In this document: positions 1 through 64,000 of the stretch, piece after piece | Position numbering within the stretch: position 1 is the first letter of the stretch | Layout: each line of letters begins with the position of its first letter | Origin: Deltaproteobacteria bacterium | GTDB lineage: Bacteria; Myxococcota_A; UBA9160; PR03 | Length of the DNA stretch: 64,000 nucleotides | NCBI GenBank assembly: GCA_035063765.1 | Contig: JAPSFT010000011.1 | Location: forward strand, 1-64,000 | Direction: 5' to 3' | Made by a program: the position numbers and the translations under genes | Notes under the pieces: model-generated | Database searches by the model: none | Told to the model about the DNA's origin: nothing | The model's input: the letters and a program-made list of their open reading frames with translations, nothing else

Positions 1-46
1 CCGGCGATTCGCTGCGAATCGCCGGATCGCCGGGTCTGTCCCCGCC
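1..46. repeat. Partial REP-like hairpin repeat, cut by window edge
   Basis: This copy reads as a short hairpin, CCGGCGATTCG then CTG then CGAATCGCCGG, followed by a tail ending GGGTCTGTCCCCGCC. The same right arm occurs at 22007-22038, where the full 32-bp inverted repeat is visible. The left end of this copy lies outside the window. It stops 14 bases before the start codon of the acyl-CoA dehydrogenase at 61. The second copy likewise stops just upstream of a beta-oxidation gene. Confidence 0.75.
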
Positions 47-60
47 GCAGCGAGGTAGCA

Positions 61-1188
61 ATGGACTTCGCCTTCAGCGAGGAGCAGGACGAGTTCCGTG
101 GCATCGTGCGGCGCTTCGTCGAGGAGCGCTGGCCGACGGCCGAGGTGCGCCGGCTCGCGGAGCGGGCGGGCTTCGAGCCCGCTGTCTGGAAGCAGATGGG
201 TGCGGAGCTGGGGCTCCAGGGGCTCGCGATCCCCGAAGCGTACGGCGGCCAGGGCTTCGGCTTCCTCGAGCTCGGGATCGCGCTCGAGGAGCTGGGTCGC
301 CAGCTCGCGGGCGGGCCCTATCTCGCGAGCGCCGTGCTCGCGACCCAGGCGATCCTCGCTGCCGCTGGCGAGGCGCAGCGAGCGGAGTGGCTGCCGGCGC
401 TGGCCGCCGGCGACCTGATCGCGGCACTCGCCGTCGACGAGCCCGGCGCGCGCCCGGGGCTGGACGGCGTCGCTGCGACGCTGCGGCGCGACGGGGCGGA
501 TGTTCGCGTGTCGGGAGCCAAGACCGCCGTCCTCGATGCCCAGAACGCAGGGCTGCTGCTGGTCGCGGCCCGCGAGCCTGGCGCGGCGGGGCTCACGCTC
601 GTCGCGCTGCGCCCCGACGCGCCAGGGGTCGAGCTCGTCCCGGCGGACGGCCTCGATCTCGCGCGCAAGCACGGCGAGCTCGTCCTGCACGACGCACCCG
701 CGGTGGCGCTCGGCACGCCCGGCAGCGCAGGCCCCGCGCTGCGACGCGCGCTCGACCTCGGCGCGATCGCGCTCGCTGCGGAGGCGGTCGGGGCGGCCGC
801 GCGCTGCCTCGAGATGGCGGTCGCCTACGCGAAGGAGCGGATCCAGTTCGGCCGGCCGATCGGCTCGTTCCAGGCGATCCAGCACAAGTGCGCCGAGGTG
901 ATGCTCGAGCTCGAGACGGCGCGCTCGGCAGCGTACTGGTCGTGGTGGGTCGCGTCGCAGGACGGCGTCGAGCCGGGCGTGCTGGCCGAGGCGGCGAGCG
1001 TCGCCAAGGCCACCGCCGGCGACGCCCTCACGCGCGCCGCCGCCGAGAGCGTGCAGATCCACGGCGGCGTCGGCTTCACCTGGGAGTTCGACTGCCATCT
1101 CTACTTCCGCCGCGCGAAGGCCGTCGAGCACCTGCTCGGCGATCCCGTCTGGCATCGCGCGCGGATCGCGGAAGGGCTCGGGCTCTGA
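61..1188 (+). CDS. Acyl-CoA dehydrogenase family protein
   Basis: A 375-residue acyl-CoA dehydrogenase, a flavoprotein that oxidises acyl-CoA to 2-enoyl-CoA. It begins with the usual helical start MDFAFSEEQ. It carries the C-terminal family blocks RIQFGRPIGSFQAIQ (about residues 260-275) and QIHGGVGFTWEFD (about 335-347). The middle beta-domain is poorly conserved, with no clear YTEPGAGTDL-type block. In this it resembles the FadE27/FadE28-like partner subunits of heterotetrameric steroid dehydrogenases more than a classical homotetramer. The AUG follows 'gcgaggtagca', a modest ribosome site, just after a REP hairpin. The substrate is not evident. Its operon may continue from the left of the window. 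Confidence 0.9.
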   Translation: MDFAFSEEQDEFRGIVRRFVEERWPTAEVRRLAERAGFEPAVWKQMGAELGLQGLAIPEAYGGQGFGFLELGIALEELGRQLAGGPYLASAVLATQAILAAAGEAQRAEWLPALAAGDLIAALAVDEPGARPGLDGVAATLRRDGADVRVSGAKTAVLDAQNAGLLLVAAREPGAAGLTLVALRPDAPGVELVPADGLDLARKHGELVLHDAPAVALGTPGSAGPALRRALDLGAIALAAEAVGAAARCLEMAVAYAKERIQFGRPIGSFQAIQHKCAEVMLELETARSAAYWSWWVASQDGVEPGVLAEAASVAKATAGDALTRAAAESVQIHGGVGFTWEFDCHLYFRRAKAVEHLLGDPVWHRARIAEGLGL

Positions 1189-1243
1189 GGGCCGGACCAC
1201 CCGCTCGCGAGCCGGCCGCTCAAGCACAGGCCGCAATCGTTCG

Positions 1244-2056
1244 ATGGAGCCGCCGGGGGTAAGCGGCTTGGGCGGCCTGATCCAGAGCTATCACCTGCTG
1301 GCCACGGTGGCGTTCGTGCTCGCCTCGGCCGTGGTCGCGCTGCGCCTGATCGCGCTGGCGGCGCGCACCCGCCAGCGGCCCGAGCTGCTGCTCGGCCTCG
1401 GCATCCTCGCCACCGCCGCGCTCGGCTACGGCGTCCTGATCGCAGCCTCGATCCTGCGCGGCGCCCCGGGCACGCCCGCCGGCAACGACGTCGAGCTCGC
1501 CCTGCACGCCATCGGCTCGATCCTGCACGACGCCGGCGTCACGATGGTCCTGTTCTTCGTGCTGACCGTGTTCCGCCCGCAAGAGCGCTGGGCACGCGCG
1601 CTCACCGGTGCCGCGCTGCTGGCGCTGTGGGGCGGGCACCTCGGGTGGGAGCTCACGAACGGCTATCGCAGCATGCTGCCCGGCAACGGCTTCTGGTGGC
1701 TGCGCTTCGCGGTGATCTGGACCTACCCGCTCTGGACGATGGTCGAGTCGTACCGCTACTACGGGCTGCTGCGCCGGCGCAGCGCCCTGGGCCTCGCCGA
1801 CCCGCTCGTCACCAACCGCTTCCTGCTCTGGGGCAGCGCTTCGCTCGGCACCGCGCTCGCCACCTGGACCGCGAGCCTTCCCTCCCTGCTCATCGACCGG
1901 CCCGAGACGCTCGCGGTCTGGGGCCCTCCGATCCAGCTCGCGACGGCCACCTTCGGCGTCACGACGGTGACCCTCTACGGACTCACCTTCTTCGCGCCCG
2001 CCTGGTACCGGCGCTGGATCCTGCGCGCGGCGAGCCCCGACGCGGTCCAGCCGTAG
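1244..2056 (+). CDS. Seven-TM membrane protein, paralogue 1 of 4
   Basis: A 270-residue integral membrane protein with about seven hydrophobic segments and no recognised catalytic motif. It shares a signature with three proteins on the opposite strand at 3673-5901. The shared elements are RTRQRPE after TM1, FRPQERWA after TM3, an E-x2-YRYYGLLRRR loop followed by GLADP and RFLLW, and FFAPAW near the C-terminus. I do not recognise the family. The repeated Arg/Glu motifs facing the same side suggest a conserved cytoplasmic surface. It stands alone on the plus strand, 55 bases after the acyl-CoA dehydrogenase. The start is the first ATG. GTG codons further in would truncate TM1. Confidence 0.75.
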   Translation: MEPPGVSGLGGLIQSYHLLATVAFVLASAVVALRLIALAARTRQRPELLLGLGILATAALGYGVLIAASILRGAPGTPAGNDVELALHAIGSILHDAGVTMVLFFVLTVFRPQERWARALTGAALLALWGGHLGWELTNGYRSMLPGNGFWWLRFAVIWTYPLWTMVESYRYYGLLRRRSALGLADPLVTNRFLLWGSASLGTALATWTASLPSLLIDRPETLAVWGPPIQLATATFGVTTVTLYGLTFFAPAWYRRWILRAASPDAVQP

Positions 2057-2135
2057 CGGATCGCCCCAGCGCACGAGCGACGCGCGCCGCGAGGGCCACG
2101 GGGACGGCGGCCGGCCCCGCGCGACGCGCAGGTCC

Positions 2136-2906
2136 TCAGAGCGGCACGCCGAGCTCCGCGAGGGAGCGCTCGGTCTGCCCCGCCCAGTCGCGGTTCGCGG
2201 CCGGGCTCGCAGGGCTCGGGTGCGGAATGCGCCCGATCGGGAGGCCCGTCGCCCCGAGCGCGGCGTGCGCGCGCCCTTCGGCGAAGTGCCCGATCCCCAC
2301 CACGAGGCGCGGGCGCAGCAGCTCGACGGTGCGGCGCAGGGCGTCGTCGCAGGCGGCGAGCAGCGGCTCGCGGTCGGCGGCGCGCAGCTTGTCGGGGGTG
2401 AGGTTGCGGCCGCTCGCCTCGAGGAAGAGGAGCGGGCAGTAGTTCGCGACGAAGAAGCGGGCGAAGAAACGCTCGGGCGCGCCGAAGCGGCCGCGCGCCC
2501 AGCCCCAGAGCCGCGCACCCGACACCTCGCTGCGCGCGCAGGCGAAGCCCTGGACGGGCCGCTTCGGATGCTCGTCGCGCGGCCGCCCGACCGGTGCCTC
2601 GATCCCGAGCCAGTCCCGCACCAGCCCCACCTCGCCGAACGGCACCCCCGTCTGCGCCATTCCGAACGGTCCCGGGTTCATGCCGATCAACACGATCTCA
2701 CGGGGCGCCGCGCCGTAGCGGCGCAGGTACTCGACCCAGGGCGCGCGGGCGTAGCGCAACGGGTGGTAGACGTGCGCGACCGGAGGCGCGAAGCGCAGCC
2801 GCGCGAGCCGGCGCGCGAGCGCGTCGCCCACGGCGACGAGCGGCGGATCCGCCGCGGAGGCGCCCGCTGTAGCCTCCCTCGGCCTCGCGCCCCGGGCCTG
2901 CGTCAC
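2136..2906 (-). CDS. SMUG1-type uracil-DNA glycosylase
   Basis: A 256-residue base-excision repair enzyme that removes uracil and oxidised pyrimidines from DNA. The SMUG1 water-activating motif GMNPGPFGMAQTGVPFGE is present. A late HPSPASPAANRDW motif matches the substrate-binding His loop. I chose the GTG at 2904-2906 because it overlaps the aat stop as GTGA, a typical translational coupling. An ATG 24 bases further upstream (2930) would add eight residues and lie inside aat. SMUG1 occurs in some bacteria and is common in animals, so the identification rests on the motif pair. It is the last gene of a minus-strand run that includes aat and three 7-TM proteins. Confidence 0.88.
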   Translation of the reverse strand: MTQARGARPREATAGASAADPPLVAVGDALARRLARLRFAPPVAHVYHPLRYARAPWVEYLRRYGAAPREIVLIGMNPGPFGMAQTGVPFGEVGLVRDWLGIEAPVGRPRDEHPKRPVQGFACARSEVSGARLWGWARGRFGAPERFFARFFVANYCPLLFLEASGRNLTPDKLRAADREPLLAACDDALRRTVELLRPRLVVGIGHFAEGRAHAALGATGLPIGRIPHPSPASPAANRDWAGQTERSLAELGVPL

Positions 2907-3625
2907 GGAACCGTGTCGCTCGGATCGCATGGGCCCGGCTGCACGTCGAGCCGCCACGCCCCGCGGCGCGGCGGCCGCGCGAGGGTTGCGGCAAGGGCTG
3001 CGAGGAAGCGCGCCCGCGGCCACTCGACGGCGCCGAAGCGGGCCAGGTGGTCCGTGTGTACCTGGCAGTCCACGAGATCGAAGCCCCACGCCGCGAGCTG
3101 CCGGACCAGGGTTGCGAAGGCCACCTTGGACGCGTCGGGGCGGCGCGTGAACATCGACTCGCCGAAGAAGGCGCCCCCGAGCGATACGCCGTAGAGGCCG
3201 CCGGCGAGCCTTCCGTCCTGCCAGGCCTCGGCCGAATGTGCGAAGCCGAGCCGGTGCAGGCGCCGGTACGCCGCCGCGAGCTCGGGGGTGATCCAGGTCC
3301 CGGCGTCGTCGCGCCGTCGCACCTCGGCACAGTGCCGGACGACCTCGTCGAAGCAGGTGTCGAGGCGCACCTCGAAGCGGGCGCTCCGCAGCGTCTTCGC
3401 GAGGCTGCGCGAGACGCGCAGCCGCGCGGGCTCGAGGACCATGCGCGGGTCGGGCGAGAACCAGAGCAGGGGCCGCGCGACGAGCGGCCACGGGAAGATC
3501 CCGAGCGAGTAGGCGAGCAGCAGGCGCTCGGGCTGCAGGTCGCCCCCGACCGCGAGCAGGCCCGACGCCTCCGCCTCCTCGGGCGGCGGAAAGGCGACCT
3601 CGCTGCCGAGCCGGTAGACCGTCAC
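2903..3625 (-). CDS. aat: Leucyl/phenylalanyl-tRNA--protein transferase
   Basis: A 240-residue aminoacyltransferase that adds Leu or Phe to proteins with N-terminal Arg or Lys, marking them for ClpS/ClpAP degradation (the N-end rule). The family blocks LLAVGGDL, GIFPWPL, LLWFSPDPRMVL and AGGLYGVSLGGAFFGESMF are all present in order. Length is normal for the family. The start is GTG at 3623-3625. The first conserved residues follow within ten codons, no ATG lies upstream in frame, and the ribosome site is weak. It ends in a GTGA overlap with the SMUG1 gene, so the two are probably co-translated. Confidence 0.95.
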   Translation of the reverse strand: MTVYRLGSEVAFPPPEEAEASGLLAVGGDLQPERLLLAYSLGIFPWPLVARPLLWFSPDPRMVLEPARLRVSRSLAKTLRSARFEVRLDTCFDEVVRHCAEVRRRDDAGTWITPELAAAYRRLHRLGFAHSAEAWQDGRLAGGLYGVSLGGAFFGESMFTRRPDASKVAFATLVRQLAAWGFDLVDCQVHTDHLARFGAVEWPRARFLAALAATLARPPRRGAWRLDVQPGPCDPSDTVP

Positions 3626-3672
3626 GAGGCGGCAGGGTAGCCCGCGGAGCCGGCGCCCGGGGCGTCCTGCTC

Positions 3673-4401
3673 TCAATCTCCCGGACGTCCTCCGCGCAGC
3701 AGCGCGAGGCCGCTGCGGTCGTGCGGGAAGAACGCGGACGAGAGGCCCACCGCGGCGGCGATCCCGAGCAGCGACATGCTGGTGATCATGACCGGCGACA
3801 TCGTACCGGGCTGCAGGGCGCGGTCGACCATCGCGAGCACGTAGATCCCGAGTGCAGCGGTGCCCGCGACGGCCCAGAGGAGGAAGCGCCGCGCGAGGCC
3901 GGGCTCCGCAAGCCCCAGGCGCGCGCGCCGTGCCGTCTCCTGCCAGCAGAGCAGGGCCTCGACGGCGCTCCACGCGTAGATCCCCGCACCGAGCAGCATG
4001 TAGGGCCAGAAGACGAACGGCGGCGGCGGGAACGCGAGGGGATCCACGAGTCGGAGCAGGAACGAGCCCGCGAGCGCGACGGTGAGCGCGAGCTGGAGCG
4101 CGCGCGCCCAGCGCTCGTCGGGCCGGAAGATGTGGCGCAGCGCGAGCGCCAGCGCCGCCGACGCGAGATGCGCCGCGAAGCCGGAGATCATCTCGATCGA
4201 CGCAGCGGCGGCACGCGGCAGCTCCGGCGCCGAGAAGGCCGCGATCCCGAGTGCGAAGGAGAGGCCGCCGGCCGTGAGGGTCACGCCGATCGCCAGCTCC
4301 GGCGTCTCCCGGGTCCCGCGCCAGAGCAGCAGGAGCCGGACGCCCACGACGAGGCTGACCAGCACGAACGCGCCGTAGCCGAGCAGCGCGAGCAGGGCCA
4401 T
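3673..4401 (-). CDS. Seven-TM membrane protein, paralogue 4 of 4
   Basis: A 242-residue membrane protein with about seven hydrophobic spans, the last of three consecutive minus-strand paralogues. It has the family signature: GTRETPE after TM1, FRPDERWARAL after TM3, a FWPYMLLGAGIYAWSAVEA span, RRARLGLAEP and RRFLLW. The C-terminus ends with a short basic tail. It starts only 3 bases after the stop of the preceding paralogue (4405), so the three genes form one operon, probably continuing into aat. No cofactor or catalytic motif is visible, and function is unknown. Confidence 0.75.
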   Translation of the reverse strand: MALLALLGYGAFVLVSLVVGVRLLLLWRGTRETPELAIGVTLTAGGLSFALGIAAFSAPELPRAAAASIEMISGFAAHLASAALALALRHIFRPDERWARALQLALTVALAGSFLLRLVDPLAFPPPPFVFWPYMLLGAGIYAWSAVEALLCWQETARRARLGLAEPGLARRFLLWAVAGTAALGIYVLAMVDRALQPGTMSPVMITSMSLLGIAAAVGLSSAFFPHDRSGLALLRGGRPGD

Positions 4402-4404
4402 CGG

Positions 4405-5118
4405 CTAGGCGGCGCCGGGCACGGCGCCCGCGGTGGTGCGGGCGCGCCGGAAGGCGAGCCACAGGCAGCCCGCCGCGCCGAGGCCGAGCGCCGAGCTCAG
4501 CGCCAGCACCGCAGGGTGCGTCCCCTGCGCCGTGAGGAAGCGGTTCGCGGCGGTCGCCGCGTGGATCGCGACCGCGGCGCTGCACGCGGCCGACCACAGC
4601 ACGATGCGGCGGGTGACGGCCGGGTCGGCGAGCCGCAGCCGCACCCGGCGGCGCAGCAGCGCCGCGTAGCGGCCGGCTTCGGCGGCGCTCCAGGCGTAGG
4701 CGGCCGCGCTGCCGATCGTGCTGGTCCAGAACACCACCGGTGCGGGGGGGATCGTGCGCGCGTCCCCGAGGCGCAGCGTGTACGAGAAGCCGAGCACGAG
4801 CGCGATCGCGGTGACGATCGCGCGCCCGCGCGGATCGCCCGGCCGGAAGATGTGGGCGGTCCCGATCGCGAGGAAGAGCGCGCCGGCGTGGAGGCTCAGG
4901 TTCGCGAGCAGCAGGGCGGCAGGCGCCCAGGGCCTCGGCAGGAGGTCGAGCGCCAGCACCATCAGCAGGTAGCCGATGCCACCGCCCAGGAGCAGCGCGG
5001 CTCCCAGGGCCCCCTCGGGCGCCGCGCGCGTCCGCCGCGCGAGCAGGAGCAGGCGGGTACCGACGGCCAGGCTGGCCAACACGAAGGAGCCGAGGCCGAT
5101 CCCTTGGAGCACCGCCAC
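4405..5118 (-). CDS. Seven-TM membrane protein, paralogue 3 of 4
   Basis: A 237-residue membrane protein of the same unrecognised family as its two neighbours and the gene at 1244. Visible signature elements are RTRAAPE after TM1, GGGIGYLL in TM2, FRPGDPRGRA in place of FRPxERWA, AAAYAWSAAEAGRYAALLRRR, and LADPAVTRRIVLW. Replacement of the ERW core makes it the most divergent copy in the third loop. It begins 51 bases downstream of the 5170-5901 copy and is followed after 3 bases by the next. Tandem duplication within the cluster is the simplest origin. Confidence 0.75.
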   Translation of the reverse strand: MAVLQGIGLGSFVLASLAVGTRLLLLARRTRAAPEGALGAALLLGGGIGYLLMVLALDLLPRPWAPAALLLANLSLHAGALFLAIGTAHIFRPGDPRGRAIVTAIALVLGFSYTLRLGDARTIPPAPVVFWTSTIGSAAAYAWSAAEAGRYAALLRRRVRLRLADPAVTRRIVLWSAACSAAVAIHAATAANRFLTAQGTHPAVLALSSALGLGAAGCLWLAFRRARTTAGAVPGAA

Positions 5119-5169
5119 GCCCGCTCCATCGGCGGGCGGCGAGTGCCGCTTGACCGCTGCCCGGAGGCG

Positions 5170-5901
5170 TCAGGAGCCGCTCGGCACCGTCCGTGCGGGC
5201 CACCAGGCGGGCGGGAAGAAGGCGAGCCAGAGCGTCACCGCCGCGCCCAGACCGAGCGCAGAGGTGAGCATCAGGATCGCCGGATCGACCGTGACCGGAT
5301 CGATGAACCGGTTCACCATGTTGCACAGGTGGATGCCGACCGCGCCCGCGCCGGCGGCCGCCCACAGCGCGAAGCGCCGCGCGAGCGCCGGGGAGGCGAG
5401 GCCGAAGCGGGCGCGACGGCGCAGCGCCGCGGCGTAGCGTGCCGACTCGAAGGCGCACCAGCCGTAGGCCGCGGCCCCGAGCAGCATCGTCGGCCAGAAG
5501 TGCAGCGGGCTCGACACCGGCTGCGTCGCAGTCGGCGGATCGAGCGTGCGGAGCGCGAGCGTCGCGGCGAGGCCCGCGACGATCACGAGGCACGCCCGCT
5601 TCGCCCAGCGCTCGGCCGGCCGGAAGATGCGCCAGGCGCCGAAGGCGAGCGCCGCCGAGCCGACGTGGATGAAGGCGATGCCCGCGAGCCGGATGGCGCC
5701 CACCCACTCGTGCGGCAGCACCTCGAGCTGGCGGGCGCCGACGGCGAGCGCGTAGCCGAGCCCGGCGCCGAAGAAGAGCGCGGTGCCGAGGGCGGTCTCG
5801 GGTGCCTGGCGCGTACGGGCGGCGAGCGCCAGCAGCCGGCCGCCCACCCACAGGCTCACGAGGGCGAACGACCCGAGGCCGAGCAGCGAGACCAGGCGCA
5901 T
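5170..5901 (-). CDS. Seven-TM membrane protein, paralogue 2 of 4
   Basis: A 243-residue protein with about seven TM spans, the first gene of the minus-strand paralogue run. Signature elements are RTRQAPE, GAGLGYALA in TM2, FRPAERWAKRA, FWPTMLLGAAAYGWCAFESARYAAALRRR (read as separate blocks), GLASPALARRFALW and FFPPAWW near the end. The C-terminal FFPPAW matches FFAPAW of the copy at 1244. A perfect 20-bp palindrome lies 22 bases upstream of its ATG and could be an operator for the run or the end of the gene before it. Function is unknown. Confidence 0.75.
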   Translation of the reverse strand: MRLVSLLGLGSFALVSLWVGGRLLALAARTRQAPETALGTALFFGAGLGYALAVGARQLEVLPHEWVGAIRLAGIAFIHVGSAALAFGAWRIFRPAERWAKRACLVIVAGLAATLALRTLDPPTATQPVSSPLHFWPTMLLGAAAYGWCAFESARYAAALRRRARFGLASPALARRFALWAAAGAGAVGIHLCNMVNRFIDPVTVDPAILMLTSALGLGAAVTLWLAFFPPAWWPARTVPSGS

Positions 5902-5923
5902 GGACCCCTCCGACCGGAGGCGG

Positions 5924-5943
5924 GATCGGCGGATCCGCCGATC
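5924..5943. promoter_or_regulatory. Perfect 20-bp palindrome, operator or hairpin
   Basis: GATCGGCGGATCCGCCGATC is identical to its reverse complement. It lies in the 65-bp gap between the end of the acyl-CoA dehydrogenase (5967) and the ATG of the first 7-TM gene (5901), both on the minus strand. No T-run follows, so a classical intrinsic terminator is less likely than an operator or a transcript-end hairpin. It could also arise by chance in GC-rich DNA. Confidence 0.4.
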
Positions 5944-5966
5944 GGCTTGAGGTGCGCGGGTGCGGC

Positions 5967-7169
5967 TCAGGCCCCCGGGCTGCCCGAGCGGCGCAGCTTC
6001 TCGAAGGGGACGTCGCGATCGCCGCGGCCCTCGCGGGGGAGCCCGAGCACGCGCTCGGCGACCAGGTTCTTCTGGATCTCGTCGGTGCCCCCGGCGATGT
6101 GCAGCGAGGGTGCCGTCAGGAACTGGTGCTGCCAGGGCCCGTGGCGGCGCAAGGCCTCGGCGCCGGCGATGCGCAGGCCGAGATCGGCGCCCGCGGTGAG
6201 GATCCGGCCCAGGGCGAGCTTCATCACCGACGACTCCGCGTCCGGGATCGTGCCGCGGCCGAGCTTCGTGACGACGCGCGCGTTGAGCAGCTCGAGCGTC
6301 TTGTCCCAGCAGTAGAGGCGCGCGATCTGGTCCCGCGTCACGGCGTCGAGCCGGTCACGGTGCGCGCGGGCGTGCTCGAGCAGCTCCCGGAACGAGAAGA
6401 AGCCCCCGGTGCCGCCGAGCGCCATGCGCTCGTTGAGGAGCGTCGTCATCGCCGCCGCCCATCCGGCGTTCTCGGGGCCGAGCCGGCACGCGTCGGGGAT
6501 CCGCACCTCGTTCAGGAACACCTCGTTGAAGTGCGAGCCGCCGGACATCTGGCGAAGCGCGCGGATCTCGACGCCGGGGGCCTTCATGTCGATCAGGAAG
6601 TAGGTGATGCCCTTGTGCTTGGGCACGCTCGGGTCGGTGCGGGCCAGCAGGATCCCGAGGTCCGCGTAGTGCGCGCCCGAGCACCAGGTCTTCTGCCCCG
6701 ACACCACCCAATGATCACCGTCCCGGACCGCCCGCGCCGCGAGCGAGGCCAGATCCGAGCCGGCGCCCGGCTCGCTGAAGAGCTGGCACCAGATCTCGTC
6801 GCCGCGCAGGAGCGGCGGCAGGTAGCGCTGCTTCTGCGCGGGGCTGCCGTGGGCGATGATCGTGGGCCCGGCCATCGCCGTGCCGACCACGAAGATCGAC
6901 TCGCCGAGCCCGGCCCGGGCGAGCTCCTGGTTCCAGACGATCGCCTCGATCGGGCCCGCGCCGCGGCCGCCGTACTCCTCCGGCCACAGCACCGCCGCCC
7001 AGCCGTGCTCGAAGAGCGTGCGCTGCCAGGCCTTCTGCCCGGCGAGGAGCTCGTGCTCGTCCACCCCGTCCTCGAAGGGGTGCCGCCAGCGGGCGGGCTT
7101 GTGCGCCGCGAGGAAGGCCTGCGCCTCGGCGCGGAAGGCGGCCTCACGGGGGGAGTCGCGGAAGTCCAT
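5967..7169 (-). CDS. Acyl-CoA dehydrogenase with KstR-like operator
   Basis: A 400-residue acyl-CoA dehydrogenase. It has the full FAD/substrate block SEPGAGSDLASLAARAVRDG, then WVVSGQKTWCSGAHYADLG, PKHKGITYFLIDMKAPGVEI and the C-terminal GGTDEIQKNLVAERVLGLP. It resembles FadE-type dehydrogenases of long-chain or steroid acyl-CoA pathways. I chose the ATG at 7167-7169 because conserved sequence (MDFRDSPREAAF) begins there. Frame continuing upstream runs through the operator and is not family-like. The operator TGAAACATGTTCCA lies 11 bases upstream of the start, so the promoter must be very close and the transcript nearly leaderless. It is convergent with nothing and divergent from the DUF3604 gene. 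Confidence 0.93.
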   Translation of the reverse strand: MDFRDSPREAAFRAEAQAFLAAHKPARWRHPFEDGVDEHELLAGQKAWQRTLFEHGWAAVLWPEEYGGRGAGPIEAIVWNQELARAGLGESIFVVGTAMAGPTIIAHGSPAQKQRYLPPLLRGDEIWCQLFSEPGAGSDLASLAARAVRDGDHWVVSGQKTWCSGAHYADLGILLARTDPSVPKHKGITYFLIDMKAPGVEIRALRQMSGGSHFNEVFLNEVRIPDACRLGPENAGWAAAMTTLLNERMALGGTGGFFSFRELLEHARAHRDRLDAVTRDQIARLYCWDKTLELLNARVVTKLGRGTIPDAESSVMKLALGRILTAGADLGLRIAGAEALRRHGPWQHQFLTAPSLHIAGGTDEIQKNLVAERVLGLPREGRGDRDVPFEKLRRSGSPGA

Positions 7170-7180
7170 CGGGTCGGAAA

Positions 7181-7194
7181 TGAAACATGTTCCA
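7181..7194. promoter_or_regulatory. KstR-like operator TGAAACATGTTCCA
   Basis: This 14-mer fits TNNAACNNGTTNNA at every defined position. That pattern is the known palindromic site of the TetR-family sterol repressor KstR in actinobacteria. It lies between the divergent acyl-CoA dehydrogenase (start 7169, minus) and the DUF3604 gene (start 7275, plus). Related sites occur at 11671 and 15698, each just upstream of another acyl-CoA dehydrogenase. Confidence 0.7.
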
Positions 7195-7274
7195 ATCCCG
7201 TTGGCAAGCCGCATGGCCCCTGTCGTCGGCCAGGGGACCGGGGGATACTGCGCGCATCGCAAGGGGGGCTCGCG

Positions 7275-9098
7275 ATGCGTCCCAGGATCACGCTCGTCCT
7301 GCTGGCGGCGGCTCTCGCCGCCCCGGCGCCCGCCGACGGGAAGGAGAAGGCCGCTCCCGCGACGCGCGCCTGGTTCGGCGCCGTCCACGTCCACACCGGC
7401 TACTCCTTCGACGCGTTCACGAACGGCTCGCCCACCCGGCCGGCGGATGCCTACGAGTGGGCGCGCGGCAAGGCGATCGCGGGCGGCGGCGGGGGCCCGG
7501 ACCTTCGGATCGTGACCCCGCTCGACTTCTACGCGGTGAGCGACCACGCCGAGTACATGGGCGTGTTCATGCAGATGGCGGACCCGAAGAGCCCGCTCTC
7601 CAAGCTCGATCTCGCGAAGCAGGTCACCTCGCCCGACCGGAAGCTCGCCTTCGACGCCTTCGCCCGGATCATCGACGAGATGAGCGCGGGCCGCTCACGT
7701 CCCGAGCTGACCGATCCCGCGGTCAGCAAGCCGATCTGGAAGGAGATCGTCGAGACCGCCGACCGCTACTACGAGCCCGGCCGCTTCACCACCTTCCCCG
7801 CCTTCGAGTGGACCTCGAACCCCGACAAGCGCAACCTCCATCGCGTCGTGGTGTTCCGCGACTCGCGCCACCTGCCCGAGCTGCCGCTCTCCGCACTCGA
7901 CACCGAGGACCCCGCCGCCCTCTGGAGCTGGATGGAGGGCGTGCGCGCGCGGGGCGCCACCCTGCTCGCGATCCCCCACAACGGCAACGCCAGCGACGGC
8001 AGGATGTTCGCGCTCGAGGGACGCGACGGGGAGCCGCTCACCAAGGAGTCGATCGCGGCGCGCGCCGGCAACGAGCCGCTCTACGAGCTGACGCAGATCA
8101 AGGGCACCTCCGAGACACACCCCTCGCTCTCGCCCAACGACGAGTTCGCGGGCTTCGAGCAGTGGGACTACACGCTCTCCGCCAACGCCGAGCGGCCCAC
8201 CCATCGGGCGGGGAGCTTCGCGCGCAAGGCCCTGCTCGACGGGCTCTCGCTCACCCGCGAGGGCCGCGGCAACCCGTTCCGCTTCGGGCTGATCGGGGAC
8301 TCGGACACGCACAACGCCGCCGCCACGAACGAGGAGGACAACTACACGGGAAAGTTCGCGATCGAGAACAGCCCGCGGCACCGCCTCGAAGGCTTCGGCG
8401 GCACCCCGGAGCAGACCCAGCAGATCCGCGAGTTCAGCTCCGGAGGGCTGGCCGGCGTGTGGGCGCCCGAGAACACCCGCGAGGCGATCTTCGCCGCGAT
8501 GCAGCGCAAGGAGACCTTCGCGACCAGCGGCCCGCATCTCACCGTTCGCTTCTTCGGCGGCTACGGCTTCGATGCGGCGGACGCCCGCACGCAGGATCTG
8601 GCGGCGATCGGCTACCGCAAGGGCGTGCCGATGGGCGGGACGCTCGCGGGCGGCGGCGGGAAGCCGCCCTCGTTCCTGGTGGCGGCGCTCAAGGACCCGC
8701 GCAGCGGCAACCTCGACCGCGTGCAGGTGGTCAAGGGCTGGGTCGACGCCGCGGGCGTCCAGCACGAGCAGATCTTCGACGTCGCCTGGAGCGGCGATCG
8801 CAAACCGGACCCCGCGACCGGCAGGCTTCCCGCCGTCGGCAACACCGTCGACGTCGCGAAGGCGACCTACGAGAACACGATCGGAGCGGCAGATCTCGCG
8901 GCCGTCTGGACCGATCCGGCCTTCGACCCGGCGCTCCACGCGTTCTACTACGCCCGTGTGCTCGAGATCCCGACGCCGCGTTGGAGCACGCGGGATGCGG
9001 CGAAGCTCGGCATCGCCATCCCCGGTGGCCTGCCGGCGACGATCCAGGAGCGCGCGTGGTCCTCGCCCATCTGGTACGAGCCGCCGGACGCGTCCTGA
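7275..9098 (+). CDS. Secreted DUF3604 protein (PHP-like metal site)
   Basis: A 607-residue exported protein of the DUF3604 family, whose biochemical role is not established. The first 21 residues form a Sec signal peptide (MRPRITLVLLAAALAAPAPAD). A metal-binding PHP-type pattern follows: VHVHTGYSFDAF (about residue 36), VSDHAEYMG (about 91), IPHNGN (about 236) and GDSDTHNAA (about 341). These His and Asp residues resemble those of PHP phosphoesterases. Length is normal for the family. The ribosome site AAGGGGGG precedes the ATG by 4-5 bases. It is followed after 2 bases by the PIG-L gene, so the two are probably co-transcribed. It may share control with the divergent dehydrogenase through the operator at 7181. 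Confidence 0.9.
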   Translation: MRPRITLVLLAAALAAPAPADGKEKAAPATRAWFGAVHVHTGYSFDAFTNGSPTRPADAYEWARGKAIAGGGGGPDLRIVTPLDFYAVSDHAEYMGVFMQMADPKSPLSKLDLAKQVTSPDRKLAFDAFARIIDEMSAGRSRPELTDPAVSKPIWKEIVETADRYYEPGRFTTFPAFEWTSNPDKRNLHRVVVFRDSRHLPELPLSALDTEDPAALWSWMEGVRARGATLLAIPHNGNASDGRMFALEGRDGEPLTKESIAARAGNEPLYELTQIKGTSETHPSLSPNDEFAGFEQWDYTLSANAERPTHRAGSFARKALLDGLSLTREGRGNPFRFGLIGDSDTHNAAATNEEDNYTGKFAIENSPRHRLEGFGGTPEQTQQIREFSSGGLAGVWAPENTREAIFAAMQRKETFATSGPHLTVRFFGGYGFDAADARTQDLAAIGYRKGVPMGGTLAGGGGKPPSFLVAALKDPRSGNLDRVQVVKGWVDAAGVQHEQIFDVAWSGDRKPDPATGRLPAVGNTVDVAKATYENTIGAADLAAVWTDPAFDPALHAFYYARVLEIPTPRWSTRDAAKLGIAIPGGLPATIQERAWSSPIWYEPPDAS

Positions 9099-9100
9099 CG

Positions 9101-9847
9101 GTGGCTGTCCCGGCTCCGCGAGGTCGGGCGGGGTCCGCGCCCGACACCCCACTTCCGTTCTCGCCCGGGCGCGCGCTTGCGATCGGCGCGCACCCGGACG
9201 ACGTCGAGTTCTACGCCGGCGGCACCGTCCGGCGGCTCGTCGAGGCGGGTGCGGAGGTCACGCTCGTCGTGTGCAGCGACGGCGGCCGCGGCGGTGCGGC
9301 CCGCGAGCCGGCGGCGCTGCGGCGCGCCGAGCAGGACGCGGCGGCGGACCGGCTCGGGATCGCGCGGCTCGTCTGGCTCGGCCATCCCGACGGCGAGCTC
9401 GCGCCGGGCGACCCGCTGCGTGCCGAGCTCGTCCGCGAGCTGCGGCGCGCGCGGCCGGAGCTCGTGCTCGCGCACGATCCCCAGACCCTGTGGACGGTGA
9501 TCGGCGGCATCGCCGAGCCCGGGCACAGCGACCATCGAGCGGCGGGTCAGGCCGCGATCGACGCCGTCTATCCCCGCGCCGCGAGTCCGCACTATCACCC
9601 GGAGCAGCTCGCCACACACGGGCTCGAGCCCTGGTACCCGCGCGAGCTCTGGCTCTTCGACACCGCGGCACCGGACCTTCGCGTCGAGGTCGCCGGTGCC
9701 TTCCCGCGCAAGCTCGACGCGCTCCGCCAGCACGCGAGCCAGGAGGCCGCTGCGGCCGGCCTGCTCGGCCCCGCTCGCGCCCACGCCGCCCACTGGGGCG
9801 CCGCCGAGCGCCCGGCGGAGGCGTTCGTCCGGCTGCGGCTCTATTGA
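9101..9847 (+). CDS. PIG-L family deacetylase
   Basis: A 248-residue LmbE/PIG-L deacetylase, a zinc enzyme that removes acetyl groups from N-acetylglucosaminyl or other amide substrates. The zinc motif AHPDDVEF is at about residues 30-37. The third metal ligand is in the GHSDHRAAG motif at about residues 143-151. VVCSDGGRGG follows the first strand. The start is uncertain. The GTG at 9101 lies 2 bases after the DUF3604 stop and has no good ribosome site. Translation may be coupled to that gene. Substrate and product are unknown. Confidence 0.88.
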   Translation: MAVPAPRGRAGSAPDTPLPFSPGRALAIGAHPDDVEFYAGGTVRRLVEAGAEVTLVVCSDGGRGGAAREPAALRRAEQDAAADRLGIARLVWLGHPDGELAPGDPLRAELVRELRRARPELVLAHDPQTLWTVIGGIAEPGHSDHRAAGQAAIDAVYPRAASPHYHPEQLATHGLEPWYPRELWLFDTAAPDLRVEVAGAFPRKLDALRQHASQEAAAAGLLGPARAHAAHWGAAERPAEAFVRLRLY

Positions 9848-9947
9848 GCTCCGTCTTGCGCGCCGCGAAGCCGCGGCCGGATCCGGGCCGCGAGCGCGCG
9901 CCTTCCGGTCGCGCGGCGCGCGCAGCCCTTCCCGCCCGCGCCTTCGT

Positions 9948-10550
9948 TCAGCGCCGGAGCGCCCGCGAGCCGCTCACGTGCGGGTTCCCGCGCTCGTAGA
10001 AGCGGAGCACGCGCTGCGCCTCGCGGGTGATGCCGATCCGCACGCTGCTCGCGATCGGGCCGGCACCGGCGCCGTTCGTGGCGAGCCAGAGCGGCCCGGG
10101 CGCGCACAGATCGAGGCCGTCCTGCCCCCGGTCGACGGCCAGCGCCTGGGCGACCCGGCCCGGGCCCCGTGCGAGGTCGGTCGGGCGGGTCGTGCCGCGC
10201 AGGCGCGCCATCGTGGCGAGCCCCGCGATCGGCTCGAGCGCGCGCAGCAGCACGCCGGCCCCGACGCCCGCCGTCTCGCTCGACACGTTCAGCATGAACC
10301 AGCAGCCGTAGCAGAAGTACACGTAGGCGTGTCCCCGGCGCAGGAAGAGCGAGCGGTTGCGCGCGGTCTCGCCGCGAAAGGAGTGGGCGGCAGCGTCGCC
10401 GACCGGGTAGGCCTCGGTCTCGACGATGCGGCCGGCGAGCCGCTCGCCGCGGTGCTCGCGCACCACCACGCGGCCGATCAGCGCGCGCGCGAGCTCGACG
10501 GTATCGCTCGGAAGCTCGGCGCGGCGCAGCCTCCGCAGGCGGGTTCCCAG
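9948..10550 (-). CDS. DNA-3-methyladenine glycosylase (AAG/Mpg family)
   Basis: A base-excision glycosylase for alkylated purines. Family motifs are clear: GRIVETEAYPVGDAAAHSF (contains the catalytic Glu), TARNRSLFLRRGHAYVYFCYG, FMLNVSSE, GVLLRALEP and LARGPGRVAQAL. No ATG, GTG or TTG lies in frame between the upstream gene and the first conserved motif. The coordinates therefore use a CTG at 10548-10550, giving 200 residues, the usual length. The true start could differ. It is divergent from the phosphoesterase at 10677. Confidence 0.85.
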   Translation of the reverse strand: MGTRLRRLRRAELPSDTVELARALIGRVVVREHRGERLAGRIVETEAYPVGDAAAHSFRGETARNRSLFLRRGHAYVYFCYGCWFMLNVSSETAGVGAGVLLRALEPIAGLATMARLRGTTRPTDLARGPGRVAQALAVDRGQDGLDLCAPGPLWLATNGAGAGPIASSVRIGITREAQRVLRFYERGNPHVSGSRALRR

Positions 10551-10676
10551 GGCGCTTCCTCCTTCTCGAGGAGGAGATCTTGCAGGGTGCGGCCATGGGG
10601 GGCAAAGGAGGCGCTCCGCCGGCGGCTGCGCGCGGGCGGGCGGACGGCGGGACGGACAGCCGGTAGCCTCGTCGCC

Positions 10677-11621
10677 GTGACGACCTGGCGCGGTGCGGCG
10701 AGCCTGCTGCTCCTCCCGTTGCTCCTCGGGCCCGCCCCGGCGAGCGCGCGGGAAGCGGCGGAGGGCGGCCGGAAGCTCCAGCTCTACGTGATGCCGGACA
10801 CCCAGTCCTGGGCGTGGAACCAGGGCGGCGACTCGCTCGCCACCTGGCAAGCGGTGGCGGATGCGCTCTGCCGCCAGCGCGAGCGCTTCGCGATGGTGCT
10901 GCACACCGGCGACATGGTGGACCTGCCGCGGCTCCGCCCCGCGGAGTGGGACGGCGCAGGGTCCGCGATGCAGCGCCTCGACGCCTGCCGGATGCCCTAT
11001 GCGATCGCGTTCGGCAACCACGACTTCGACAACTACCCGCCACCGGGTCCGGAGCCGCGGGGCGAGGGCGATCGCGGTTGGAAGGCGCTGCGCGCCCGGC
11101 TCGCCTACCAGCCGCAGGAGAGGGCGCCCTCGGGCCGCAGCGCCCTGACGCCTCTTGCGCCGGGCTGGTTCGTCCTCACGCTCGACCTCACGCCGTCCGC
11201 GGCGGACCTCGCCTGGGCGGCGGCCGAGATCGCGAAGCGCCCCGAGGCGAGCTTCCTCGTGCTGAACCATCACTGCATCGACCGCAACGGGGTGGGGAAG
11301 CCGTGGTGCGCCAAGCTCTTCGAGGAGCAGCCGCGGATCCGGATCGCGGTCTCCGGCCACTGGCTGGGGCGCGTGCGGGACGCCTGGCGCGAGGTCCCGC
11401 GCGCCAAGGCCCCTCCCCTCATCGCGCTCTACCAGAACTACCAGCACGTCCCCGCTCTCGCGGCCTGGGGCGTGGTCGTCGAGCTCGATCCGGCGTCGGG
11501 CGCGGTCTGCGTCTGGAGCGAGAACCTCCTCGACGGCGCCATCGGGCACCCGGCCGCCTCCGCGCGCGAGGTGGGGCCGGTGGAGGCCGGCAGCCCGCGC
11601 CGCTGCCTCGACGGCCGCTGA
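10677..11621 (+). CDS. Exported calcineurin-like metallophosphoesterase
   Basis: A 314-residue secreted phosphoesterase. It starts with GTG and a signal peptide with the hydrophobic core SLLLLPLLLGPAPASA. The two-metal motifs are in order: YVMPDTQSW (D-x-[Q]), LHTGDMVD (GD), FGNHDFDN (GNHD), VLNHHCID and SGHWLGR (GHxxxR-like). The first motif has Asp-Thr-Gln where the classical family has Asp-x-His. Such variants are seen in secreted calcineurin-like proteins. The natural substrate is unknown. The start was chosen because it puts the signal peptide at the N-terminus. Confidence 0.87.
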   Translation: MTTWRGAASLLLLPLLLGPAPASAREAAEGGRKLQLYVMPDTQSWAWNQGGDSLATWQAVADALCRQRERFAMVLHTGDMVDLPRLRPAEWDGAGSAMQRLDACRMPYAIAFGNHDFDNYPPPGPEPRGEGDRGWKALRARLAYQPQERAPSGRSALTPLAPGWFVLTLDLTPSAADLAWAAAEIAKRPEASFLVLNHHCIDRNGVGKPWCAKLFEEQPRIRIAVSGHWLGRVRDAWREVPRAKAPPLIALYQNYQHVPALAAWGVVVELDPASGAVCVWSENLLDGAIGHPAASAREVGPVEAGSPRRCLDGR

Positions 11622-11670
11622 CGAGCGGGATCCCGCACGCCCCCGGCGCAGGGCATCGAAGCCGGGAAAG

Positions 11671-11684
11671 TGATACATGTTCTA
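11671..11684. promoter_or_regulatory. KstR-like operator TGATACATGTTCTA
   Basis: The 14-mer matches TNNAACNNGTTNNA at all defined positions except the fourth (T for A). It lies 18 bases upstream of the ATG of the FadE26-like dehydrogenase at 11703, where it would overlap the promoter or early leader. It shares the ACATGTT core with the site at 7181. Confidence 0.6.
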
Positions 11685-11702
11685 AAAACGCGGGAGGCCC
11701 CC

Positions 11703-12878
11703 ATGCACATCGCCCTCACGCCCGGGCAGCGCGAGCTCCGCGACCACCTGCGTGGCTACTTCGCCCGGATGATGACCCCGGAGCTGGTCGCCGAGATCCA
11801 GGGGAGCGAGGGTGGCGGCCCGCTCTATCGCGAGGCGCTCGAGACGATGGGCGCCGACGGCTGGCTCGGGATCGGGTGGCCCCGGGAGTACGGCGGCCAG
11901 GGCCGGACCCCCATCGAGCAGATGATCTTCGCCGACGAGGTGCAGAGCGCGGGCTTCCCGCTGCCCTTCCTGACGCTGAACACGGTCGGCCCGACGCTCG
12001 CAGCCTACGGCTCCGAGGAGATCAAGCGCGAGTTCCTGCCCCGGATCCTGGCCGGCAGGTGCCACTTCGCGATCGGCTACTCCGAGCCGGGCGCCGGCAC
12101 CGACCTCGCGTCGCTGAAGACGCGCGCGGTGCGCGACGGTGAGGAGTGGGTGATCGACGGCCAGAAGGTCTTCACGAGCCTCGCCGACTTCGCGGACTAC
12201 GTCTGGCTCGCCGCGCGCACCGATCCGGGCGCGCCCAAGCACCGTGGCATCTCGATGTTCCTGGTCCCGACCACGGCGCCGGGCTTCAAGATGACGCCGA
12301 CGCACACGGTCGGCGACGTCCGCACCAACACCACCTACTACGAGAACGTGCGCGTGCCGCACCGCTACCTGGTCGGCGGCGAGAACAACGGCTGGGGGCT
12401 GATCGTCTCGCAGCTCAACCACGAGCGGGTCTCGCTCACGCCCTACGGCCCGTCCGCGCGCATGTTCGAGGAGGTGCGCCAGTGGGCAAGCGCGACGAAG
12501 CTCACCGACGGGCGCCGCGTGATCGACCAGGGCTGGGTGCGCGAGGCGCTCGCCTGGGTGCACGCGAAGCTCGAGGCGCTGCGCCTCATGCAGTGGAAGC
12601 TCGCCTGGAGCATGACGCAGGGAAAGCTCCATCCGGCCGATGCCTCGGCGGTGAAGGTCTACGCGACCGAGCTCTACGTGCAGGCGTACCGGCGCCTGAT
12701 GGAGGTGCTGGGGCCGGCGGGCACGATCCGGGACGGCTCGCCCGGCGCCGTCGCCCGCGGCCGCCTCGAGCGCATGTACCGCGCAACCCTGATCCTCACC
12801 TTCGGCGGCGGCACCAACGAGGTGCAGCGCGACATCATCGCCATGGCCGGCCTCGGCCTGCCCCATTACAAGAGCTGA
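11703..12878 (+). CDS. Acyl-CoA dehydrogenase, FadE26/ChsE4-like subunit
   Basis: A 391-residue dehydrogenase most like mycobacterial FadE26 (ChsE4), which oxidises the C27 steroid side chain as part of an alpha2beta2 complex with FadE27. Shared blocks are GWLGIGWPREYGGQGR, IGYSEPGAGTDLASLKTRA, IDGQKVFTSL, KHRGISMFLVPTTAPGF, HPADASAVKVYATEL and ILTFGGGTNEVQRDIIAM. The likeness is from family knowledge, not alignment scores. The ATG follows 'gggaggccccc', a good ribosome site, 18 bases after a KstR-like operator. The next gene begins 17 bases downstream and is the likely partner subunit. Confidence 0.92.
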   Translation: MHIALTPGQRELRDHLRGYFARMMTPELVAEIQGSEGGGPLYREALETMGADGWLGIGWPREYGGQGRTPIEQMIFADEVQSAGFPLPFLTLNTVGPTLAAYGSEEIKREFLPRILAGRCHFAIGYSEPGAGTDLASLKTRAVRDGEEWVIDGQKVFTSLADFADYVWLAARTDPGAPKHRGISMFLVPTTAPGFKMTPTHTVGDVRTNTTYYENVRVPHRYLVGGENNGWGLIVSQLNHERVSLTPYGPSARMFEEVRQWASATKLTDGRRVIDQGWVREALAWVHAKLEALRLMQWKLAWSMTQGKLHPADASAVKVYATELYVQAYRRLMEVLGPAGTIRDGSPGAVARGRLERMYRATLILTFGGGTNEVQRDIIAMAGLGLPHYKS

Positions 12879-12895
12879 GCGCGGAGGCTCCTGCC

Positions 12896-14017
12896 GTGGA
12901 TTTCTCGTTCACCGACGAACAGAACGCGCTGCGCGAGCTCGCGCGCAAGATCCTCGAGGCCGAGGCGACGCCCGATCGCCTGCGCGAGGTCGAGAGGAGC
13001 GACGAGCGCGTCGACCGGAAGCTCTGGGCGACGCTCGCCGAGGCGAACCTCCTCGGGGCGGCGCTGCCCGAGGCGGTCGGGGGGAGCGGCTACGGCGTCT
13101 TCGAGCTGTGCGTGCTGCTCGAGGAGATCGGCCGCGCGGTGGCGCCGGTGCCGGCGTGGGCCGCCCTGGCCGGTGCCGCGCTGCCGATCGCGCGCTTTGC
13201 GGACGCAACGCTCCAGGAGCGCTGGCTCCCGCCGCTCGTCGCCGGACGCACGATCCTGAGCGCGGCCTTCGCGGAGCCGGACAACGTGGATCCGCTGGCG
13301 CCCGCCACGAAGGCCACGCAGGACGGCGCCGGCTGGCGCCTCGCGGGCGTGAAGTTCTGCGTGCCCGCCGCCCACGTCGCCGAGCGCGTGCTGGTCCCTG
13401 CCACCGGCCCCGGCGGCGTCGGGCTCTTCCTCGTCGATCCGCGCGGCGCGGGCACGAGCCTCGAGCCGCAGCTCGCGACGGACCGCTCGATCCAGGGCTG
13501 GCTTGCGCTCGACGGCGCGCCGGTCGCGGCCGACGCCGTCGTGGTCGCGCCGGGCGCGGCCGGCCGGGCGGCGCTCCAGTGGACGGTCGAGCGCGCCCGG
13601 GCGGCCCTCTGCGCGATGCAGGTCGGCGTCGCCGAGAAGGCGCTGCGCATCACCGCCGGCTACGCGGCCCAGCGCCAGCAGTTCGACCGCCCGATCGGGA
13701 GCTTCCAGGCCGTGCACACCCGCGCCGCCGACGCCTACTGCGACCTCGAGGCGCTCCGGCTGGTCACCTGGCAGGCGGCCGACCTGCTCGCGCGCGAAGA
13801 GCCGGCGAGCGACGCGGTCGAGATCGCGAAGTTCTTCGCCGGCGACGCCGGACACGCGATCGCGTACGCCGCGATGCACCTGCACGGCGGGATCGGCGTG
13901 GACGTCGACTACCCGATCCACCGCTACTACCTGTGGGCACGCCAGATCGAGCTCACGCTCGGCCCCGCGTCGGCGCAGCTCGCCGCGATCGGAGACCGCC
14001 TGGCGCAGCCGGCGTAG
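12896..14017 (+). CDS. Acyl-CoA dehydrogenase, FadE27/FadE28-like subunit
   Basis: A 373-residue dehydrogenase beginning at GTG after GCGGAGG. The N-terminus (VDFSFTDEQNALRELARKIL) and the blocks [35 protein letters not shown] and LHGGIGVDVDYPIHRYYLW are typical of the second subunit of heterotetrameric steroid acyl-CoA dehydrogenases. The internal FAD-binding YTEPGAGTD-type block is not conserved, as expected for that subunit. It follows the FadE26-like gene by 17 bases. The same blocks recur in the protein at 17962. Confidence 0.9.
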   Translation: MDFSFTDEQNALRELARKILEAEATPDRLREVERSDERVDRKLWATLAEANLLGAALPEAVGGSGYGVFELCVLLEEIGRAVAPVPAWAALAGAALPIARFADATLQERWLPPLVAGRTILSAAFAEPDNVDPLAPATKATQDGAGWRLAGVKFCVPAAHVAERVLVPATGPGGVGLFLVDPRGAGTSLEPQLATDRSIQGWLALDGAPVAADAVVVAPGAAGRAALQWTVERARAALCAMQVGVAEKALRITAGYAAQRQQFDRPIGSFQAVHTRAADAYCDLEALRLVTWQAADLLAREEPASDAVEIAKFFAGDAGHAIAYAAMHLHGGIGVDVDYPIHRYYLWARQIELTLGPASAQLAAIGDRLAQPA

Positions 14018-14050
14018 CCGGCGTCCCGGCGGTCCCCGGCGGATCGGGAG

Positions 14051-14725
14051 CTACGCGCGCTGGCCTCCGCGGGCCGCCGGGGAGGTGGCCAGCAGGGCCG
14101 GCAGCTCGGCCACCGAGCCGAGGAAGGCGCGGACCGGACGACCCGCGAAGTCCTCCGGCGGCGAGGGGCCCGACAGGACGGCGACGAAGGGGACCTGCGC
14201 GTGCGCCGCGGCGTCGGCGTCCACCCGGTGGTCGCCGACGTAGAGCGCGCCCTCGGGTGCGACGCCGAGCTGCGCGAGCGCGAGCAGCAGCGCGTCGGGG
14301 GCGGGCTTGTGGCGCGTCACGTCCTCGCCGCCGACGATCGCGTCGAAGCCGTCGAGCAGCGCGTGGCGCGCGAGGATGCGCTCGATCTGGCCGCGGCGCT
14401 TGGTCGAGCAGATGGCCGTGGCGAGGCCGCTGGCGCGCAGCGCCGCGATCACGCCGGCGACCGGCTCGAAGACCCGCGTGCGCTCGTGCATGATGCGCTC
14501 GGCCAGCGTGTGGAAGCCCTCGCGGAAGCGCGCCGCCAGCGTCGCGTCGGCCACGCCGTGGAGCGCCCACAGGGCCTCGGGCAGGGGCAGCCCGATCGTG
14601 CGCCGGATCCGCTCGGCCGGAACCGCCGGCAGCCCCACGGCCGAGAGCCCCGCGCCGAAGCACTCGACGATCGCGTCGGAGGAGTCCGCGAGCGTGTAGT
14701 CGAAGTCGAAGAGGACGGCGCGCAC
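14051..14725 (-). CDS. HAD-superfamily phosphatase (Gph/PpaX type)
   Basis: A 224-residue HAD hydrolase. Motif I is DFDYTLADS (nucleophile Asp at residue 7). The helical cap follows. Motif II is the Thr/Ser in ICSTKRR, motif III is HKPAPD and motif IV is YVGDHRVDADAA. This arrangement is that of phosphoglycolate phosphatase and pyrophosphatase PpaX, and the substrate cannot be told from sequence. It starts with GTG. It is convergent with the dehydrogenase at 12896, separated by 33 bases. Confidence 0.88.
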   Translation of the reverse strand: MRAVLFDFDYTLADSSDAIVECFGAGLSAVGLPAVPAERIRRTIGLPLPEALWALHGVADATLAARFREGFHTLAERIMHERTRVFEPVAGVIAALRASGLATAICSTKRRGQIERILARHALLDGFDAIVGGEDVTRHKPAPDALLLALAQLGVAPEGALYVGDHRVDADAAAHAQVPFVAVLSGPSPPEDFAGRPVRAFLGSVAELPALLATSPAARGGQRA

Positions 14726-14775
14726 GCGCGCAGGGTGGCGGCTTCACGCGGAGGCGGCCAGCCGGCTCGTGTCCG

Positions 14776-14953
14776 GTGTCGGAAGTTCGCCGTCGAAGTC
14801 TCGAGCCGTCGCGGGCGGCTGGGTGTGCACCGAGATCGCGGCTACGGGCCGCTCGCAAGGCGCGCGACCGAGCCATGGCCGTCGCCATGGGGCGGGAGCG
14901 CAACGCTGCGAGCGGCCCGTAGCCGCGATCGAATGCAGGCGAACTTCCGACAC
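14776..14953. repeat. Triple-nested palindromic element, MITE-like
   Basis: Three inverted repeats are nested with one centre. The outer pair is GTGTCGGAAGTTCGCC (14776-14791) with its exact complement at 14938-14953. The middle pair is a perfect 24-bp match between 14834-14857 and 14907-14930. The inner pair is CCATGGC and GCCATGG at 14873-14879 and 14884-14890. The whole would fold into a long interrupted hairpin or cruciform. It lies in the gap between the HAD gene start (14725, minus) and the end of the PEP-CTERM gene (14960, minus). I see no open reading frame of interest in it. It resembles a non-autonomous mobile element. A strong terminator or protein-bound hairpin is the alternative. 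Confidence 0.8.
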
Positions 14954-14959
14954 AGGGCA

Positions 14960-15601
14960 CTAGCGAGCGTGCCGCTGCGCGCGGGCGCCCAGGAGGGCGA
15001 GGCCGATCGCGGCGAGCAGCACCGGGCCGGGCTCCGGCAGGACCCGCCCCTCGAGCCGGACGCTCGCGAGCCCGTGCGTCTGCTCCCAGCCTCCCGCCGG
15101 AGGCCGCGAGAAGGACGAAGCGACCTCGCTGCCCTTGCGCCATGCGAAGGTCGGCGGCGCGGTGTCGACGTCGACGATCGAGATCCACCAAAGGCCGGCG
15201 CCCAGGGCGAGCTCGGCGGGCAGCCGCGCCTCGTACTCGAACTGCTGCAGCGAGGCTGGGAACGCGGAGATCGTGGCGGTGACGGCAGCGACCAGGAAGG
15301 GCGTCGCCTCCGGCCCGGCGCCCGTGTCGGCAAAGAAGCGGATCTCGAACGGGCTCGTCCCGGGGTTCGGGACCTCCTCGAACGAGAAGTAGCCGCCCCA
15401 CCAGACGAGCGCGTCGATGCCGGCCGGCTGCGAGAGGGCGAACGGGGTGGCGGCTTCGCGGAGGCGCTGGAGATCGCTGAACAGGGTGCCGGCCAGGAAC
15501 GGGTCGGCGGCCGGTCGTTCGAAGACCGTGGTGGCGAGCGCTCGTCCCGGTGTTCCGGCGAGAGCCCAGACGATCGCGAGCGCCAGGATTCCCAAACGCA
15601 T
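14960..15601 (-). CDS. PEP-CTERM sorted exported protein
   Basis: A 213-residue exported protein. A Sec signal peptide covers residues 1-23 (MRLGILALAIVWALAGTPG...ALA). The C-terminus has a PEP-CTERM sorting signal: LPEPGPVLLAAIGLALLGA followed by the basic tail RAQRHAR. Exosortase would cleave this signal and anchor or release the protein at the surface. The middle is a beta-rich domain of unknown function with several Trp residues. The ATG follows GGAGGTGGGG. No exosortase or polysaccharide cluster is in the window. The gene begins 97 bases before the KstR-like operator of the divergent dehydrogenase. Confidence 0.85.
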   Translation of the reverse strand: MRLGILALAIVWALAGTPGRALATTVFERPAADPFLAGTLFSDLQRLREAATPFALSQPAGIDALVWWGGYFSFEEVPNPGTSPFEIRFFADTGAGPEATPFLVAAVTATISAFPASLQQFEYEARLPAELALGAGLWWISIVDVDTAPPTFAWRKGSEVASSFSRPPAGGWEQTHGLASVRLEGRVLPEPGPVLLAAIGLALLGARAQRHAR

Positions 15602-15697
15602 CCCCACCTCCCGGACGCGGTCCGTCCTTCCCGGATAGGTGGCCGGTCCGGGGTCGGAGGTGTCGGGGCTTGCCGGTTCGCACCGGCTCGGCAATAT

Positions 15698-15711
15698 TGA
15701 AACACGTTTCA
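15698..15711. promoter_or_regulatory. KstR-like operator TGAAACACGTTTCA
   Basis: This is a 14-bp palindrome with only the two central bases breaking symmetry in sense, and it matches TNNAACNNGTTNNA completely. It lies 34 bases upstream of the ATG of the first gene of the igr-like operon (15746). It is the most symmetrical of the three sites in the window. The divergent PEP-CTERM gene starts 97 bases away. Confidence 0.75.
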
Positions 15712-15745
15712 TTCTCGTGCTGCGCCTCCGGAGCCCCACCCCCCG

Positions 15746-16942
15746 ATGCACCTCGACTTCACGGCCGAGCAGAATGCCCTGCGCCACGAGCTGCGCGCGT
15801 ACTACCGGGAGCTGTTCACGCCGGCCCTGCGCGCGGCGCTCGACGCCGAGTGGGACGACATGGGCGGGCCCGTCTTCCGCGAGGTGGTCGGGCGCATGGG
15901 GCGCGACGGCTGGCTCGGGATCGGCTGGCCGCGCGCGTTCGGGGGCCAGGGCCGGGGCCCGCTCGAGCAGCTGATCTTCTGGGAGGAGACCTACCGGGCG
16001 CACGCGCCGCTCCCGATCATCTCCGTCAACACGATCGGCCCCACGCTGATGGCCCACGGCACGCCGGAGCAGCAACGCGCGCTGCTGCCCGGGATCCTGC
16101 GCGGCGAGCTCTTCTTCGCGATCGGCTACACCGAGCCGGGTGCCGGCACCGACCTCGCCTCGCTGCGAACCACTGCGGTGCGCGAGGGCGACGAGTGGGT
16201 GATCGACGGCCAGAAGATCTACACGACCCACGCGCACGACGCGGACTACGTCTGGCTCGCCGCCCGCACCGATCCCGAGGCTCCGAAGCACAAGGGCATC
16301 ACGATCATCCTGGTGCCGACCTCGTCACCGGGCTTCACGGTGACCCCGATCCGCACGGTGGGGGGCGAGCGCACCAACGCCACCTACTACGAGGGCGTGC
16401 GGGTGCCGGTCGCCCACACGGTCGGGCCGGTGAACGGCGGCTGGAGGCTGATCACCTCGCAGCTCAACCACGAGCGCGTGACGCTCGCGACGCCGGGCAC
16501 CGCCGACGCCCTGCTCGAGGCGGTCTGGGGCTGGGCGGCAAAGGTGGAGAAGCCGGGCGGCGGGCGCCTGCTCGACGAGCCGTGGGTGCAGCTCCAGCTC
16601 GCTCGTGTCTACGCGAAGCTCGAGGCGCTGAAGGTGCTGAACTGGCGCTCGGCCTGGTCGCTCGAGGCGGGCCAGCCGCACCCGGCCGACGCCTCGGCGG
16701 TGAAGGTTCTCGGCACCGAGTTCTTCGTGGAGTGCTACCGGCTCCTGCTCGAGATCACGGGGCCGGCGGGGCTCGTGCGCGAGGGGGAGCCCGGCGCGCT
16801 CTTCGGCGGCATGCTCGAGCGCGCCTACCGGGCCGCCACCACGCTCACCTTCGGCGGCGGCGTCAACGAGGTGCAGCGCGAGATCATCGCGCTGGCAGCG
16901 CTCGGACTTCCCCGGCAGGCGCGCGGAGCCCGCGCGCAGTGA
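15746..16942 (+). CDS. Acyl-CoA dehydrogenase, FadE29/ChsE2-like subunit
   Basis: A 398-residue dehydrogenase similar to mycobacterial FadE29 (ChsE2), which with FadE28 oxidises the C22 steroid side-chain acyl-CoA. Visible blocks are MGRDGWLGIGWPRAFGGQG, IGYTEPGAGTDLASLRTTA, VIDGQKIYTTHAHDADYVW, KHKGITIILVP, TNATYYEGVRVP and LTFGGGVNEVQREII. The YTTHAHDADYVW loop is closer to FadE29 than to FadE26. It is the first gene of a run transcribed to about 22 kb and has a KstR-like operator 34 bases upstream. Its stop codon lies inside a 26-bp sequence that also occurs at 60851. Confidence 0.92.
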   Translation: MHLDFTAEQNALRHELRAYYRELFTPALRAALDAEWDDMGGPVFREVVGRMGRDGWLGIGWPRAFGGQGRGPLEQLIFWEETYRAHAPLPIISVNTIGPTLMAHGTPEQQRALLPGILRGELFFAIGYTEPGAGTDLASLRTTAVREGDEWVIDGQKIYTTHAHDADYVWLAARTDPEAPKHKGITIILVPTSSPGFTVTPIRTVGGERTNATYYEGVRVPVAHTVGPVNGGWRLITSQLNHERVTLATPGTADALLEAVWGWAAKVEKPGGGRLLDEPWVQLQLARVYAKLEALKVLNWRSAWSLEAGQPHPADASAVKVLGTEFFVECYRLLLEITGPAGLVREGEPGALFGGMLERAYRAATTLTFGGGVNEVQREIIALAALGLPRQARGARAQ

Positions 16943-16958
16943 GCCGCAGGCGAGCGAA
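16933..16958. repeat. 26-bp dispersed repeat, copy A
   Basis: Read on the minus strand this is TTCGCTCGCCTGCGGCTCAC followed by TGCGCG. It matches the plus strand at 60851-60876 at 25 of 26 positions. Here it spans the stop codon of the FadE29-like gene. Two copies 44 kb apart suggest a small dispersed repeat, though a GC-rich codon-biased match cannot be excluded. Confidence 0.45.
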
Positions 16959-16991
16959 ATCGGAAGGCGTGCGGGCCTGAGCGGAGGCACG

Positions 16992-17960
16992 ATGGACAGG
17001 CAGGAGCTCGAGGCGAAGCTGCGCGCGTTCGTCGGACGCAGGACCGGGCCGCCGGCGACCGGACCCTATCCCGTCAACGAGGCGATGATCGGCGTGTGGT
17101 GCGAGGCGATGGAGGACCACCTCCCGGTGTATACGGACCGCGGCGCCGCCGAGAAGTCCGTTCATGGCGGCCTCGTGGCACCGCCGACGATGCTCCAGGC
17201 CTGGAGCATGCGCGGCATGGCGATGGCCGCGCAGATGGAGGACTCGAGCGACGAGCAGCTCGCGGTCCATCGCCTGCTGACGGAGGCCGGCTACCCCTCC
17301 GTCGTCGCCACCAACAGCGAGCAGGGCTACACGCGCTACCTGCGGCCCGGCGACGAGGTCGTCTCGTCCACCGTGATCGAGGCGATCTCGGAGCAGAAGG
17401 CGACCGCCCTCGGCGTCGGGTACTTCATCGACACGCGCACCATCTTCACGGACCAGCACGGCGAGGAGCTGGGCTGGATGACCTTCCGGGTCCTGAAGTT
17501 CAGACCCGCTCAGCCGGCCTCCGCGGCCGCCCCGAGCGACGCCGCGGCCCCCCCGAAGCCCCGCCGCCTCGCGCCCCCGCTCGGCCACGACAACCAGTGG
17601 TGGTGGGAGGGCATCGCCGCCGGCGAGCTGCGCATCCAGCGCTGCAAGGCGTGCGGGACGCTCCGCCATCCGCCGCGGCCCATGTGCGGGAGCTGCCAGT
17701 CGATCGAGTGGGACTGGGTCGTCTCGAAGGGCGCCGGAACGGTCCACAGCTACGTCGTGCTGCACCACCCGCCGGTGCCCGGCTACGACTACCCGCTGCC
17801 GGTCGTGCTCGTCGACCTCGACGAGGGGACCCGGATCGTCGCGAACATGGCCGGCTGCAAGCCGGACGAGATCCGGATCGGTATGCGCGTGCAGGCGCGC
17901 ATCGAGGCGGCCGACGAGGCGCTGAAGCTCCCCTTCTTCCATCCCGCGGGCGGGAGGTAG
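16992..17960 (+). CDS. ChsH2-like MaoC/DUF35 fusion
   Basis: A 322-residue two-domain protein with the layout of mycobacterial ChsH2. Residues 1-165 are a MaoC-type hot-dog domain, the hydratase half that pairs with ChsH1. After a Pro/Ala-rich linker (about 170-195), residues 200-322 are a DUF35 domain. The DUF35 part has a rubredoxin-like zinc ribbon (CKACGTLRHPPRPMCGSC, about 218-235) and an OB fold. In mycobacteria this protein hydrates the C22 enoyl-CoA with ChsH1 and, through DUF35, binds and activates the Ltp2 aldolase. Here ChsH1 and Ltp2 homologues follow in the same operon. It ends one base before the next start. Confidence 0.92.
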   Translation: MDRQELEAKLRAFVGRRTGPPATGPYPVNEAMIGVWCEAMEDHLPVYTDRGAAEKSVHGGLVAPPTMLQAWSMRGMAMAAQMEDSSDEQLAVHRLLTEAGYPSVVATNSEQGYTRYLRPGDEVVSSTVIEAISEQKATALGVGYFIDTRTIFTDQHGEELGWMTFRVLKFRPAQPASAAAPSDAAAPPKPRRLAPPLGHDNQWWWEGIAAGELRIQRCKACGTLRHPPRPMCGSCQSIEWDWVVSKGAGTVHSYVVLHHPPVPGYDYPLPVVLVDLDEGTRIVANMAGCKPDEIRIGMRVQARIEAADEALKLPFFHPAGGR

Positions 17961-17961
17961 C

Positions 17962-19145
17962 GTGGACTTCCGGCCCGGCGAGGAGCAGGCGGCGATCCGC
18001 GAGCTGGCGCGCGGCATCCTCGACAAGGAGGTGACGCGCGAGCGGCTCGGGGCGGCCGAGGCTGCGGACGGCTTCGATGCTCGGCTCTGGGCGACGCTCG
18101 CCGAGGCGAATCTGCTCGGTGTCGCCGTGCCGGAGACCCAGGGCGGCATGGGGCTCGGCCTGCCCGAGCTCCTCGCGCTCTGCGAGGAGGTGGGGCGCGC
18201 GGTGGCCCCGGCGCCGGTGGGCGCGGCGCTCGTCACGGGCGGGCTTCCGATCGCGCGCTTCGGCGACGCCGCCCAGCAGGCGGCCTGGCTCGCACCGCTC
18301 GCGTCGGGCGAGGCGCTGCTCTCGGCGGCGCTCGACGACCCCGGCTCGGGCGACGTCGAACGGCCCGCCACGCGCGCCCGCCGCGACGGCAGCGACGTCC
18401 GGCTCGACGGCGCCAAGCGCTTCGTTCCGCTCGGCCCGCGCGCCGCGCGCGTGCTCGTGCCGGCCGCGCTCGACGGCGCCACGGGGGTCTTCCTGCTCGA
18501 TCCCGCGGCCGCCGGGGTGAGCTGGACGGCAGCGCGCATGTCCACCGGCACGCCCCTCTTCGCGCTCGAGCTCGACGGCGCGCGCGTCGCCGGCGCGGAC
18601 CGCCTCGGCGGCGACGGCTCCGCCGCCAGCCGGATGGGCGACGGCTCCGCCGCCAGCCGGATGGGCGACGGCTCCGCCGTCGCTCGCTTCACCCACGACT
18701 GTGGCGTGATCGCGGCCTGCGCCACCCAGATCGGTGTCTGCGAGCGGGCGCTCGAGATCACCACCGGCCATCTGCGCGAGCGCGAGCAGTTCGGCGCGCC
18801 GATCGGCTCCTTCCCGGCCGTCCAGCAGCGGGCCGCCGACGCCTGGATCGACCTCCAGGCACTCCGCTGGACGACCTGGCGCGCGGCCTGGCGGCTCGCC
18901 GAGGGGCTCCCGGCCGCGCGCGAGCTGCTCGTCGCGCGCTTCTGGGCTGCCGAGGCCGGCCAGCGCATCACCGACACCACGCAGCACCTGCACGGCGGCC
19001 TCGGGGTCGACGTCGACTACCCGATCCATCGCTACTTCCTGTGGTCGCGCTCGCTCGCGCAGGGCGTCGGCGGTGCGGCCCCCACCCTGGCCACGCTCGG
19101 CCGCGAGCTGGCCGCGAGCCCGCCCGGTCCGGAGGCCCAGATCGC

Positions 19146-19149
<4 letters not shown>
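17962..19149 (+). CDS. Acyl-CoA dehydrogenase, FadE28/ChsE1-like subunit
   Basis: A 395-residue dehydrogenase with GTG start one base after chsH2. Blocks ARLWATLAEANLLGVAVPE, REREQFGAPIGSFPAVQQRAAD and LHGGLGVDVDYPIHRYFLW are those of the second subunit, as in the gene at 12896. It probably pairs with the FadE29-like protein at 15746 to form an alpha2beta2 enzyme. Residues 217-240 contain 2.7 copies of a nine-residue repeat (GDGSAASRM) that the paralogue lacks. The insertion lies in a surface loop before the C-terminal helices. It overlaps the next gene by ATGA. Confidence 0.92.
18610..18681 (+). repeat. 27-bp in-frame tandem repeat in FadE28-like gene
   Basis: The unit encodes GDGSAASRM and occurs at 18610-18636 and 18637-18663 with identical bases. 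A third partial copy (18 bases, last codon changed) is at 18664-18681. Exact identity of the two full units points to recent slippage. Copy number should vary between related strains if so. Confidence 0.9.
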
Positions 19150-21942
<2,793 letters not shown>

Positions 21943-21943
21943 G

Positions 21944-22038
21944 GGCGGGGACAGACCCGGCGATCCGGCGATTCGCTCGCTGGCCCTTTCGAGCGAGGCC
22001 CCCGCTCGAATCGCCGGATCGCCGGGTCTGTCCCCGCC
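21944..22038. repeat. REP-like hairpin with perfect 32-bp arms
   Basis: The left arm (21944-21975) begins GGCGGGGACAGACCC. It is the exact reverse complement of the right arm (22007-22038), which ends GGGTCTGTCCCCGCC. The 31-base loop holds a minor stem, CTCGCT with AGCGAG. The same right arm occurs at the window start (1-46). REP elements of this kind are associated in many genomes with IS200-like RAYT transposases. None is in the window. It sits between the thiolase stop and the ribosome site of the SDR gene and could also end or slow transcription. Confidence 0.85.
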
Positions 22039-22053
22039 TCTGAAGGAGGCAGG

Positions 22054-22962
22054 ATGCTCGAGGGGAAGGTTGCGATCGTGACCGGGGGAGCCGCGGGGCT
22101 CGGGCGTTGTCATGCGCTCGAGCTGGCGCGGCTCGGGGCGCGGGTGGTGGTGAACGACATCGGCGCCAAGGCCGACGGCAGCGGGCGCGACGAGAGCGCG
22201 GCGCGCGCGGTCTGCGAGGAGATCCGCGCGGCGGGCGGCGAGGCGGTGCCGCACTTCGGCGACGTCGCGGACTGGAACGCCTCGAAGGCGATGTTCGACA
22301 CGGCGCTCCAGACCTTCGGCGACGCCAACATCGTGGTCTGCAACGCCGGCTTCCTGCGCGACGCGACGCTCTTCAACATGAGCGAGGCGGACTTCGACGC
22401 GGTGATCCGCGTGCACCTGAAGGGCCACTTCTGCACCATGCGCCACGCCACCGCGCTCTGGCGCGAGCGCGCCAAGGCCGGCGCCGGCGTCTACGGGCGC
22501 CTGATCACGACCTCGTCGGAGTCCGCGCTCTTCGCGCCGCCCGGCCAGCCCAACTACTCGGCCGCGAAGGCCGGCATCGTCGCCCTGACGATGGGGGCGG
22601 CGCAGCTGATGCTGAAGTACGGCATCACCGCCAACGTGATCATGCCGCGCGCCCGCACGCGCATGAACGACGCCGGCCCGCTGGCCGCGATGTTCCAGAA
22701 GCCCGAGGAGGGCTTCGACACCTTCGCGCCCGAGAACGTCTCGCCGCTGGTCGGCTGGCTCGCGTCACCACTCGCGGCGCGCGTCTCCGGGCAGGTCTTC
22801 GTGATCTGGGCCAAGGACGTGACGGTGGCGTCGCACCCCCGGCTCGACACGAAGTTCCACAGCCCCGAGCGCTGGACGGTCGCGAGCCTCGCGGAGCAGC
22901 TCGGCCCGCACTTCGAGAAGCTCGAGCCGGTGAAGGACGGCTTCACGGTTCCGGCGATCTGA
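22054..22962 (+). CDS. SDR dehydrogenase, Hsd4/ChsB1-like
   Basis: A 302-residue short-chain dehydrogenase. It has NAD-binding TGGAAGLGRCHALELA, the structural VCNAGFLRD, catalytic Ser in TTSSESALF, and Tyr-x3-Lys in PNYSAAKAG. The long C-terminal region and the MLEGKVAIVTGG...GLG start resemble the SDR part of peroxisomal multifunctional enzyme 2 and mycobacterial Hsd4A/ChsB1. Those enzymes oxidise 3-hydroxyacyl-CoA in steroid side-chain degradation. The context (after the thiolase) fits that role. The ribosome site GAAGGAGGCAGG precedes the ATG. Confidence 0.9.
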   Translation: MLEGKVAIVTGGAAGLGRCHALELARLGARVVVNDIGAKADGSGRDESAARAVCEEIRAAGGEAVPHFGDVADWNASKAMFDTALQTFGDANIVVCNAGFLRDATLFNMSEADFDAVIRVHLKGHFCTMRHATALWRERAKAGAGVYGRLITTSSESALFAPPGQPNYSAAKAGIVALTMGAAQLMLKYGITANVIMPRARTRMNDAGPLAAMFQKPEEGFDTFAPENVSPLVGWLASPLAARVSGQVFVIWAKDVTVASHPRLDTKFHSPERWTVASLAEQLGPHFEKLEPVKDGFTVPAI

Positions 22963-22971
22963 GGCCCCGCG

Positions 22972-23148
22972 CTATCCCTGGTACGCGAGGTAGAGGACGA
23001 GCCCCACGAGCGTCGCGGTGACGATCACGAGCACCACGCGCCGCAGCGCCGAACGCGTCTCCGCCTCGATCTCCGGCTGGCGGCTCGCGAGCAGCTCCGC
23101 GGCCGGATCCCGGTCGCGCCGCTCGGGGTCGTCGGGCTGCTTCGCCAC
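22972..23148 (-). CDS. Small single-TM protein
   Basis: A 58-residue protein that starts at GTG with a good ribosome site (GGGAGG). The first 35 residues are charged, rich in Asp and Arg. The last 20 are one hydrophobic segment (VVLVIVTATLVGLVLYLAYQG). It follows glnS by 29 bases on the minus strand. I do not recognise it. It may be a small inner-membrane protein, or a leaky ORF, although codon use matches its neighbours. Confidence 0.55.
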   Translation of the reverse strand: MAKQPDDPERRDRDPAAELLASRQPEIEAETRSALRRVVLVIVTATLVGLVLYLAYQG

Positions 23149-23177
23149 GGGGATCCTCCCTCGTGCGGGATCCGCAG

Positions 23178-24896
23178 CTACGTGCTCCCGCGCTTCTGGA
23201 GCTTCGCCCACTCGTCGCGCAGCGTCACCGTGCGGTTGAAGACCAGCGCGCCGGGCTTCGAGTCGGCGTCCACCGCAAAGTAGCCGAGCCGCTCGAACTG
23301 GAGCGCGGTCCCCGGCGCCGCGTCCGCGAGGCTCGGCTCGACCCGGCAGCCGCGCAGAACCGCCTCGGAGGCGGGGTTCAGGAAGCTCGTGTATTCGAGC
23401 CCCCGGCGCTCGGCCTCGCCCATCGGATCCTCGACCGTGAAGAGCGTCTCGTAGAGCCGTACCTCGGCGGGCAGCGCATGGCGGGCCGACACCCAGTGCA
23501 GGGTCGCCCCCACCTTGCGCCCGTCCGGGGCGTTCCCGCCGCGCGAGGCCGGGTCCCAGGTGCAGCGCAGCTCCACGACCTCCCCCGCCGCATCCTTCAC
23601 GACCGACTCGCAGCGGATCAGGCACGCTGCGCGCAGCCGCACCTCGCGTCCCGGCGCGAGCCGGTAGAACTTCTTCGGCGGCTCCTCGAGGAAGTCCTCG
23701 CGCTCGATGTAGAGGACCCGCGAGAAGGGCACGCGCCGGGTGCCCGCGGCCGGGTCCTCGGGGTTGTTCACCGCATCGAAGTCGAGCGTCTCGTCCTCGG
23801 GGAAGTTCTCGATCACGACCCGCAGCGGGTGCAGCACCGCCATCACGCGCGGCGCCGTGCGGTTGAGCTCGTCGCGCACCGCGTGCTCGAAGCGCGGCAG
23901 CTCGATCGTGATGTCGCGGCGCGTGATCCCGATGTCGCGGTTGAAGTTGCGGATCGCCGCCGGCGGCACGCCCCGCCGGCGCAGGCCCGCGAGCGTCGGC
24001 ATGCGCGGGTCGTCCCAGCCGCGTACGCGCCCCTCCTCGACGAGGCGCTTGAGCCAGCGCTTGCTCATCACGGTGTAGGAGAGATCGAGCCGTCCGAACT
24101 CGGTCTGCTCCGGCCGGCTCGGCACCGAGCAGTGCTCGACGAACCAGTCGTAGAGCGGCCGGTGATCGGTGAACTCCGCCGAGCACAGCGAGTGGGTGAT
24201 GCCCTCGATCGCGTCGGACAGCGGGTGGGCGAAGTCGTACATCGGGTAGATGTGCCAGGCGTCGCCGGTCCGGTGGTGGCGGGCGCGCACGATCCGGTAG
24301 AGCACCGGGTCGCGCATCGGCAGCACGGAGGACGCCATGTCGATCCGGGCGCGCAGCACGCGCGCGCCCGGCTCGAACTCCCCGGCCTTCATGCGCCGCA
24401 AGAGATCGAGGTTCTCGGCGACCGCGCGGTCCCGGTACGGCGAGGGCCGGCCGGGCTCGGTGAGCGTGCCCTGGTACTCCCGGATCTGCTCGGACGAGAG
24501 GTCGCAGACGTAGGCGAGCCCCTTCGCGACCAGCTCCTCGGCCCACGCGTAGAGCTGCCCGAAGTAGTCCGACGCATAGTAGAGATCGGGGCCCCAGTCG
24601 AAGCCGAGCCAGCGCACGTCGGCCTGGATCGCGTCGACGTACTCGGTCTCCTCGCTGACCGGGTTGGTGTCGTCGAAGCGCAGGTGGCAGCGCCCGCCGA
24701 ACTCGCGGGCGAGGCCGAAGTTGAGGCAGATCGGCCGCGAGTGGCCTACGTGCAGCCAGCCGCTCGGCTCGGGCGGGAAGCGCGTCACGACCCGGCCGCC
24801 GTGCCGGCCCGCCGCCACGTCGCCGGTGACCTTCTCGCGCAGGAAGTCGCTCGGAGCCTCGGAGTCGGAGCCGCCGGAGCGCGGGGCGCTGCTCAT
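23178..24896 (-). CDS. glnS: Glutaminyl-tRNA synthetase
   Basis: A 572-residue class I aminoacyl-tRNA synthetase that charges tRNA(Gln). HIGH motif: [14 protein letters not shown] (about residues 40-53). KMSKS-like motif: [10 protein letters not shown]-terminal fold marker RFDDTNP and the GlnRS-type SDY(F)[11 protein letters not shown] block separate it from GluRS. C-terminal beta-barrels are complete, and length matches GlnRS. Its presence means this organism charges Gln directly, at least in part. Starts with ATG, with an ATG-proximal Ser/Gly-rich extension of about 20 residues. Confidence 0.95.
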
Positions 24897-24930
24897 GGCG
24901 GCTCAATCTAGACGACGCGGCGGGAACGCG

Positions 24931-25956
24931 TCAGGCGCGCAGGGCGGCGATCGCCGCGCGGGCGCCCTCGTCGCCGGCGGGATCGGCGGGCATCGGGAAG
25001 CTGAGCCCCGCGCACACCGTGCCCAGCCGACCACGCAGCACGTCCGCGATCCCGGGGTAGCACGCTGCCGGCGCCACCGCGTCGAGGATCTCGTCCGGGA
25101 TCCGAGAGGGCAGCTCGGCCCAGCGCCCGGCGCGGGCGAGCGCCCGGAGCTCGCCGCCGAGCTCGGGGACCCCGAGGGCCGCGAGCGCAGGGGCGTACGA
25201 CGGCGTCGAGTAGAGGAAGCCCAGGTACCCGCGGATCCGCTCGCGCTCGGCACGCACCGCGGCCTCGTCGGGCCCGGTCGCGACGAAGCCGCCCGCGACG
25301 ATCGCGCAGGCGCCGGCCGCGCGGCCCGCTCGCCGCTCGCCCTCGGCGACGGCCGGCGCCACCCGCGCGTGCAGCAGCGTGGCGCAGGCCTGGGTCGGGT
25401 GCGTCACCAGCGTGTCGGCCACCTCGCCGGCGAGGCGCGTCATCGCAGGGCCGACCGCGCCGAGCGCGACGCGTGGCGGCCCCGACGCGATCGGGTCCGG
25501 CGCGAAGAAGGGCTGCATGCGGCCCAGGCGGTAGTGCTCACCCGCGAAGGCGAGCGGCGCGCCGTCCTGCCAGCTGCGCCAGATCGCCCGCAGCGCCCCC
25601 ACGTACTCGCGCATGCGCGGGACCGGCGGTGCCCACGCGACGCCGTAGCGCTCCTCGACGTTGCCGCGCACCTGCGAGCCGAGCCCCAGCTCGAAGCGTC
25701 CGCCCGACAGCGCCGCCAGGTCCCAGGCCGCGTGTGCGACGACCATCGGGCTGCGCGGGAACGCCACCAGGACGCTCGTCGCGACCCGCAGGGTGCGTGT
25801 GTGTTCGAGCGCGAGCGCGGCGGCGAGCAGGCCGTCGTGCACCGCCTCGGGAACCTGGAGCCCGGTGTAGCCGAGACTCTCGGCGCGGCGCGCGTGCGCG
25901 GGCACGTCGCGCAGCGCGAGGCGCGGATCCATCGTCGCCCAGACCTCGAAGGCCAT
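24931..25956 (-). CDS. LLM class (F420-type) oxidoreductase
   Basis: A 341-residue TIM-barrel luciferase-like monooxygenase of the kind that uses coenzyme F420 or FMN. Start MAFEVWATMDPRLALRDVP, then HARRAESLGYTGLQVPE, FPRSPMVVAHAAWDL, LSGGRFELGLGSQV and the later THPTQACATLLH. The pattern is that of mycobacterial-type F420 oxidoreductases. Cofactor choice is inference. I took the ATG at 25954-25956. An in-frame GTG at 26010 would overlap the thiolase-like gene by 8 bases but adds 18 non-conserved residues. It is the last gene of the DUF35, Ltp2-like run. Confidence 0.85.
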   Translation of the reverse strand: MAFEVWATMDPRLALRDVPAHARRAESLGYTGLQVPEAVHDGLLAAALALEHTRTLRVATSVLVAFPRSPMVVAHAAWDLAALSGGRFELGLGSQVRGNVEERYGVAWAPPVPRMREYVGALRAIWRSWQDGAPLAFAGEHYRLGRMQPFFAPDPIASGPPRVALGAVGPAMTRLAGEVADTLVTHPTQACATLLHARVAPAVAEGERRAGRAAGACAIVAGGFVATGPDEAAVRAERERIRGYLGFLYSTPSYAPALAALGVPELGGELRALARAGRWAELPSRIPDEILDAVAPAACYPGIADVLRGRLGTVCAGLSFPMPADPAGDEGARAAIAALRA

Positions 25957-26002
25957 CGGCCCCGATGGTGCCGGATCGCGGTCGGCTCGTCGGGCCAGGG
26001 CT

Positions 26003-27178
26003 TCAGCCACGCCCCAGCACGATCGCGCTGGTCGGGACGCCGGTGCCCGCCGTCACGAGGACGTTCTCCACGCCGGGCACCTGGTTGACCGCTTCGCCCC
26101 GTACCTGTCGCACCCCTTCGGCGACCCCGTTCATGCCGTGGACGTAGGCCTCGCCGAGCTGGCCGCCGTGGGTGTTGATCGGGAGCGCACCGCCGAGCTC
26201 GATGCGCCCGTCCCGGACGAAGTCCTTGGCCTCGCCGCGCCCGCAGAAGCCGAAGGCCTCGAGCTGGGCCAGCACGAAAGGGGTGAAGTGGTCGTAGATC
26301 ACGGCGGTCTGGAACTCGTGCGGGCGCACGCCGGCCTGCTCGTGGAGCTGGCGCGCCACGAAGGCCATCTCCGGTAGCTCGCCGATCGAGTCGCGGTAGT
26401 AGCTGGTCATCATGTGCTGGTCGCGGCTCGCACCCTGGGCGGCGGCGCGGATCACGGCGGGCGGGCGGCGCAGATCGCGTGCACGCTCGGTCGTGGTCAC
26501 CACCACCGCGACCGCGCCGTCGCTCTCCTGGCAGCAGTCGAGGAGCCGCAGCGGGCGCACGATCCAGCGCGAGGCCTGGTGGTCGGCGAGGGTGATGGGG
26601 CGGCCGTGGAACCAGGCGGCCGGGTTGGTGGCCGCGTGGCGGCGACACGCGACGGAGACGCGGCCGAAGGCCTCGGTGGTGGCCCCGAAGTCGTGCAGGT
26701 AGCGCTGCGCCTGCATCGCCACCCAGGAGGCCGGCGTCAGCAGCCCGAAGGGGGCGTACCAGCCGAAGTGCGCGCTCTCGGTGGTCGGAGCCGCACCCGG
26801 GACGACGCCGATCCCGAAGCGCTGCTCCGAGCGCTCGTTCATGGCGCGGTAGCAGACCACCACCTCGGCGGCGCCCGACGCGACGGCCAGCGCGGCCTGC
26901 ATCACGGCCGCGCAGGCCGCCCCGCCCCCGTAGTGCACGCGCGAGAAGAAGCGCAGCGGCCCGGCGCCGATCGCGCGCGCCAGCTCGATCTCCGGGTTGT
27001 TGTCCATGGTGAAGGTGGCGAAGCCGTCCACGTCGGCCGGCGCGAGCCCCGCGTCGGCGAGCGCCGCCAGCGTCGCCTCGCAGGCGAGCCGCAGCTCGCT
27101 GCGCCCCGAGCGCTTCGAGAACTCGGTCTGCCCGATCCCGGCGATCGCCGCCCGGCCCGCGAACGAGGCGCGCGCCAC
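26003..27178 (-). CDS. Second Ltp2-like thiolase-fold protein
   Basis: A 391-residue protein closely related to the Ltp2-like protein at 19580. Both share GIGQTE(Y/F)SK, GRSEL(Q/R)LACEA, YGLL...[31 protein letters not shown] and THGGQLGEAYVHGMNG. The tyrosines of AVIYDHFTPF and GEAYVHG are kept, and the thiolase Cys is absent. It starts at GTG immediately after the stop of a stand-alone DUF35 gene. That mirrors the Ltp2 and ChsH2-DUF35 pairing. It may be a second aldolase with a different acyl-CoA substrate. Confidence 0.88.
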   Translation of the reverse strand: MARASFAGRAAIAGIGQTEFSKRSGRSELRLACEATLAALADAGLAPADVDGFATFTMDNNPEIELARAIGAGPLRFFSRVHYGGGAACAAVMQAALAVASGAAEVVVCYRAMNERSEQRFGIGVVPGAAPTTESAHFGWYAPFGLLTPASWVAMQAQRYLHDFGATTEAFGRVSVACRRHAATNPAAWFHGRPITLADHQASRWIVRPLRLLDCCQESDGAVAVVVTTTERARDLRRPPAVIRAAAQGASRDQHMMTSYYRDSIGELPEMAFVARQLHEQAGVRPHEFQTAVIYDHFTPFVLAQLEAFGFCGRGEAKDFVRDGRIELGGALPINTHGGQLGEAYVHGMNGVAEGVRQVRGEAVNQVPGVENVLVTAGTGVPTSAIVLGRG

Positions 27179-27179
27179 C

Positions 27180-27575
27180 CTAGGACCCGGCCGGCCGGAA
27201 GCAGTGCAGGGTCAGCTCGTCGTCCACGCGCTCGAAGTCGACCACCACGGGCTGGCCGATCGCGACGGCGTCGGGCGCCACGCCCCGCAGCCGCGACACC
27301 AGCCGCGTGCCCTCCTCGAGCTCGACCAGCACGATCACGTTCGGGTACTCGAAAGGCGGGATCTTCGGGTGCTCGGCGACCACGAAGCTGTGGACGGTGC
27401 CGCGCCCGCAGGCCTCGATCGCCGCCATCTCGAAGGAATGGCAGGCGCTGCACATGGGTGCGGGCGGATGCTGGAGCCTGCCGCACGCGGCGCAGCGCTG
27501 GATGCGGAGCTTGCGCTCGCGCAGGCCGTCCCAGAAGAAGCGGCTGTCGTGCGTCACGCCGGGGCGCAGGATCAT
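27180..27575 (-). CDS. Stand-alone DUF35 zinc-ribbon OB-fold protein
   Basis: A 131-residue protein equal to the C-terminal half of ChsH2. The zinc ribbon is RCAACGRLQHPPAPMCSACHSF (Cys-x2-Cys ... Cys-x2-Cys, about residues 28-46), followed by an OB fold. DUF35 proteins act as accessory subunits of thiolase-fold enzymes, binding acyl-CoA. It precedes the Ltp2-like gene with one base between them. The pair therefore looks like a two-subunit aldolase without a MaoC part. Confidence 0.9.
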   Translation of the reverse strand: MILRPGVTHDSRFFWDGLRERKLRIQRCAACGRLQHPPAPMCSACHSFEMAAIEACGRGTVHSFVVAEHPKIPPFEYPNVIVLVELEEGTRLVSRLRGVAPDAVAIGQPVVVDFERVDDELTLHCFRPAGS

Positions 27576-27615
27576 CGGCTCCCGACTCTAGGCCAGGCAG
27601 GGCGCGCCCGCGCTG

Positions 27616-27658
27616 CCACGCGACGCCCGTGGATCCCGCGCCCCTACGCGACGCCCGT
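27616..27658. promoter_or_regulatory. Direct repeats between divergent genes
   Basis: ACGCGACGCCCGT occurs at 27618-27630 and again at 27646-27658. The spacing is 28 bases, close to three helical turns. The first copy is embedded in CCACG...CGTGG. The repeats lie between the DUF35 gene (start 27575, minus) and the acyl-CoA synthetase (start 27698, plus). They could bind a regulator of both. No KstR-like site is seen here. Confidence 0.35.
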
Positions 27659-27697
27659 CCACGCCGGCGCGCAGCTCCCGGGTTAGCATGCGCGCCG

Positions 27698-29491
27698 ATG
27701 CCCCCGCCGCCCGTCCCGCGCGAGGAGACCCAGCGCAAGCTCGCGCAGCTCTCGGCCGCGACCCTGCGCCACCGGCCGGGCCAGACGTATACGGTCGGCG
27801 ACCGGCTCGAGGAGCGGGCGGCCGCGCACCCCGAGCGGGTCTTCCTGCGCTACGAGGAGCGCACGGTCGGCTACGGCGCGCTGAACGCGCTGGCCAACCG
27901 CAGCGCGCACGCCGCCCGCGGGCTCGGCCTGCGGCGCGGGGACGTCGCGGCGCTCCTCATGGAGAACCGCCCCGAGTTCCCGGCCACCTGGATGGGCCTT
28001 GCGAAGCTCGGCGTCACCACCGCACTGCTCAACACGCAGCTTCGCGGCCCCGCGCTCGCGCACGCGATCGCGGCGGTGGCGCCGAAGCTCCTGATCGCGG
28101 GCAGCGAGTGCCGGGAGGCGCTCGCGTCCCTGGGCGCGGCGGCCCCGCCCGCGTTCGTCGCGCAGGACCCGGGCGCCGGGTCCGGTCCCGGCGCGTGGGA
28201 CGAGGCGCTCGCCGGCGCCCCGGAAACGGATCCGGATCCCACCTGGCGCGCGGGCCTGGTCGCCGGCGACGACCTGCTCTTCGTCTACACCTCGGGCACC
28301 ACCGGCCTGCCCAAGGCCGCGCGCCTCTCGCACATGCGCTGGCTCGGGGTCGGCGACGGCATGTCGGCGGTGGCGGGCTACGGCCCGGCCGACGTGCTGG
28401 CCTGCGTGCTGCCGCTCTACCACGGCGCGGGCGGGATGGTCGTCCTCTCCTGCGCCCTCGCGCAGGGCGCCTCGGTCTGGCTCGCGCGCCGCTTCTCGGC
28501 GAGCCGCTTCTGGGACGAGGTGCGCCGCCATGGTGTGACGGGCTTCCAATACGTCGGCGAGATCTGCCGCTACCTCGCCCACCAGCCCCCGCGGCCCGAC
28601 GACCGCGCGCACCGCCTGCGCGTCATGATGGGGGCCGGCCTCGGCGCCGACGTGTGGCGGGTCTTCACGGAGCGCTTCGGCGTCGAGCGCATCCTCGAGG
28701 GCTGGAGCTCGACCGAGGCCAACACCTCGCTGATCAACCTCGACGGCGTGGTGGGCTCCTGCGGCCGCATCCCGTTCCCGGAGCTGCACAACGGGCGGCT
28801 CCTGCGCATCGACCTCGAGAGCGAGACCCATCCGCGCGACGCCACCGGTGCCTGCATCGAGTGCGGGCCGGGCGAGGCCGGCGAGTTCGTGGGCATGATC
28901 CCGGACCTGCCCGACTCGGGCGCCGGCCGCTTCGAGGGCTACACCGATCCCGAGGCGAGCGCGCGCAAGGTGCTCCGCGACGTGCTGCGGCCCGGCGACC
29001 GCTGGTACCGATCGGGAGACCTGCTGCGCCGCGACGAGGACGGCTACTTCTACTTCGTGGACCGGATCGGCGACACGTTCCGGTGGAAGAGTGAGAACGT
29101 CTCGACCCAGGAGGTGGCCGGGGCGCTGGCGGGCTTCCCGGAGCTCGAGATCGCGAACGTCTACGGCGTGCGGGTCGCGGGTGCCGAGGGCCGCGCCGGG
29201 ATGGCCGCGCTGGCCCTGCGTGCCGGTGCCCGCTTCGACGGCGCCGCCTTCTTCGCCTGGACCGCCGCCCGCCTGCCCGCCTACGCCGCGCCCCTCTTCG
29301 TGCGCCTGGTTCGCGAGCCCGACCTCACCTCCACCTTCAAGCTCCGCAAGCTCGACCTCCAGCGCGCCGGCTACTCCGCGGCTCGCTGCGCCCCGGATCC
29401 CCTCTTCGTGCGCGACCCCGCCAACCGCAGCTACGTCGAGCTGACGGCGGCCACACTCGAGCGCCTGGGCATCGCGCCGGCTCCGGACTGA
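27698..29491 (+). CDS. FATP/FadD6-type acyl-CoA synthetase
   Basis: A 597-residue AMP-forming acyl-CoA synthetase. The P-loop block is YTSGTTGLPKAARLSH (about residues 198-213). The A5 region is EGWSSTEANTS, A7 is YRSGDLLRRDEDGYFYFVDR and A8 is FRWKSENVSTQEV. The final motif before the Lys loop is TSTFKLRKLDLQ. The layout is that of fatty-acid transport proteins and mycobacterial FadD6. Vertebrate members of the family activate very-long-chain fatty acids and bile acids. A steroid or isoprenoid acid is a reasonable guess here from context. ATG chosen over an overlapping out-of-frame ATG 10 bases upstream. Confidence 0.92.
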   Translation: MPPPPVPREETQRKLAQLSAATLRHRPGQTYTVGDRLEERAAAHPERVFLRYEERTVGYGALNALANRSAHAARGLGLRRGDVAALLMENRPEFPATWMGLAKLGVTTALLNTQLRGPALAHAIAAVAPKLLIAGSECREALASLGAAAPPAFVAQDPGAGSGPGAWDEALAGAPETDPDPTWRAGLVAGDDLLFVYTSGTTGLPKAARLSHMRWLGVGDGMSAVAGYGPADVLACVLPLYHGAGGMVVLSCALAQGASVWLARRFSASRFWDEVRRHGVTGFQYVGEICRYLAHQPPRPDDRAHRLRVMMGAGLGADVWRVFTERFGVERILEGWSSTEANTSLINLDGVVGSCGRIPFPELHNGRLLRIDLESETHPRDATGACIECGPGEAGEFVGMIPDLPDSGAGRFEGYTDPEASARKVLRDVLRPGDRWYRSGDLLRRDEDGYFYFVDRIGDTFRWKSENVSTQEVAGALAGFPELEIANVYGVRVAGAEGRAGMAALALRAGARFDGAAFFAWTAARLPAYAAPLFVRLVREPDLTSTFKLRKLDLQRAGYSAARCAPDPLFVRDPANRSYVELTAATLERLGIAPAPD

Positions 29492-29546
29492 GCTGGGTCC
29501 GCACGTCGAGCGCTCGCTCGCTCGGCCGGCTACCGGAGGCGGCCCG

Positions 29547-29747
29547 CTACTCCTCGACGATCGTGATCGCCTGCCGCGGGCAGATCCGCGCCGCCTCCTC
29601 GAGCTTCGCGCGCAAGGCCTCCGGCGGGCGCTCGATCAGGACGTGGAGCTTGTCGTCGTCGTCCACCCGGAAGACCTCGGGACACGCCTCCATGCAGCGC
29701 GCATTGGCCTCGCACAGGTCGTAGTCCACGACGACTTTGAGCGCCAT
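29547..29747 (-). CDS. P450-type ferredoxin
   Basis: A 66-residue ferredoxin with four Cys: CEANARC (Cys-x5-Cys), then x3-Cys (MEACPEVF), and a distal ICPRQAI. The usual second Cys of Cys-x2-Cys-x2-Cys is Asn. Such a pattern is typical of [3Fe-4S] or mixed-ligand ferredoxins that supply electrons to cytochromes P450. FdxD in the mycobacterial steroid regulon is an example. No P450 is in this window. Excellent ribosome site AGGAGG. Regulation is unknown, and a TGATAC...GTTCC sequence upstream is not a full operator. Confidence 0.9.
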   Translation of the reverse strand: MALKVVVDYDLCEANARCMEACPEVFRVDDDDKLHVLIERPPEALRAKLEEAARICPRQAITIVEE

Positions 29748-29823
29748 CGAAACGCCTCCTCTCCGTCCGGAAAGCGCCGGAACGTATCATTTCGGGCCGG
29801 CGGACGCGCGCGTGCCGGAAGGC

Positions 29824-31071
29824 ATGGCGGGCACGCCGCGTTCCCGCGAGGATCCCGGTGTGCTGCGACGGCTGCTCCGCCTCGTCGTCTTCGAGCACTT
29901 CCCGGTCGCGACGGGGATCTGCTTCGGTCTCGCCCAGGCCATCCTGGCGGCCTGGCTCGTCGCGTTGGCCGCTGGACCCGAAGGGGTTCCGTGGGGCCTG
30001 TTCGCGGGCAGCGGGCTCGTGCTCGCCCTCGCCAACGCATGGCTCGTGCCGTGCCTCGGTGCTCCGCGCCACCGCGGGCCGCTCGCGAGCCGGCTCGCGG
30101 CCGGCTACGTCGGACTGTCGTTCGCGACGATCGCGGTCGCGGCCGGCGTGGCGGCCATCAGCGCGGCCCTGCTCGGGCTGTCGGCGCTGCTGGCCTTCGT
30201 GGGGCTGTCGCCGGTGCACGGCTTCACGCTGTTCCGCGCCGCCACCGTCGCCGGTGCCGCGGGGACGGCCGCGATCCTCGCGTGGGCGGCCGGGGCGGGC
30301 CGCGCCTCGCTCGAGGTGAGCGAGCGCCGCCTCGCCGTGGCGGGCCTCGCCGCCCCGCTCGCGGGGCTGCGCATCGCGCACCTCTCCGATCTCCACGTCG
30401 GCAACGGCCTGCACGGCGACGCGCTCGACGCGCTGGTCGCTCGCGTTGCCGCGCTCGCACCCGACCTGGTCGTGATCACCGGCGATCTCTTCGACTACGA
30501 CCCGGACGCGGTGCCCGACGGCGCGCGCCGGCTCGGCGCGCTGCGGGCGCCGCTCGGGGTCTTCGCGGTGCTCGGCAACCACGACGCCTTCGTCGGTCGC
30601 GAGTGGGTCGCGCGCTGCCTCGCGGAGCACGCGCCCGCGCTCCGGCTCCTGCGCGGCGAGTGGCAGCGGCTCCCCGCCCGCGCACCGCTCTACGTGGCGG
30701 GCTTCGACGATCCCGGGCGCGACTGGTCGCTGCACGGCGGCACGCTGCCGGCGCTCGCTGCGCTCGCCCGCTCGCTCCCGCGCGATGGCCCGGCGCTGCT
30801 GCTCGCGCACCGCCCCGAGGCCTTCGTGCAGGCGGCGGAGGCCGGCTTCGCGCTGACCCTGTCCGGCCACTACCACGGCGGGCAGATCGCGCTGCCGGGC
30901 ACGGCCGCCGCGCGCTGGAACGTGGCACGCCTGTTCAGCGACTTCCCGAACGGCGCCTATCGCCACGGCGGCGCCCATCTCTACGTGAGCCGCGGGATCG
31001 GCTTCGCCGGGCCGCGGGTGCGGGTCGGCAGCCGTCCGGAGCTCGCGCTGCTCACGCTCGAGCCGGCCTGA
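29824..31071 (+). CDS. Membrane-anchored metallophosphoesterase
   Basis: A 415-residue protein. Residues 1-160 hold about four TM segments, and the rest is a calcineurin-like phosphoesterase facing one side of the membrane. Motifs: HLSDLHVGNG (Asp-x-His), ITGDLFDYD (GD), LGNHDAF (GNHD), LLAHRPE and SGHYHGGQ (GHxH). The arrangement is like YkuE/YaeI phosphodiesterases. Start uncertain. ATG at 29824 has a ribosome site too close. GTG at 29860 after GAGG (8-base spacing) would give 403 residues and keep all TM segments. Divergent from the ferredoxin. Confidence 0.88.
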   Translation: MAGTPRSREDPGVLRRLLRLVVFEHFPVATGICFGLAQAILAAWLVALAAGPEGVPWGLFAGSGLVLALANAWLVPCLGAPRHRGPLASRLAAGYVGLSFATIAVAAGVAAISAALLGLSALLAFVGLSPVHGFTLFRAATVAGAAGTAAILAWAAGAGRASLEVSERRLAVAGLAAPLAGLRIAHLSDLHVGNGLHGDALDALVARVAALAPDLVVITGDLFDYDPDAVPDGARRLGALRAPLGVFAVLGNHDAFVGREWVARCLAEHAPALRLLRGEWQRLPARAPLYVAGFDDPGRDWSLHGGTLPALAALARSLPRDGPALLLAHRPEAFVQAAEAGFALTLSGHYHGGQIALPGTAAARWNVARLFSDFPNGAYRHGGAHLYVSRGIGFAGPRVRVGSRPELALLTLEPA

Positions 31072-31187
31072 GAGGGTTGCCGGGGATCGTCGTCCGCGGG
31101 GCCGCGAACCGGACCGCCTCGAAGCTGCCTTCCTGGTGACCCCGCGAATCGGGGCGGGGCCGGGTCGCCTGCGCTACCGAGGCTCGC

Positions 31188-32255
31188 GTGGCTTGGCTGC
31201 GGACGCTCGCGCTCGGGCTGGTGGTCGGCGCGCTCTTCCTCGGGCTCGCGCTCTGGGGCGTTCCGATCGCGGACCTGCGCGACGCCCTGGCGCACCTGCA
31301 CGGCGCCTGGCTGCTGCCGGCCGCCGCGACGGTCGGGGTCCAGTACCTCCTCCGCGCGCTGCGCCAGCAGGTCCTGCTGCGCCCGCTCGCGCCGGGCCTC
31401 GGCTTCCGCGACCACCTGGCGATCGTGACGATCGGCTTCTTCTGCGTGAACGTCTTCCCCGCCCGGCTCGGCGAGGCGGTGCGGCCCCTGCTCTTCGCCG
31501 AGCGCGCGGCGGTGCCGCTCGGCGCTGGCTTCGCGCTGGTGCTGGTCGAGCGCGTCGTCGACCTGATCGCGCTCCTGGCCTGCCTGCTCGGCGCGCTCGC
31601 CTGGGTCGAGCTGCCCGAGCTCACGATCGAGTTCGCCGGCCGCCGCCTGCCGGTGGCCGATCTCGCGCGCAGCGCGGCCGCGGCCGTGCTGGCGCCGGTG
31701 CTGGTCGCCCTGCTCGCGCTGGCGCTGCTCGGCCCGGCGGCCTTGCGCGCCGGCGAGCGCGCGGCGCGCGCGCTCGAGGCGCGCGGGCACGCGCCGCTCG
31801 CCAGCCGCCTGCTCCGCGGGCTCCTCCGCTTCGGTGTCGCCTTCGTGGAGGGCGTCCAGGGGCTTCGCAACCCGGGGCAGCTCGCCGCGGTGGTGGGGCT
31901 CACCGCGCTGCTCTTCCTCTCGATGGGGCTCATGATGAGCGCCTTCGCGCACGCCTTCGGTCTCCAGGAACGGCTCGGCTTCGCGCCCGGGCTCGTGGTG
32001 CTCTCGGTCACGATGCTCGGCATCGCGCTGCCCGCTCCGCCCGGCTTCGCCGGCGTGTTCGAGGCGTCGGCGCGGGCGGGGCTCGCGCTCTTCGGCGTGC
32101 GCGGCGAGGAGCAGGCCGGGATCGCACTCGCCTTCGCGCTGGTGATGCACTGGTGGTCCTTCGGGCTGCTGGCGGCGGGCGCCGCCTTCTTTCTATGGCG
32201 CGACCACGTGGGCCTGGGCCGGCTGTTCCGCTTCGCGCGCGGCGCCTCCTCCTGA
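31188..32255 (+). CDS. Lysylphosphatidylglycerol synthase TM-like (UPF0104) protein
   Basis: A 355-residue protein with about eight TM segments of the MprF-flippase/AglD family. Marker blocks are LLRALRQQVLL, NVFPARLGEAVRP, LVLVERVVDLIALL and the late ALPAPPGFAGVFEA. Members flip or handle lipid-linked molecules in the membrane. The exact substrate is unknown. Begins at GTG, with the MPE gene 116 bases upstream. No partner glycosyltransferase is adjacent. Confidence 0.87.
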   Translation: MAWLRTLALGLVVGALFLGLALWGVPIADLRDALAHLHGAWLLPAAATVGVQYLLRALRQQVLLRPLAPGLGFRDHLAIVTIGFFCVNVFPARLGEAVRPLLFAERAAVPLGAGFALVLVERVVDLIALLACLLGALAWVELPELTIEFAGRRLPVADLARSAAAAVLAPVLVALLALALLGPAALRAGERAARALEARGHAPLASRLLRGLLRFGVAFVEGVQGLRNPGQLAAVVGLTALLFLSMGLMMSAFAHAFGLQERLGFAPGLVVLSVTMLGIALPAPPGFAGVFEASARAGLALFGVRGEEQAGIALAFALVMHWWSFGLLAAGAAFFLWRDHVGLGRLFRFARGASS

Positions 32256-32291
32256 TCCTCCCGGGGGCCGGCAGCCCCGGGGTCGCCCGCT

Positions 32292-33293
32292 ATGTTGCCC
32301 GCGATGCGGCTGCGCCTCCTGGTCCCCGCCCTGCTCCTCGCCGTCGCCGCCGTGCTGCTCCTCGCCCCCGGCCCCGTGCACCGCTTCTTCTTCGACGAGA
32401 ACCTGATCGAGGTGGTGCCGGGCGGGGTCTATCGCAGCGCGCAGCCGTCCGGGCCGGAGATGGACGAGCTGATCGAGCGGCTCGGCCTGCGCTCGGTGTT
32501 GAACCTGCGCGGCGAGCGCGGCGGCTCCGCGTGGCTCGCCGAGGAGCGCGCGGTGACCGCGGCCCGCGGCGTCGAGCACCACACCGTGCGGCTCGGTGCC
32601 AAGCGCATGCCGCCCGCGCCGCGTCTGCGCGAGATCGTCGAGGTCCTCGACACGGCGCCGCGCCCGCTGCTCTTCCACTGCGAGGGCGGCGTCGAGCGCA
32701 GCGGGCTCGTGGGCGCCGTGGCGGTGCTGCTCGACGGCGGCGACCTCGCCGGCGCGCGTGACCAGTTCGCCTACGCGAAGGGCTTCGTGCCCTGGATCTC
32801 GCGCTCCGAGCTCCCACAGGTTCTCGACGACTACGAGGCCTGGCTCGCCGCCGGGCGGCGGACGCACACGCCTGCGGCGTTCCGCGCCTGGGTCGCCGGG
32901 GAGTACCATCCGTACTTCTACCGCGCGCGCATCACCCCGCTCGACCCGCCGGCACGCCTCGGGGCCGGCCGCAAGCACGCGCTGCGCGTGCAGGTCACCA
33001 ACGAGAGCCGCGAGCCGATCCGCTTCCGGGCGAGCCGCGAGCGCGGCGTGCACCTGGGGGGCCTCCTGCGCCGCGTCGCGGACCCCGGCGCCGACCCGAT
33101 CGAGCTGCGCGGCGGCTTCGTAGACCTCGACCTCGCGCCCGGGGCCAGCCACGAGCTCGAGCTGCCGGTGCCACGGCTCGCGCCCGGCGCGTGGAGCCTC
33201 GAGGTGGACCTGGTCGACGAGGGCGTGAAGTGGTTCGCGGCGATGGGCTCCCCGCCGCTGCGGCTCGCGCTCGAGGTCGAGCCGGGCGCCTGA
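32292..33293 (+). CDS. Secreted or anchored tyrosine phosphatase-like protein
   Basis: A 333-residue protein. A hydrophobic N-terminus (residues 6-25) is either a signal or an anchor. The catalytic loop is FHCEGGVERSG, HC-x5-R, with nucleophile Cys130 and Arg136. VYRSAQPS and LRSVLNLRGERG are typical of the Siw14/DSP-type phosphatases. Residues about 220-333 form an all-beta domain (VTNESREPIRF, GVHLGGLL). The fusion of the two is unusual. The target is unknown. ATG at 32292 or 32304 are both possible. Confidence 0.85.
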   Translation: MLPAMRLRLLVPALLLAVAAVLLLAPGPVHRFFFDENLIEVVPGGVYRSAQPSGPEMDELIERLGLRSVLNLRGERGGSAWLAEERAVTAARGVEHHTVRLGAKRMPPAPRLREIVEVLDTAPRPLLFHCEGGVERSGLVGAVAVLLDGGDLAGARDQFAYAKGFVPWISRSELPQVLDDYEAWLAAGRRTHTPAAFRAWVAGEYHPYFYRARITPLDPPARLGAGRKHALRVQVTNESREPIRFRASRERGVHLGGLLRRVADPGADPIELRGGFVDLDLAPGASHELELPVPRLAPGAWSLEVDLVDEGVKWFAAMGSPPLRLALEVEPGA

Positions 33294-33310
33294 GCTACGC
33301 TGGCACGGCC

Positions 33311-33532
33311 GTGTGGATCGCCAAGGTCAACGAGCTGATCGGCTCCTCGAGCGAGGGCTTCGAGGACGCCGCCTGCAGCGTCCTGCTGCGCGCCAACCGC
33401 ACCCTGCGCGGGATCACGGGCATCGAGGTGCTCGAGAAGCGCGTCAAGGTCGAGGACGGGCGGATCGCCGAGTACCGCGTGCGCCTGCGGCTCGTCTTCG
33501 ACATGGCGCCCGAGACCGAGCTGCACTGGTAG
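33311..33532 (+). CDS. Dodecin family protein 1
   Basis: A 73-residue dodecin-like protein, starting GTG. Dodecins bind flavin and CoA in a twelve-subunit shell. The block SSSEGFEDAACSVLLRANRTLRGITGIEVLEKRVKVEDGRIAEY (read as short motifs) matches the family from SSxxxW/F through the KVEDG turn. The usual flavin-stacking Trp is replaced by Phe (GFEDA). No clear ribosome site. Followed after 13 bases by a second dodecin-like gene. Confidence 0.85.
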   Translation: MWIAKVNELIGSSSEGFEDAACSVLLRANRTLRGITGIEVLEKRVKVEDGRIAEYRVRLRLVFDMAPETELHW

Positions 33533-33545
33533 GAGGAGCCGGGCC

Positions 33546-33758
33546 ATGGCCGTCGCATCCGTGTCCACGATCACCTCGGCCTCCACGATCGGCTGGCAGG
33601 ACGCCATCGAGCGCGGCTTCGAGCGCGCCAGCAAGACGCTGCGCAACATCACCGGCCTGCAGGTGCTCGCCGAGAAGGCCCGCGTCGAGGACGGGCGCAT
33701 CACGGAGTACCTGGTGACGATGCAGGTCATCTTCATCCTCGAGGAGCCGCGCGGGTAG
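33546..33758 (+). CDS. Dodecin family protein 2
   Basis: A 70-residue dodecin-like protein with IGWQDAIERGFERASKTL (Trp present), then RNITGLQVLAEKARVEDGRITEY and an acidic beta-strand end. The ribosome site GGAGGAG precedes the ATG. With the first dodecin it makes a tandem pair, one with Trp and one with Phe at the flavin position. A mixed dodecamer or division of roles is possible but not shown. Its stop overlaps the next start (TAGTG). Confidence 0.87.
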   Translation: MAVASVSTITSASTIGWQDAIERGFERASKTLRNITGLQVLAEKARVEDGRITEYLVTMQVIFILEEPRG

Positions 33759-34762
33759 TGCGGGTCACCGCGGTCGTCGCGGCGGGGGATCGCCGCGCCG
33801 CGCGCGCGGTCCACGGCGAGAGCAAGCCGTACCTGGCGCTGGCCGGGCGGCCGCTCGTGGCACACGTCGTCGAGGTGCTGCAGGCCGTGCCCGAGGTGGA
33901 CGCGGTGTGGGTGGTGGGCGACGCGCCGCGCCTCGAGCGGGTCTTCGCGGACCCGGCCGAGCGCGAGCGGCTGCGCAAGCCGCTCCACGTGGTGCCGCAG
34001 TTCCGCAACCTCTACGAGAACGCCTGGGAGACCTACCGGCGGCTCCTGCCCGGCGCCGGCGCCGAAGGTCGCGATCCGGCCGGCCCGGCCGACGAGCAGG
34101 TGCCCGTCCTCTACCTCTCCGCGGACCTGCCCTTCGCGACGGCCGAGGAGGTCTCCGCCTTCGTGCGCCAGAGCTTCGCCACGGAGTGCGACTACGCGCT
34201 CGGCCTGTGCACCGAGGAGGCGATGGCCGACTTCTATCCGGAGGCGCCCGGCGCGCCCGGCATCCGCATGGCGTACTTCAACCTGCGCGAGGGCCGCTTC
34301 CGGCAGAGCAACCTGCACTTCGCGCGCCCGGCGCTGCTCGGCAACCGCCACTACATCGAGGACCTCTACGAGCACCGCTACCAGCGGCAGTTCGGCCAGA
34401 TGCTGGCGCTCGGCTGGCGGCTGCTGCGCATCGAGGAAGGCGGGCCCTCGGTCCTCTACTACTTCGTGCTGATGCACCTGGCCGGGATCGCGGACCGCCG
34501 GGGGTGGCGGCGGCTCGCGGACTGGCTCCGCAACCGGATCACGGTCGCGCGGATCGAGAAGGGCTGCAGCAGCCTGCTCCGCACGCGCTTCCGCTTCGTC
34601 GTGACCGAGGGCGGCGGCTGCGCCGTGGACCTCGACAACGAGGAGGACTACGACGCCGCGGCGGCCTGCTACGAGCGCTGGCACGAGCGCCAGCACGCGC
34701 GGGTCGCGCGCGTCTACGGGGCCCTGCCGGCCGCCGCAGCGCGGGCGGAAGGGGCGTCGTGA
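33758..34762 (+). CDS. MobA-like nucleotidyltransferase domain protein
   Basis: A 334-residue protein. The N-terminus (VTAVVAAGDRRAARAVHGESKPYLALAGRPLVAHVV) has the loop-Lys pattern of sugar-phosphate or molybdopterin nucleotidyltransferases. LYLSADLPF is the metal-binding Asp loop. The signature glycines are partly replaced. A C-terminal 120 residues are helical, with GIADRRGWRRLADWLRNR and an acidic DLDNEEDYD motif. The product transferred is unknown. It begins at GTG overlapping the dodecin stop, and ends in a GTGA overlap with YgfZ. Confidence 0.75.
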   Translation: MRVTAVVAAGDRRAARAVHGESKPYLALAGRPLVAHVVEVLQAVPEVDAVWVVGDAPRLERVFADPAERERLRKPLHVVPQFRNLYENAWETYRRLLPGAGAEGRDPAGPADEQVPVLYLSADLPFATAEEVSAFVRQSFATECDYALGLCTEEAMADFYPEAPGAPGIRMAYFNLREGRFRQSNLHFARPALLGNRHYIEDLYEHRYQRQFGQMLALGWRLLRIEEGGPSVLYYFVLMHLAGIADRRGWRRLADWLRNRITVARIEKGCSSLLRTRFRFVVTEGGGCAVDLDNEEDYDAAAACYERWHERQHARVARVYGALPAAAARAEGAS

Positions 34763-35793
34763 GCCACCCGGGCGACGCGCTGCGCGCGGCACGCACCGGC
34801 GCCGCGATCTTCCCGCTCGCGTCGCGCGCGCTCCTCGCCGTCTCCGGCGCCGACCGCGTGCGCTTCCTCCAGGGCCAGCTCAGCAACGACGTCGCGGGCC
34901 TCGACCCCGCCGGCCCGCGCTCGGGCTGCTACGCGCTGGTGTTGACACCCCAGGGCCGGATCGTGGCCGGCCTGCACGTGCTTGCCCGGCCGGGGGAGCT
35001 GTGGCTGGAGACGGCCGCGGCGTGTGCCGCCGCCGTGGCCGCGCGCCTCGAGAAGTACGTGATCGCCGACGACGTGCGCATCGCCGATCGCGGCGCCGGC
35101 TGGGCGCGCTTCGCGATCGAGGGCCCGCGCGCGCGCGCGCTGCTCGCCGCGGCCGCGCCCGGGGCGGCCCTCGAGCTCCTCCCCGACGCCTGGGCGCCGC
35201 TGCGGATCGCCGGGGCGGAGGCGCTCGTGGCGGCCTTCGGGTGGAGCGGGGAGCCGGCCCTCCAGCTCTTCGTGCCGCGGGCGGCCGAGGAGGCCGCCAG
35301 GGAGGCGCTGCGCGCGGCCGGCGCGGCGGCCGGGGCGGCCTGGGGGGATCCCGCCGCGCTCGAGATCCTCCGCATCGAGGCGGGGGTTCCGGCGGCGGGC
35401 GCCGAGCTCGGCGAGGAGGTGCTGCCGGCCGAGGCGCGGCTCGTCGAGCGGGCCGTCTCGTTCACCAAGGGCTGCTACACGGGGCAGGAGGTGGTCGCGC
35501 GCATGCACTCGCGCGCGCGGGTGGGGCATCTCCTCGTGGGCCTCCTGCTCGCGCCGGAGGCGCCGGACGCGGCGCTCCCGGCGCCCGGCGCGGCGCTCCT
35601 CCACGCGGGCACGAAGGTGGGCGAGCTCACGAGCGTGGCGCGCTCGCCGGCGGCCGGCGCGATCGCGCTCGGCTACGTGCGGGCGGCCCACGCCGGGCCC
35701 GGCACCGAGCTCGCCTGCGAGGGCGGCCGCGCGCGCGTCGCGGTCCTGCCCTTCGCGGCTGCGCGGGTGGGGGCGAGCGCGGGCGCGCCGTGA
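34759..35793 (+). CDS. YgfZ/GcvT-like folate-binding protein
   Basis: A 344-residue protein of the YgfZ family, which helps repair or assemble [4Fe-4S] proteins with folate. The signature KGCYTGQEVVARMHSRA (about 240-256) is intact, including the conserved Cys. RFLQGQLSNDV and FxIEGPRAR-type blocks are at the N-terminal half. Length is normal. Start GTG overlaps the previous stop as GTGA. It ends in the same kind of overlap with the next gene. The two neighbours share only position, so a shared function is not clear. Confidence 0.93.
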   Translation: MSHPGDALRAARTGAAIFPLASRALLAVSGADRVRFLQGQLSNDVAGLDPAGPRSGCYALVLTPQGRIVAGLHVLARPGELWLETAAACAAAVAARLEKYVIADDVRIADRGAGWARFAIEGPRARALLAAAAPGAALELLPDAWAPLRIAGAEALVAAFGWSGEPALQLFVPRAAEEAAREALRAAGAAAGAAWGDPAALEILRIEAGVPAAGAELGEEVLPAEARLVERAVSFTKGCYTGQEVVARMHSRARVGHLLVGLLLAPEAPDAALPAPGAALLHAGTKVGELTSVARSPAAGAIALGYVRAAHAGPGTELACEGGRARVAVLPFAAARVGASAGAP

Positions 35794-36548
35794 CGCCCGG
35801 CTGGCTCGTGGTCTTCGCGAAGCGCCCCGAGCCCGGGCGGGTGAAGACGCGCCTGTGTCCACCCCTCACGCCCGAGCAGGCGGCGGGCCTCTACGGCTGC
35901 CTGCTCGCGGACGCGCTCGACGAGTCGGCGCGCGCGGCCCGCGCGCTCGGGCTCGCCGCCGTGCTGGCCGCCGATCCGCCGGAGGCCTGCGCGGAGCTCG
36001 CGGCGGCGGCTCCCGCTGGCTTCCGCGTCCTTGCGCAGCGAGGGCCGCACCTGGGCGCGCGCATGCTCCGGGCGGCGCGCGAAGCCGCCGCAGCCGGCGC
36101 GCGCTGCGTGCTGCTGCGCGGGAGCGACAGCCCGGCGCTCGCCGAGCCCGCGCTGCGCGAGGCACTCCGCACGCTCGCCGGGGCCGACGTCGCGCTGTCC
36201 CCGGATCGGGACGGCGGTTACGGCCTCGTCGCGCTCGGCGCGCGTGCCCTCCTGCGCGGCCTCGCGGGCCCCACGCTCTTCGATCCCCCGACGAGCACGC
36301 CGTCGGTGCTGGCCGACACCGTCGAGCAGGCGGCGCGTCTGGGGCTCCGCGTCGCCCGTCTCGCGCCGGGCTTCGACGTCGATCGCTTCGAGGACCTGCG
36401 CCAGCTTGCCGGCGCTCGACATGGAACTGCGTCGCCTCCCTGCCCGCGCACGCTCGCGTGGCTCGGCGCGCAAGGGCTCTGGCCGCACGCCGCCGATGGT
36501 CCCGGAGCGGGCCGCAGCCGGAGGGCAGCCGGGCCGCAGGAGCCGTGA
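35790..36548 (+). CDS. DUF2064/TIGR04282 glycosyltransferase-like protein
   Basis: A 252-residue protein of the DUF2064 group, a nucleotide-diphospho-sugar transferase fold related to CofC. FAKRPEPGRVKTRLCP is the N-terminal motif. LLRGSDSPAL, SPDRDGGYGLVALG and LFDPPTST follow. In other genomes a member is linked to arsenosugar synthesis. Here there is no arsenic gene nearby, so the product is unknown. The C-terminus after residue 215 is low-complexity. GTG start overlaps ygfZ. Confidence 0.87.
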   Translation: MTPGWLVVFAKRPEPGRVKTRLCPPLTPEQAAGLYGCLLADALDESARAARALGLAAVLAADPPEACAELAAAAPAGFRVLAQRGPHLGARMLRAAREAAAAGARCVLLRGSDSPALAEPALREALRTLAGADVALSPDRDGGYGLVALGARALLRGLAGPTLFDPPTSTPSVLADTVEQAARLGLRVARLAPGFDVDRFEDLRQLAGARHGTASPPCPRTLAWLGAQGLWPHAADGPGAGRSRRAAGPQEP

Positions 36549-36584
36549 CGATCCGCTGACGGGATCCGCCCCGGAACGGGGGGT

Positions 36585-36601
36585 TGGGCATGGCCGTTGC
36601 A
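36585..36601 (+). promoter_or_regulatory. Candidate sigma54 promoter, porin upstream
   Basis: TTGGGCATGGCCGTTGCA has GG (36587-36588) and GC (36599-36600) with ten bases between, as at -24/-12 of sigma54 promoters. It is less perfect than the ones at 58506 and 62141 (T for C after GGCA). It lies about 440 bases before the porin start, downstream of the DUF2064 stop. No NtrC-like site is seen in the 36 bases available upstream of it. Confidence 0.45.
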
Positions 36602-37042
36602 CTTTGGCGGGCCCTAGGGTATTGAGCTGCGTGCGCACCCAGAAAAGGGTAAAGTGCGCGCGCGCGGCTCCCGAAAGGAAGCCTCGCATGGTGACCGGGA
36701 TGGCCGGCGCCCGTGTGTCCGGGAAGCGGTTCGGCCGCGAGGGCGGATCGGACCCAGGCAGCGGGCTCCGTCGACTCCGGTGCGGTAGGGAGTGGTGGGC
36801 TGATCAGGGGGGTGAGCCCACCAGTAGGGAAATCGACACACACGTCGCTTCTCCTGCACTTCGATTCCCCCGACATCGAGGACTGCGAACACCTGGTCCC
36901 ATGCTGCAAGGCCCGATTCGCGCAAATGTTGCCTCGATCGGGTTTCGCTCCGCAGGGGGCGTTCGTTAGCTTTCGACGTCGCTCGGGGTTCGGCTCCAGA
37001 CCGCCGTACGCACCAAGCAACGCGACAAGGAGGGGTACGAGA
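36602..37042 (+). other. Long untranslated leader of porin, no gene seen
   Basis: About 440 bases with no convincing ORF. A small ORF reading through 36690-36969 has no ribosome site or family match, and another in the porin frame from 36713 reads as random sequence. A stem GCGCAC with GTGCGC around a CCC/GGG core lies near 36633-36660. A leader of this length may hold a regulatory RNA structure, or a second promoter nearer to the porin. No sequence in it clearly shows either. Confidence 0.4.
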
Positions 37043-38488
37043 ATGCGATCTCGGTTGACGGCCGCTCTCGCGGCCTTCGCCATCGGTGGGCTCGCTACCG
37101 GTCTCGCGCCGTCGCTCGCGATGGCGGAGGACGTGCAGGAACAGCTGCGCCAGATGCAGGATCGCCTCCAGAACATGGAGGACAAGCTGCAGGCGACGAA
37201 CGATCAGCTCGGTGCTGCCAACCAGCGGGTGGAGGAGCAGGCCACGCTGATCGAGGAGTCGGGTCTCGCGGACACGCGCGGCGCCAGCTCCGGCCTCGGC
37301 TGCCTCGTCTGCGACTGGCGGATCGGCGGCTGGGTCGCCGGTAGCTACAACTACAACCTCAACGATCCGAACGACGCGCGGAACGGCGGCCTCGGCGACA
37401 CGAACATGGGCGATGGCTACCTGTTCTACGACCGTCTCCATCCCGACCACAACAGCTTCGCGCTGGACCAGGTGTGGTTCGAGATCGAGAAGGAGATCTC
37501 GGAGGAGAACCGCGCCGGCTTCCGCGCCGACTTCGTGTACGGCAAGACCGCGAAGTGGCTGAACGGCGGCGGTCCCTACAACAGCTCCATCAACGACGAC
37601 TCGGCCCTCTACCTCTACCAGGCCTACGTCCAGTACGCGCCGCCGATCGGGCCCGAGGGCACGGTCGTGAAGTTCGGCAAGTTCGCGACGCTGCTCGGCG
37701 CCGAGGTGCCCGGGACGATCTACAACTACAACATCACCCGCGGTCCGGTCTGGACGATGCTCGAGCCCATCGACCACATCGGCATCCTGGTCGGCGGCCC
37801 GATCGGCGAGAGCGGCTTCGACTGGGCCATCGGCGGGGTGAACGGCTTCACGCAGGACGACCCGGACGTCAACGACCGCAAGTCGGTGACGGGTCACCTC
37901 GGCTGGGCGAACGACCAGTTCGCGGTCGGCGTGAACGGCATCTGGGGCGGCGAGACCCTGGGCTTCGACGGCGACGAGACCGGGACCGTCAACCTGCTCG
38001 CCAAGTGGACCCCGTCCGACCGCTTCGGCATGTACCTGAACGGCGACTTCGGCTGGATGGACGAGCCGCACGGCACGGACTTCGATCCCTACGGGTGGGG
38101 CGTCTCGCTGGCCGGTCGCTACGGCATCACCGAGCGGACGGGCATCGCGCTGCGCGGTGACTTCGTGCAGGACGAGGACGGCTTCCTCCTCTGCAACGGC
38201 CGCCAGGGTGGCATGTACAACAACAGCGACGGCTGCAACTTCACCAACGTCCTCGACGACCAGGACATCGAGCAGGTCTGGAGCGTCACCGGCACCCTCG
38301 ACCACCTGCTGACCGATCAGCTGATGGTGCGGGCCGAGGCGCGCTGGGATCTCGTGGATCTCGACGAGGGTCCGAGCCGGATCTACGGCGAGAACAACGG
38401 GGACCAGCAGGGCTACTGGACAGAGGACGACCAGGTCACGCTCTTCCTGGAGGTCGTCTACAACTTCAACAAGTTCGTCGGCGACTGA
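37043..38488 (+). CDS. Outer-membrane porin with coiled-coil N-terminus
   Basis: A 481-residue outer-membrane beta-barrel protein. A signal peptide covers residues 1-28 (ends SLAMA). A short coiled coil follows (EQLRQMQDRLQNMEDKLQ, about residues 31-75). The rest is an alternating-aromatic barrel with FEIEKEISEENRAGFRADFV, FGKFATLLG and the C-terminal LFLEVVYNFNKF. The pattern is that of BBP2-like porins. It may anchor to peptidoglycan through the coiled coil. The ribosome site AAGGAGGGG is strong. A good terminator follows. The solute is unknown. Its position before glnB-glnA suggests nitrogen control but does not prove it. Confidence 0.9.
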   Translation: MRSRLTAALAAFAIGGLATGLAPSLAMAEDVQEQLRQMQDRLQNMEDKLQATNDQLGAANQRVEEQATLIEESGLADTRGASSGLGCLVCDWRIGGWVAGSYNYNLNDPNDARNGGLGDTNMGDGYLFYDRLHPDHNSFALDQVWFEIEKEISEENRAGFRADFVYGKTAKWLNGGGPYNSSINDDSALYLYQAYVQYAPPIGPEGTVVKFGKFATLLGAEVPGTIYNYNITRGPVWTMLEPIDHIGILVGGPIGESGFDWAIGGVNGFTQDDPDVNDRKSVTGHLGWANDQFAVGVNGIWGGETLGFDGDETGTVNLLAKWTPSDRFGMYLNGDFGWMDEPHGTDFDPYGWGVSLAGRYGITERTGIALRGDFVQDEDGFLLCNGRQGGMYNNSDGCNFTNVLDDQDIEQVWSVTGTLDHLLTDQLMVRAEARWDLVDLDEGPSRIYGENNGDQQGYWTEDDQVTLFLEVVYNFNKFVGD

Positions 38489-38511
38489 TCGCCGCAGGAC
38501 GGGTTGACCGG

Positions 38512-38549
38512 GGGGCGCAGCACCGCGAGGTGCTGCGCCCCTTCTCTTT
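38512..38549 (+). terminator. Intrinsic terminator after porin
   Basis: A 13-bp stem, GGGGCGCAGCACC with GGTGCTGCGCCCC, encloses a GCGA tetraloop (38512-38541) and is followed by TTCTCTTT. It begins 23 bases after the porin stop. The core GCACC-N4-GGTGC also resembles an NtrC enhancer half-pair, 140 bases before the glnB sigma54 promoter, so it may have two roles. Confidence 0.85.
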
Positions 38550-38668
38550 CCGGCCCCGTCCGGCGGCGGCTGCCGAGCGCATGGGCAGCGCTGCACAACT
38601 TCGCGCCAGCCGGATCCCGCCCGGGAAGCGGGCGCGCCCGCCCCGGGCTGCGGCGCCGCGTCTCGCCC

Positions 38669-38685
38669 TTGGCATGCGCCTTGCT
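38669..38685 (+). promoter_or_regulatory. Sigma54 promoter of glnB
   Basis: TTGGCATGCGCCTTGCT matches the sigma54 consensus TGGCACG-N4-TTGCW except for one base (T for C). The GG and GC are separated by ten bases. It lies 167 bases before the glnB ATG. NtrC-activated sigma54 promoters of glnB/glnK-glnA operons are common in Proteobacteria. The rest of the 363-base gap between porin and glnB shows no gene. Confidence 0.75.
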
Positions 38686-38761
38686 CCCCTCCAGCGCGTT
38701 GCCAGGACGCTCCCGGGGGCCGGGGCTCCGCTCCGCCCATGGGCGGGGAGTGGTACCGTGA

Positions 38762-39190
<429 letters not shown>

Positions 39191-39241
39191 GCGAAGACCC
39201 ACCCCCTAGAGCCCGAGCTCGAAAAAGGACCCGATCCGAAC

Positions 39242-40657
39242 ATGACGCCGAAAGAAGTCCTCGCCCTCGCCAAGAAGCACGACGTCGTGATGGTGGACTG
39301 CCGCATCACCGATTCGCCGGGGCTGTGGCAGCACTGCTCGCATCCGATCGCGCAGCTCGAGGAGTCCACCTTCGAAGACGGCTACGGCTTCGACGGCTCC
39401 TCGATCCGCGGCTGGAAGGCGATCAACGAGAGCGACATGCTCATGATCCCCGACCCGGCCAGCGCCTTCATCGACCCGTTCCTGGCCCACCCGACGCTGG
39501 TCCTGATCTGCGACGTGGTCGACCCGATCTCGCGCCAGCCCTACGGGCGCGACCCGCGCCAGCTCGCCCGGCGTGCCGAAGCGCACCTGAAGCAGAGCGG
39601 CGTGGCCGACACCGCCTTCTTCGGTCCGGAGGCCGAGTTCTTCGTCTTCGACGAGGCGCGCTTCGGCACGGGGGCGAACTACGGCTTCTACCAGCTCGAC
39701 TCGCGCGAGGCGGCCTGGAACAGCAACCGCGAGGAGGGCGGCCGGAACCTCGCCTACAAGATCCGCCACAAGGAGGGCTACTTCCCGGTCCCGCCCCACG
39801 ACACGCAGCAGGACCTGCGCACCGAGATGTGCCTCGAGATGGAGAAGATGGGGATCGTCATCGAGACCCAGCATCACGAGGTGGCGACCGCCGGTCAGGC
39901 CGAGATCGACATGAAGTTCGACACCCTGGTCGCGATGGCCGACAAGCTGATGAAGTACAAGTACGTGGTGAAGAACGTCGCGCGCAGGCACGGCCTGACC
40001 GCGACCTTCATGCCGAAGCCGCTCTTCAAGGACAACGGCTCGGGCATGCACGTCCACCAGTCGCTCTGGAAGGGCGGCAAGCCGCTCTTCGCCGGCGACA
40101 AGTACGCGGGGCTCAGCGACATCGCCCTCTACTACATGGGCGGGCTGCTCAAGCACTCACGGGCGCTGGCGGCCTTCACCAACCCGACGACCAACTCGTA
40201 CAAGCGGCTGGTCCCGGGCTACGAGGCGCCGGTGAACCTGGCCTACTCCTCGCGCAACCGGTCGGCGTCGCTGCGCATCCCGACCTACTCGCAGAGCCCG
40301 AAGGCCAAGCGGGTCGAGGTGCGCTACCCGGACCCGGCCTGCAATCCCTACCTGGCGTTCGCGGCGATGCTGATGGCCGGCATCGACGGCGTCCTCAACA
40401 AGATCCACCCGGGCGAGCCGCTCGACAAGAACATCTACGCGCTCTCGCCCGAGGAGGCACGCGGCGTCCCGACGATGCCGGGCAGCCTCGACGAGGCCCT
40501 GCGGGAGCTCGAGAACGATCACGAGTTCCTGCTCCAGGGGGGCGTCTTCAGCAAGGACCTGATCGATTCGTATCTCGAGTACAAGCGCGAGAACGACGTC
40601 GATGCGCTGCGGCTGCGCCCGCACCCGCACGAGTTCGAGCTCTACTTCGACGTCTGA
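39242..40657 (+). CDS. glnA: Glutamine synthetase type I
   Basis: A 471-residue glutamine synthetase that joins ammonia to glutamate with ATP, as a dodecamer. Motifs: [25 protein letters not shown], the ATP-site [20 protein letters not shown] and [18 protein letters not shown]. Tyr399 in DKNIYAL corresponds to the adenylylation site of enteric GlnA (the DKNLY loop). This predicts regulation by GlnE. A bidirectional terminator lies after it. Probably co-transcribed with glnB. Confidence 0.97.
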
Positions 40658-40677
40658 TCGGAGGCGACAGGGATCCC

Positions 40678-40712
40678 GGGGGCTCCGCGGGCCAGCGGCC
40701 GGCGGGGCCCCC
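40678..40712. terminator. Bidirectional terminator between glnA and dapB
   Basis: An 11-bp stem, GGGGGCTCCGC with GCGGGGCCCCC (one G-U pair), encloses a 13-base loop. It lies between the convergent glnA (ends 40657) and dapB (ends 40727). T-runs are weak (TTC), which is common in GC-rich genomes. Confidence 0.7.
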
Positions 40713-40726
40713 TTCGCATCCGCGGG

Positions 40727-41542
40727 TCAGCCGCGCGCGCCGAGCGCCAGCACGTCGTCCATGTCGTAGAGGCCAGGCGCCCGGCCGCGTGCCCAGCGCG
40801 CCGCGCGCAGCGCGCCGGCGGCGAAGTGGTCGCGGGTGGCGGCGCGGTGGGTCAGCTCGAGGCGCTCGCCGCGGCCCACGAGCAGGAGCGTGTGCTCGCC
40901 CGCGTTGTCGCCGCCGCGCAGCGCCTGCACCCCGATCGCGCCCGGCGCTCGCGCGCCCGTCTCGCCCGCCCGCGTCTCGACCAGCACCGCCGCGAGCTCC
41001 TGGCCCCGCGCCGACGCCACCGCAGCCGCGAGGCGCAGCGCCGTGCCGCTCGGGGCGTCGCGCTTGGCCGCGTGGTGGAGCTCCACGATCTCGGCGTCGA
41101 AGCCGGGCCCGAGCAGGCGCGCCGCCTCGCCCGCGAGGTGGGCGAGCACGTTCACCGCGACCGAGAAGTTCGGCGCGAGCACGAGCGGCAGGTGCCTTGC
41201 GAGCGCGGCGAGCTCCGCCTGCTCCGCCGCCGTGAAGCCGGTGGTGCCGCAGACGTAGGCGAGGCCGCGCCCGGCGGCGGCGCGCAGGGCCCCGAGCGTG
41301 GCGGCCGGCACCGAGAAGTCGATCACCGCGTCCGCACCTGCGAAGGCCGCCTGCGGGTCGGCCGTGACGGCGACGCCCGGGGCCAGCTCGCGCCCGAGCC
41401 CGGGATGGCCCGCCCCCTCGAGCGCGCCGGCGAGCTCGGCGTCACCGGCCCCGGCAAGTGCCGAGCGAACGCATTCGCCCATCCGCCCGAGCGCACCGAC
41501 GCACGCCACCCGCAGCGCCGCGTGCGAAGGCCGCTGGCTCAT
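40727..41542 (-). CDS. dapB: 4-hydroxy-tetrahydrodipicolinate reductase
   Basis: A 271-residue enzyme of lysine and diaminopimelate synthesis, reducing hydroxy-tetrahydrodipicolinate with NAD(P)H. It has the N-terminal nucleotide loop VACVGALGRMGECV, then VIDFSVPAAT, VCGTTGF, APNFSVAVNV, EIVELHHAAKRDAPSGTAL (catalytic His/Lys) and GEHTLLLVG. Length is normal. It is the last of the minus-strand set dapF, dapA, dapB. Confidence 0.95.
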   Translation of the reverse strand: MSQRPSHAALRVACVGALGRMGECVRSALAGAGDAELAGALEGAGHPGLGRELAPGVAVTADPQAAFAGADAVIDFSVPAATLGALRAAAGRGLAYVCGTTGFTAAEQAELAALARHLPLVLAPNFSVAVNVLAHLAGEAARLLGPGFDAEIVELHHAAKRDAPSGTALRLAAAVASARGQELAAVLVETRAGETGARAPGAIGVQALRGGDNAGEHTLLLVGRGERLELTHRAATRDHFAAGALRAARWARGRAPGLYDMDDVLALGARG

Positions 41543-41573
41543 CGCCGCGAAGCCCTCCGGTTCTGGGCGTGGC

Positions 41574-42446
41574 TCAAAGGAGGCCGAGCTCCTTCAGCAC
41601 CGCCTCGAGCCGGCACCGGTTCGCCTCGGACAGACGGGTCAGGGGCAGGCGCAGCTCCTCGGTGGTCCCGCTGCGCAGGGCCACGGCCGCCTTCACCGGG
41701 ATCGGGTTCGTCTCGCAGAAGAGCACGTCGAAGAGGGGCAGCAGGCGGAAGTGCAGGGCGCGCGCACGGGCGAGATCGCCGGCGCGGAAGGCGCGCACCA
41801 TGTCGACGATCTCGCCCGGTGCCACGTTGGAGGCGGTCGAGATCACGCCCTTGCCGCCGAGCGCCAGGAGCGGGAGGGTCGCCCAGTCGTCCCCCGAGAG
41901 GACCGAGAAGGAGGCGGGCACGGCCGCGAGCACGTGGGCGATCTGGTTCAGGTCCCCGCACGACTCCTTCACGGCCACGATCTGGTCGAGCTCGGCGAGG
42001 CGGGCGATCGTCGCGGGCAGCAGGTTCGAGGCGGTCCGCCCGGGCACGTTGTAGGCGACCAGCGGGAAGGCGGTCTGGCGCGCGATCTCGGCGTAGTGCG
42101 CGACGATCCCGTCCTGGGTCGGCCGGTTGTAGTAGGGCGAGATCAGGAGCGCGCCGTCGGCGCCGGCCTCCTTGGCGTGGCGCGTGAGCTCGATGGCCTC
42201 CCGGGTGCTGTTCGAGCCCGTCCCCGCCAGCACCTGCACGCGGCCGCGCGATGCCGCTACCGCGACCTCGACGACCCGCCGGTGCTCGGCGTGCGAGAGG
42301 GTGGCGGCCTCGCCGGTGGACCCGCAGGGGACGACGCCGTCGACGCCGGCCGCGATCTGCTGCTCGATCGCGTCCTGGAGCGCGCGCTCGTCGAGCGCGC
42401 CGTCGCGGAACGGGGTGACCAGCGCGGTGAGGACGCCCTCGAACAC
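41574..42446 (-). CDS. dapA: 4-hydroxy-tetrahydrodipicolinate synthase
   Basis: A 290-residue TIM-barrel aldolase that condenses pyruvate with aspartate semialdehyde. The conserved TGEAATLSHAEH, GTGSNSTREAIELT and YYNRPTQDG blocks are present. Schiff-base Lys lies in AVKESCGDLNQ and catalytic Tyr in VAYNVPGRT. Starts at GTG one base after the dapF stop, so co-translated. It is followed by dapB 31 bases later. Confidence 0.96.
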   Translation of the reverse strand: MFEGVLTALVTPFRDGALDERALQDAIEQQIAAGVDGVVPCGSTGEAATLSHAEHRRVVEVAVAASRGRVQVLAGTGSNSTREAIELTRHAKEAGADGALLISPYYNRPTQDGIVAHYAEIARQTAFPLVAYNVPGRTASNLLPATIARLAELDQIVAVKESCGDLNQIAHVLAAVPASFSVLSGDDWATLPLLALGGKGVISTASNVAPGEIVDMVRAFRAGDLARARALHFRLLPLFDVLFCETNPIPVKAAVALRSGTTEELRLPLTRLSEANRCRLEAVLKELGLL

Positions 42447-42447
42447 C

Positions 42448-43305
42448 CTAGCCTCCTTCCCCGAGCGGGATGCGGCCGCGGAACACCTCGACCGCGGGGC
42501 CGGTCATGATCACGGAGGCGCGGTCGGCGGCCCAGGCGATGCGCAGGGTCCCGCCCCGCAGCTCGACGTCGAGCTCGCGCTCGGTCCGCCCGCGCAGGAT
42601 CGCGGTCACGGCGGCCGCGCAGGCGCCGCTGCCGCAGGCGAGCGTCTCCCCGGTCCCGCGCTCCCAGGTGCGCTGGCGCAGGTGGCGGCGCGTCACGATC
42701 TCGATGAACTCGACGTTGACGCGGCTCGGGAAGGCCGGATGGTGCTCGATGCGCGGGCCGAGCTGCCCGACGGGCGCCGCGCCGACGTCGGCGACCTCGA
42801 TCACGCAGTGGGGGTTGCCCATCGAGACCGACGAGACGGTGAGCGCCTCGCCGTCCACCACGAGCGGGACGTCGAGCACCGGGCCCTCGCGACCCGCCCC
42901 GAGCGTCGTCGGGATCTTCTCGGGGGCCAGGACCGGCGCCCCCATGTCCACGGTGACCCGGCCCGGGCCGGCGCTGCGCGGGCGCACGATGCCCGCGAGC
43001 GTCTCGATCGCCAGCTCGTCGCGCTGCGCGTGGCCGTGGCCGCGCAGCCAGACGTAGAAGGCGCGGATCCCGTTCGCGCACATCTCCGCCCGCGAGCCGT
43101 CGGGGTTGTAGATGTCCATCCGGAAGTCCGCGGCGGACGACGGCCGCGCCACCAGGAGCTGGTCGCCGCCGACGCCGAAGCGCCGGTCGAGGAGCCGGCG
43201 CGCCAGCGGCTCGAGCGCCGGGAGCTCCTCGCCGAGGCCGTCGAGCACGACGAAGTCGTTGCCGGCGCCGTGCATCTTCGTGAAGGCGAGCTCGCGGGAG
43301 GTCAT
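42448..43305 (-). CDS. dapF: Diaminopimelate epimerase
   Basis: A 285-residue PLP-independent epimerase that converts LL- to meso-diaminopimelate. MHGAGNDFVVLDG at the start, catalytic Cys in AEMCANGIRA (about residue 74) and second Cys in LACGSGACAAAV (about 220). SMGNPHCVIEV sits between. ATG at 43303-43305 matches the family's MTSRELAFTKMHGAGN start. The start overlaps the upstream lipoprotein stop by 4 bases. Neighbours argH and lptM show the usual proteobacterial order. Confidence 0.96.
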   Translation of the reverse strand: MTSRELAFTKMHGAGNDFVVLDGLGEELPALEPLARRLLDRRFGVGGDQLLVARPSSAADFRMDIYNPDGSRAEMCANGIRAFYVWLRGHGHAQRDELAIETLAGIVRPRSAGPGRVTVDMGAPVLAPEKIPTTLGAGREGPVLDVPLVVDGEALTVSSVSMGNPHCVIEVADVGAAPVGQLGPRIEHHPAFPSRVNVEFIEIVTRRHLRQRTWERGTGETLACGSGACAAAVTAILRGRTERELDVELRGGTLRIAWAADRASVIMTGPAVEVFRGRIPLGEGG

Positions 43306-43517
43306 GGCGCCTCGACATCCGGATCGGGCAGGACCGGGTCGTCGGGATCCGCCGGATCCGTGCTCGGCGGGGGCGGCGGAGGGGGCTGGCTGCCGTCGCT
43401 CCGAGCCGCCGCCGTCTCGTGGACCCGCCTCGGCGGACCGTACCGCCCGCAGGCGGATCCGGCGAGCGCCCCGGCCAGCAGCGCGGCCCCGAGCAGAACG
43501 GTCCCGAGTCGGCTCAT
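43302..43517 (-). CDS. LptM-like small lipoprotein
   Basis: A 71-residue lipoprotein. A lipobox LAGSAC (Cys at residue 23) is followed by GRYGPPRR, like the CGxxGPL start of LptM, the helper of LptD disulfide maturation. The rest is low-complexity, rich in Pro and Asp (PPPPPPPSTDPADPDDP). Position between argH and dapF matches yifL/lptM in other Proteobacteria. ATG at 43515-43517 overlaps the argH stop as ATGA. Confidence 0.8.
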   Translation of the reverse strand: MSRLGTVLLGAALLAGALAGSACGRYGPPRRVHETAAARSDGSQPPPPPPPSTDPADPDDPVLPDPDVEAP

Positions 43518-44938
43518 CCCTCGCGCTCCTTCTCGGCGTCGAGCGCGCGCGCCTCGGCCGAAAGCTCGTCCCCGGCGGCTGCGAGCGCCCCGAGCACCCG
43601 CCCCCGCGCCGTCGCCCCGGGCAGGTCGCGGCGCTCGAGCGCCGCCTCGAGCGAGAGCAGCTCGCCCGCCCCGCTCGGGAAGGCCGCGTGGAAGCCACGC
43701 AGCTCCTCGCGCGAGAGCGCGCGCAGGTCGGCGCCCGTCCCGACGCAGTGCGCGACGATCCGCCCGACCGCCTCGTGCGCCTCGCGGAAGGGCACGCCCT
43801 CGCGCACCAGCGCCTCGGCGAGGTCGGTGGCGAGCAGCAGCGGGTCTTCGGCGGCCGCGCGCATGCGCTCGACGCGCACGCCGAGCGTGTCGAGCGCGCC
43901 CGCCAGCACCGCGAGAGAGTCGCGCAGGGTCGTGGCCGCGTCGAAGACCGGCTCCTTGTCCTCCTGCAGGTCGCGGTTGTAGGTGAGGGGCAATCCCTTC
44001 ACGACGGTGAGCAGCGCGACGAGGTCGCCGATCACGCGCCCGGCCTTGCCCCGCACGAGCTCGGGCACGTCCGGGTTCTTCTTCTGGGGCATCAGGCTCG
44101 AGCCGGTCGAGTAGGCGTCCGTCAGCTCGACGAAGCCGAACTCGCTCGACGACCAGAGCACCAGCTCCTCGGCGAGCCGCGAGAGGTGCACCATCGCGAT
44201 CGCGCAGGCGGCCAGGAACTCGAGCGCGCCGTCGCGCGAGCCGACCGCGTCCATGCTGTTGCGGGACGGGCCCTCGAAGCCGAGCGCGCGGGCGGTGCCG
44301 GCGCGGTCGATCGCGAGCGTGGCGCCGGCGATCGCGCCGGAGCCGAGCGGGGAGAGCCCGAGGCGCCCGCGCAGGTCCCGGAAGCGCCCGGCGTCGCGGC
44401 CCAGCATCTCGACGAAGGCCAGCCAGTGGTGGGCGAGCCGGACCGGCTGGGCGCGCTGGAGGTGCGTGTAGCCGGGCAGGATCGTGTCGACGTGCTCGCG
44501 GGCACGGCGCACGAGGACCCGGCGCAGCTCGAGAATGCCCTGGCGCGCCGCGCGGACCGCGTCGCGCAGGTAGAGCGCCAGGTCGGTCGCAACCTGGTCG
44601 TTGCGGCTGCGGCCGGTGTGGAGGCGTCCGGCCACCGGCCCGATCCGCTCGCGCAGGCGCGCCTCGATGTTCATGTGGATGTCTTCGAGGCGGGGGTCGA
44701 GAGGGAGGGTGCCCGCCTCGAGCTCGCTCGCGATCGCCTCGAGCCCGGCCACCAGCGCGTCGGCGTCCGCAGCGGGGATCACGCCGGTACGCCCGAGCAT
44801 GCGCGCGTGGGCGATCGAGCCGCGGATGTCGTGGCGCGCCAGGGCCCGGTCGAAGTGGACCGAGGCCGTGAAGCGCTCGACCGCCGGATCGGTGTCCTGG
44901 CCGAAGCGCCCTCCCCACGGCTTGTCGCGGCCTGCCAT
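43514..44938 (-). CDS. argH: Argininosuccinate lyase
   Basis: A 474-residue enzyme that splits argininosuccinate into arginine and fumarate, last step of arginine synthesis. Motifs: WGGRFGQDTDPAVERFTASV at the start, TGRSRNDQVATD, catalytic GSSLMPQKKNPD and the GPSRNSMDAVGSRDG block. Length is standard. The lipoprotein, dapF, dapA, dapB run continues on the same strand, a mixed amino-acid operon. Confidence 0.97.
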   Translation of the reverse strand: MAGRDKPWGGRFGQDTDPAVERFTASVHFDRALARHDIRGSIAHARMLGRTGVIPAADADALVAGLEAIASELEAGTLPLDPRLEDIHMNIEARLRERIGPVAGRLHTGRSRNDQVATDLALYLRDAVRAARQGILELRRVLVRRAREHVDTILPGYTHLQRAQPVRLAHHWLAFVEMLGRDAGRFRDLRGRLGLSPLGSGAIAGATLAIDRAGTARALGFEGPSRNSMDAVGSRDGALEFLAACAIAMVHLSRLAEELVLWSSSEFGFVELTDAYSTGSSLMPQKKNPDVPELVRGKAGRVIGDLVALLTVVKGLPLTYNRDLQEDKEPVFDAATTLRDSLAVLAGALDTLGVRVERMRAAAEDPLLLATDLAEALVREGVPFREAHEAVGRIVAHCVGTGADLRALSREELRGFHAAFPSGAGELLSLEAALERRDLPGATARGRVLGALAAAGDELSAEARALDAEKEREG

Positions 44939-45017
44939 GGGCGGAATCTCGGAAAGCCCCTAGCCTTCTGCAAGCCTGGGTGCCGCCGCCGAGCCCCTCC
45001 TGCGGCGCACCGTTCGA

Positions 45018-45066
45018 TCATCGGGCCGGCGATCGCGGGCCGGCGATCGCGGGCCGGTCATCGGGC
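45018..45066. repeat. Short tandem repeat, argH/PBP1b gap
   Basis: GATCGCGGGCCGGC is repeated about twice in tandem and flanked by CATCGGGC on both sides. It lies in the 237-base gap between the divergent argH and PBP1b genes. No open frame or terminator is evident. It may be a slippage-prone promoter region. Confidence 0.55.
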
Positions 45067-45175
45067 TGGCCACGAGCTGGCCGGCGAGGCGGTTTCCACG
45101 GGTCGCCGCTCCCCCCGGCGCGGCTGGCGGCGCCGAATCGACGGCCGCGCGGACCGTCTCCAAGGGACCTCTGCC

Positions 45176-47707
45176 ATGGCTTCGTCGCAACGCACGCGCA
45201 GGAAGGGAGCAGGCGGGCCGCGCCGGCGCGCGGCCCGCCGCGGCCGCGGTCTCGGGCTCGGGCGCGCGCTTGCGCTCTCGCTCGCGCTCCTGGCCTTCGG
45301 CGGTGGGGTCTTCGTGACGCGCGCCCTCGTGCGCCTCGACCGCGTCGTGCGCGCGCGCTTCGAGGGCCGGCTCTTCACGGTCCCCTCGCGCGTCTACTCG
45401 GCCCCGACCATGCTGTCGGCCGGCCTCGACGTCCGGACCATCGCGCTGCGCGACACGCTCCGGCGGCTCGGCTATCGCGAGGCCGCGAAGCCCTCCGAGC
45501 CGTCCGGTGGGCCCTCCGGGTCGCCGTCCGAGTACGATCTCTCGACGCCCGGGACGACGCTCTGGGAGCCCGGCCGCGTTCGCATCCACCTGCGTGGCTT
45601 CGAGCACCCGACGCGCGCCGAGCCGCCGCGCCGGATCGAGCTCGACCTGTCCGGAAGCGACATCGAGACGATCCGCGACCTCGGGAGCGGCCGCGAGCTG
45701 GCGGTCGCGCTCCTCGAGCCCGAGACGGTCGGCGCCTACTACGGCCCGGAGCACGAGCAGCGCGAGCTCGTCCGCGTGGGCGCCGTCCCGCGCCACCTGA
45801 TCGACGCGGTCCTGGCCGTCGAGGATCAGCGCTTCGAGGAGCACGCCGGGATCGACTGGGTGCGCGTGCTCGGAGCTGCCTGGGCGAACGTGCGGGCCGG
45901 GTCGATCCAGCAGGGGGGGAGCACGCTCACCCAGCAGCTCGTCAAGAACTTCTTCCTGACCCCCGAGCGGACCCTCGAGCGCAAGCTCCAGGAGGCGGCG
46001 ATGGCCGTGCTCGTGGAGGCCCGTTACGAGAAGAGCAAGATCCTCGAGGCCTACCTGAACGAGATCTACCTCGGCCAGCGGGGCTCGACCTCGATCCACG
46101 GCGTCGGCGAGGCCGCCCACTTCTACTTCGGCAAGCCGGTCCACCTGCTGCGCCCGGAGGACTCGGCGCTGCTCGCCGCGCTGATCCGCAACCCGCGCGC
46201 CGCCAACCCGTTCAAACACCCGGAGGCCGCCCGGGAGCGCCGCGACCTCGTGCTCGGGCTGATGCACGAGCAGGGGCGGATCGACGACGCGACGCGCGCC
46301 GCGGCGGCGGCCGCGCCGCTCGACCTCGCCGATCCGGCCCGCGAGCCGCGCGACACCCGCTACTTCCTCGACGCGCTGCGCGCGCAGCTCCCCGAGGTCT
46401 ACGACCGCGAGGTGCTGGCGACCGCCGGGCTGCGGATCTTCTCGACCCTCGACGTCCGGCTCCAGCGCGCCGCCGCCCGCGCGGTGGGCGAGGGGCTCGC
46501 CGATCTCGAGAAGCGCTTCCCGGAGCTGAAGCCCAAGAGCGGCGCCGAGGGGCCGCGCAGGCAGAGCCTCCAGGCCTGCCTCGTCGCGCTGCGCCCCCAG
46601 ACCGGCGAGGTGCTCGCGCTCGTCGGCGGCCGGGACTACGGCCAGTCGCAGTTCGATCGCTGTACGCAGGCGCGCCGCCCCGCAGGGAGCTCGTTCAAGC
46701 CCTTCGTCTACGCGGCCGCGCTCGAGGCCGACGGGGGCGCGCCGGCGATCACGCTCGCGAGCGTGCTCGACGACAGCCCGATGGTCCTGCACACCGCTGC
46801 GGGGAGCTGGCGGCCCCTGAACTACGACCGCCGGTTCCACGGCGTCGTGCCGGTGCGCCAGGCGCTCGAGCGCTCGTTCAACGTGGCAACGGCCCGGCTC
46901 GGCCAGCAGGTCGGGATCGAGCGCGTCGTGGACGTCGCGCGCCGGGCCGGCATCACGAGCCCGCTGCGCCCGTTCCCCGCCCTCGCGCTCGGTGCCGCCG
47001 ACGTGACCCCTCTCGAGATGGCGCGCGCCTACGCCACCTTCGCCAACGGCGGCGTGCGCCCCGAGGTGCTGCTCTTCGAGGACGTCGCCAACGAGGCCGG
47101 CGAGACCCTCGAGCGGCGCCGGGTCGAGTCCGTGCGCGCGCTCGATGCGGGGAGCGCCTTCCTCACCGTCTCCCTCCTCGAGGGGGTGGTGGACCGCGGC
47201 ACGGCGCGCGCCGTGCGCGCCGCGGGCTTCATCGGCCCGATCGCGGGGAAGACCGGCACGAGCGACGAGTCCAAGGATCTGTGGTTCGCGGGCTTCACGC
47301 CCGACCTGGTCGCGGTCGTCTGGGTCGGCTTCGACGAGCCGCGCCCGATGCGACACGCCGCGGCGTCGATCGCGCTCCCGATCTGGCAGCGCTTCCTGAA
47401 GGACGCCGCGGGGATGCGCGTCGCGGGCTCGTTCCCGCGCCCGCCCTCGGTCCACGTCGCCGAGATCGACCCCGTGACCGGGGCACTGGCGCTCGAGGGC
47501 TGTCCGCGCCGGCAGCCCGAGTTCTTCCTCGCGGGCACCGAGCCACGCGCCCTGTGCCCCGACGCGGGCTTCCCCTTCTTCGCCCGTGGGGAGGAGGCGG
47601 GCGGCGAGCCGGGCGCTCCCGGCGGCGCGGATGCACGAGAAGGCGACGGCGAGGGCGAAGGCGCGTTCGGGCGCTTCCTCGGCCGCCTGTTCGGGCGCGG
47701 GCGATGA
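45176..47707 (+). CDS. Bifunctional penicillin-binding protein PBP1b type
   Basis: An 843-residue class A PBP that polymerises and crosslinks peptidoglycan. A basic cytoplasmic tail and one TM (residues 25-45) are followed by a UB2H-like region (about 55-150). The GT51 domain follows, with EDQRFEEHAGIDW (catalytic Glu), GGSTLTQQLVKNFFLTPERT and KILEAYLNEIYLGQ. The transpeptidase has SSFKPF (Ser-x2-Lys), SFN and GKTGTSDE (KTG). VPSRVYSAP is typical of the PBP1b subgroup. The C-terminus is an acidic Gly/Glu tail. Likely an LpoB-like partner exists elsewhere. Start ATG with weak ribosome site. Confidence 0.93.
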   Translation: MASSQRTRRKGAGGPRRRAARRGRGLGLGRALALSLALLAFGGGVFVTRALVRLDRVVRARFEGRLFTVPSRVYSAPTMLSAGLDVRTIALRDTLRRLGYREAAKPSEPSGGPSGSPSEYDLSTPGTTLWEPGRVRIHLRGFEHPTRAEPPRRIELDLSGSDIETIRDLGSGRELAVALLEPETVGAYYGPEHEQRELVRVGAVPRHLIDAVLAVEDQRFEEHAGIDWVRVLGAAWANVRAGSIQQGGSTLTQQLVKNFFLTPERTLERKLQEAAMAVLVEARYEKSKILEAYLNEIYLGQRGSTSIHGVGEAAHFYFGKPVHLLRPEDSALLAALIRNPRAANPFKHPEAARERRDLVLGLMHEQGRIDDATRAAAAAAPLDLADPAREPRDTRYFLDALRAQLPEVYDREVLATAGLRIFSTLDVRLQRAAARAVGEGLADLEKRFPELKPKSGAEGPRRQSLQACLVALRPQTGEVLALVGGRDYGQSQFDRCTQARRPAGSSFKPFVYAAALEADGGAPAITLASVLDDSPMVLHTAAGSWRPLNYDRRFHGVVPVRQALERSFNVATARLGQQVGIERVVDVARRAGITSPLRPFPALALGAADVTPLEMARAYATFANGGVRPEVLLFEDVANEAGETLERRRVESVRALDAGSAFLTVSLLEGVVDRGTARAVRAAGFIGPIAGKTGTSDESKDLWFAGFTPDLVAVVWVGFDEPRPMRHAAASIALPIWQRFLKDAAGMRVAGSFPRPPSVHVAEIDPVTGALALEGCPRRQPEFFLAGTEPRALCPDAGFPFFARGEEAGGEPGAPGGADAREGDGEGEGAFGRFLGRLFGRGR

Positions 47708-47762
47708 TCCGGAACGGTGCCGGCTCGCCGGGCGATCGCCCTGTGATAGCTTCGCGAGCCTC

Positions 47763-48311
47763 ATGAGGCCCAAGGCGAAGCTCTTCTGGCCGGCCTTCGC
47801 GCTGTCCTTCGCCGCGGACATGGCGTCCAAGCTCTGGATCGATGCGTCGCTCACGTTCGCAGACCGTATCCCGGTGATCGACGGCTTCTTCTACATTACG
47901 CACGTCCGGAATCCGGGCGCGGCCTTCGGCCTGTTCAACACCGCGCCTGCAACGCTGCGTCTCACGGCGTTCATCGGCATCACGCTCGTCGCGATCGCGA
48001 TGATCTTCTCCTTCTACCGCAAGCTCGCCCCCGGGGAGCGACTCTCGGCGCTGTCGCTCGGCCTGATCCTCGGCGGCGCGAGCGGCAACCTGGTGGACCG
48101 GGTCTTCCGCGGCGAGGTGGTCGACTTCCTCCACTTCCGCCTCTGGGGCGGCTACCAGTGGCCCGACTTCAACCTCGCCGACAGCTTCATCGTCGTCGGC
48201 GTGGCACTGCTGGTGATCGAGCTGCTCGCAAGCGAAGGCGAAACGCGCACCGACCCCGCGGGAGAGGGAGCCGGTCCGGACCGCGCGCTCACGCCGCAGC
48301 ATCGTGATTGA
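47763..48311 (+). CDS. lspA: Lipoprotein signal peptidase
   Basis: A 182-residue aspartic peptidase that removes lipoprotein signal peptides after Lgt. Four TM segments. Catalytic Asp residues are in GNLVDRVFRGEVVDFL and FNLADSFIVVG. Early motif NPGAAFGLF is conserved. A 20-residue hydrophilic tail extends beyond the last TM. It follows the PBP gene by 55 bases, a plausible shared promoter. Confidence 0.95.
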   Translation: MRPKAKLFWPAFALSFAADMASKLWIDASLTFADRIPVIDGFFYITHVRNPGAAFGLFNTAPATLRLTAFIGITLVAIAMIFSFYRKLAPGERLSALSLGLILGGASGNLVDRVFRGEVVDFLHFRLWGGYQWPDFNLADSFIVVGVALLVIELLASEGETRTDPAGEGAGPDRALTPQHRD

Positions 48312-48339
48312 TCCGTGTTCCTCGCGAGGTGCAGCGTCG

Positions 48340-48355
48340 AGGAAAGACACTTCCT
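48340..48355. promoter_or_regulatory. Possible IclR-type operator
   Basis: AGGAAAGACACTTCCT is an imperfect palindrome with GGAA...TTCC arms like the GGAAA-N-TTTCC sites of several IclR-family regulators. It lies 54 bases before the -35 region of the IclR gene, between lspA and that gene. Supportive only by pattern and position. Confidence 0.35.
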
Positions 48356-48408
48356 AGTGTAGAACGTCCAGCGACGAAGAATTCCCTCCCGATCACGACT
48401 TCTCGTGC

Positions 48409-48438
48409 TTGACACCGAATCCGACGCTGTGCCATACA
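48409..48438 (+). promoter_or_regulatory. Sigma70-type promoter of iclR-like gene
   Basis: TTGACA (48409-48414) and CATACA (48433-48438) are spaced 18 bases apart. The first is a consensus -35 box, uncommon in this GC-rich sequence. It lies 81 bases before the IclR ATG. Confidence 0.5.
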
Positions 48439-48519
48439 GATCGCCTCTTCCCCCCAGCGCCCTCGGGCCAGCCGAAATGGCTCCGGCTGCCTGCAAAGCT
48501 GCTTGCAAGAGGCACGCCG

Positions 48520-49305
48520 ATGCACAGGGCCAAGAGCGACTACGCGATCCAGACCGTCACGAACGCGTTGCGCGTGCTCGACGTGTTCGAGGCCGACGAG
48601 GAGATCGGCGTGACGGAGCTGGCGCGGCGGCTCCACCTCCACAAGAACAACGTCTTCCGCCTGCTCGCGACGCTCGAGGACAAGGGCTGGGTCGAGCAGA
48701 GCGCGGACAGCGAGCGCTACCGGCTGGGCGCGGCCTGCCTCCGCCTGGCGCGCAACTACGCGCGCACCCACGGGCTCACCCGCTGGGGCCGCCCGGCCCT
48801 CGAGGGGCTCGCTCGCGAGACCGGCGAGACCGTGCACCTGGGCGTCCTGCGGGGCTTCGAGGTCGTGCACCTCGACGGCGAGCAGGCCCCGGGCCTGCTG
48901 GTGAGCGGCGTGCGCACCGGGATGCGCATGCCGGGCCACAGCACGGCGCTCGGCAAGGTGCTGCTCGGCTGCGGCCCCGCCGGCACGCTCGAGAGCTACG
49001 ACCGCGAGGTCATCGCGCGGGGCGTGGACTCCTTCACGCCCGAGACGATCGTGGACCGCGACAAGCTCCTCGAGCACCTGCATTGCGTGGCGGCACAGGG
49101 CTGGGCGCTCGATCTCGAGGAGTCGAGCCCGGGACTGGCCTGCGTGGCGGCACCCGTGATCGACGCGGCTGGCCGTGCCGTCGGGGCGCTCTCCCTGTCG
49201 GGCCCGTCCTTCCGCCTCGACCGCGACCTGCTCGAGGGCCGCCTCGCGCCCGCCGTCGTCGTCGCCGCGAACGGACTCTCGAAGCAGCTCGGCGCCGGGA
49301 TCTAG
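48520..49305 (+). CDS. IclR-family transcriptional regulator
   Basis: A 261-residue regulator. An N-terminal winged HTH occupies about residues 8-65 ([41 protein letters not shown]). An effector-binding domain follows, with the IclR block [14 protein letters not shown] and a Cys-containing late strand. IclR proteins sense small organic acids. The ACAD and malic enzyme genes follow on the same strand and may be targets, though neither has a seen operator. ATG preferred, since the conserved HTH begins right after it. Confidence 0.9.
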
Positions 49306-49415
49306 TCCGCTACGTTCGCCTCCGTCACGCGCCATCCCACGAGTGGAATCCGACTCCAGGTCGCAAGGATCCGGAGCCGATCCGAGCGGTGGCGCACAGC
49401 GCGGGGGCGACCGGT

Positions 49416-50555
<1,140 letters not shown>

Positions 50556-50622
50556 CTCCCGGCGGGGGCGACGGACCTGGTCGGCGGTGTGCAAGTTCGC
50601 GTCCCTGCGGCGGAAAGCGTCC

Positions 50623-50652
50623 TCGACGGCGCGCCGAGCGATCTGATATCCT
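50623..50652 (+). promoter_or_regulatory. Weak sigma70-type promoter before malic enzyme
   Basis: TCGACG (50623-50628) and TATCCT (50647-50652) are 18 bases apart. The second is the most AT-rich spot in the gap between the dehydrogenase stop and the malic enzyme start (GTG 50707). Only moderate similarity to consensus, so it is a candidate. Confidence 0.3.
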
Positions 50653-50706
50653 GCGCCGCCTCCCAAGCCCGAGAACCCCTCCCCAACCCAAGGCGGGTCC
50701 CTCGTC

Positions 50707-51990
<1,284 letters not shown>

Positions 51991-52009
51991 GCCGAGGGCG
52001 AAACCGCAC

Positions 52010-53560
<1,551 letters not shown>

Positions 53561-53570
53561 GAGGGCCCGC

Positions 53571-55103
53571 ATGTTCCAGAAGGTGCTGATCGCCAACCGC
53601 GGCGAGATCGCCGTGCGCGTGATGCGCGCCTGCCGCGAGATGGGCATCAAGACCGTCGCCGTCTTCTCGGACGTCGACCGCGACGCGCTCCACGTGCGCT
53701 TCGCCGACGAGGCCTACCCGATCGGCCCGCCCCCGGCCCGCGAGTCCTACCTGATCGGCGAGCGCATCGTCGCGGTCGCGAAGCAGGCCGGCGCCGAGGC
53801 GATCCATCCCGGTTACGGCTTCCTCTCCGAGCGCGGCGAGTTCGCCGACCTGTGCGAACAGGAGGGCGTGGTCTTCATCGGCCCGCGCGGCGCGGTGATG
53901 CGCTCGATGGGCGACAAGGTCACCGCCCGCCAGACCATGGAGAAGGCGCGCGTTCCGATCGTGCCGGGCACGACCGAGCGGCTCAGCGACGAGCAGCTGG
54001 CGGTCTGGGTCGAGAAGATCGGCCTGCCCGTGATGATCAAGGCCGCGGCCGGCGGCGGCGGCAAGGGGATGCGGCTCGTGAAGGCCGAGAAGGAGCTGGC
54101 CGGCGCCGTCGCGCGCGCCCGCTCCGAGGCGAAGAGCTCCTTCGGCGACGACTCGCTCTACGTCGAGAAGTTCGTCGAGGAGCCGCGCCACATCGAGATC
54201 CAGATCCTGGCCGACGCCCACGGCAACGCCGTCCATCTCTTCGAGCGCGAGTGTTCGATCCAGCGCCGCCACCAGAAGGTGATCGAGGAGGCGCCGGGCA
54301 ACCGGATCAGCCCCGAGCTGCGCGCGGAGATGGGCGCGGCAGCCGTTGCCGCCGCCAAGGCCGTGAACTACGTCGGCGCCGGCACCTGTGAGTTCCTGGT
54401 CGACAAGCACGACCGCTTCTACTTCCTCGAGATGAACACGCGCGTGCAGGTGGAGCACGCGATCACCGAGATGATCACGGGCGTCGACATCGTGAAGACG
54501 ATGATCCGGGTGGCCGCCGGCGAGAAGCTGCCCTTCGCGCAGGCGGACCTCGCGATCAGCGGCCACTCGATCGAGGCGCGCGTCTACGCCGAGGACCCCG
54601 ACAACAACTTCGTGCCCTCGCCGGGCGAGATCGCCGTGTACCGGCCGGCGGCGGGGCCCGGGATCCGCGTGGACAGCGGGGTCTACCAGGGCGCGCGCGT
54701 CACGGTCTTCTACGACCCGATGGTCGCGAAGCTCGTGGTCTGGGGCCGCGACCGCCAGGAGGCGATCGAACGGCTGCGCCGCGCGCTGCGCGAGTTCGTC
54801 GTGAAGGGCATCAAGACCTCGATCCCCTTCCACCAGAAGGTGGTCGAGCACCCGGTGTTCCTGGCCGGTCGCTACGACACCGGCTTCATCGACCAGCACC
54901 TGGCCGGCGGCAAGGGCGACCCGCGCCCGCTCGGCGAGGACGCGAAGGAGGCGCGGCGCGTCGCCGTGATGATGGCGGCGATCGCGGCCTACCAGCGCGA
55001 CAAGGCGCGCGCGGCCACGGCCGCCACGACGGGGGCCGCGGCCGGCGCCGATCCCTGGAAGAGCTTCGGGCGCCGCAGCCAGATGCGGGGGAGCCTCCGG
55101 TGA
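53571..55103 (+). CDS. Acyl-CoA carboxylase, biotin carboxylase subunit
   Basis: A 510-residue biotin carboxylase. VLIANRGEIAVRVMRAC, ATP-grasp IKAAAGGGGKGMRLV, ERECSIQRRHQKVIEEAP and EMNTRVQVEHAITEMITG are diagnostic. Residues beyond about 455 form a helical link (VAVMMAAIAAYQRDKARA). It contains no biotinyl domain. That domain is a separate gene directly after (55100). The ATG lies 10 bases after the beta subunit stop. Confidence 0.94.
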   Translation: MFQKVLIANRGEIAVRVMRACREMGIKTVAVFSDVDRDALHVRFADEAYPIGPPPARESYLIGERIVAVAKQAGAEAIHPGYGFLSERGEFADLCEQEGVVFIGPRGAVMRSMGDKVTARQTMEKARVPIVPGTTERLSDEQLAVWVEKIGLPVMIKAAAGGGGKGMRLVKAEKELAGAVARARSEAKSSFGDDSLYVEKFVEEPRHIEIQILADAHGNAVHLFERECSIQRRHQKVIEEAPGNRISPELRAEMGAAAVAAAKAVNYVGAGTCEFLVDKHDRFYFLEMNTRVQVEHAITEMITGVDIVKTMIRVAAGEKLPFAQADLAISGHSIEARVYAEDPDNNFVPSPGEIAVYRPAAGPGIRVDSGVYQGARVTVFYDPMVAKLVVWGRDRQEAIERLRRALREFVVKGIKTSIPFHQKVVEHPVFLAGRYDTGFIDQHLAGGKGDPRPLGEDAKEARRVAVMMAAIAAYQRDKARAATAATTGAAAGADPWKSFGRRSQMRGSLR

Positions 55104-55648
55104 AGTACGAGGTCTCGGAGAAGGGCGGCGAGACCCACAGCGTCGAGCTCCGGGAGCTCGGCGAGAACGCCTACGAGGTGACGCTCGACGGCCGCACCGT
55201 CCAGGTCGACGCAGCCCGCAGCGGCAAGACGATCTTCTCGATCCTCGAGGACGGCCGGCAGTTCGAGGTGATCATCGACGAGACCGGCGCGCACGGCTTC
55301 GACGTGCTCGTCGGCGGCCAGCTCCTCCACCTCCAGGCCTTCGACGAGCGCTCGCGCCTCCTGGCGGCGACGGGCAAGGCGGCGGTCAGCGGCCCGCAGC
55401 GGGTCGAGGCCGAGATGCCCGGCAAGGTCGTGAAGATCTCGGCGCCGGTCGGTGCGAGCGTGCAGGAGGGACAGGGCGTCGTGATCCTCGAGGCGATGAA
55501 GATGGAGAACGAGATCAAGTCGCCGGTCGACGGCACCGTGACCGAGATCGGCGTCGCCGAGGGCCAGACCGTCGAGAGCGGGGCGCTCCTCTTCGTGGTC
55601 GAGCCGCCCGCCGGCCCCGGACCGCCCGCGGCAGACGCGAGCCCCTGA
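55100..55648 (+). CDS. Biotin carboxyl carrier subunit
   Basis: A 182-residue biotinyl protein. The biotin motif VILEAMKMENEIKSPVDGTV places biotin on Lys134. Residues 1-85 are a beta-rich extension typical of stand-alone carriers of propionyl-CoA carboxylases. GTG start overlaps the biotin carboxylase by 4 bases (GTGA). The three-gene order (CT, BC, BCCP) suits a single enzyme complex. Confidence 0.93.
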   Translation: MKYEVSEKGGETHSVELRELGENAYEVTLDGRTVQVDAARSGKTIFSILEDGRQFEVIIDETGAHGFDVLVGGQLLHLQAFDERSRLLAATGKAAVSGPQRVEAEMPGKVVKISAPVGASVQEGQGVVILEAMKMENEIKSPVDGTVTEIGVAEGQTVESGALLFVVEPPAGPGPPAADASP

Positions 55649-55672
55649 GCAGCCGCCGGCCACCGGCCGCCT

Positions 55673-56449
55673 TCAGACCCGCGCCACGGCTCCCGCGTCC
55701 GGCTTCTCGCCGGACGTGCCGCGCGCGCGCTTGCCGCCGAAGAGCCAGGCGACGCCGACCCCGAGCAGGTAGAGCACGCACATCGGGACGGCGAGCATGC
55801 TCTGGCTCACCCAGTCGGGCGACGGGGTGAGCACGGCGCCGATCACGAAGTTGATCAGGATCGCGTAGGGGAAGTAGCGGAGGAGCTGGCGCACCGTGAG
55901 GATGCCGGCGCTGGCCAGGAAGAAGACCACGACGGGGAGCTGGAAGGCGACGCCGAAGGCGAGGAACATGCTGGTCGTCATCGACCACACCTCGCGCATG
56001 CTCCAGGCCGCCTGCACGAACTCGCTCTCGAACTCGCCGAGGAAGGTGAACATCGCCGGGAACACGAACCGGTGGCCGAAGAAGGCACCCGCCACGAAGA
56101 GCAGCGTCGAGGTCAGGACGAAGGGCACCGCGAGCTTCTTCTCGCCCGGGTAGAGGCCGGGCGCGATGAAGGCCCACACCTGCCAGAGCACGCCGGGGAG
56201 CGCCAGCACGAAGCCGGCCAGGGCGGCGCCCTTCAGGTAGGTGAAGAAGATCTCGCCGGGCGCGATCGCCTGGAGGTGGCCGCCCTCGCGCGCGAGCGCC
56301 GCGACGGCGGGCCGCAGGAGCTCGCGGAAGATCGCCTCCCGGAACCACCAGGCGACCCCCGTCCCGGCCACCCAGAAGAGCAGCGCGCGCACGATCCGCC
56401 GCCGCAGCTCGGCCAGGTGCTCGGTCAGCGGGAGCCGGGTCTCATCCAT
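55673..56449 (-). CDS. tatC: Sec-independent translocase TatC
   Basis: A 258-residue membrane protein with six TM segments, the receptor of the twin-arginine pathway. [37 protein letters not shown] and [12 protein letters not shown] are conserved. It begins 8 bases inside the end of tatA (on the minus strand). No twin-arginine signal peptide is clear in this window. Confidence 0.96.
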
Positions 56450-56759
56450 TCGCGGGCGAGGAGGACGGCGGCGGAGCCGCCTGCCCGGCAGGCCCTGCCT
56501 CGGCCGCGGGCTGGTCGAGCGGGGCGGGGGCGGCCGCCGGGGGCGGGATCGCCGACGCCGGGTGGGGCGGCTCCGGGCGCGGGGGCGGGGGCGGCTCGAT
56601 CGCCTCGTTGAAGCTCGCGCGCAGGTCGTTCGAGGCGCGCCGGAACTCGTGCATGGCGCGCCCGAGGGAGCGCGCCAGCTCCGGCAGCTTGGTCGGCCCG
56701 AAGACGATCAGGGCCACGACGAGGATCACGAGCAGCTCCGTCATCCCGATGCCGAACAT
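56442..56759 (-). CDS. TatA/TatB family protein
   Basis: A 105-residue Tat component. [36 protein letters not shown] gives the single TM, hinge FGP and amphipathic helix (read in short parts). The tail of 45 residues is rich in Pro and Ala. The longer helix ([16 protein letters not shown]) leans to TatB, but with no other TatA/B nearby the assignment is open. Next to tatC. Confidence 0.9.
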
Positions 56760-56801
56760 GGCGGCAAATTAGCGGTCGCCTCGACGGACGGCAGGCAGGG
56801 G

Positions 56802-57230
56802 TCAGGAAGCCAGGGCGACGGGCCCCCCCGTGATCAACGCACCCCCGTCCGCGGCCGGTACCGTGATCGGCCGGCGGTCGCGCGCGGCCACGATCTCGAG
56901 GCCCATGCGCGGGTGCGCGCCCGGCGCGTGCGCGATCCACGCCACGCGGGCCACCGCGTCGAGGGACGGCCGCCCGTCGACGCTGCGGACGATGATGCGG
57001 AGCAGGGAGCCGATGGGCGCGACGACCTTCGCCCGGACACACAGGCCCCGCGGCGATAGATCGAGGGTGAAGCCGTGCCGCCACTGCTGGTCGCGATGGA
57101 CCCGCGGGAACGGAGCGTACTCCACCAGTCGCACGGTCGCGTCCCGCCGCACCCTGCGAACGGTCCACGACCCTCCCGTGCCCGCGCTCCCCCCGAAATC
57201 GAACGCGAGCTGACCCCCTGCTCCGCGCAT
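56802..57230 (-). CDS. PilZ-domain protein, atypical
   Basis: A 142-residue protein with a PilZ-like beta-barrel: RRVRRDATVRLVEYAPF, FTLDLSPRGLCVRAK and MGLEIVAARDRR. PilZ domains bind cyclic di-GMP. The RxxxR motif (RRVRR) and DLSxxGxxV (DLSPRGLCV) motif are recognisable. The ATG at 57228-57230 has a strong ribosome site (GGGGGG). It is 18 bases downstream of the HD-GYP gene, so both may be co-transcribed. It could be a readout for the nucleotide the neighbour degrades. Confidence 0.75.
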   Translation of the reverse strand: MRGAGGQLAFDFGGSAGTGGSWTVRRVRRDATVRLVEYAPFPRVHRDQQWRHGFTLDLSPRGLCVRAKVVAPIGSLLRIIVRSVDGRPSLDAVARVAWIAHAPGAHPRMGLEIVAARDRRPITVPAADGGALITGGPVALAS

Positions 57231-57247
57231 CGGTTGCCCCCCTCTGC

Positions 57248-58459
57248 TCACCATGCGTTCCGCAGCGCCGACGGTCCGGCCGAAGATCGCGTCCCGGCGG
57301 CTGCGGCTCCGACCGCGACCGCCACCAGCTCGAGGTCGGTGTCGCACGCGCCGCTCTCGACGAGCGCCGTGAGCTCCTTCGCGAGCGCCGGATCGAACTG
57401 GCGGCCCGCCTCCTGGCGCAGCTCGGCGAGCGCGGCGCCCTGCGTGCGCGCTCGGCGCCAGGGGCGGTCGCTCGTCATCGCGTCGAAGGCGTCGGCCACC
57501 TGGACGATGCGGGCGCCGAGCGGGATCGCCTCGCCGGCCTTGCCGTCGGGATAGCCGCAGCCGTCCCAGCGCTCGTGGTGGGACCGGACCGCCGCGACGA
57601 CGCCCTCGCCGAGCCCGAGCGGCTCGAGCAGGCGGCCCCCGATCTCGGGATGCTGCTCGACGATGCGGCGTTCCATCTCGGAGAGCTCGCCGCGGCGCAC
57701 GAGCAGGTCGGTGGGCACGCCGATCTTGCCGACGTCGTGCAGGAAGGCCGCGACGCGGGTCGCCCGCTTCTGCTCGTCGGGGAGGCCGAGGCGATCTGCG
57801 AGCAGGGTCGCAAAGAACGCGACGCGCCTGCCGTGGCCGCGCCGGTAGGGATCCTGTCCCTCCACGGTCTGGGCGAGGCGCTCGAAGAAGGGCAGCACGC
57901 GGTCCGCGTCGAAGCTGTCCGCGGGCGGCAGCTCGGTGACCTGCCTGGCCAGCAGCTCGCCGAGCCGCCCGCGCAGATCCGCGCTCCCCTCCACCCGCTC
58001 GAGGATGCTCCGCACGTCGGCGTCACGGCCGACCAGGTCGCCGAGATCCTCCAGGAACTGCACCAGGCGGGTCCGCCCGCGCCGGCGGCTGAGGGCACGC
58101 TGGACGGCCGTGCTCACCTGCATCACGTCGAAGGGCTTCTGGAGATAGTCCGCGACTCCCCAGCGGATGCCCTCGGTCGCGGACTCGATGCTTCCCTGCC
58201 CGGTGATCACGATCAGCTCGACGTCGGGGAACTCGCCGCGGAGCTTGCGCATCAGCTCCGCGCCCCGCAGGCCGGGCATCGCCAGGTCGAGGGTCACGAC
58301 GTCGACCGGCGTCGCGCGCAGCGCCTCGACGGCCTCGGCGCCGCTGCCGACCGCGAGCACGCGGTACGCCGGCGACAGGATCATGCGGAGCGACTCGCGC
58401 GGACCGCGTTCGTCGTCCACCACCAGGACGGTGGCTCGGTGCTTGCTCCGATCGGACAC
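57248..58459 (-). CDS. Response regulator with HD-GYP phosphodiesterase
   Basis: A 403-residue protein. Residues 10-125 are a receiver: phosphoacceptor Asp58 in TLDLAMPG, LVVDDERG acidic pocket and QKPF Lys. After a linker, residues about 190-380 form an HD-GYP domain: HDVGKIGVPTD (residues 241-251) and HHERWDGCGYPDG (294-306). The intact HD and GYP residues indicate an active cyclic-di-GMP phosphodiesterase. GTG 58459 preceded by GGAGGC. A sigma54 promoter lies at 58506, 47 bases before the start. Confidence 0.93.
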   Translation of the reverse strand: MSDRSKHRATVLVVDDERGPRESLRMILSPAYRVLAVGSGAEAVEALRATPVDVVTLDLAMPGLRGAELMRKLRGEFPDVELIVITGQGSIESATEGIRWGVADYLQKPFDVMQVSTAVQRALSRRRGRTRLVQFLEDLGDLVGRDADVRSILERVEGSADLRGRLGELLARQVTELPPADSFDADRVLPFFERLAQTVEGQDPYRRGHGRRVAFFATLLADRLGLPDEQKRATRVAAFLHDVGKIGVPTDLLVRRGELSEMERRIVEQHPEIGGRLLEPLGLGEGVVAAVRSHHERWDGCGYPDGKAGEAIPLGARIVQVADAFDAMTSDRPWRRARTQGAALAELRQEAGRQFDPALAKELTALVESGACDTDLELVAVAVGAAAAGTRSSAGPSALRNAW

Positions 58460-58505
58460 GGGGAGCCTCCGGGGTTGGCCTCGCGTGCGACCCGGCGGGG
58501 TTTCC

Positions 58506-58521
58506 GCAAGCGCCGTGCCAA
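58506..58521 (-). promoter_or_regulatory. Sigma54 promoter of HD-GYP gene
   Basis: On the minus strand TTGGCACGGCGCTTGC matches the sigma54 consensus TGGCACG-N4-TTGC at every fixed base, with ten bases between GG and GC. Transcription would start about 36 bases before the HD-GYP GTG at 58459. An NtrC-type activator is the next gene upstream. The rest of the 250-base gap shows no gene. Confidence 0.85.
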
Positions 58522-58709
58522 CCTCGGAAGGATGTGCAGGAGAAAGGTCAACCCACTGGAGTAGAAGGGATTTCCATGAGGCCACCGGGGCTGACGCGGC
58601 GTTCGGGAATCGTTCCGCCAGGAACAGCCACTTGCTGCCGGCGCACCCAAGTCCGCGGTTCCGATGGGAAAGAGACGGCGTTCCAGACCGAACACGGGTC
58701 CCGGTCCGT

Positions 58710-60077
<1,368 letters not shown>

Positions 60078-60110
60078 GGCGGCGCAAGGTACCGCGCCGC
60101 GTCCGGGGGG

Positions 60111-62084
60111 TCAGGGCGCGGGAAGCTCGATCAGCACGAGCGTCTCGCCGGGCTCTCCGGGCTCGACGGCGAACGAGCCGCGATGGGCCCGCACGACCGC
60201 CTCGACCACCGCCACCGCGAGCGTGTTCTCGCTCATCCGCAGCGCGAGGTCCGGCGTCGTGCCCGCGCCGCGCGAGCGCAGGAGCACGCGGAGCCGGGCG
60301 GCGCCCGTGCCCTCGCCGCCGTGGTGGCGCGTCCCGAGGTAGAGGTCCCCCTGGTCGGGCAGGGAGGCGAGCGTCTCCTCGAGCAGCAGGCCGAGCGCGA
60401 AGCGAAGCTGCTCGAGATCCCCGAGCGCGAGCGGGTGCTCGCGGTCGAGCTCCTCGAGCACCACCAGGCGGTGCTCCTGGACGCGCGCGGTCTGGAGCTG
60501 GAGCAGGCGGGCGAGCAGCGCCGACACGTCGACCGGCTCGCGCGCGGGCGCCGGCAGCCAGCCGAGCCGCGCGAGCGTCTCCACCACCGCCTCGATGCGC
60601 CGCGTGTCGGCCTCGACGCGCTCGGCGAACTGGGCGCGGAACTCGGGGTCGTCGAAGCGGCCCGGCAGCATCTGCGCGAAGGTGCGGATGCCGACGAGCG
60701 GGTTGCCCACCTCGTGGGCGACGGCGGCGGCGAGGCGGCGGATGGGCGCGGGGTCGGAAGGAGGGGCGGCCGCGAGGGGCTCGGAGGTGACCAAGGGCGC
60801 GCGAGCACCGGCGCTCGCACTCGTCGCCGGCGCGCTGGCGTCCTCATGACTTCGCTCGCCTGCGGCTCGCTGCGCGCTCGCTGGGCTCGCTTGCTGCGGG
60901 GTCGCTCCGGCTGCCGGTGCCGGTGCCGGCGGCTGCGACTCGCTCGCGCAGGCCTCGCCGAGCGACTCGAAGACGAGCTCGCTGGCGGGGATCGGGTCGC
61001 GGGAGGCGGTGGCGAGCGTCCGGCGGACGACGGCTTCGAGCTCGCGGGCGTTGCCGGGCCACGCGTGGGCGTGGAGCACCGCGAGCGCGTCGTCGGCGAA
61101 GCGCGGGACCGGCCGGCCGGCGGGGCGCAGGGCGCCCCAGGCCCGAAGCGTCCCGGCCGCGATGCGGTCGATCGCGGCGGGCCGCTCGCGCAGGGGCGGG
61201 ATGCGCACGACGAGTCCCGCGAGTGCGCTCGCGAGGGCGGGCTCGAGCCGGTCCTCCACGGCCGGGTCGCCGGCGGTTGCCATCCAGCGCACGGCGGCGG
61301 CCGGCAGCGCCCCGGGCGGCGGGCCGTCCTCGATCCAGCCGGCGAGCCGGTGCTGGGCCGTGGGATCGAGCGCGTCGGCCGCCTCGACGCAGACGGTGAG
61401 CACACCCGCCGGCCCCGGCGACTCCGGCACCAGGCCGGCGAGCAACGCGGCGGGCTCGAGCCCGTGCGCGCCCGTGACGCTTGCGAAGGCGCCGGGCGAC
61501 GCGCCGCCGAGGCCCGCCTGGAGGTGCAGGGTCCGGGCCAGGAGTCCCCGCCCGGTGCCGCCCTCGCCGCGTACCAGGAGCGGGAGCTGGCGGCGGGCGG
61601 GGTCGATCGCGGCGAGCAGCGCGCTCTCGTCGAGGTCCCCGAGCCAGCGCTCGAAGCGCGCCGCGAGCGCCTCGCGCCGGCTCCGTTCGGAGAGCGCGGC
61701 GGCGCCGCGCCGCGCGAGCGCCGCGCGCAGCCGCTCGCGCAGCTCGCGCGCGTCGCTGGTGACCGTGACGACCTCGGCTGGGAGCGCGTCGAAGAGGCGG
61801 CGCGCCTCCGCGACGTCGCGCGGCTCGGCCAGGATCAGCCAGGAGGGACCCGGCCCGCCGCGCCGCGCGGACTCGCCGGCCAGGCGCGCGGCGGCGCCGT
61901 ACGCCCAGGCGAGCTCGACCTCGAAGTCGCCGCTGGCGCCGAGCAGCACGGCCCGCGGAGCGGGCTCGCTGGCGAGCGCGCCTGCCTCCCCCGGGTCGGC
62001 GACGAGCGGCGTGCCGCCCACGAGTCGCCGCAGCGCCTCGCGCCACCGGGGGTCGCGGTGCACGATCCACAGCCTCGCCGCCAC
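60111..62084 (-). CDS. Kinase with degenerate REC and AAA+ domains
   Basis: A 657-residue protein of unusual make-up. Residues 1-115 resemble a receiver but lack a phosphoacceptor Asp. Residues about 130-380 are like an NtrC AAA+ module: GEGGTGRG (173-180), IPPLRERP (295-302) and HAWPGNARELE (340-350). It has no GAFTGA loop and a poor Walker B. A Pro/Ala linker follows. A HisKA helix has His457 in AHEVGNPLVG. The ATP-binding domain is degenerate (no clear N-box Asn). It may be a sensor that binds the partner NtrC by a decoy AAA+ module. GTG start with GGAG 9 bases away. Confidence 0.78.
   Translation of the reverse strand: MAARLWIVHRDPRWREALRRLVGGTPLVADPGEAGALASEPAPRAVLLGASGDFEVELAWAYGAAARLAGESARRGGPGPSWLILAEPRDVAEARRLFDALPAEVVTVTSDARELRERLRAALARRGAAALSERSRREALAARFERWLGDLDESALLAAIDPARRQLPLLVRGEGGTGRGLLARTLHLQAGLGGASPGAFASVTGAHGLEPAALLAGLVPESPGPAGVLTVCVEAADALDPTAQHRLAGWIEDGPPPGALPAAAVRWMATAGDPAVEDRLEPALASALAGLVVRIPPLRERPAAIDRIAAGTLRAWGALRPAGRPVPRFADDALAVLHAHAWPGNARELEAVVRRTLATASRDPIPASELVFESLGEACASESQPPAPAPAAGATPQQASPASAQRAAGERSHEDASAPATSASAGARAPLVTSEPLAAAPPSDPAPIRRLAAAVAHEVGNPLVGIRTFAQMLPGRFDDPEFRAQFAERVEADTRRIEAVVETLARLGWLPAPAREPVDVSALLARLLQLQTARVQEHRLVVLEELDREHPLALGDLEQLRFALGLLLEETLASLPDQGDLYLGTRHHGGEGTGAARLRVLLRSRGAGTTPDLALRMSENTLAVAVVEAVVRAHRGSFAVEPGEPGETLVLIELPAP
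60851..60876. repeat. 26-bp dispersed repeat, copy B
   Basis: TTCGCTCGCCTGCGGCTCGC followed by TGCGCG matches the minus strand of 16933-16958 at 25 of 26 positions. Here it is read in frame in the Pro/Ala/Ser linker of the kinase. This would be an unusual place for a REP-type insertion. Confidence 0.45.
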
Positions 62085-62140
62085 TTCCGCATTCTCCGCA
62101 ACAGACGATCCGCGAGCGCAGCGCTCGCCTCGGGGCCGGG

Positions 62141-62156
62141 GCAAGCCGCGTGCCAA
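62141..62156 (-). promoter_or_regulatory. Sigma54 promoter of kinase gene
   Basis: On the minus strand TTGGCACGCGGCTTGC matches TGGCACG-N4-TTGC perfectly, with ten bases between GG and GC. Transcription would begin about 46 bases before the GTG at 62084. It implies that the kinase is under sigma54 control, possibly by the NtrC-type regulator next to it. The divergent thyX gene starts at 62372. Confidence 0.85.
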
Positions 62157-62371
62157 GGGTGGCGCGGGAGTGCGCGATCCGCAGCTCGGGTGCAGTGCCT
62201 CGCCCAAGGTCTGTCGCGCCCGGCGGAAGTCGGTTCCGGCCGGCGACCGTCGCGCCGTGCCCGGCCCCGGGCTCGCTGCGCGCGCGGAGGCAGGGAGCTG
62301 TCCAAAGTGGGAAGCGCGCGGGAGCTTCCTTGCTGGGGGTGGGGGGCTCTGCCAGAGTAGGCGCCAACCCC

Positions 62372-63961
62372 ATGGCGGCACTCCACGGCGCGAGCGAAGT
62401 CCTCGGCTCCGGCGCGGATCCGGCCCCGTCCGTCCGCGACGGTGGCCCGGAGGTCCGGCTCCGCAACGGGTTCGAGCGCCCCTACGACGACGCGATCGCC
62501 GCCGCCCGCACCTGCTACTCGCCGCGCGTCATCGAGGCCGGCGAGGTCACGGCCCGCCAGCGCCGCCAGATCGGCCCGCTCACCTTCCAGGGCGGACACC
62601 ACACGGTGTACCAGCACGCAACCTTCGAGTTCTCGCTCTCGGGGGTGTCGCGCCAGCTCGTCTGGTGCTTCCTGCACGCCTTTCCCTTCTACAACACCGA
62701 GCAGCAGAGCCAGCGCTACGTGCGCCTCGACGAGCCGCGCGCGCACGTCCCGCCCGCCCTGCGCGGCGAGGCGCGCGAGCTCTACGTGGGCGCCATCGAG
62801 CGCGCCTGGCAGGCGTACCGCGAGCTGACGCAGCGGCTGGTCCCGGTGACGCGCGGGATCCTGTCGGGGCTCTGGCGCCTCGACCGGCGCAAACAGACGG
62901 CCTTCGCGCGCGACGTCGCCCGCGAGGCCGAGAAGAAGGCGATCGAGACCGCCCGCTACGTGATCCCGATCGCCTGCCACACGGCGATGGTCTACACGGT
63001 CTCGGGGCTGGTGCTGCACCGCCTGCGCCGGATGGCCGCCGCCAGCGACGCGCCCGACGAGGCGCGCGACGTGGTGGGCCGCATGGTCGCCCTGGTGGAG
63101 CGCGTCGACCCGGCCTTCTTCTCGGAGGTGGGCGACCCCCCGCGCGCCGGCGACGAGGTGGTCGAGAGCCGGACGGCGCCGGCGCGCGTCGGCGACGCCG
63201 CCGCGGCCGCCGCCTTCGACGCCGCGCTCGGCGGGCGCCGCTCGCTGCTCGTCGACTGGGGCGCCCGCGCGCCGCAGGTGGTGGCCGAGGCCGTGCGCCA
63301 CGTGCTGGGCCGTCCCGAGCTGTCGGACCCCGAGGCCCTGGCGCTGGCCCTCGACCCGGCGCGCAACCCGTACCGGCTCGACACCCTGAACGTCTCGACC
63401 CACGCCCCCGTGATGCGCGCGCTCGAGCACGCGCACTACACCTTCCGCAAGAAGCTCTCGCACACGGCCGACTCGCAGGACCAGCGCCACCGGATGGTGC
63501 CGGGGTCGCGGCCGCTGCTCTCGCGCACGGTGCCGGCCGCCGTCGACGTCGTCGAGCCGGAGCTGATCCGCGGTGACCCGGGCTGCCACGCGCTCTTCGT
63601 CGAGGCGGTGGAGGCAGCCTGGGACGCCCGGGCGCGGCTCCTGGCGCTCGGCGCCACGCCGGAGCTCGCGCTCTACGTGCTGCCCAACGCGCTGGCGGTG
63701 CGCTTCGAGGAGTCGGGCTCGCTCCTGCACCTGCTCCACAAGTGGACGATGCGCACCTGCTTCAACGCGCAGCGCGAGATCTACGAGGCCTCGCTGGACG
63801 AGCTGGCCCAGGTGCGCGCGCTGCACCCCGAGCTGGTGCGCCACGTGGGGCCTCCGTGCTTCGTGCGCGACGGCCTCGCCAGGCCGCGCTGCACCGAGGG
63901 CAGCCACTTCTGCGGCGTGCCCGTCTGGCGCAGCTTCCCCGACGTCGAGCGGAGCATCTGA
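62372..63961 (+). CDS. thyX: FAD-dependent thymidylate synthase, long form
   Basis: A 529-residue protein about twice the length of a normal ThyX (220-250). Two ThyX-like halves are seen. The first has QLVWCFLHAFPFYNTEQQSQRY, a variant of the RHR-x7-S-x-R(Y) signature. The second has SHTADSQDQRHRMVPGSRP and a C-terminal YVLPNALAVRFEESG. Long ThyX forms occur in some deltaproteobacteria-like genomes. Makes dTMP from dUMP using FADH2 and methylene-folate. Which half is active cannot be told. The stop overlaps the next start (TGATG). Confidence 0.82.
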   Translation: MAALHGASEVLGSGADPAPSVRDGGPEVRLRNGFERPYDDAIAAARTCYSPRVIEAGEVTARQRRQIGPLTFQGGHHTVYQHATFEFSLSGVSRQLVWCFLHAFPFYNTEQQSQRYVRLDEPRAHVPPALRGEARELYVGAIERAWQAYRELTQRLVPVTRGILSGLWRLDRRKQTAFARDVAREAEKKAIETARYVIPIACHTAMVYTVSGLVLHRLRRMAAASDAPDEARDVVGRMVALVERVDPAFFSEVGDPPRAGDEVVESRTAPARVGDAAAAAAFDAALGGRRSLLVDWGARAPQVVAEAVRHVLGRPELSDPEALALALDPARNPYRLDTLNVSTHAPVMRALEHAHYTFRKKLSHTADSQDQRHRMVPGSRPLLSRTVPAAVDVVEPELIRGDPGCHALFVEAVEAAWDARARLLALGATPELALYVLPNALAVRFEESGSLLHLLHKWTMRTCFNAQREIYEASLDELAQVRALHPELVRHVGPPCFVRDGLARPRCTEGSHFCGVPVWRSFPDVERSI

Positions 63962-64000
63962 TGAGGCGTTCCGGGCTCGCCGCGGCGCTGGCCGCCGCCC
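63961..64000 (+). CDS. Start of unknown gene (partial)
   Basis: ATG at 63961 overlaps the thyX stop by one base. Thirteen residues are visible (MRRSGLAAALAAA), which look like the start of a signal peptide or TM segment. The rest is outside the window. Confidence 0.5.
   Translation, partial: MRRSGLAAALAAA

Follow-up and report, generated by a model that had tools for sequence, protein, structure and literature searches.

A conserved fusion of a degenerate NtrC-type AAA+ domain and a predicted kinase-dead HisKA module, a candidate controller of the adjacent NtrC-type regulator

Domain composition of the fusion protein and its neighbor

The window analyzed here is a 64,000-nucleotide stretch of contig JAPSFT010000011.1 from a Deltaproteobacteria bacterium. 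On its reverse strand, positions 60111..62084 contain a frame of 657 residues without a stop, read from 62084 to 60111 and beginning with GTG, that encodes a fusion of a pseudo-receiver, an NtrC-type pseudo-AAA+ domain, a linker, a HisKA (DHp) domain, and a pseudo-HATPase; in the alignment consensus, the starts of homologues nearly coincide with the start of this gene. An NtrC-type response regulator is encoded on the same strand (58710..60077), 33 bp downstream of the fusion. The original prediction had placed a real NtrC next to the fusion, and this neighbor is indeed intact, with matches to Response_reg, Sigma54_activat, AAA_lid_14, and HTH_8, a conserved Asp, and the Walker A motif GESGTGKE in 52 of 54 orthologues. 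This regulator reads GAFTDA in place of GAFTGA; among the 54 orthologues, 30 carry GAFTDA and 19 carry GAFTGA.

Two Pfam families matched the fusion protein above the cut-off, AAA_lid_14 (residues 322–374, E = 4.7e-10) and HisKA (residues 449–510, E = 8.5e-10). The Sigma54_activ_2 match was weak (E = 0.0093), no Pfam match was found for Response_reg or HATPase_c, and the HTH_8 DNA-binding domain, which is matched at 2e-13 in the adjacent regulator, had no Pfam match in the fusion. A family profile representing 63 homologues matched NtrX, a solved receiver-AAA+ protein, over positions 6–364 (3.4e-28), NtrC1 over positions 43–372 (4.6e-33), and ZraS over positions 428–643 (2.4e-13); sporulation kinase B and RetS were also matched, over about 430–649 (442–649 for RetS). 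The AlphaFold model, run on the 63-row alignment, has a mean pLDDT of 85.7 and presents two folded halves separated by a disordered linker at about residues 376–442. Foldseek matched the first half to receiver-AAA+ proteins, with VpsR as the top fold match, and the second half, which contains a Bergerat-like fold, to RetS, ZraS, and DivL. Pfam, profile, and model thus agree with the domain order originally proposed (an Asp-less receiver-like domain, then NtrC-type AAA+ and HisKA), the model and fold comparison show an AAA+ fold of NtrC type, and the regulator-shaped AAA+ domain and the HisKA domain are held in one chain. Judged from its sequence relationships, the NtrC AAA+ ancestry of the first half is clear.

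The receiver-like domain (residues 1–124; 61713..62084), delimited by the model, the NtrX match, and alignment with the response regulator, is modeled as strands that alternate with helices and has Gly at the position of the phospho-acceptor Asp (PRAVLLGASG); homologues have Gly or another non-Asp residue at this position. The AAA+ domain (about residues 130–376; 60957..61695), supported by Pfam, profile, and alignment, has the Walker A sequence GEGGTGR, in which the Lys is replaced by Arg, as is the case in 64 of 67 homologues. Alignment with the adjacent regulator shows that the region of the GAFTGA loop is deleted, as had been predicted, and that the arginine-finger segment is replaced. The proposed lack of a good Walker B motif holds in part; the motif is eroded in the window copy (VEA) but is not simply absent, as many homologues have LED where NtrC has LDE. 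By these motifs, the AAA+ part is not a working σ54 activator. A disordered Pro/Ala-rich linker follows (about residues 377–442; 60759..60956), with pLDDT below 50 over most of residues 376–442.

The HisKA (DHp) domain (residues 449–510; 60555..60740), identified by Pfam and by conservation, carries His457 and Asn461 within HEVGNP, where the histidine had originally been placed, and is detected in 62 of 63 homologues at E = 0.01 or better. By contrast, the C-terminal pseudo-HATPase (about residues 515–657; 60111..60542) gave no HATPase_c match in any of the 63 homologues, while the positive control, an intact paralogue of the same genome, was matched at 6.9e-23. Alignments, including that with the intact paralogue, showed the N and G boxes to be absent in every orthologue inspected; the ATP domain that looked degenerate in the window copy is therefore degenerate family-wide, and autophosphorylation is improbable because these boxes are lost. 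A histidine kinase that works through an unusual ATP site would be in agreement with the presence of a HisKA domain with His457 and, usually, Glu458, and with the Bergerat-like fold in the model, but the loss of both boxes throughout the family is not in keeping with such an activity, and Glu458 is Ala in four of the 57 orthologues from genomes that also carry the regulator (and Asp in two); we consider a working kinase highly improbable.

The fusion combines a degenerate HATPase with a kept H-box phosphatase residue (HExxT/N), as in RetS, and, by sequence and fold, a DHp with a Bergerat-like domain without ATP motifs, as in proteins of the ChpT/Spo0B type. Since the defining features of both enhancer-binding proteins and autokinases were looked for and are missing, the fusion, as judged from its motifs, belongs to neither group.

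Distribution and gene neighborhood

Relatives of the fusion were found in 6/6 genomes of the family, 73/80 of the order, and 82/91 of the class, as single chains, usually in a single copy per genome and at full length where the contig allows; copies from the sister order scored 335–391 bits across the whole profile length. A fusion remnant and an assembly error had both been raised as explanations for this gene. Both are rejected, since the protein is kept under constraint across 82 of the 91 genomes of the class and is full length in dozens of independent genomes. A contig scan for the fusion in other phyla, run with exact short patterns by which distant relatives are missed, identified one full-length relative (L009), whose place on the contig is that of G001's. 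Four further loci with matches to both halves (L011, L018, L024, and L027) were rejected as fusions, as the matches correspond to adjacent, separate kinase and NtrC genes.

In both orders, the fusion gene is located between a thyX-like gene and tatA-tatC, which supports orthology across the two orders. In the main order, the fusion is separated from tatA-tatC by a cassette that comprises the NtrC-type regulator and, in many cases, an HD-GYP regulator; the sister order (L174–L182) lacks this cassette, and its tatA-tatC genes come directly after the fusion. The thyX-like neighbor, which adjoins the fusion in both orders, is divergently transcribed (62255–63961, forward strand) and encodes 568 amino acids with two Thy1 stretches (PF02511, 1.2e-50). 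The HD-GYP gene (57248–58585, reverse strand), found after the regulator in many genomes, encodes a receiver and HD-GYP protein with a match to a NosR-family c-di-GMP phosphodiesterase, and represents a possible link to c-di-GMP. Binding of c-di-GMP is known for the AAA+ proteins FleQ and VpsR; that the pseudo-AAA+ domain might bind c-di-GMP as well is a speculative idea, prompted by the first rank of VpsR among the fold matches and by the HD-GYP gene behind the regulator.

Regulator orthologues scored at least 550 bits, at an identity of 60% or higher, with the next NtrC-type proteins reaching no more than 444 bits. In all 54 loci with a match, the regulator is on the same strand as the fusion, and in 50 of these it lies within 400 bp (median 67.5 bp). 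The seven genomes of the order that lack the fusion also lack a regulator orthologue (Fisher p = 1.7e-6, uncorrected for relatedness). Seven other genomes of the order (G016, G017, G018, G028, G029, G044, and G076) carry the fusion and lack the regulator. No regulator orthologue was found in the sister order at the 550-bit level, an apparent absence that is based on the score gap (at most 425 versus at least 550 bits) and on lost adjacency. Five genomes with a truncation or frame shift in the fusion or downstream of it (G011, G019, G024, G039, and G079) were set aside, and G009, with two regulator halves in neighboring frames, was counted as regulator-bearing.

Loss of His457 in genomes without the regulator

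Both His457 and Asn461 are invariant in the 57 orthologues from regulator-bearing genomes. Among the 16 orthologues from regulator-less genomes, His457 is lost in 13 and kept in three, two of seven in the order (G018 and G028) and one of nine in the sister order (G090); Asn461 is kept in four of seven and none of nine, respectively. General decay was controlled for by comparing every one of the 37 sites that are near-invariant in regulator-bearing genomes; His457 was the site most often lost in regulator-less genomes. In the seven regulator-less genomes of the order, every near-invariant site except His457 and Asn461 is kept in at least five, and six or seven retain Walker A at residues 173, 176, 178, and 179. 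Residues 173, 176, and 179 are also mostly kept when regulator-less genomes of the order and the sister order are taken together, and R134, W342, L543, E545, and R603, invariant in the pseudo-AAA+ and pseudo-ATP domains, are mostly kept after loss of the regulator and His. In the sister order, several sites besides Asn461 are likewise kept in none of the nine genomes, and this order alone is therefore not specific for loss of the histidine. Because His457 is lost while Walker A is kept in the regulator-less genomes of the order, we interpret these sequence patterns as a specific loss of the histidine rather than general decay, and as an indication that the AAA+ part also serves something else; from the same kind of comparison, the DHp is judged not to be a remnant.

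These kept residues also bear on the mixed rings with the adjacent NtrC-type regulator that were raised with the original prediction, in which the pseudo-AAA+ domain would be a decoy that, once inserted, poisons or tunes the ring. Clear NtrC AAA+ ancestry and the conserved manner in which catalytic parts were lost would suit such a decoy, but as the only role it is unlikely, given that six or seven of the seven regulator-less genomes of the order retain the AAA+ invariants while five of them have lost His457; more than 20 other σ54 activators in the genome would, in addition, raise specificity problems. Overall, we regard the decoy as very unlikely.

In a phylogeny computed after removal of the columns around the histidine, regulator presence changes six times and the histidine seven times. 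About six losses of the histidine all fall within the regulator-less 27% of branch length, for which a rough estimate of the probability by chance is about 4e-4. Five independent pairs are found on supported branches; the histidine changes in the same way as the regulator in a median of four (range 2–5) and in the opposite way in none (sign test p = 0.06–0.5). The phylogenetically independent pairs of regulator and histidine are thus few, which counts against the explanation that we favor.

Candidate function and comparison with known systems

The fusion probably controls the adjacent regulator, most likely by switching it off rather than by powering it. In HisKA proteins, an acidic residue directly follows the His and an Asn or Thr is found four residues after it; in CrdS and other HisKA kinases, the Glu is needed only for kinase activity and the Asn/Thr only for phosphatase activity (PMC3510030). 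RetS, which has lost its G boxes and kept HExxT, has been demonstrated by experiment to act as a transmitter phosphatase (PMC5992135). Because Asn461 is invariant and Glu458 variable, and given the precedent of RetS, we rank a phosphatase first and a ChpT-like phosphotransferase second. As a transmitter phosphatase, the fusion would dimerize through its DHp, be unable to autophosphorylate, dock onto the adjacent regulator at its receiver domain, and remove its phosphate; dephosphorylation would set how long the σ54 activator stays on, and the phosphate itself may come from another kinase or from acetyl phosphate. The pseudo-receiver, pseudo-AAA+, and pseudo-ATP domains, because they persist in regulator-less genomes, may together serve in regulation or as a scaffold, in an older role independent of the regulator, a step with less support than the others. 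We give about an even chance to the general proposal of a conserved, doubly disarmed protein without kinase activity that works on the adjacent regulator by way of its DHp, most likely removing phosphate as the transmitter phosphatase RetS does. Its more detailed form, in which a disarmed NtrC activator has become one half, for sensing or as a scaffold, of a kinase-dead phosphatase dedicated to the co-encoded NtrC-type regulator, with an older, regulator-independent function for the pseudo-AAA+ and pseudo-ATP domains, is put forward tentatively, as something short of probable.

A role in phosphotransfer would keep the histidine too, and this counts against a phosphatase. Like ChpT or Spo0B, the fusion could take phosphate onto His457 from the receiver of another kinase and hand it to the adjacent regulator, with the pseudo-ATP domain being structural; the invariance of the histidine in the presence of the regulator would be explained, and ChpT likewise pairs a DHp with a non-ATP-binding Bergerat-fold domain (PMC3433190). 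However, Asn461 is as invariant as the histidine although this residue is needed for phosphatase activity, not phosphotransfer, in CrdS (PMC3510030), the receiver in the same chain lacks the Asp to act as donor, and no donor kinase was identified; we therefore view this phosphotransferase as unlikely, albeit not negligible. A partnership with an intact kinase, in which a heterodimer would lead either to phosphorylation of His457 in trans or to a blocked kinase, as for RetS with GacS, appears quite improbable; RetS and DivL are among the structural matches and the same genome encodes a close intact paralogue (L053), but no conserved adjacent gene for an intact kinase was found, the linkage being to the regulator gene.

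Taken separately, kinases and AAA+ proteins in disarmed form are already known. Here, both disarmed modules are found in one chain that is kept across two orders of uncultured bacteria, and natural losses separate two functions, as the histidine follows the neighboring regulator and the rest does not. The residual function of a pseudokinase thus becomes directly testable in one protein, for which genomes with and without the regulator represent a natural contrast set. The architecture was not found in the open-access literature or, above cut-off, in NCBIfam; within these sources, the combination, conserved across two orders, appears to be new, while each part is of a known kind.

With NtrC-family σ54 activators (NtrC1, NtrX, VpsR, and FleQ), the fusion shares the receiver-AAA+ order and fold, but it lacks the Asp, the Walker A Lys, GAFTGA, the Arg fingers, and the DNA-binding domain. 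Kinases of the AtoS/ZraS/CrdS type resemble it in the sequence and fold of the DHp; in the fusion, the ATP-binding boxes are lost and a pseudo receiver-AAA+ half replaces the sensor domain. ChpT and Spo0B share the DHp dimer and a Bergerat-like domain that does not bind ATP (PMC3433190 for ChpT), with the ATP motifs of the fusion judged by sequence; these proteins have no fused receiver-AAA+ part. The Pseudomonas aeruginosa pseudokinase RetS likewise combines a HisKA domain that has kept the His and the phosphatase motif with a degenerate HATPase without G boxes (PMC5992135). RetS differs in that its target is the receiver within the kinase GacS and in that it carries a working receiver of its own, whereas the other half of the fusion is a pseudo receiver-AAA+ module and its linked gene encodes an NtrC-type regulator.
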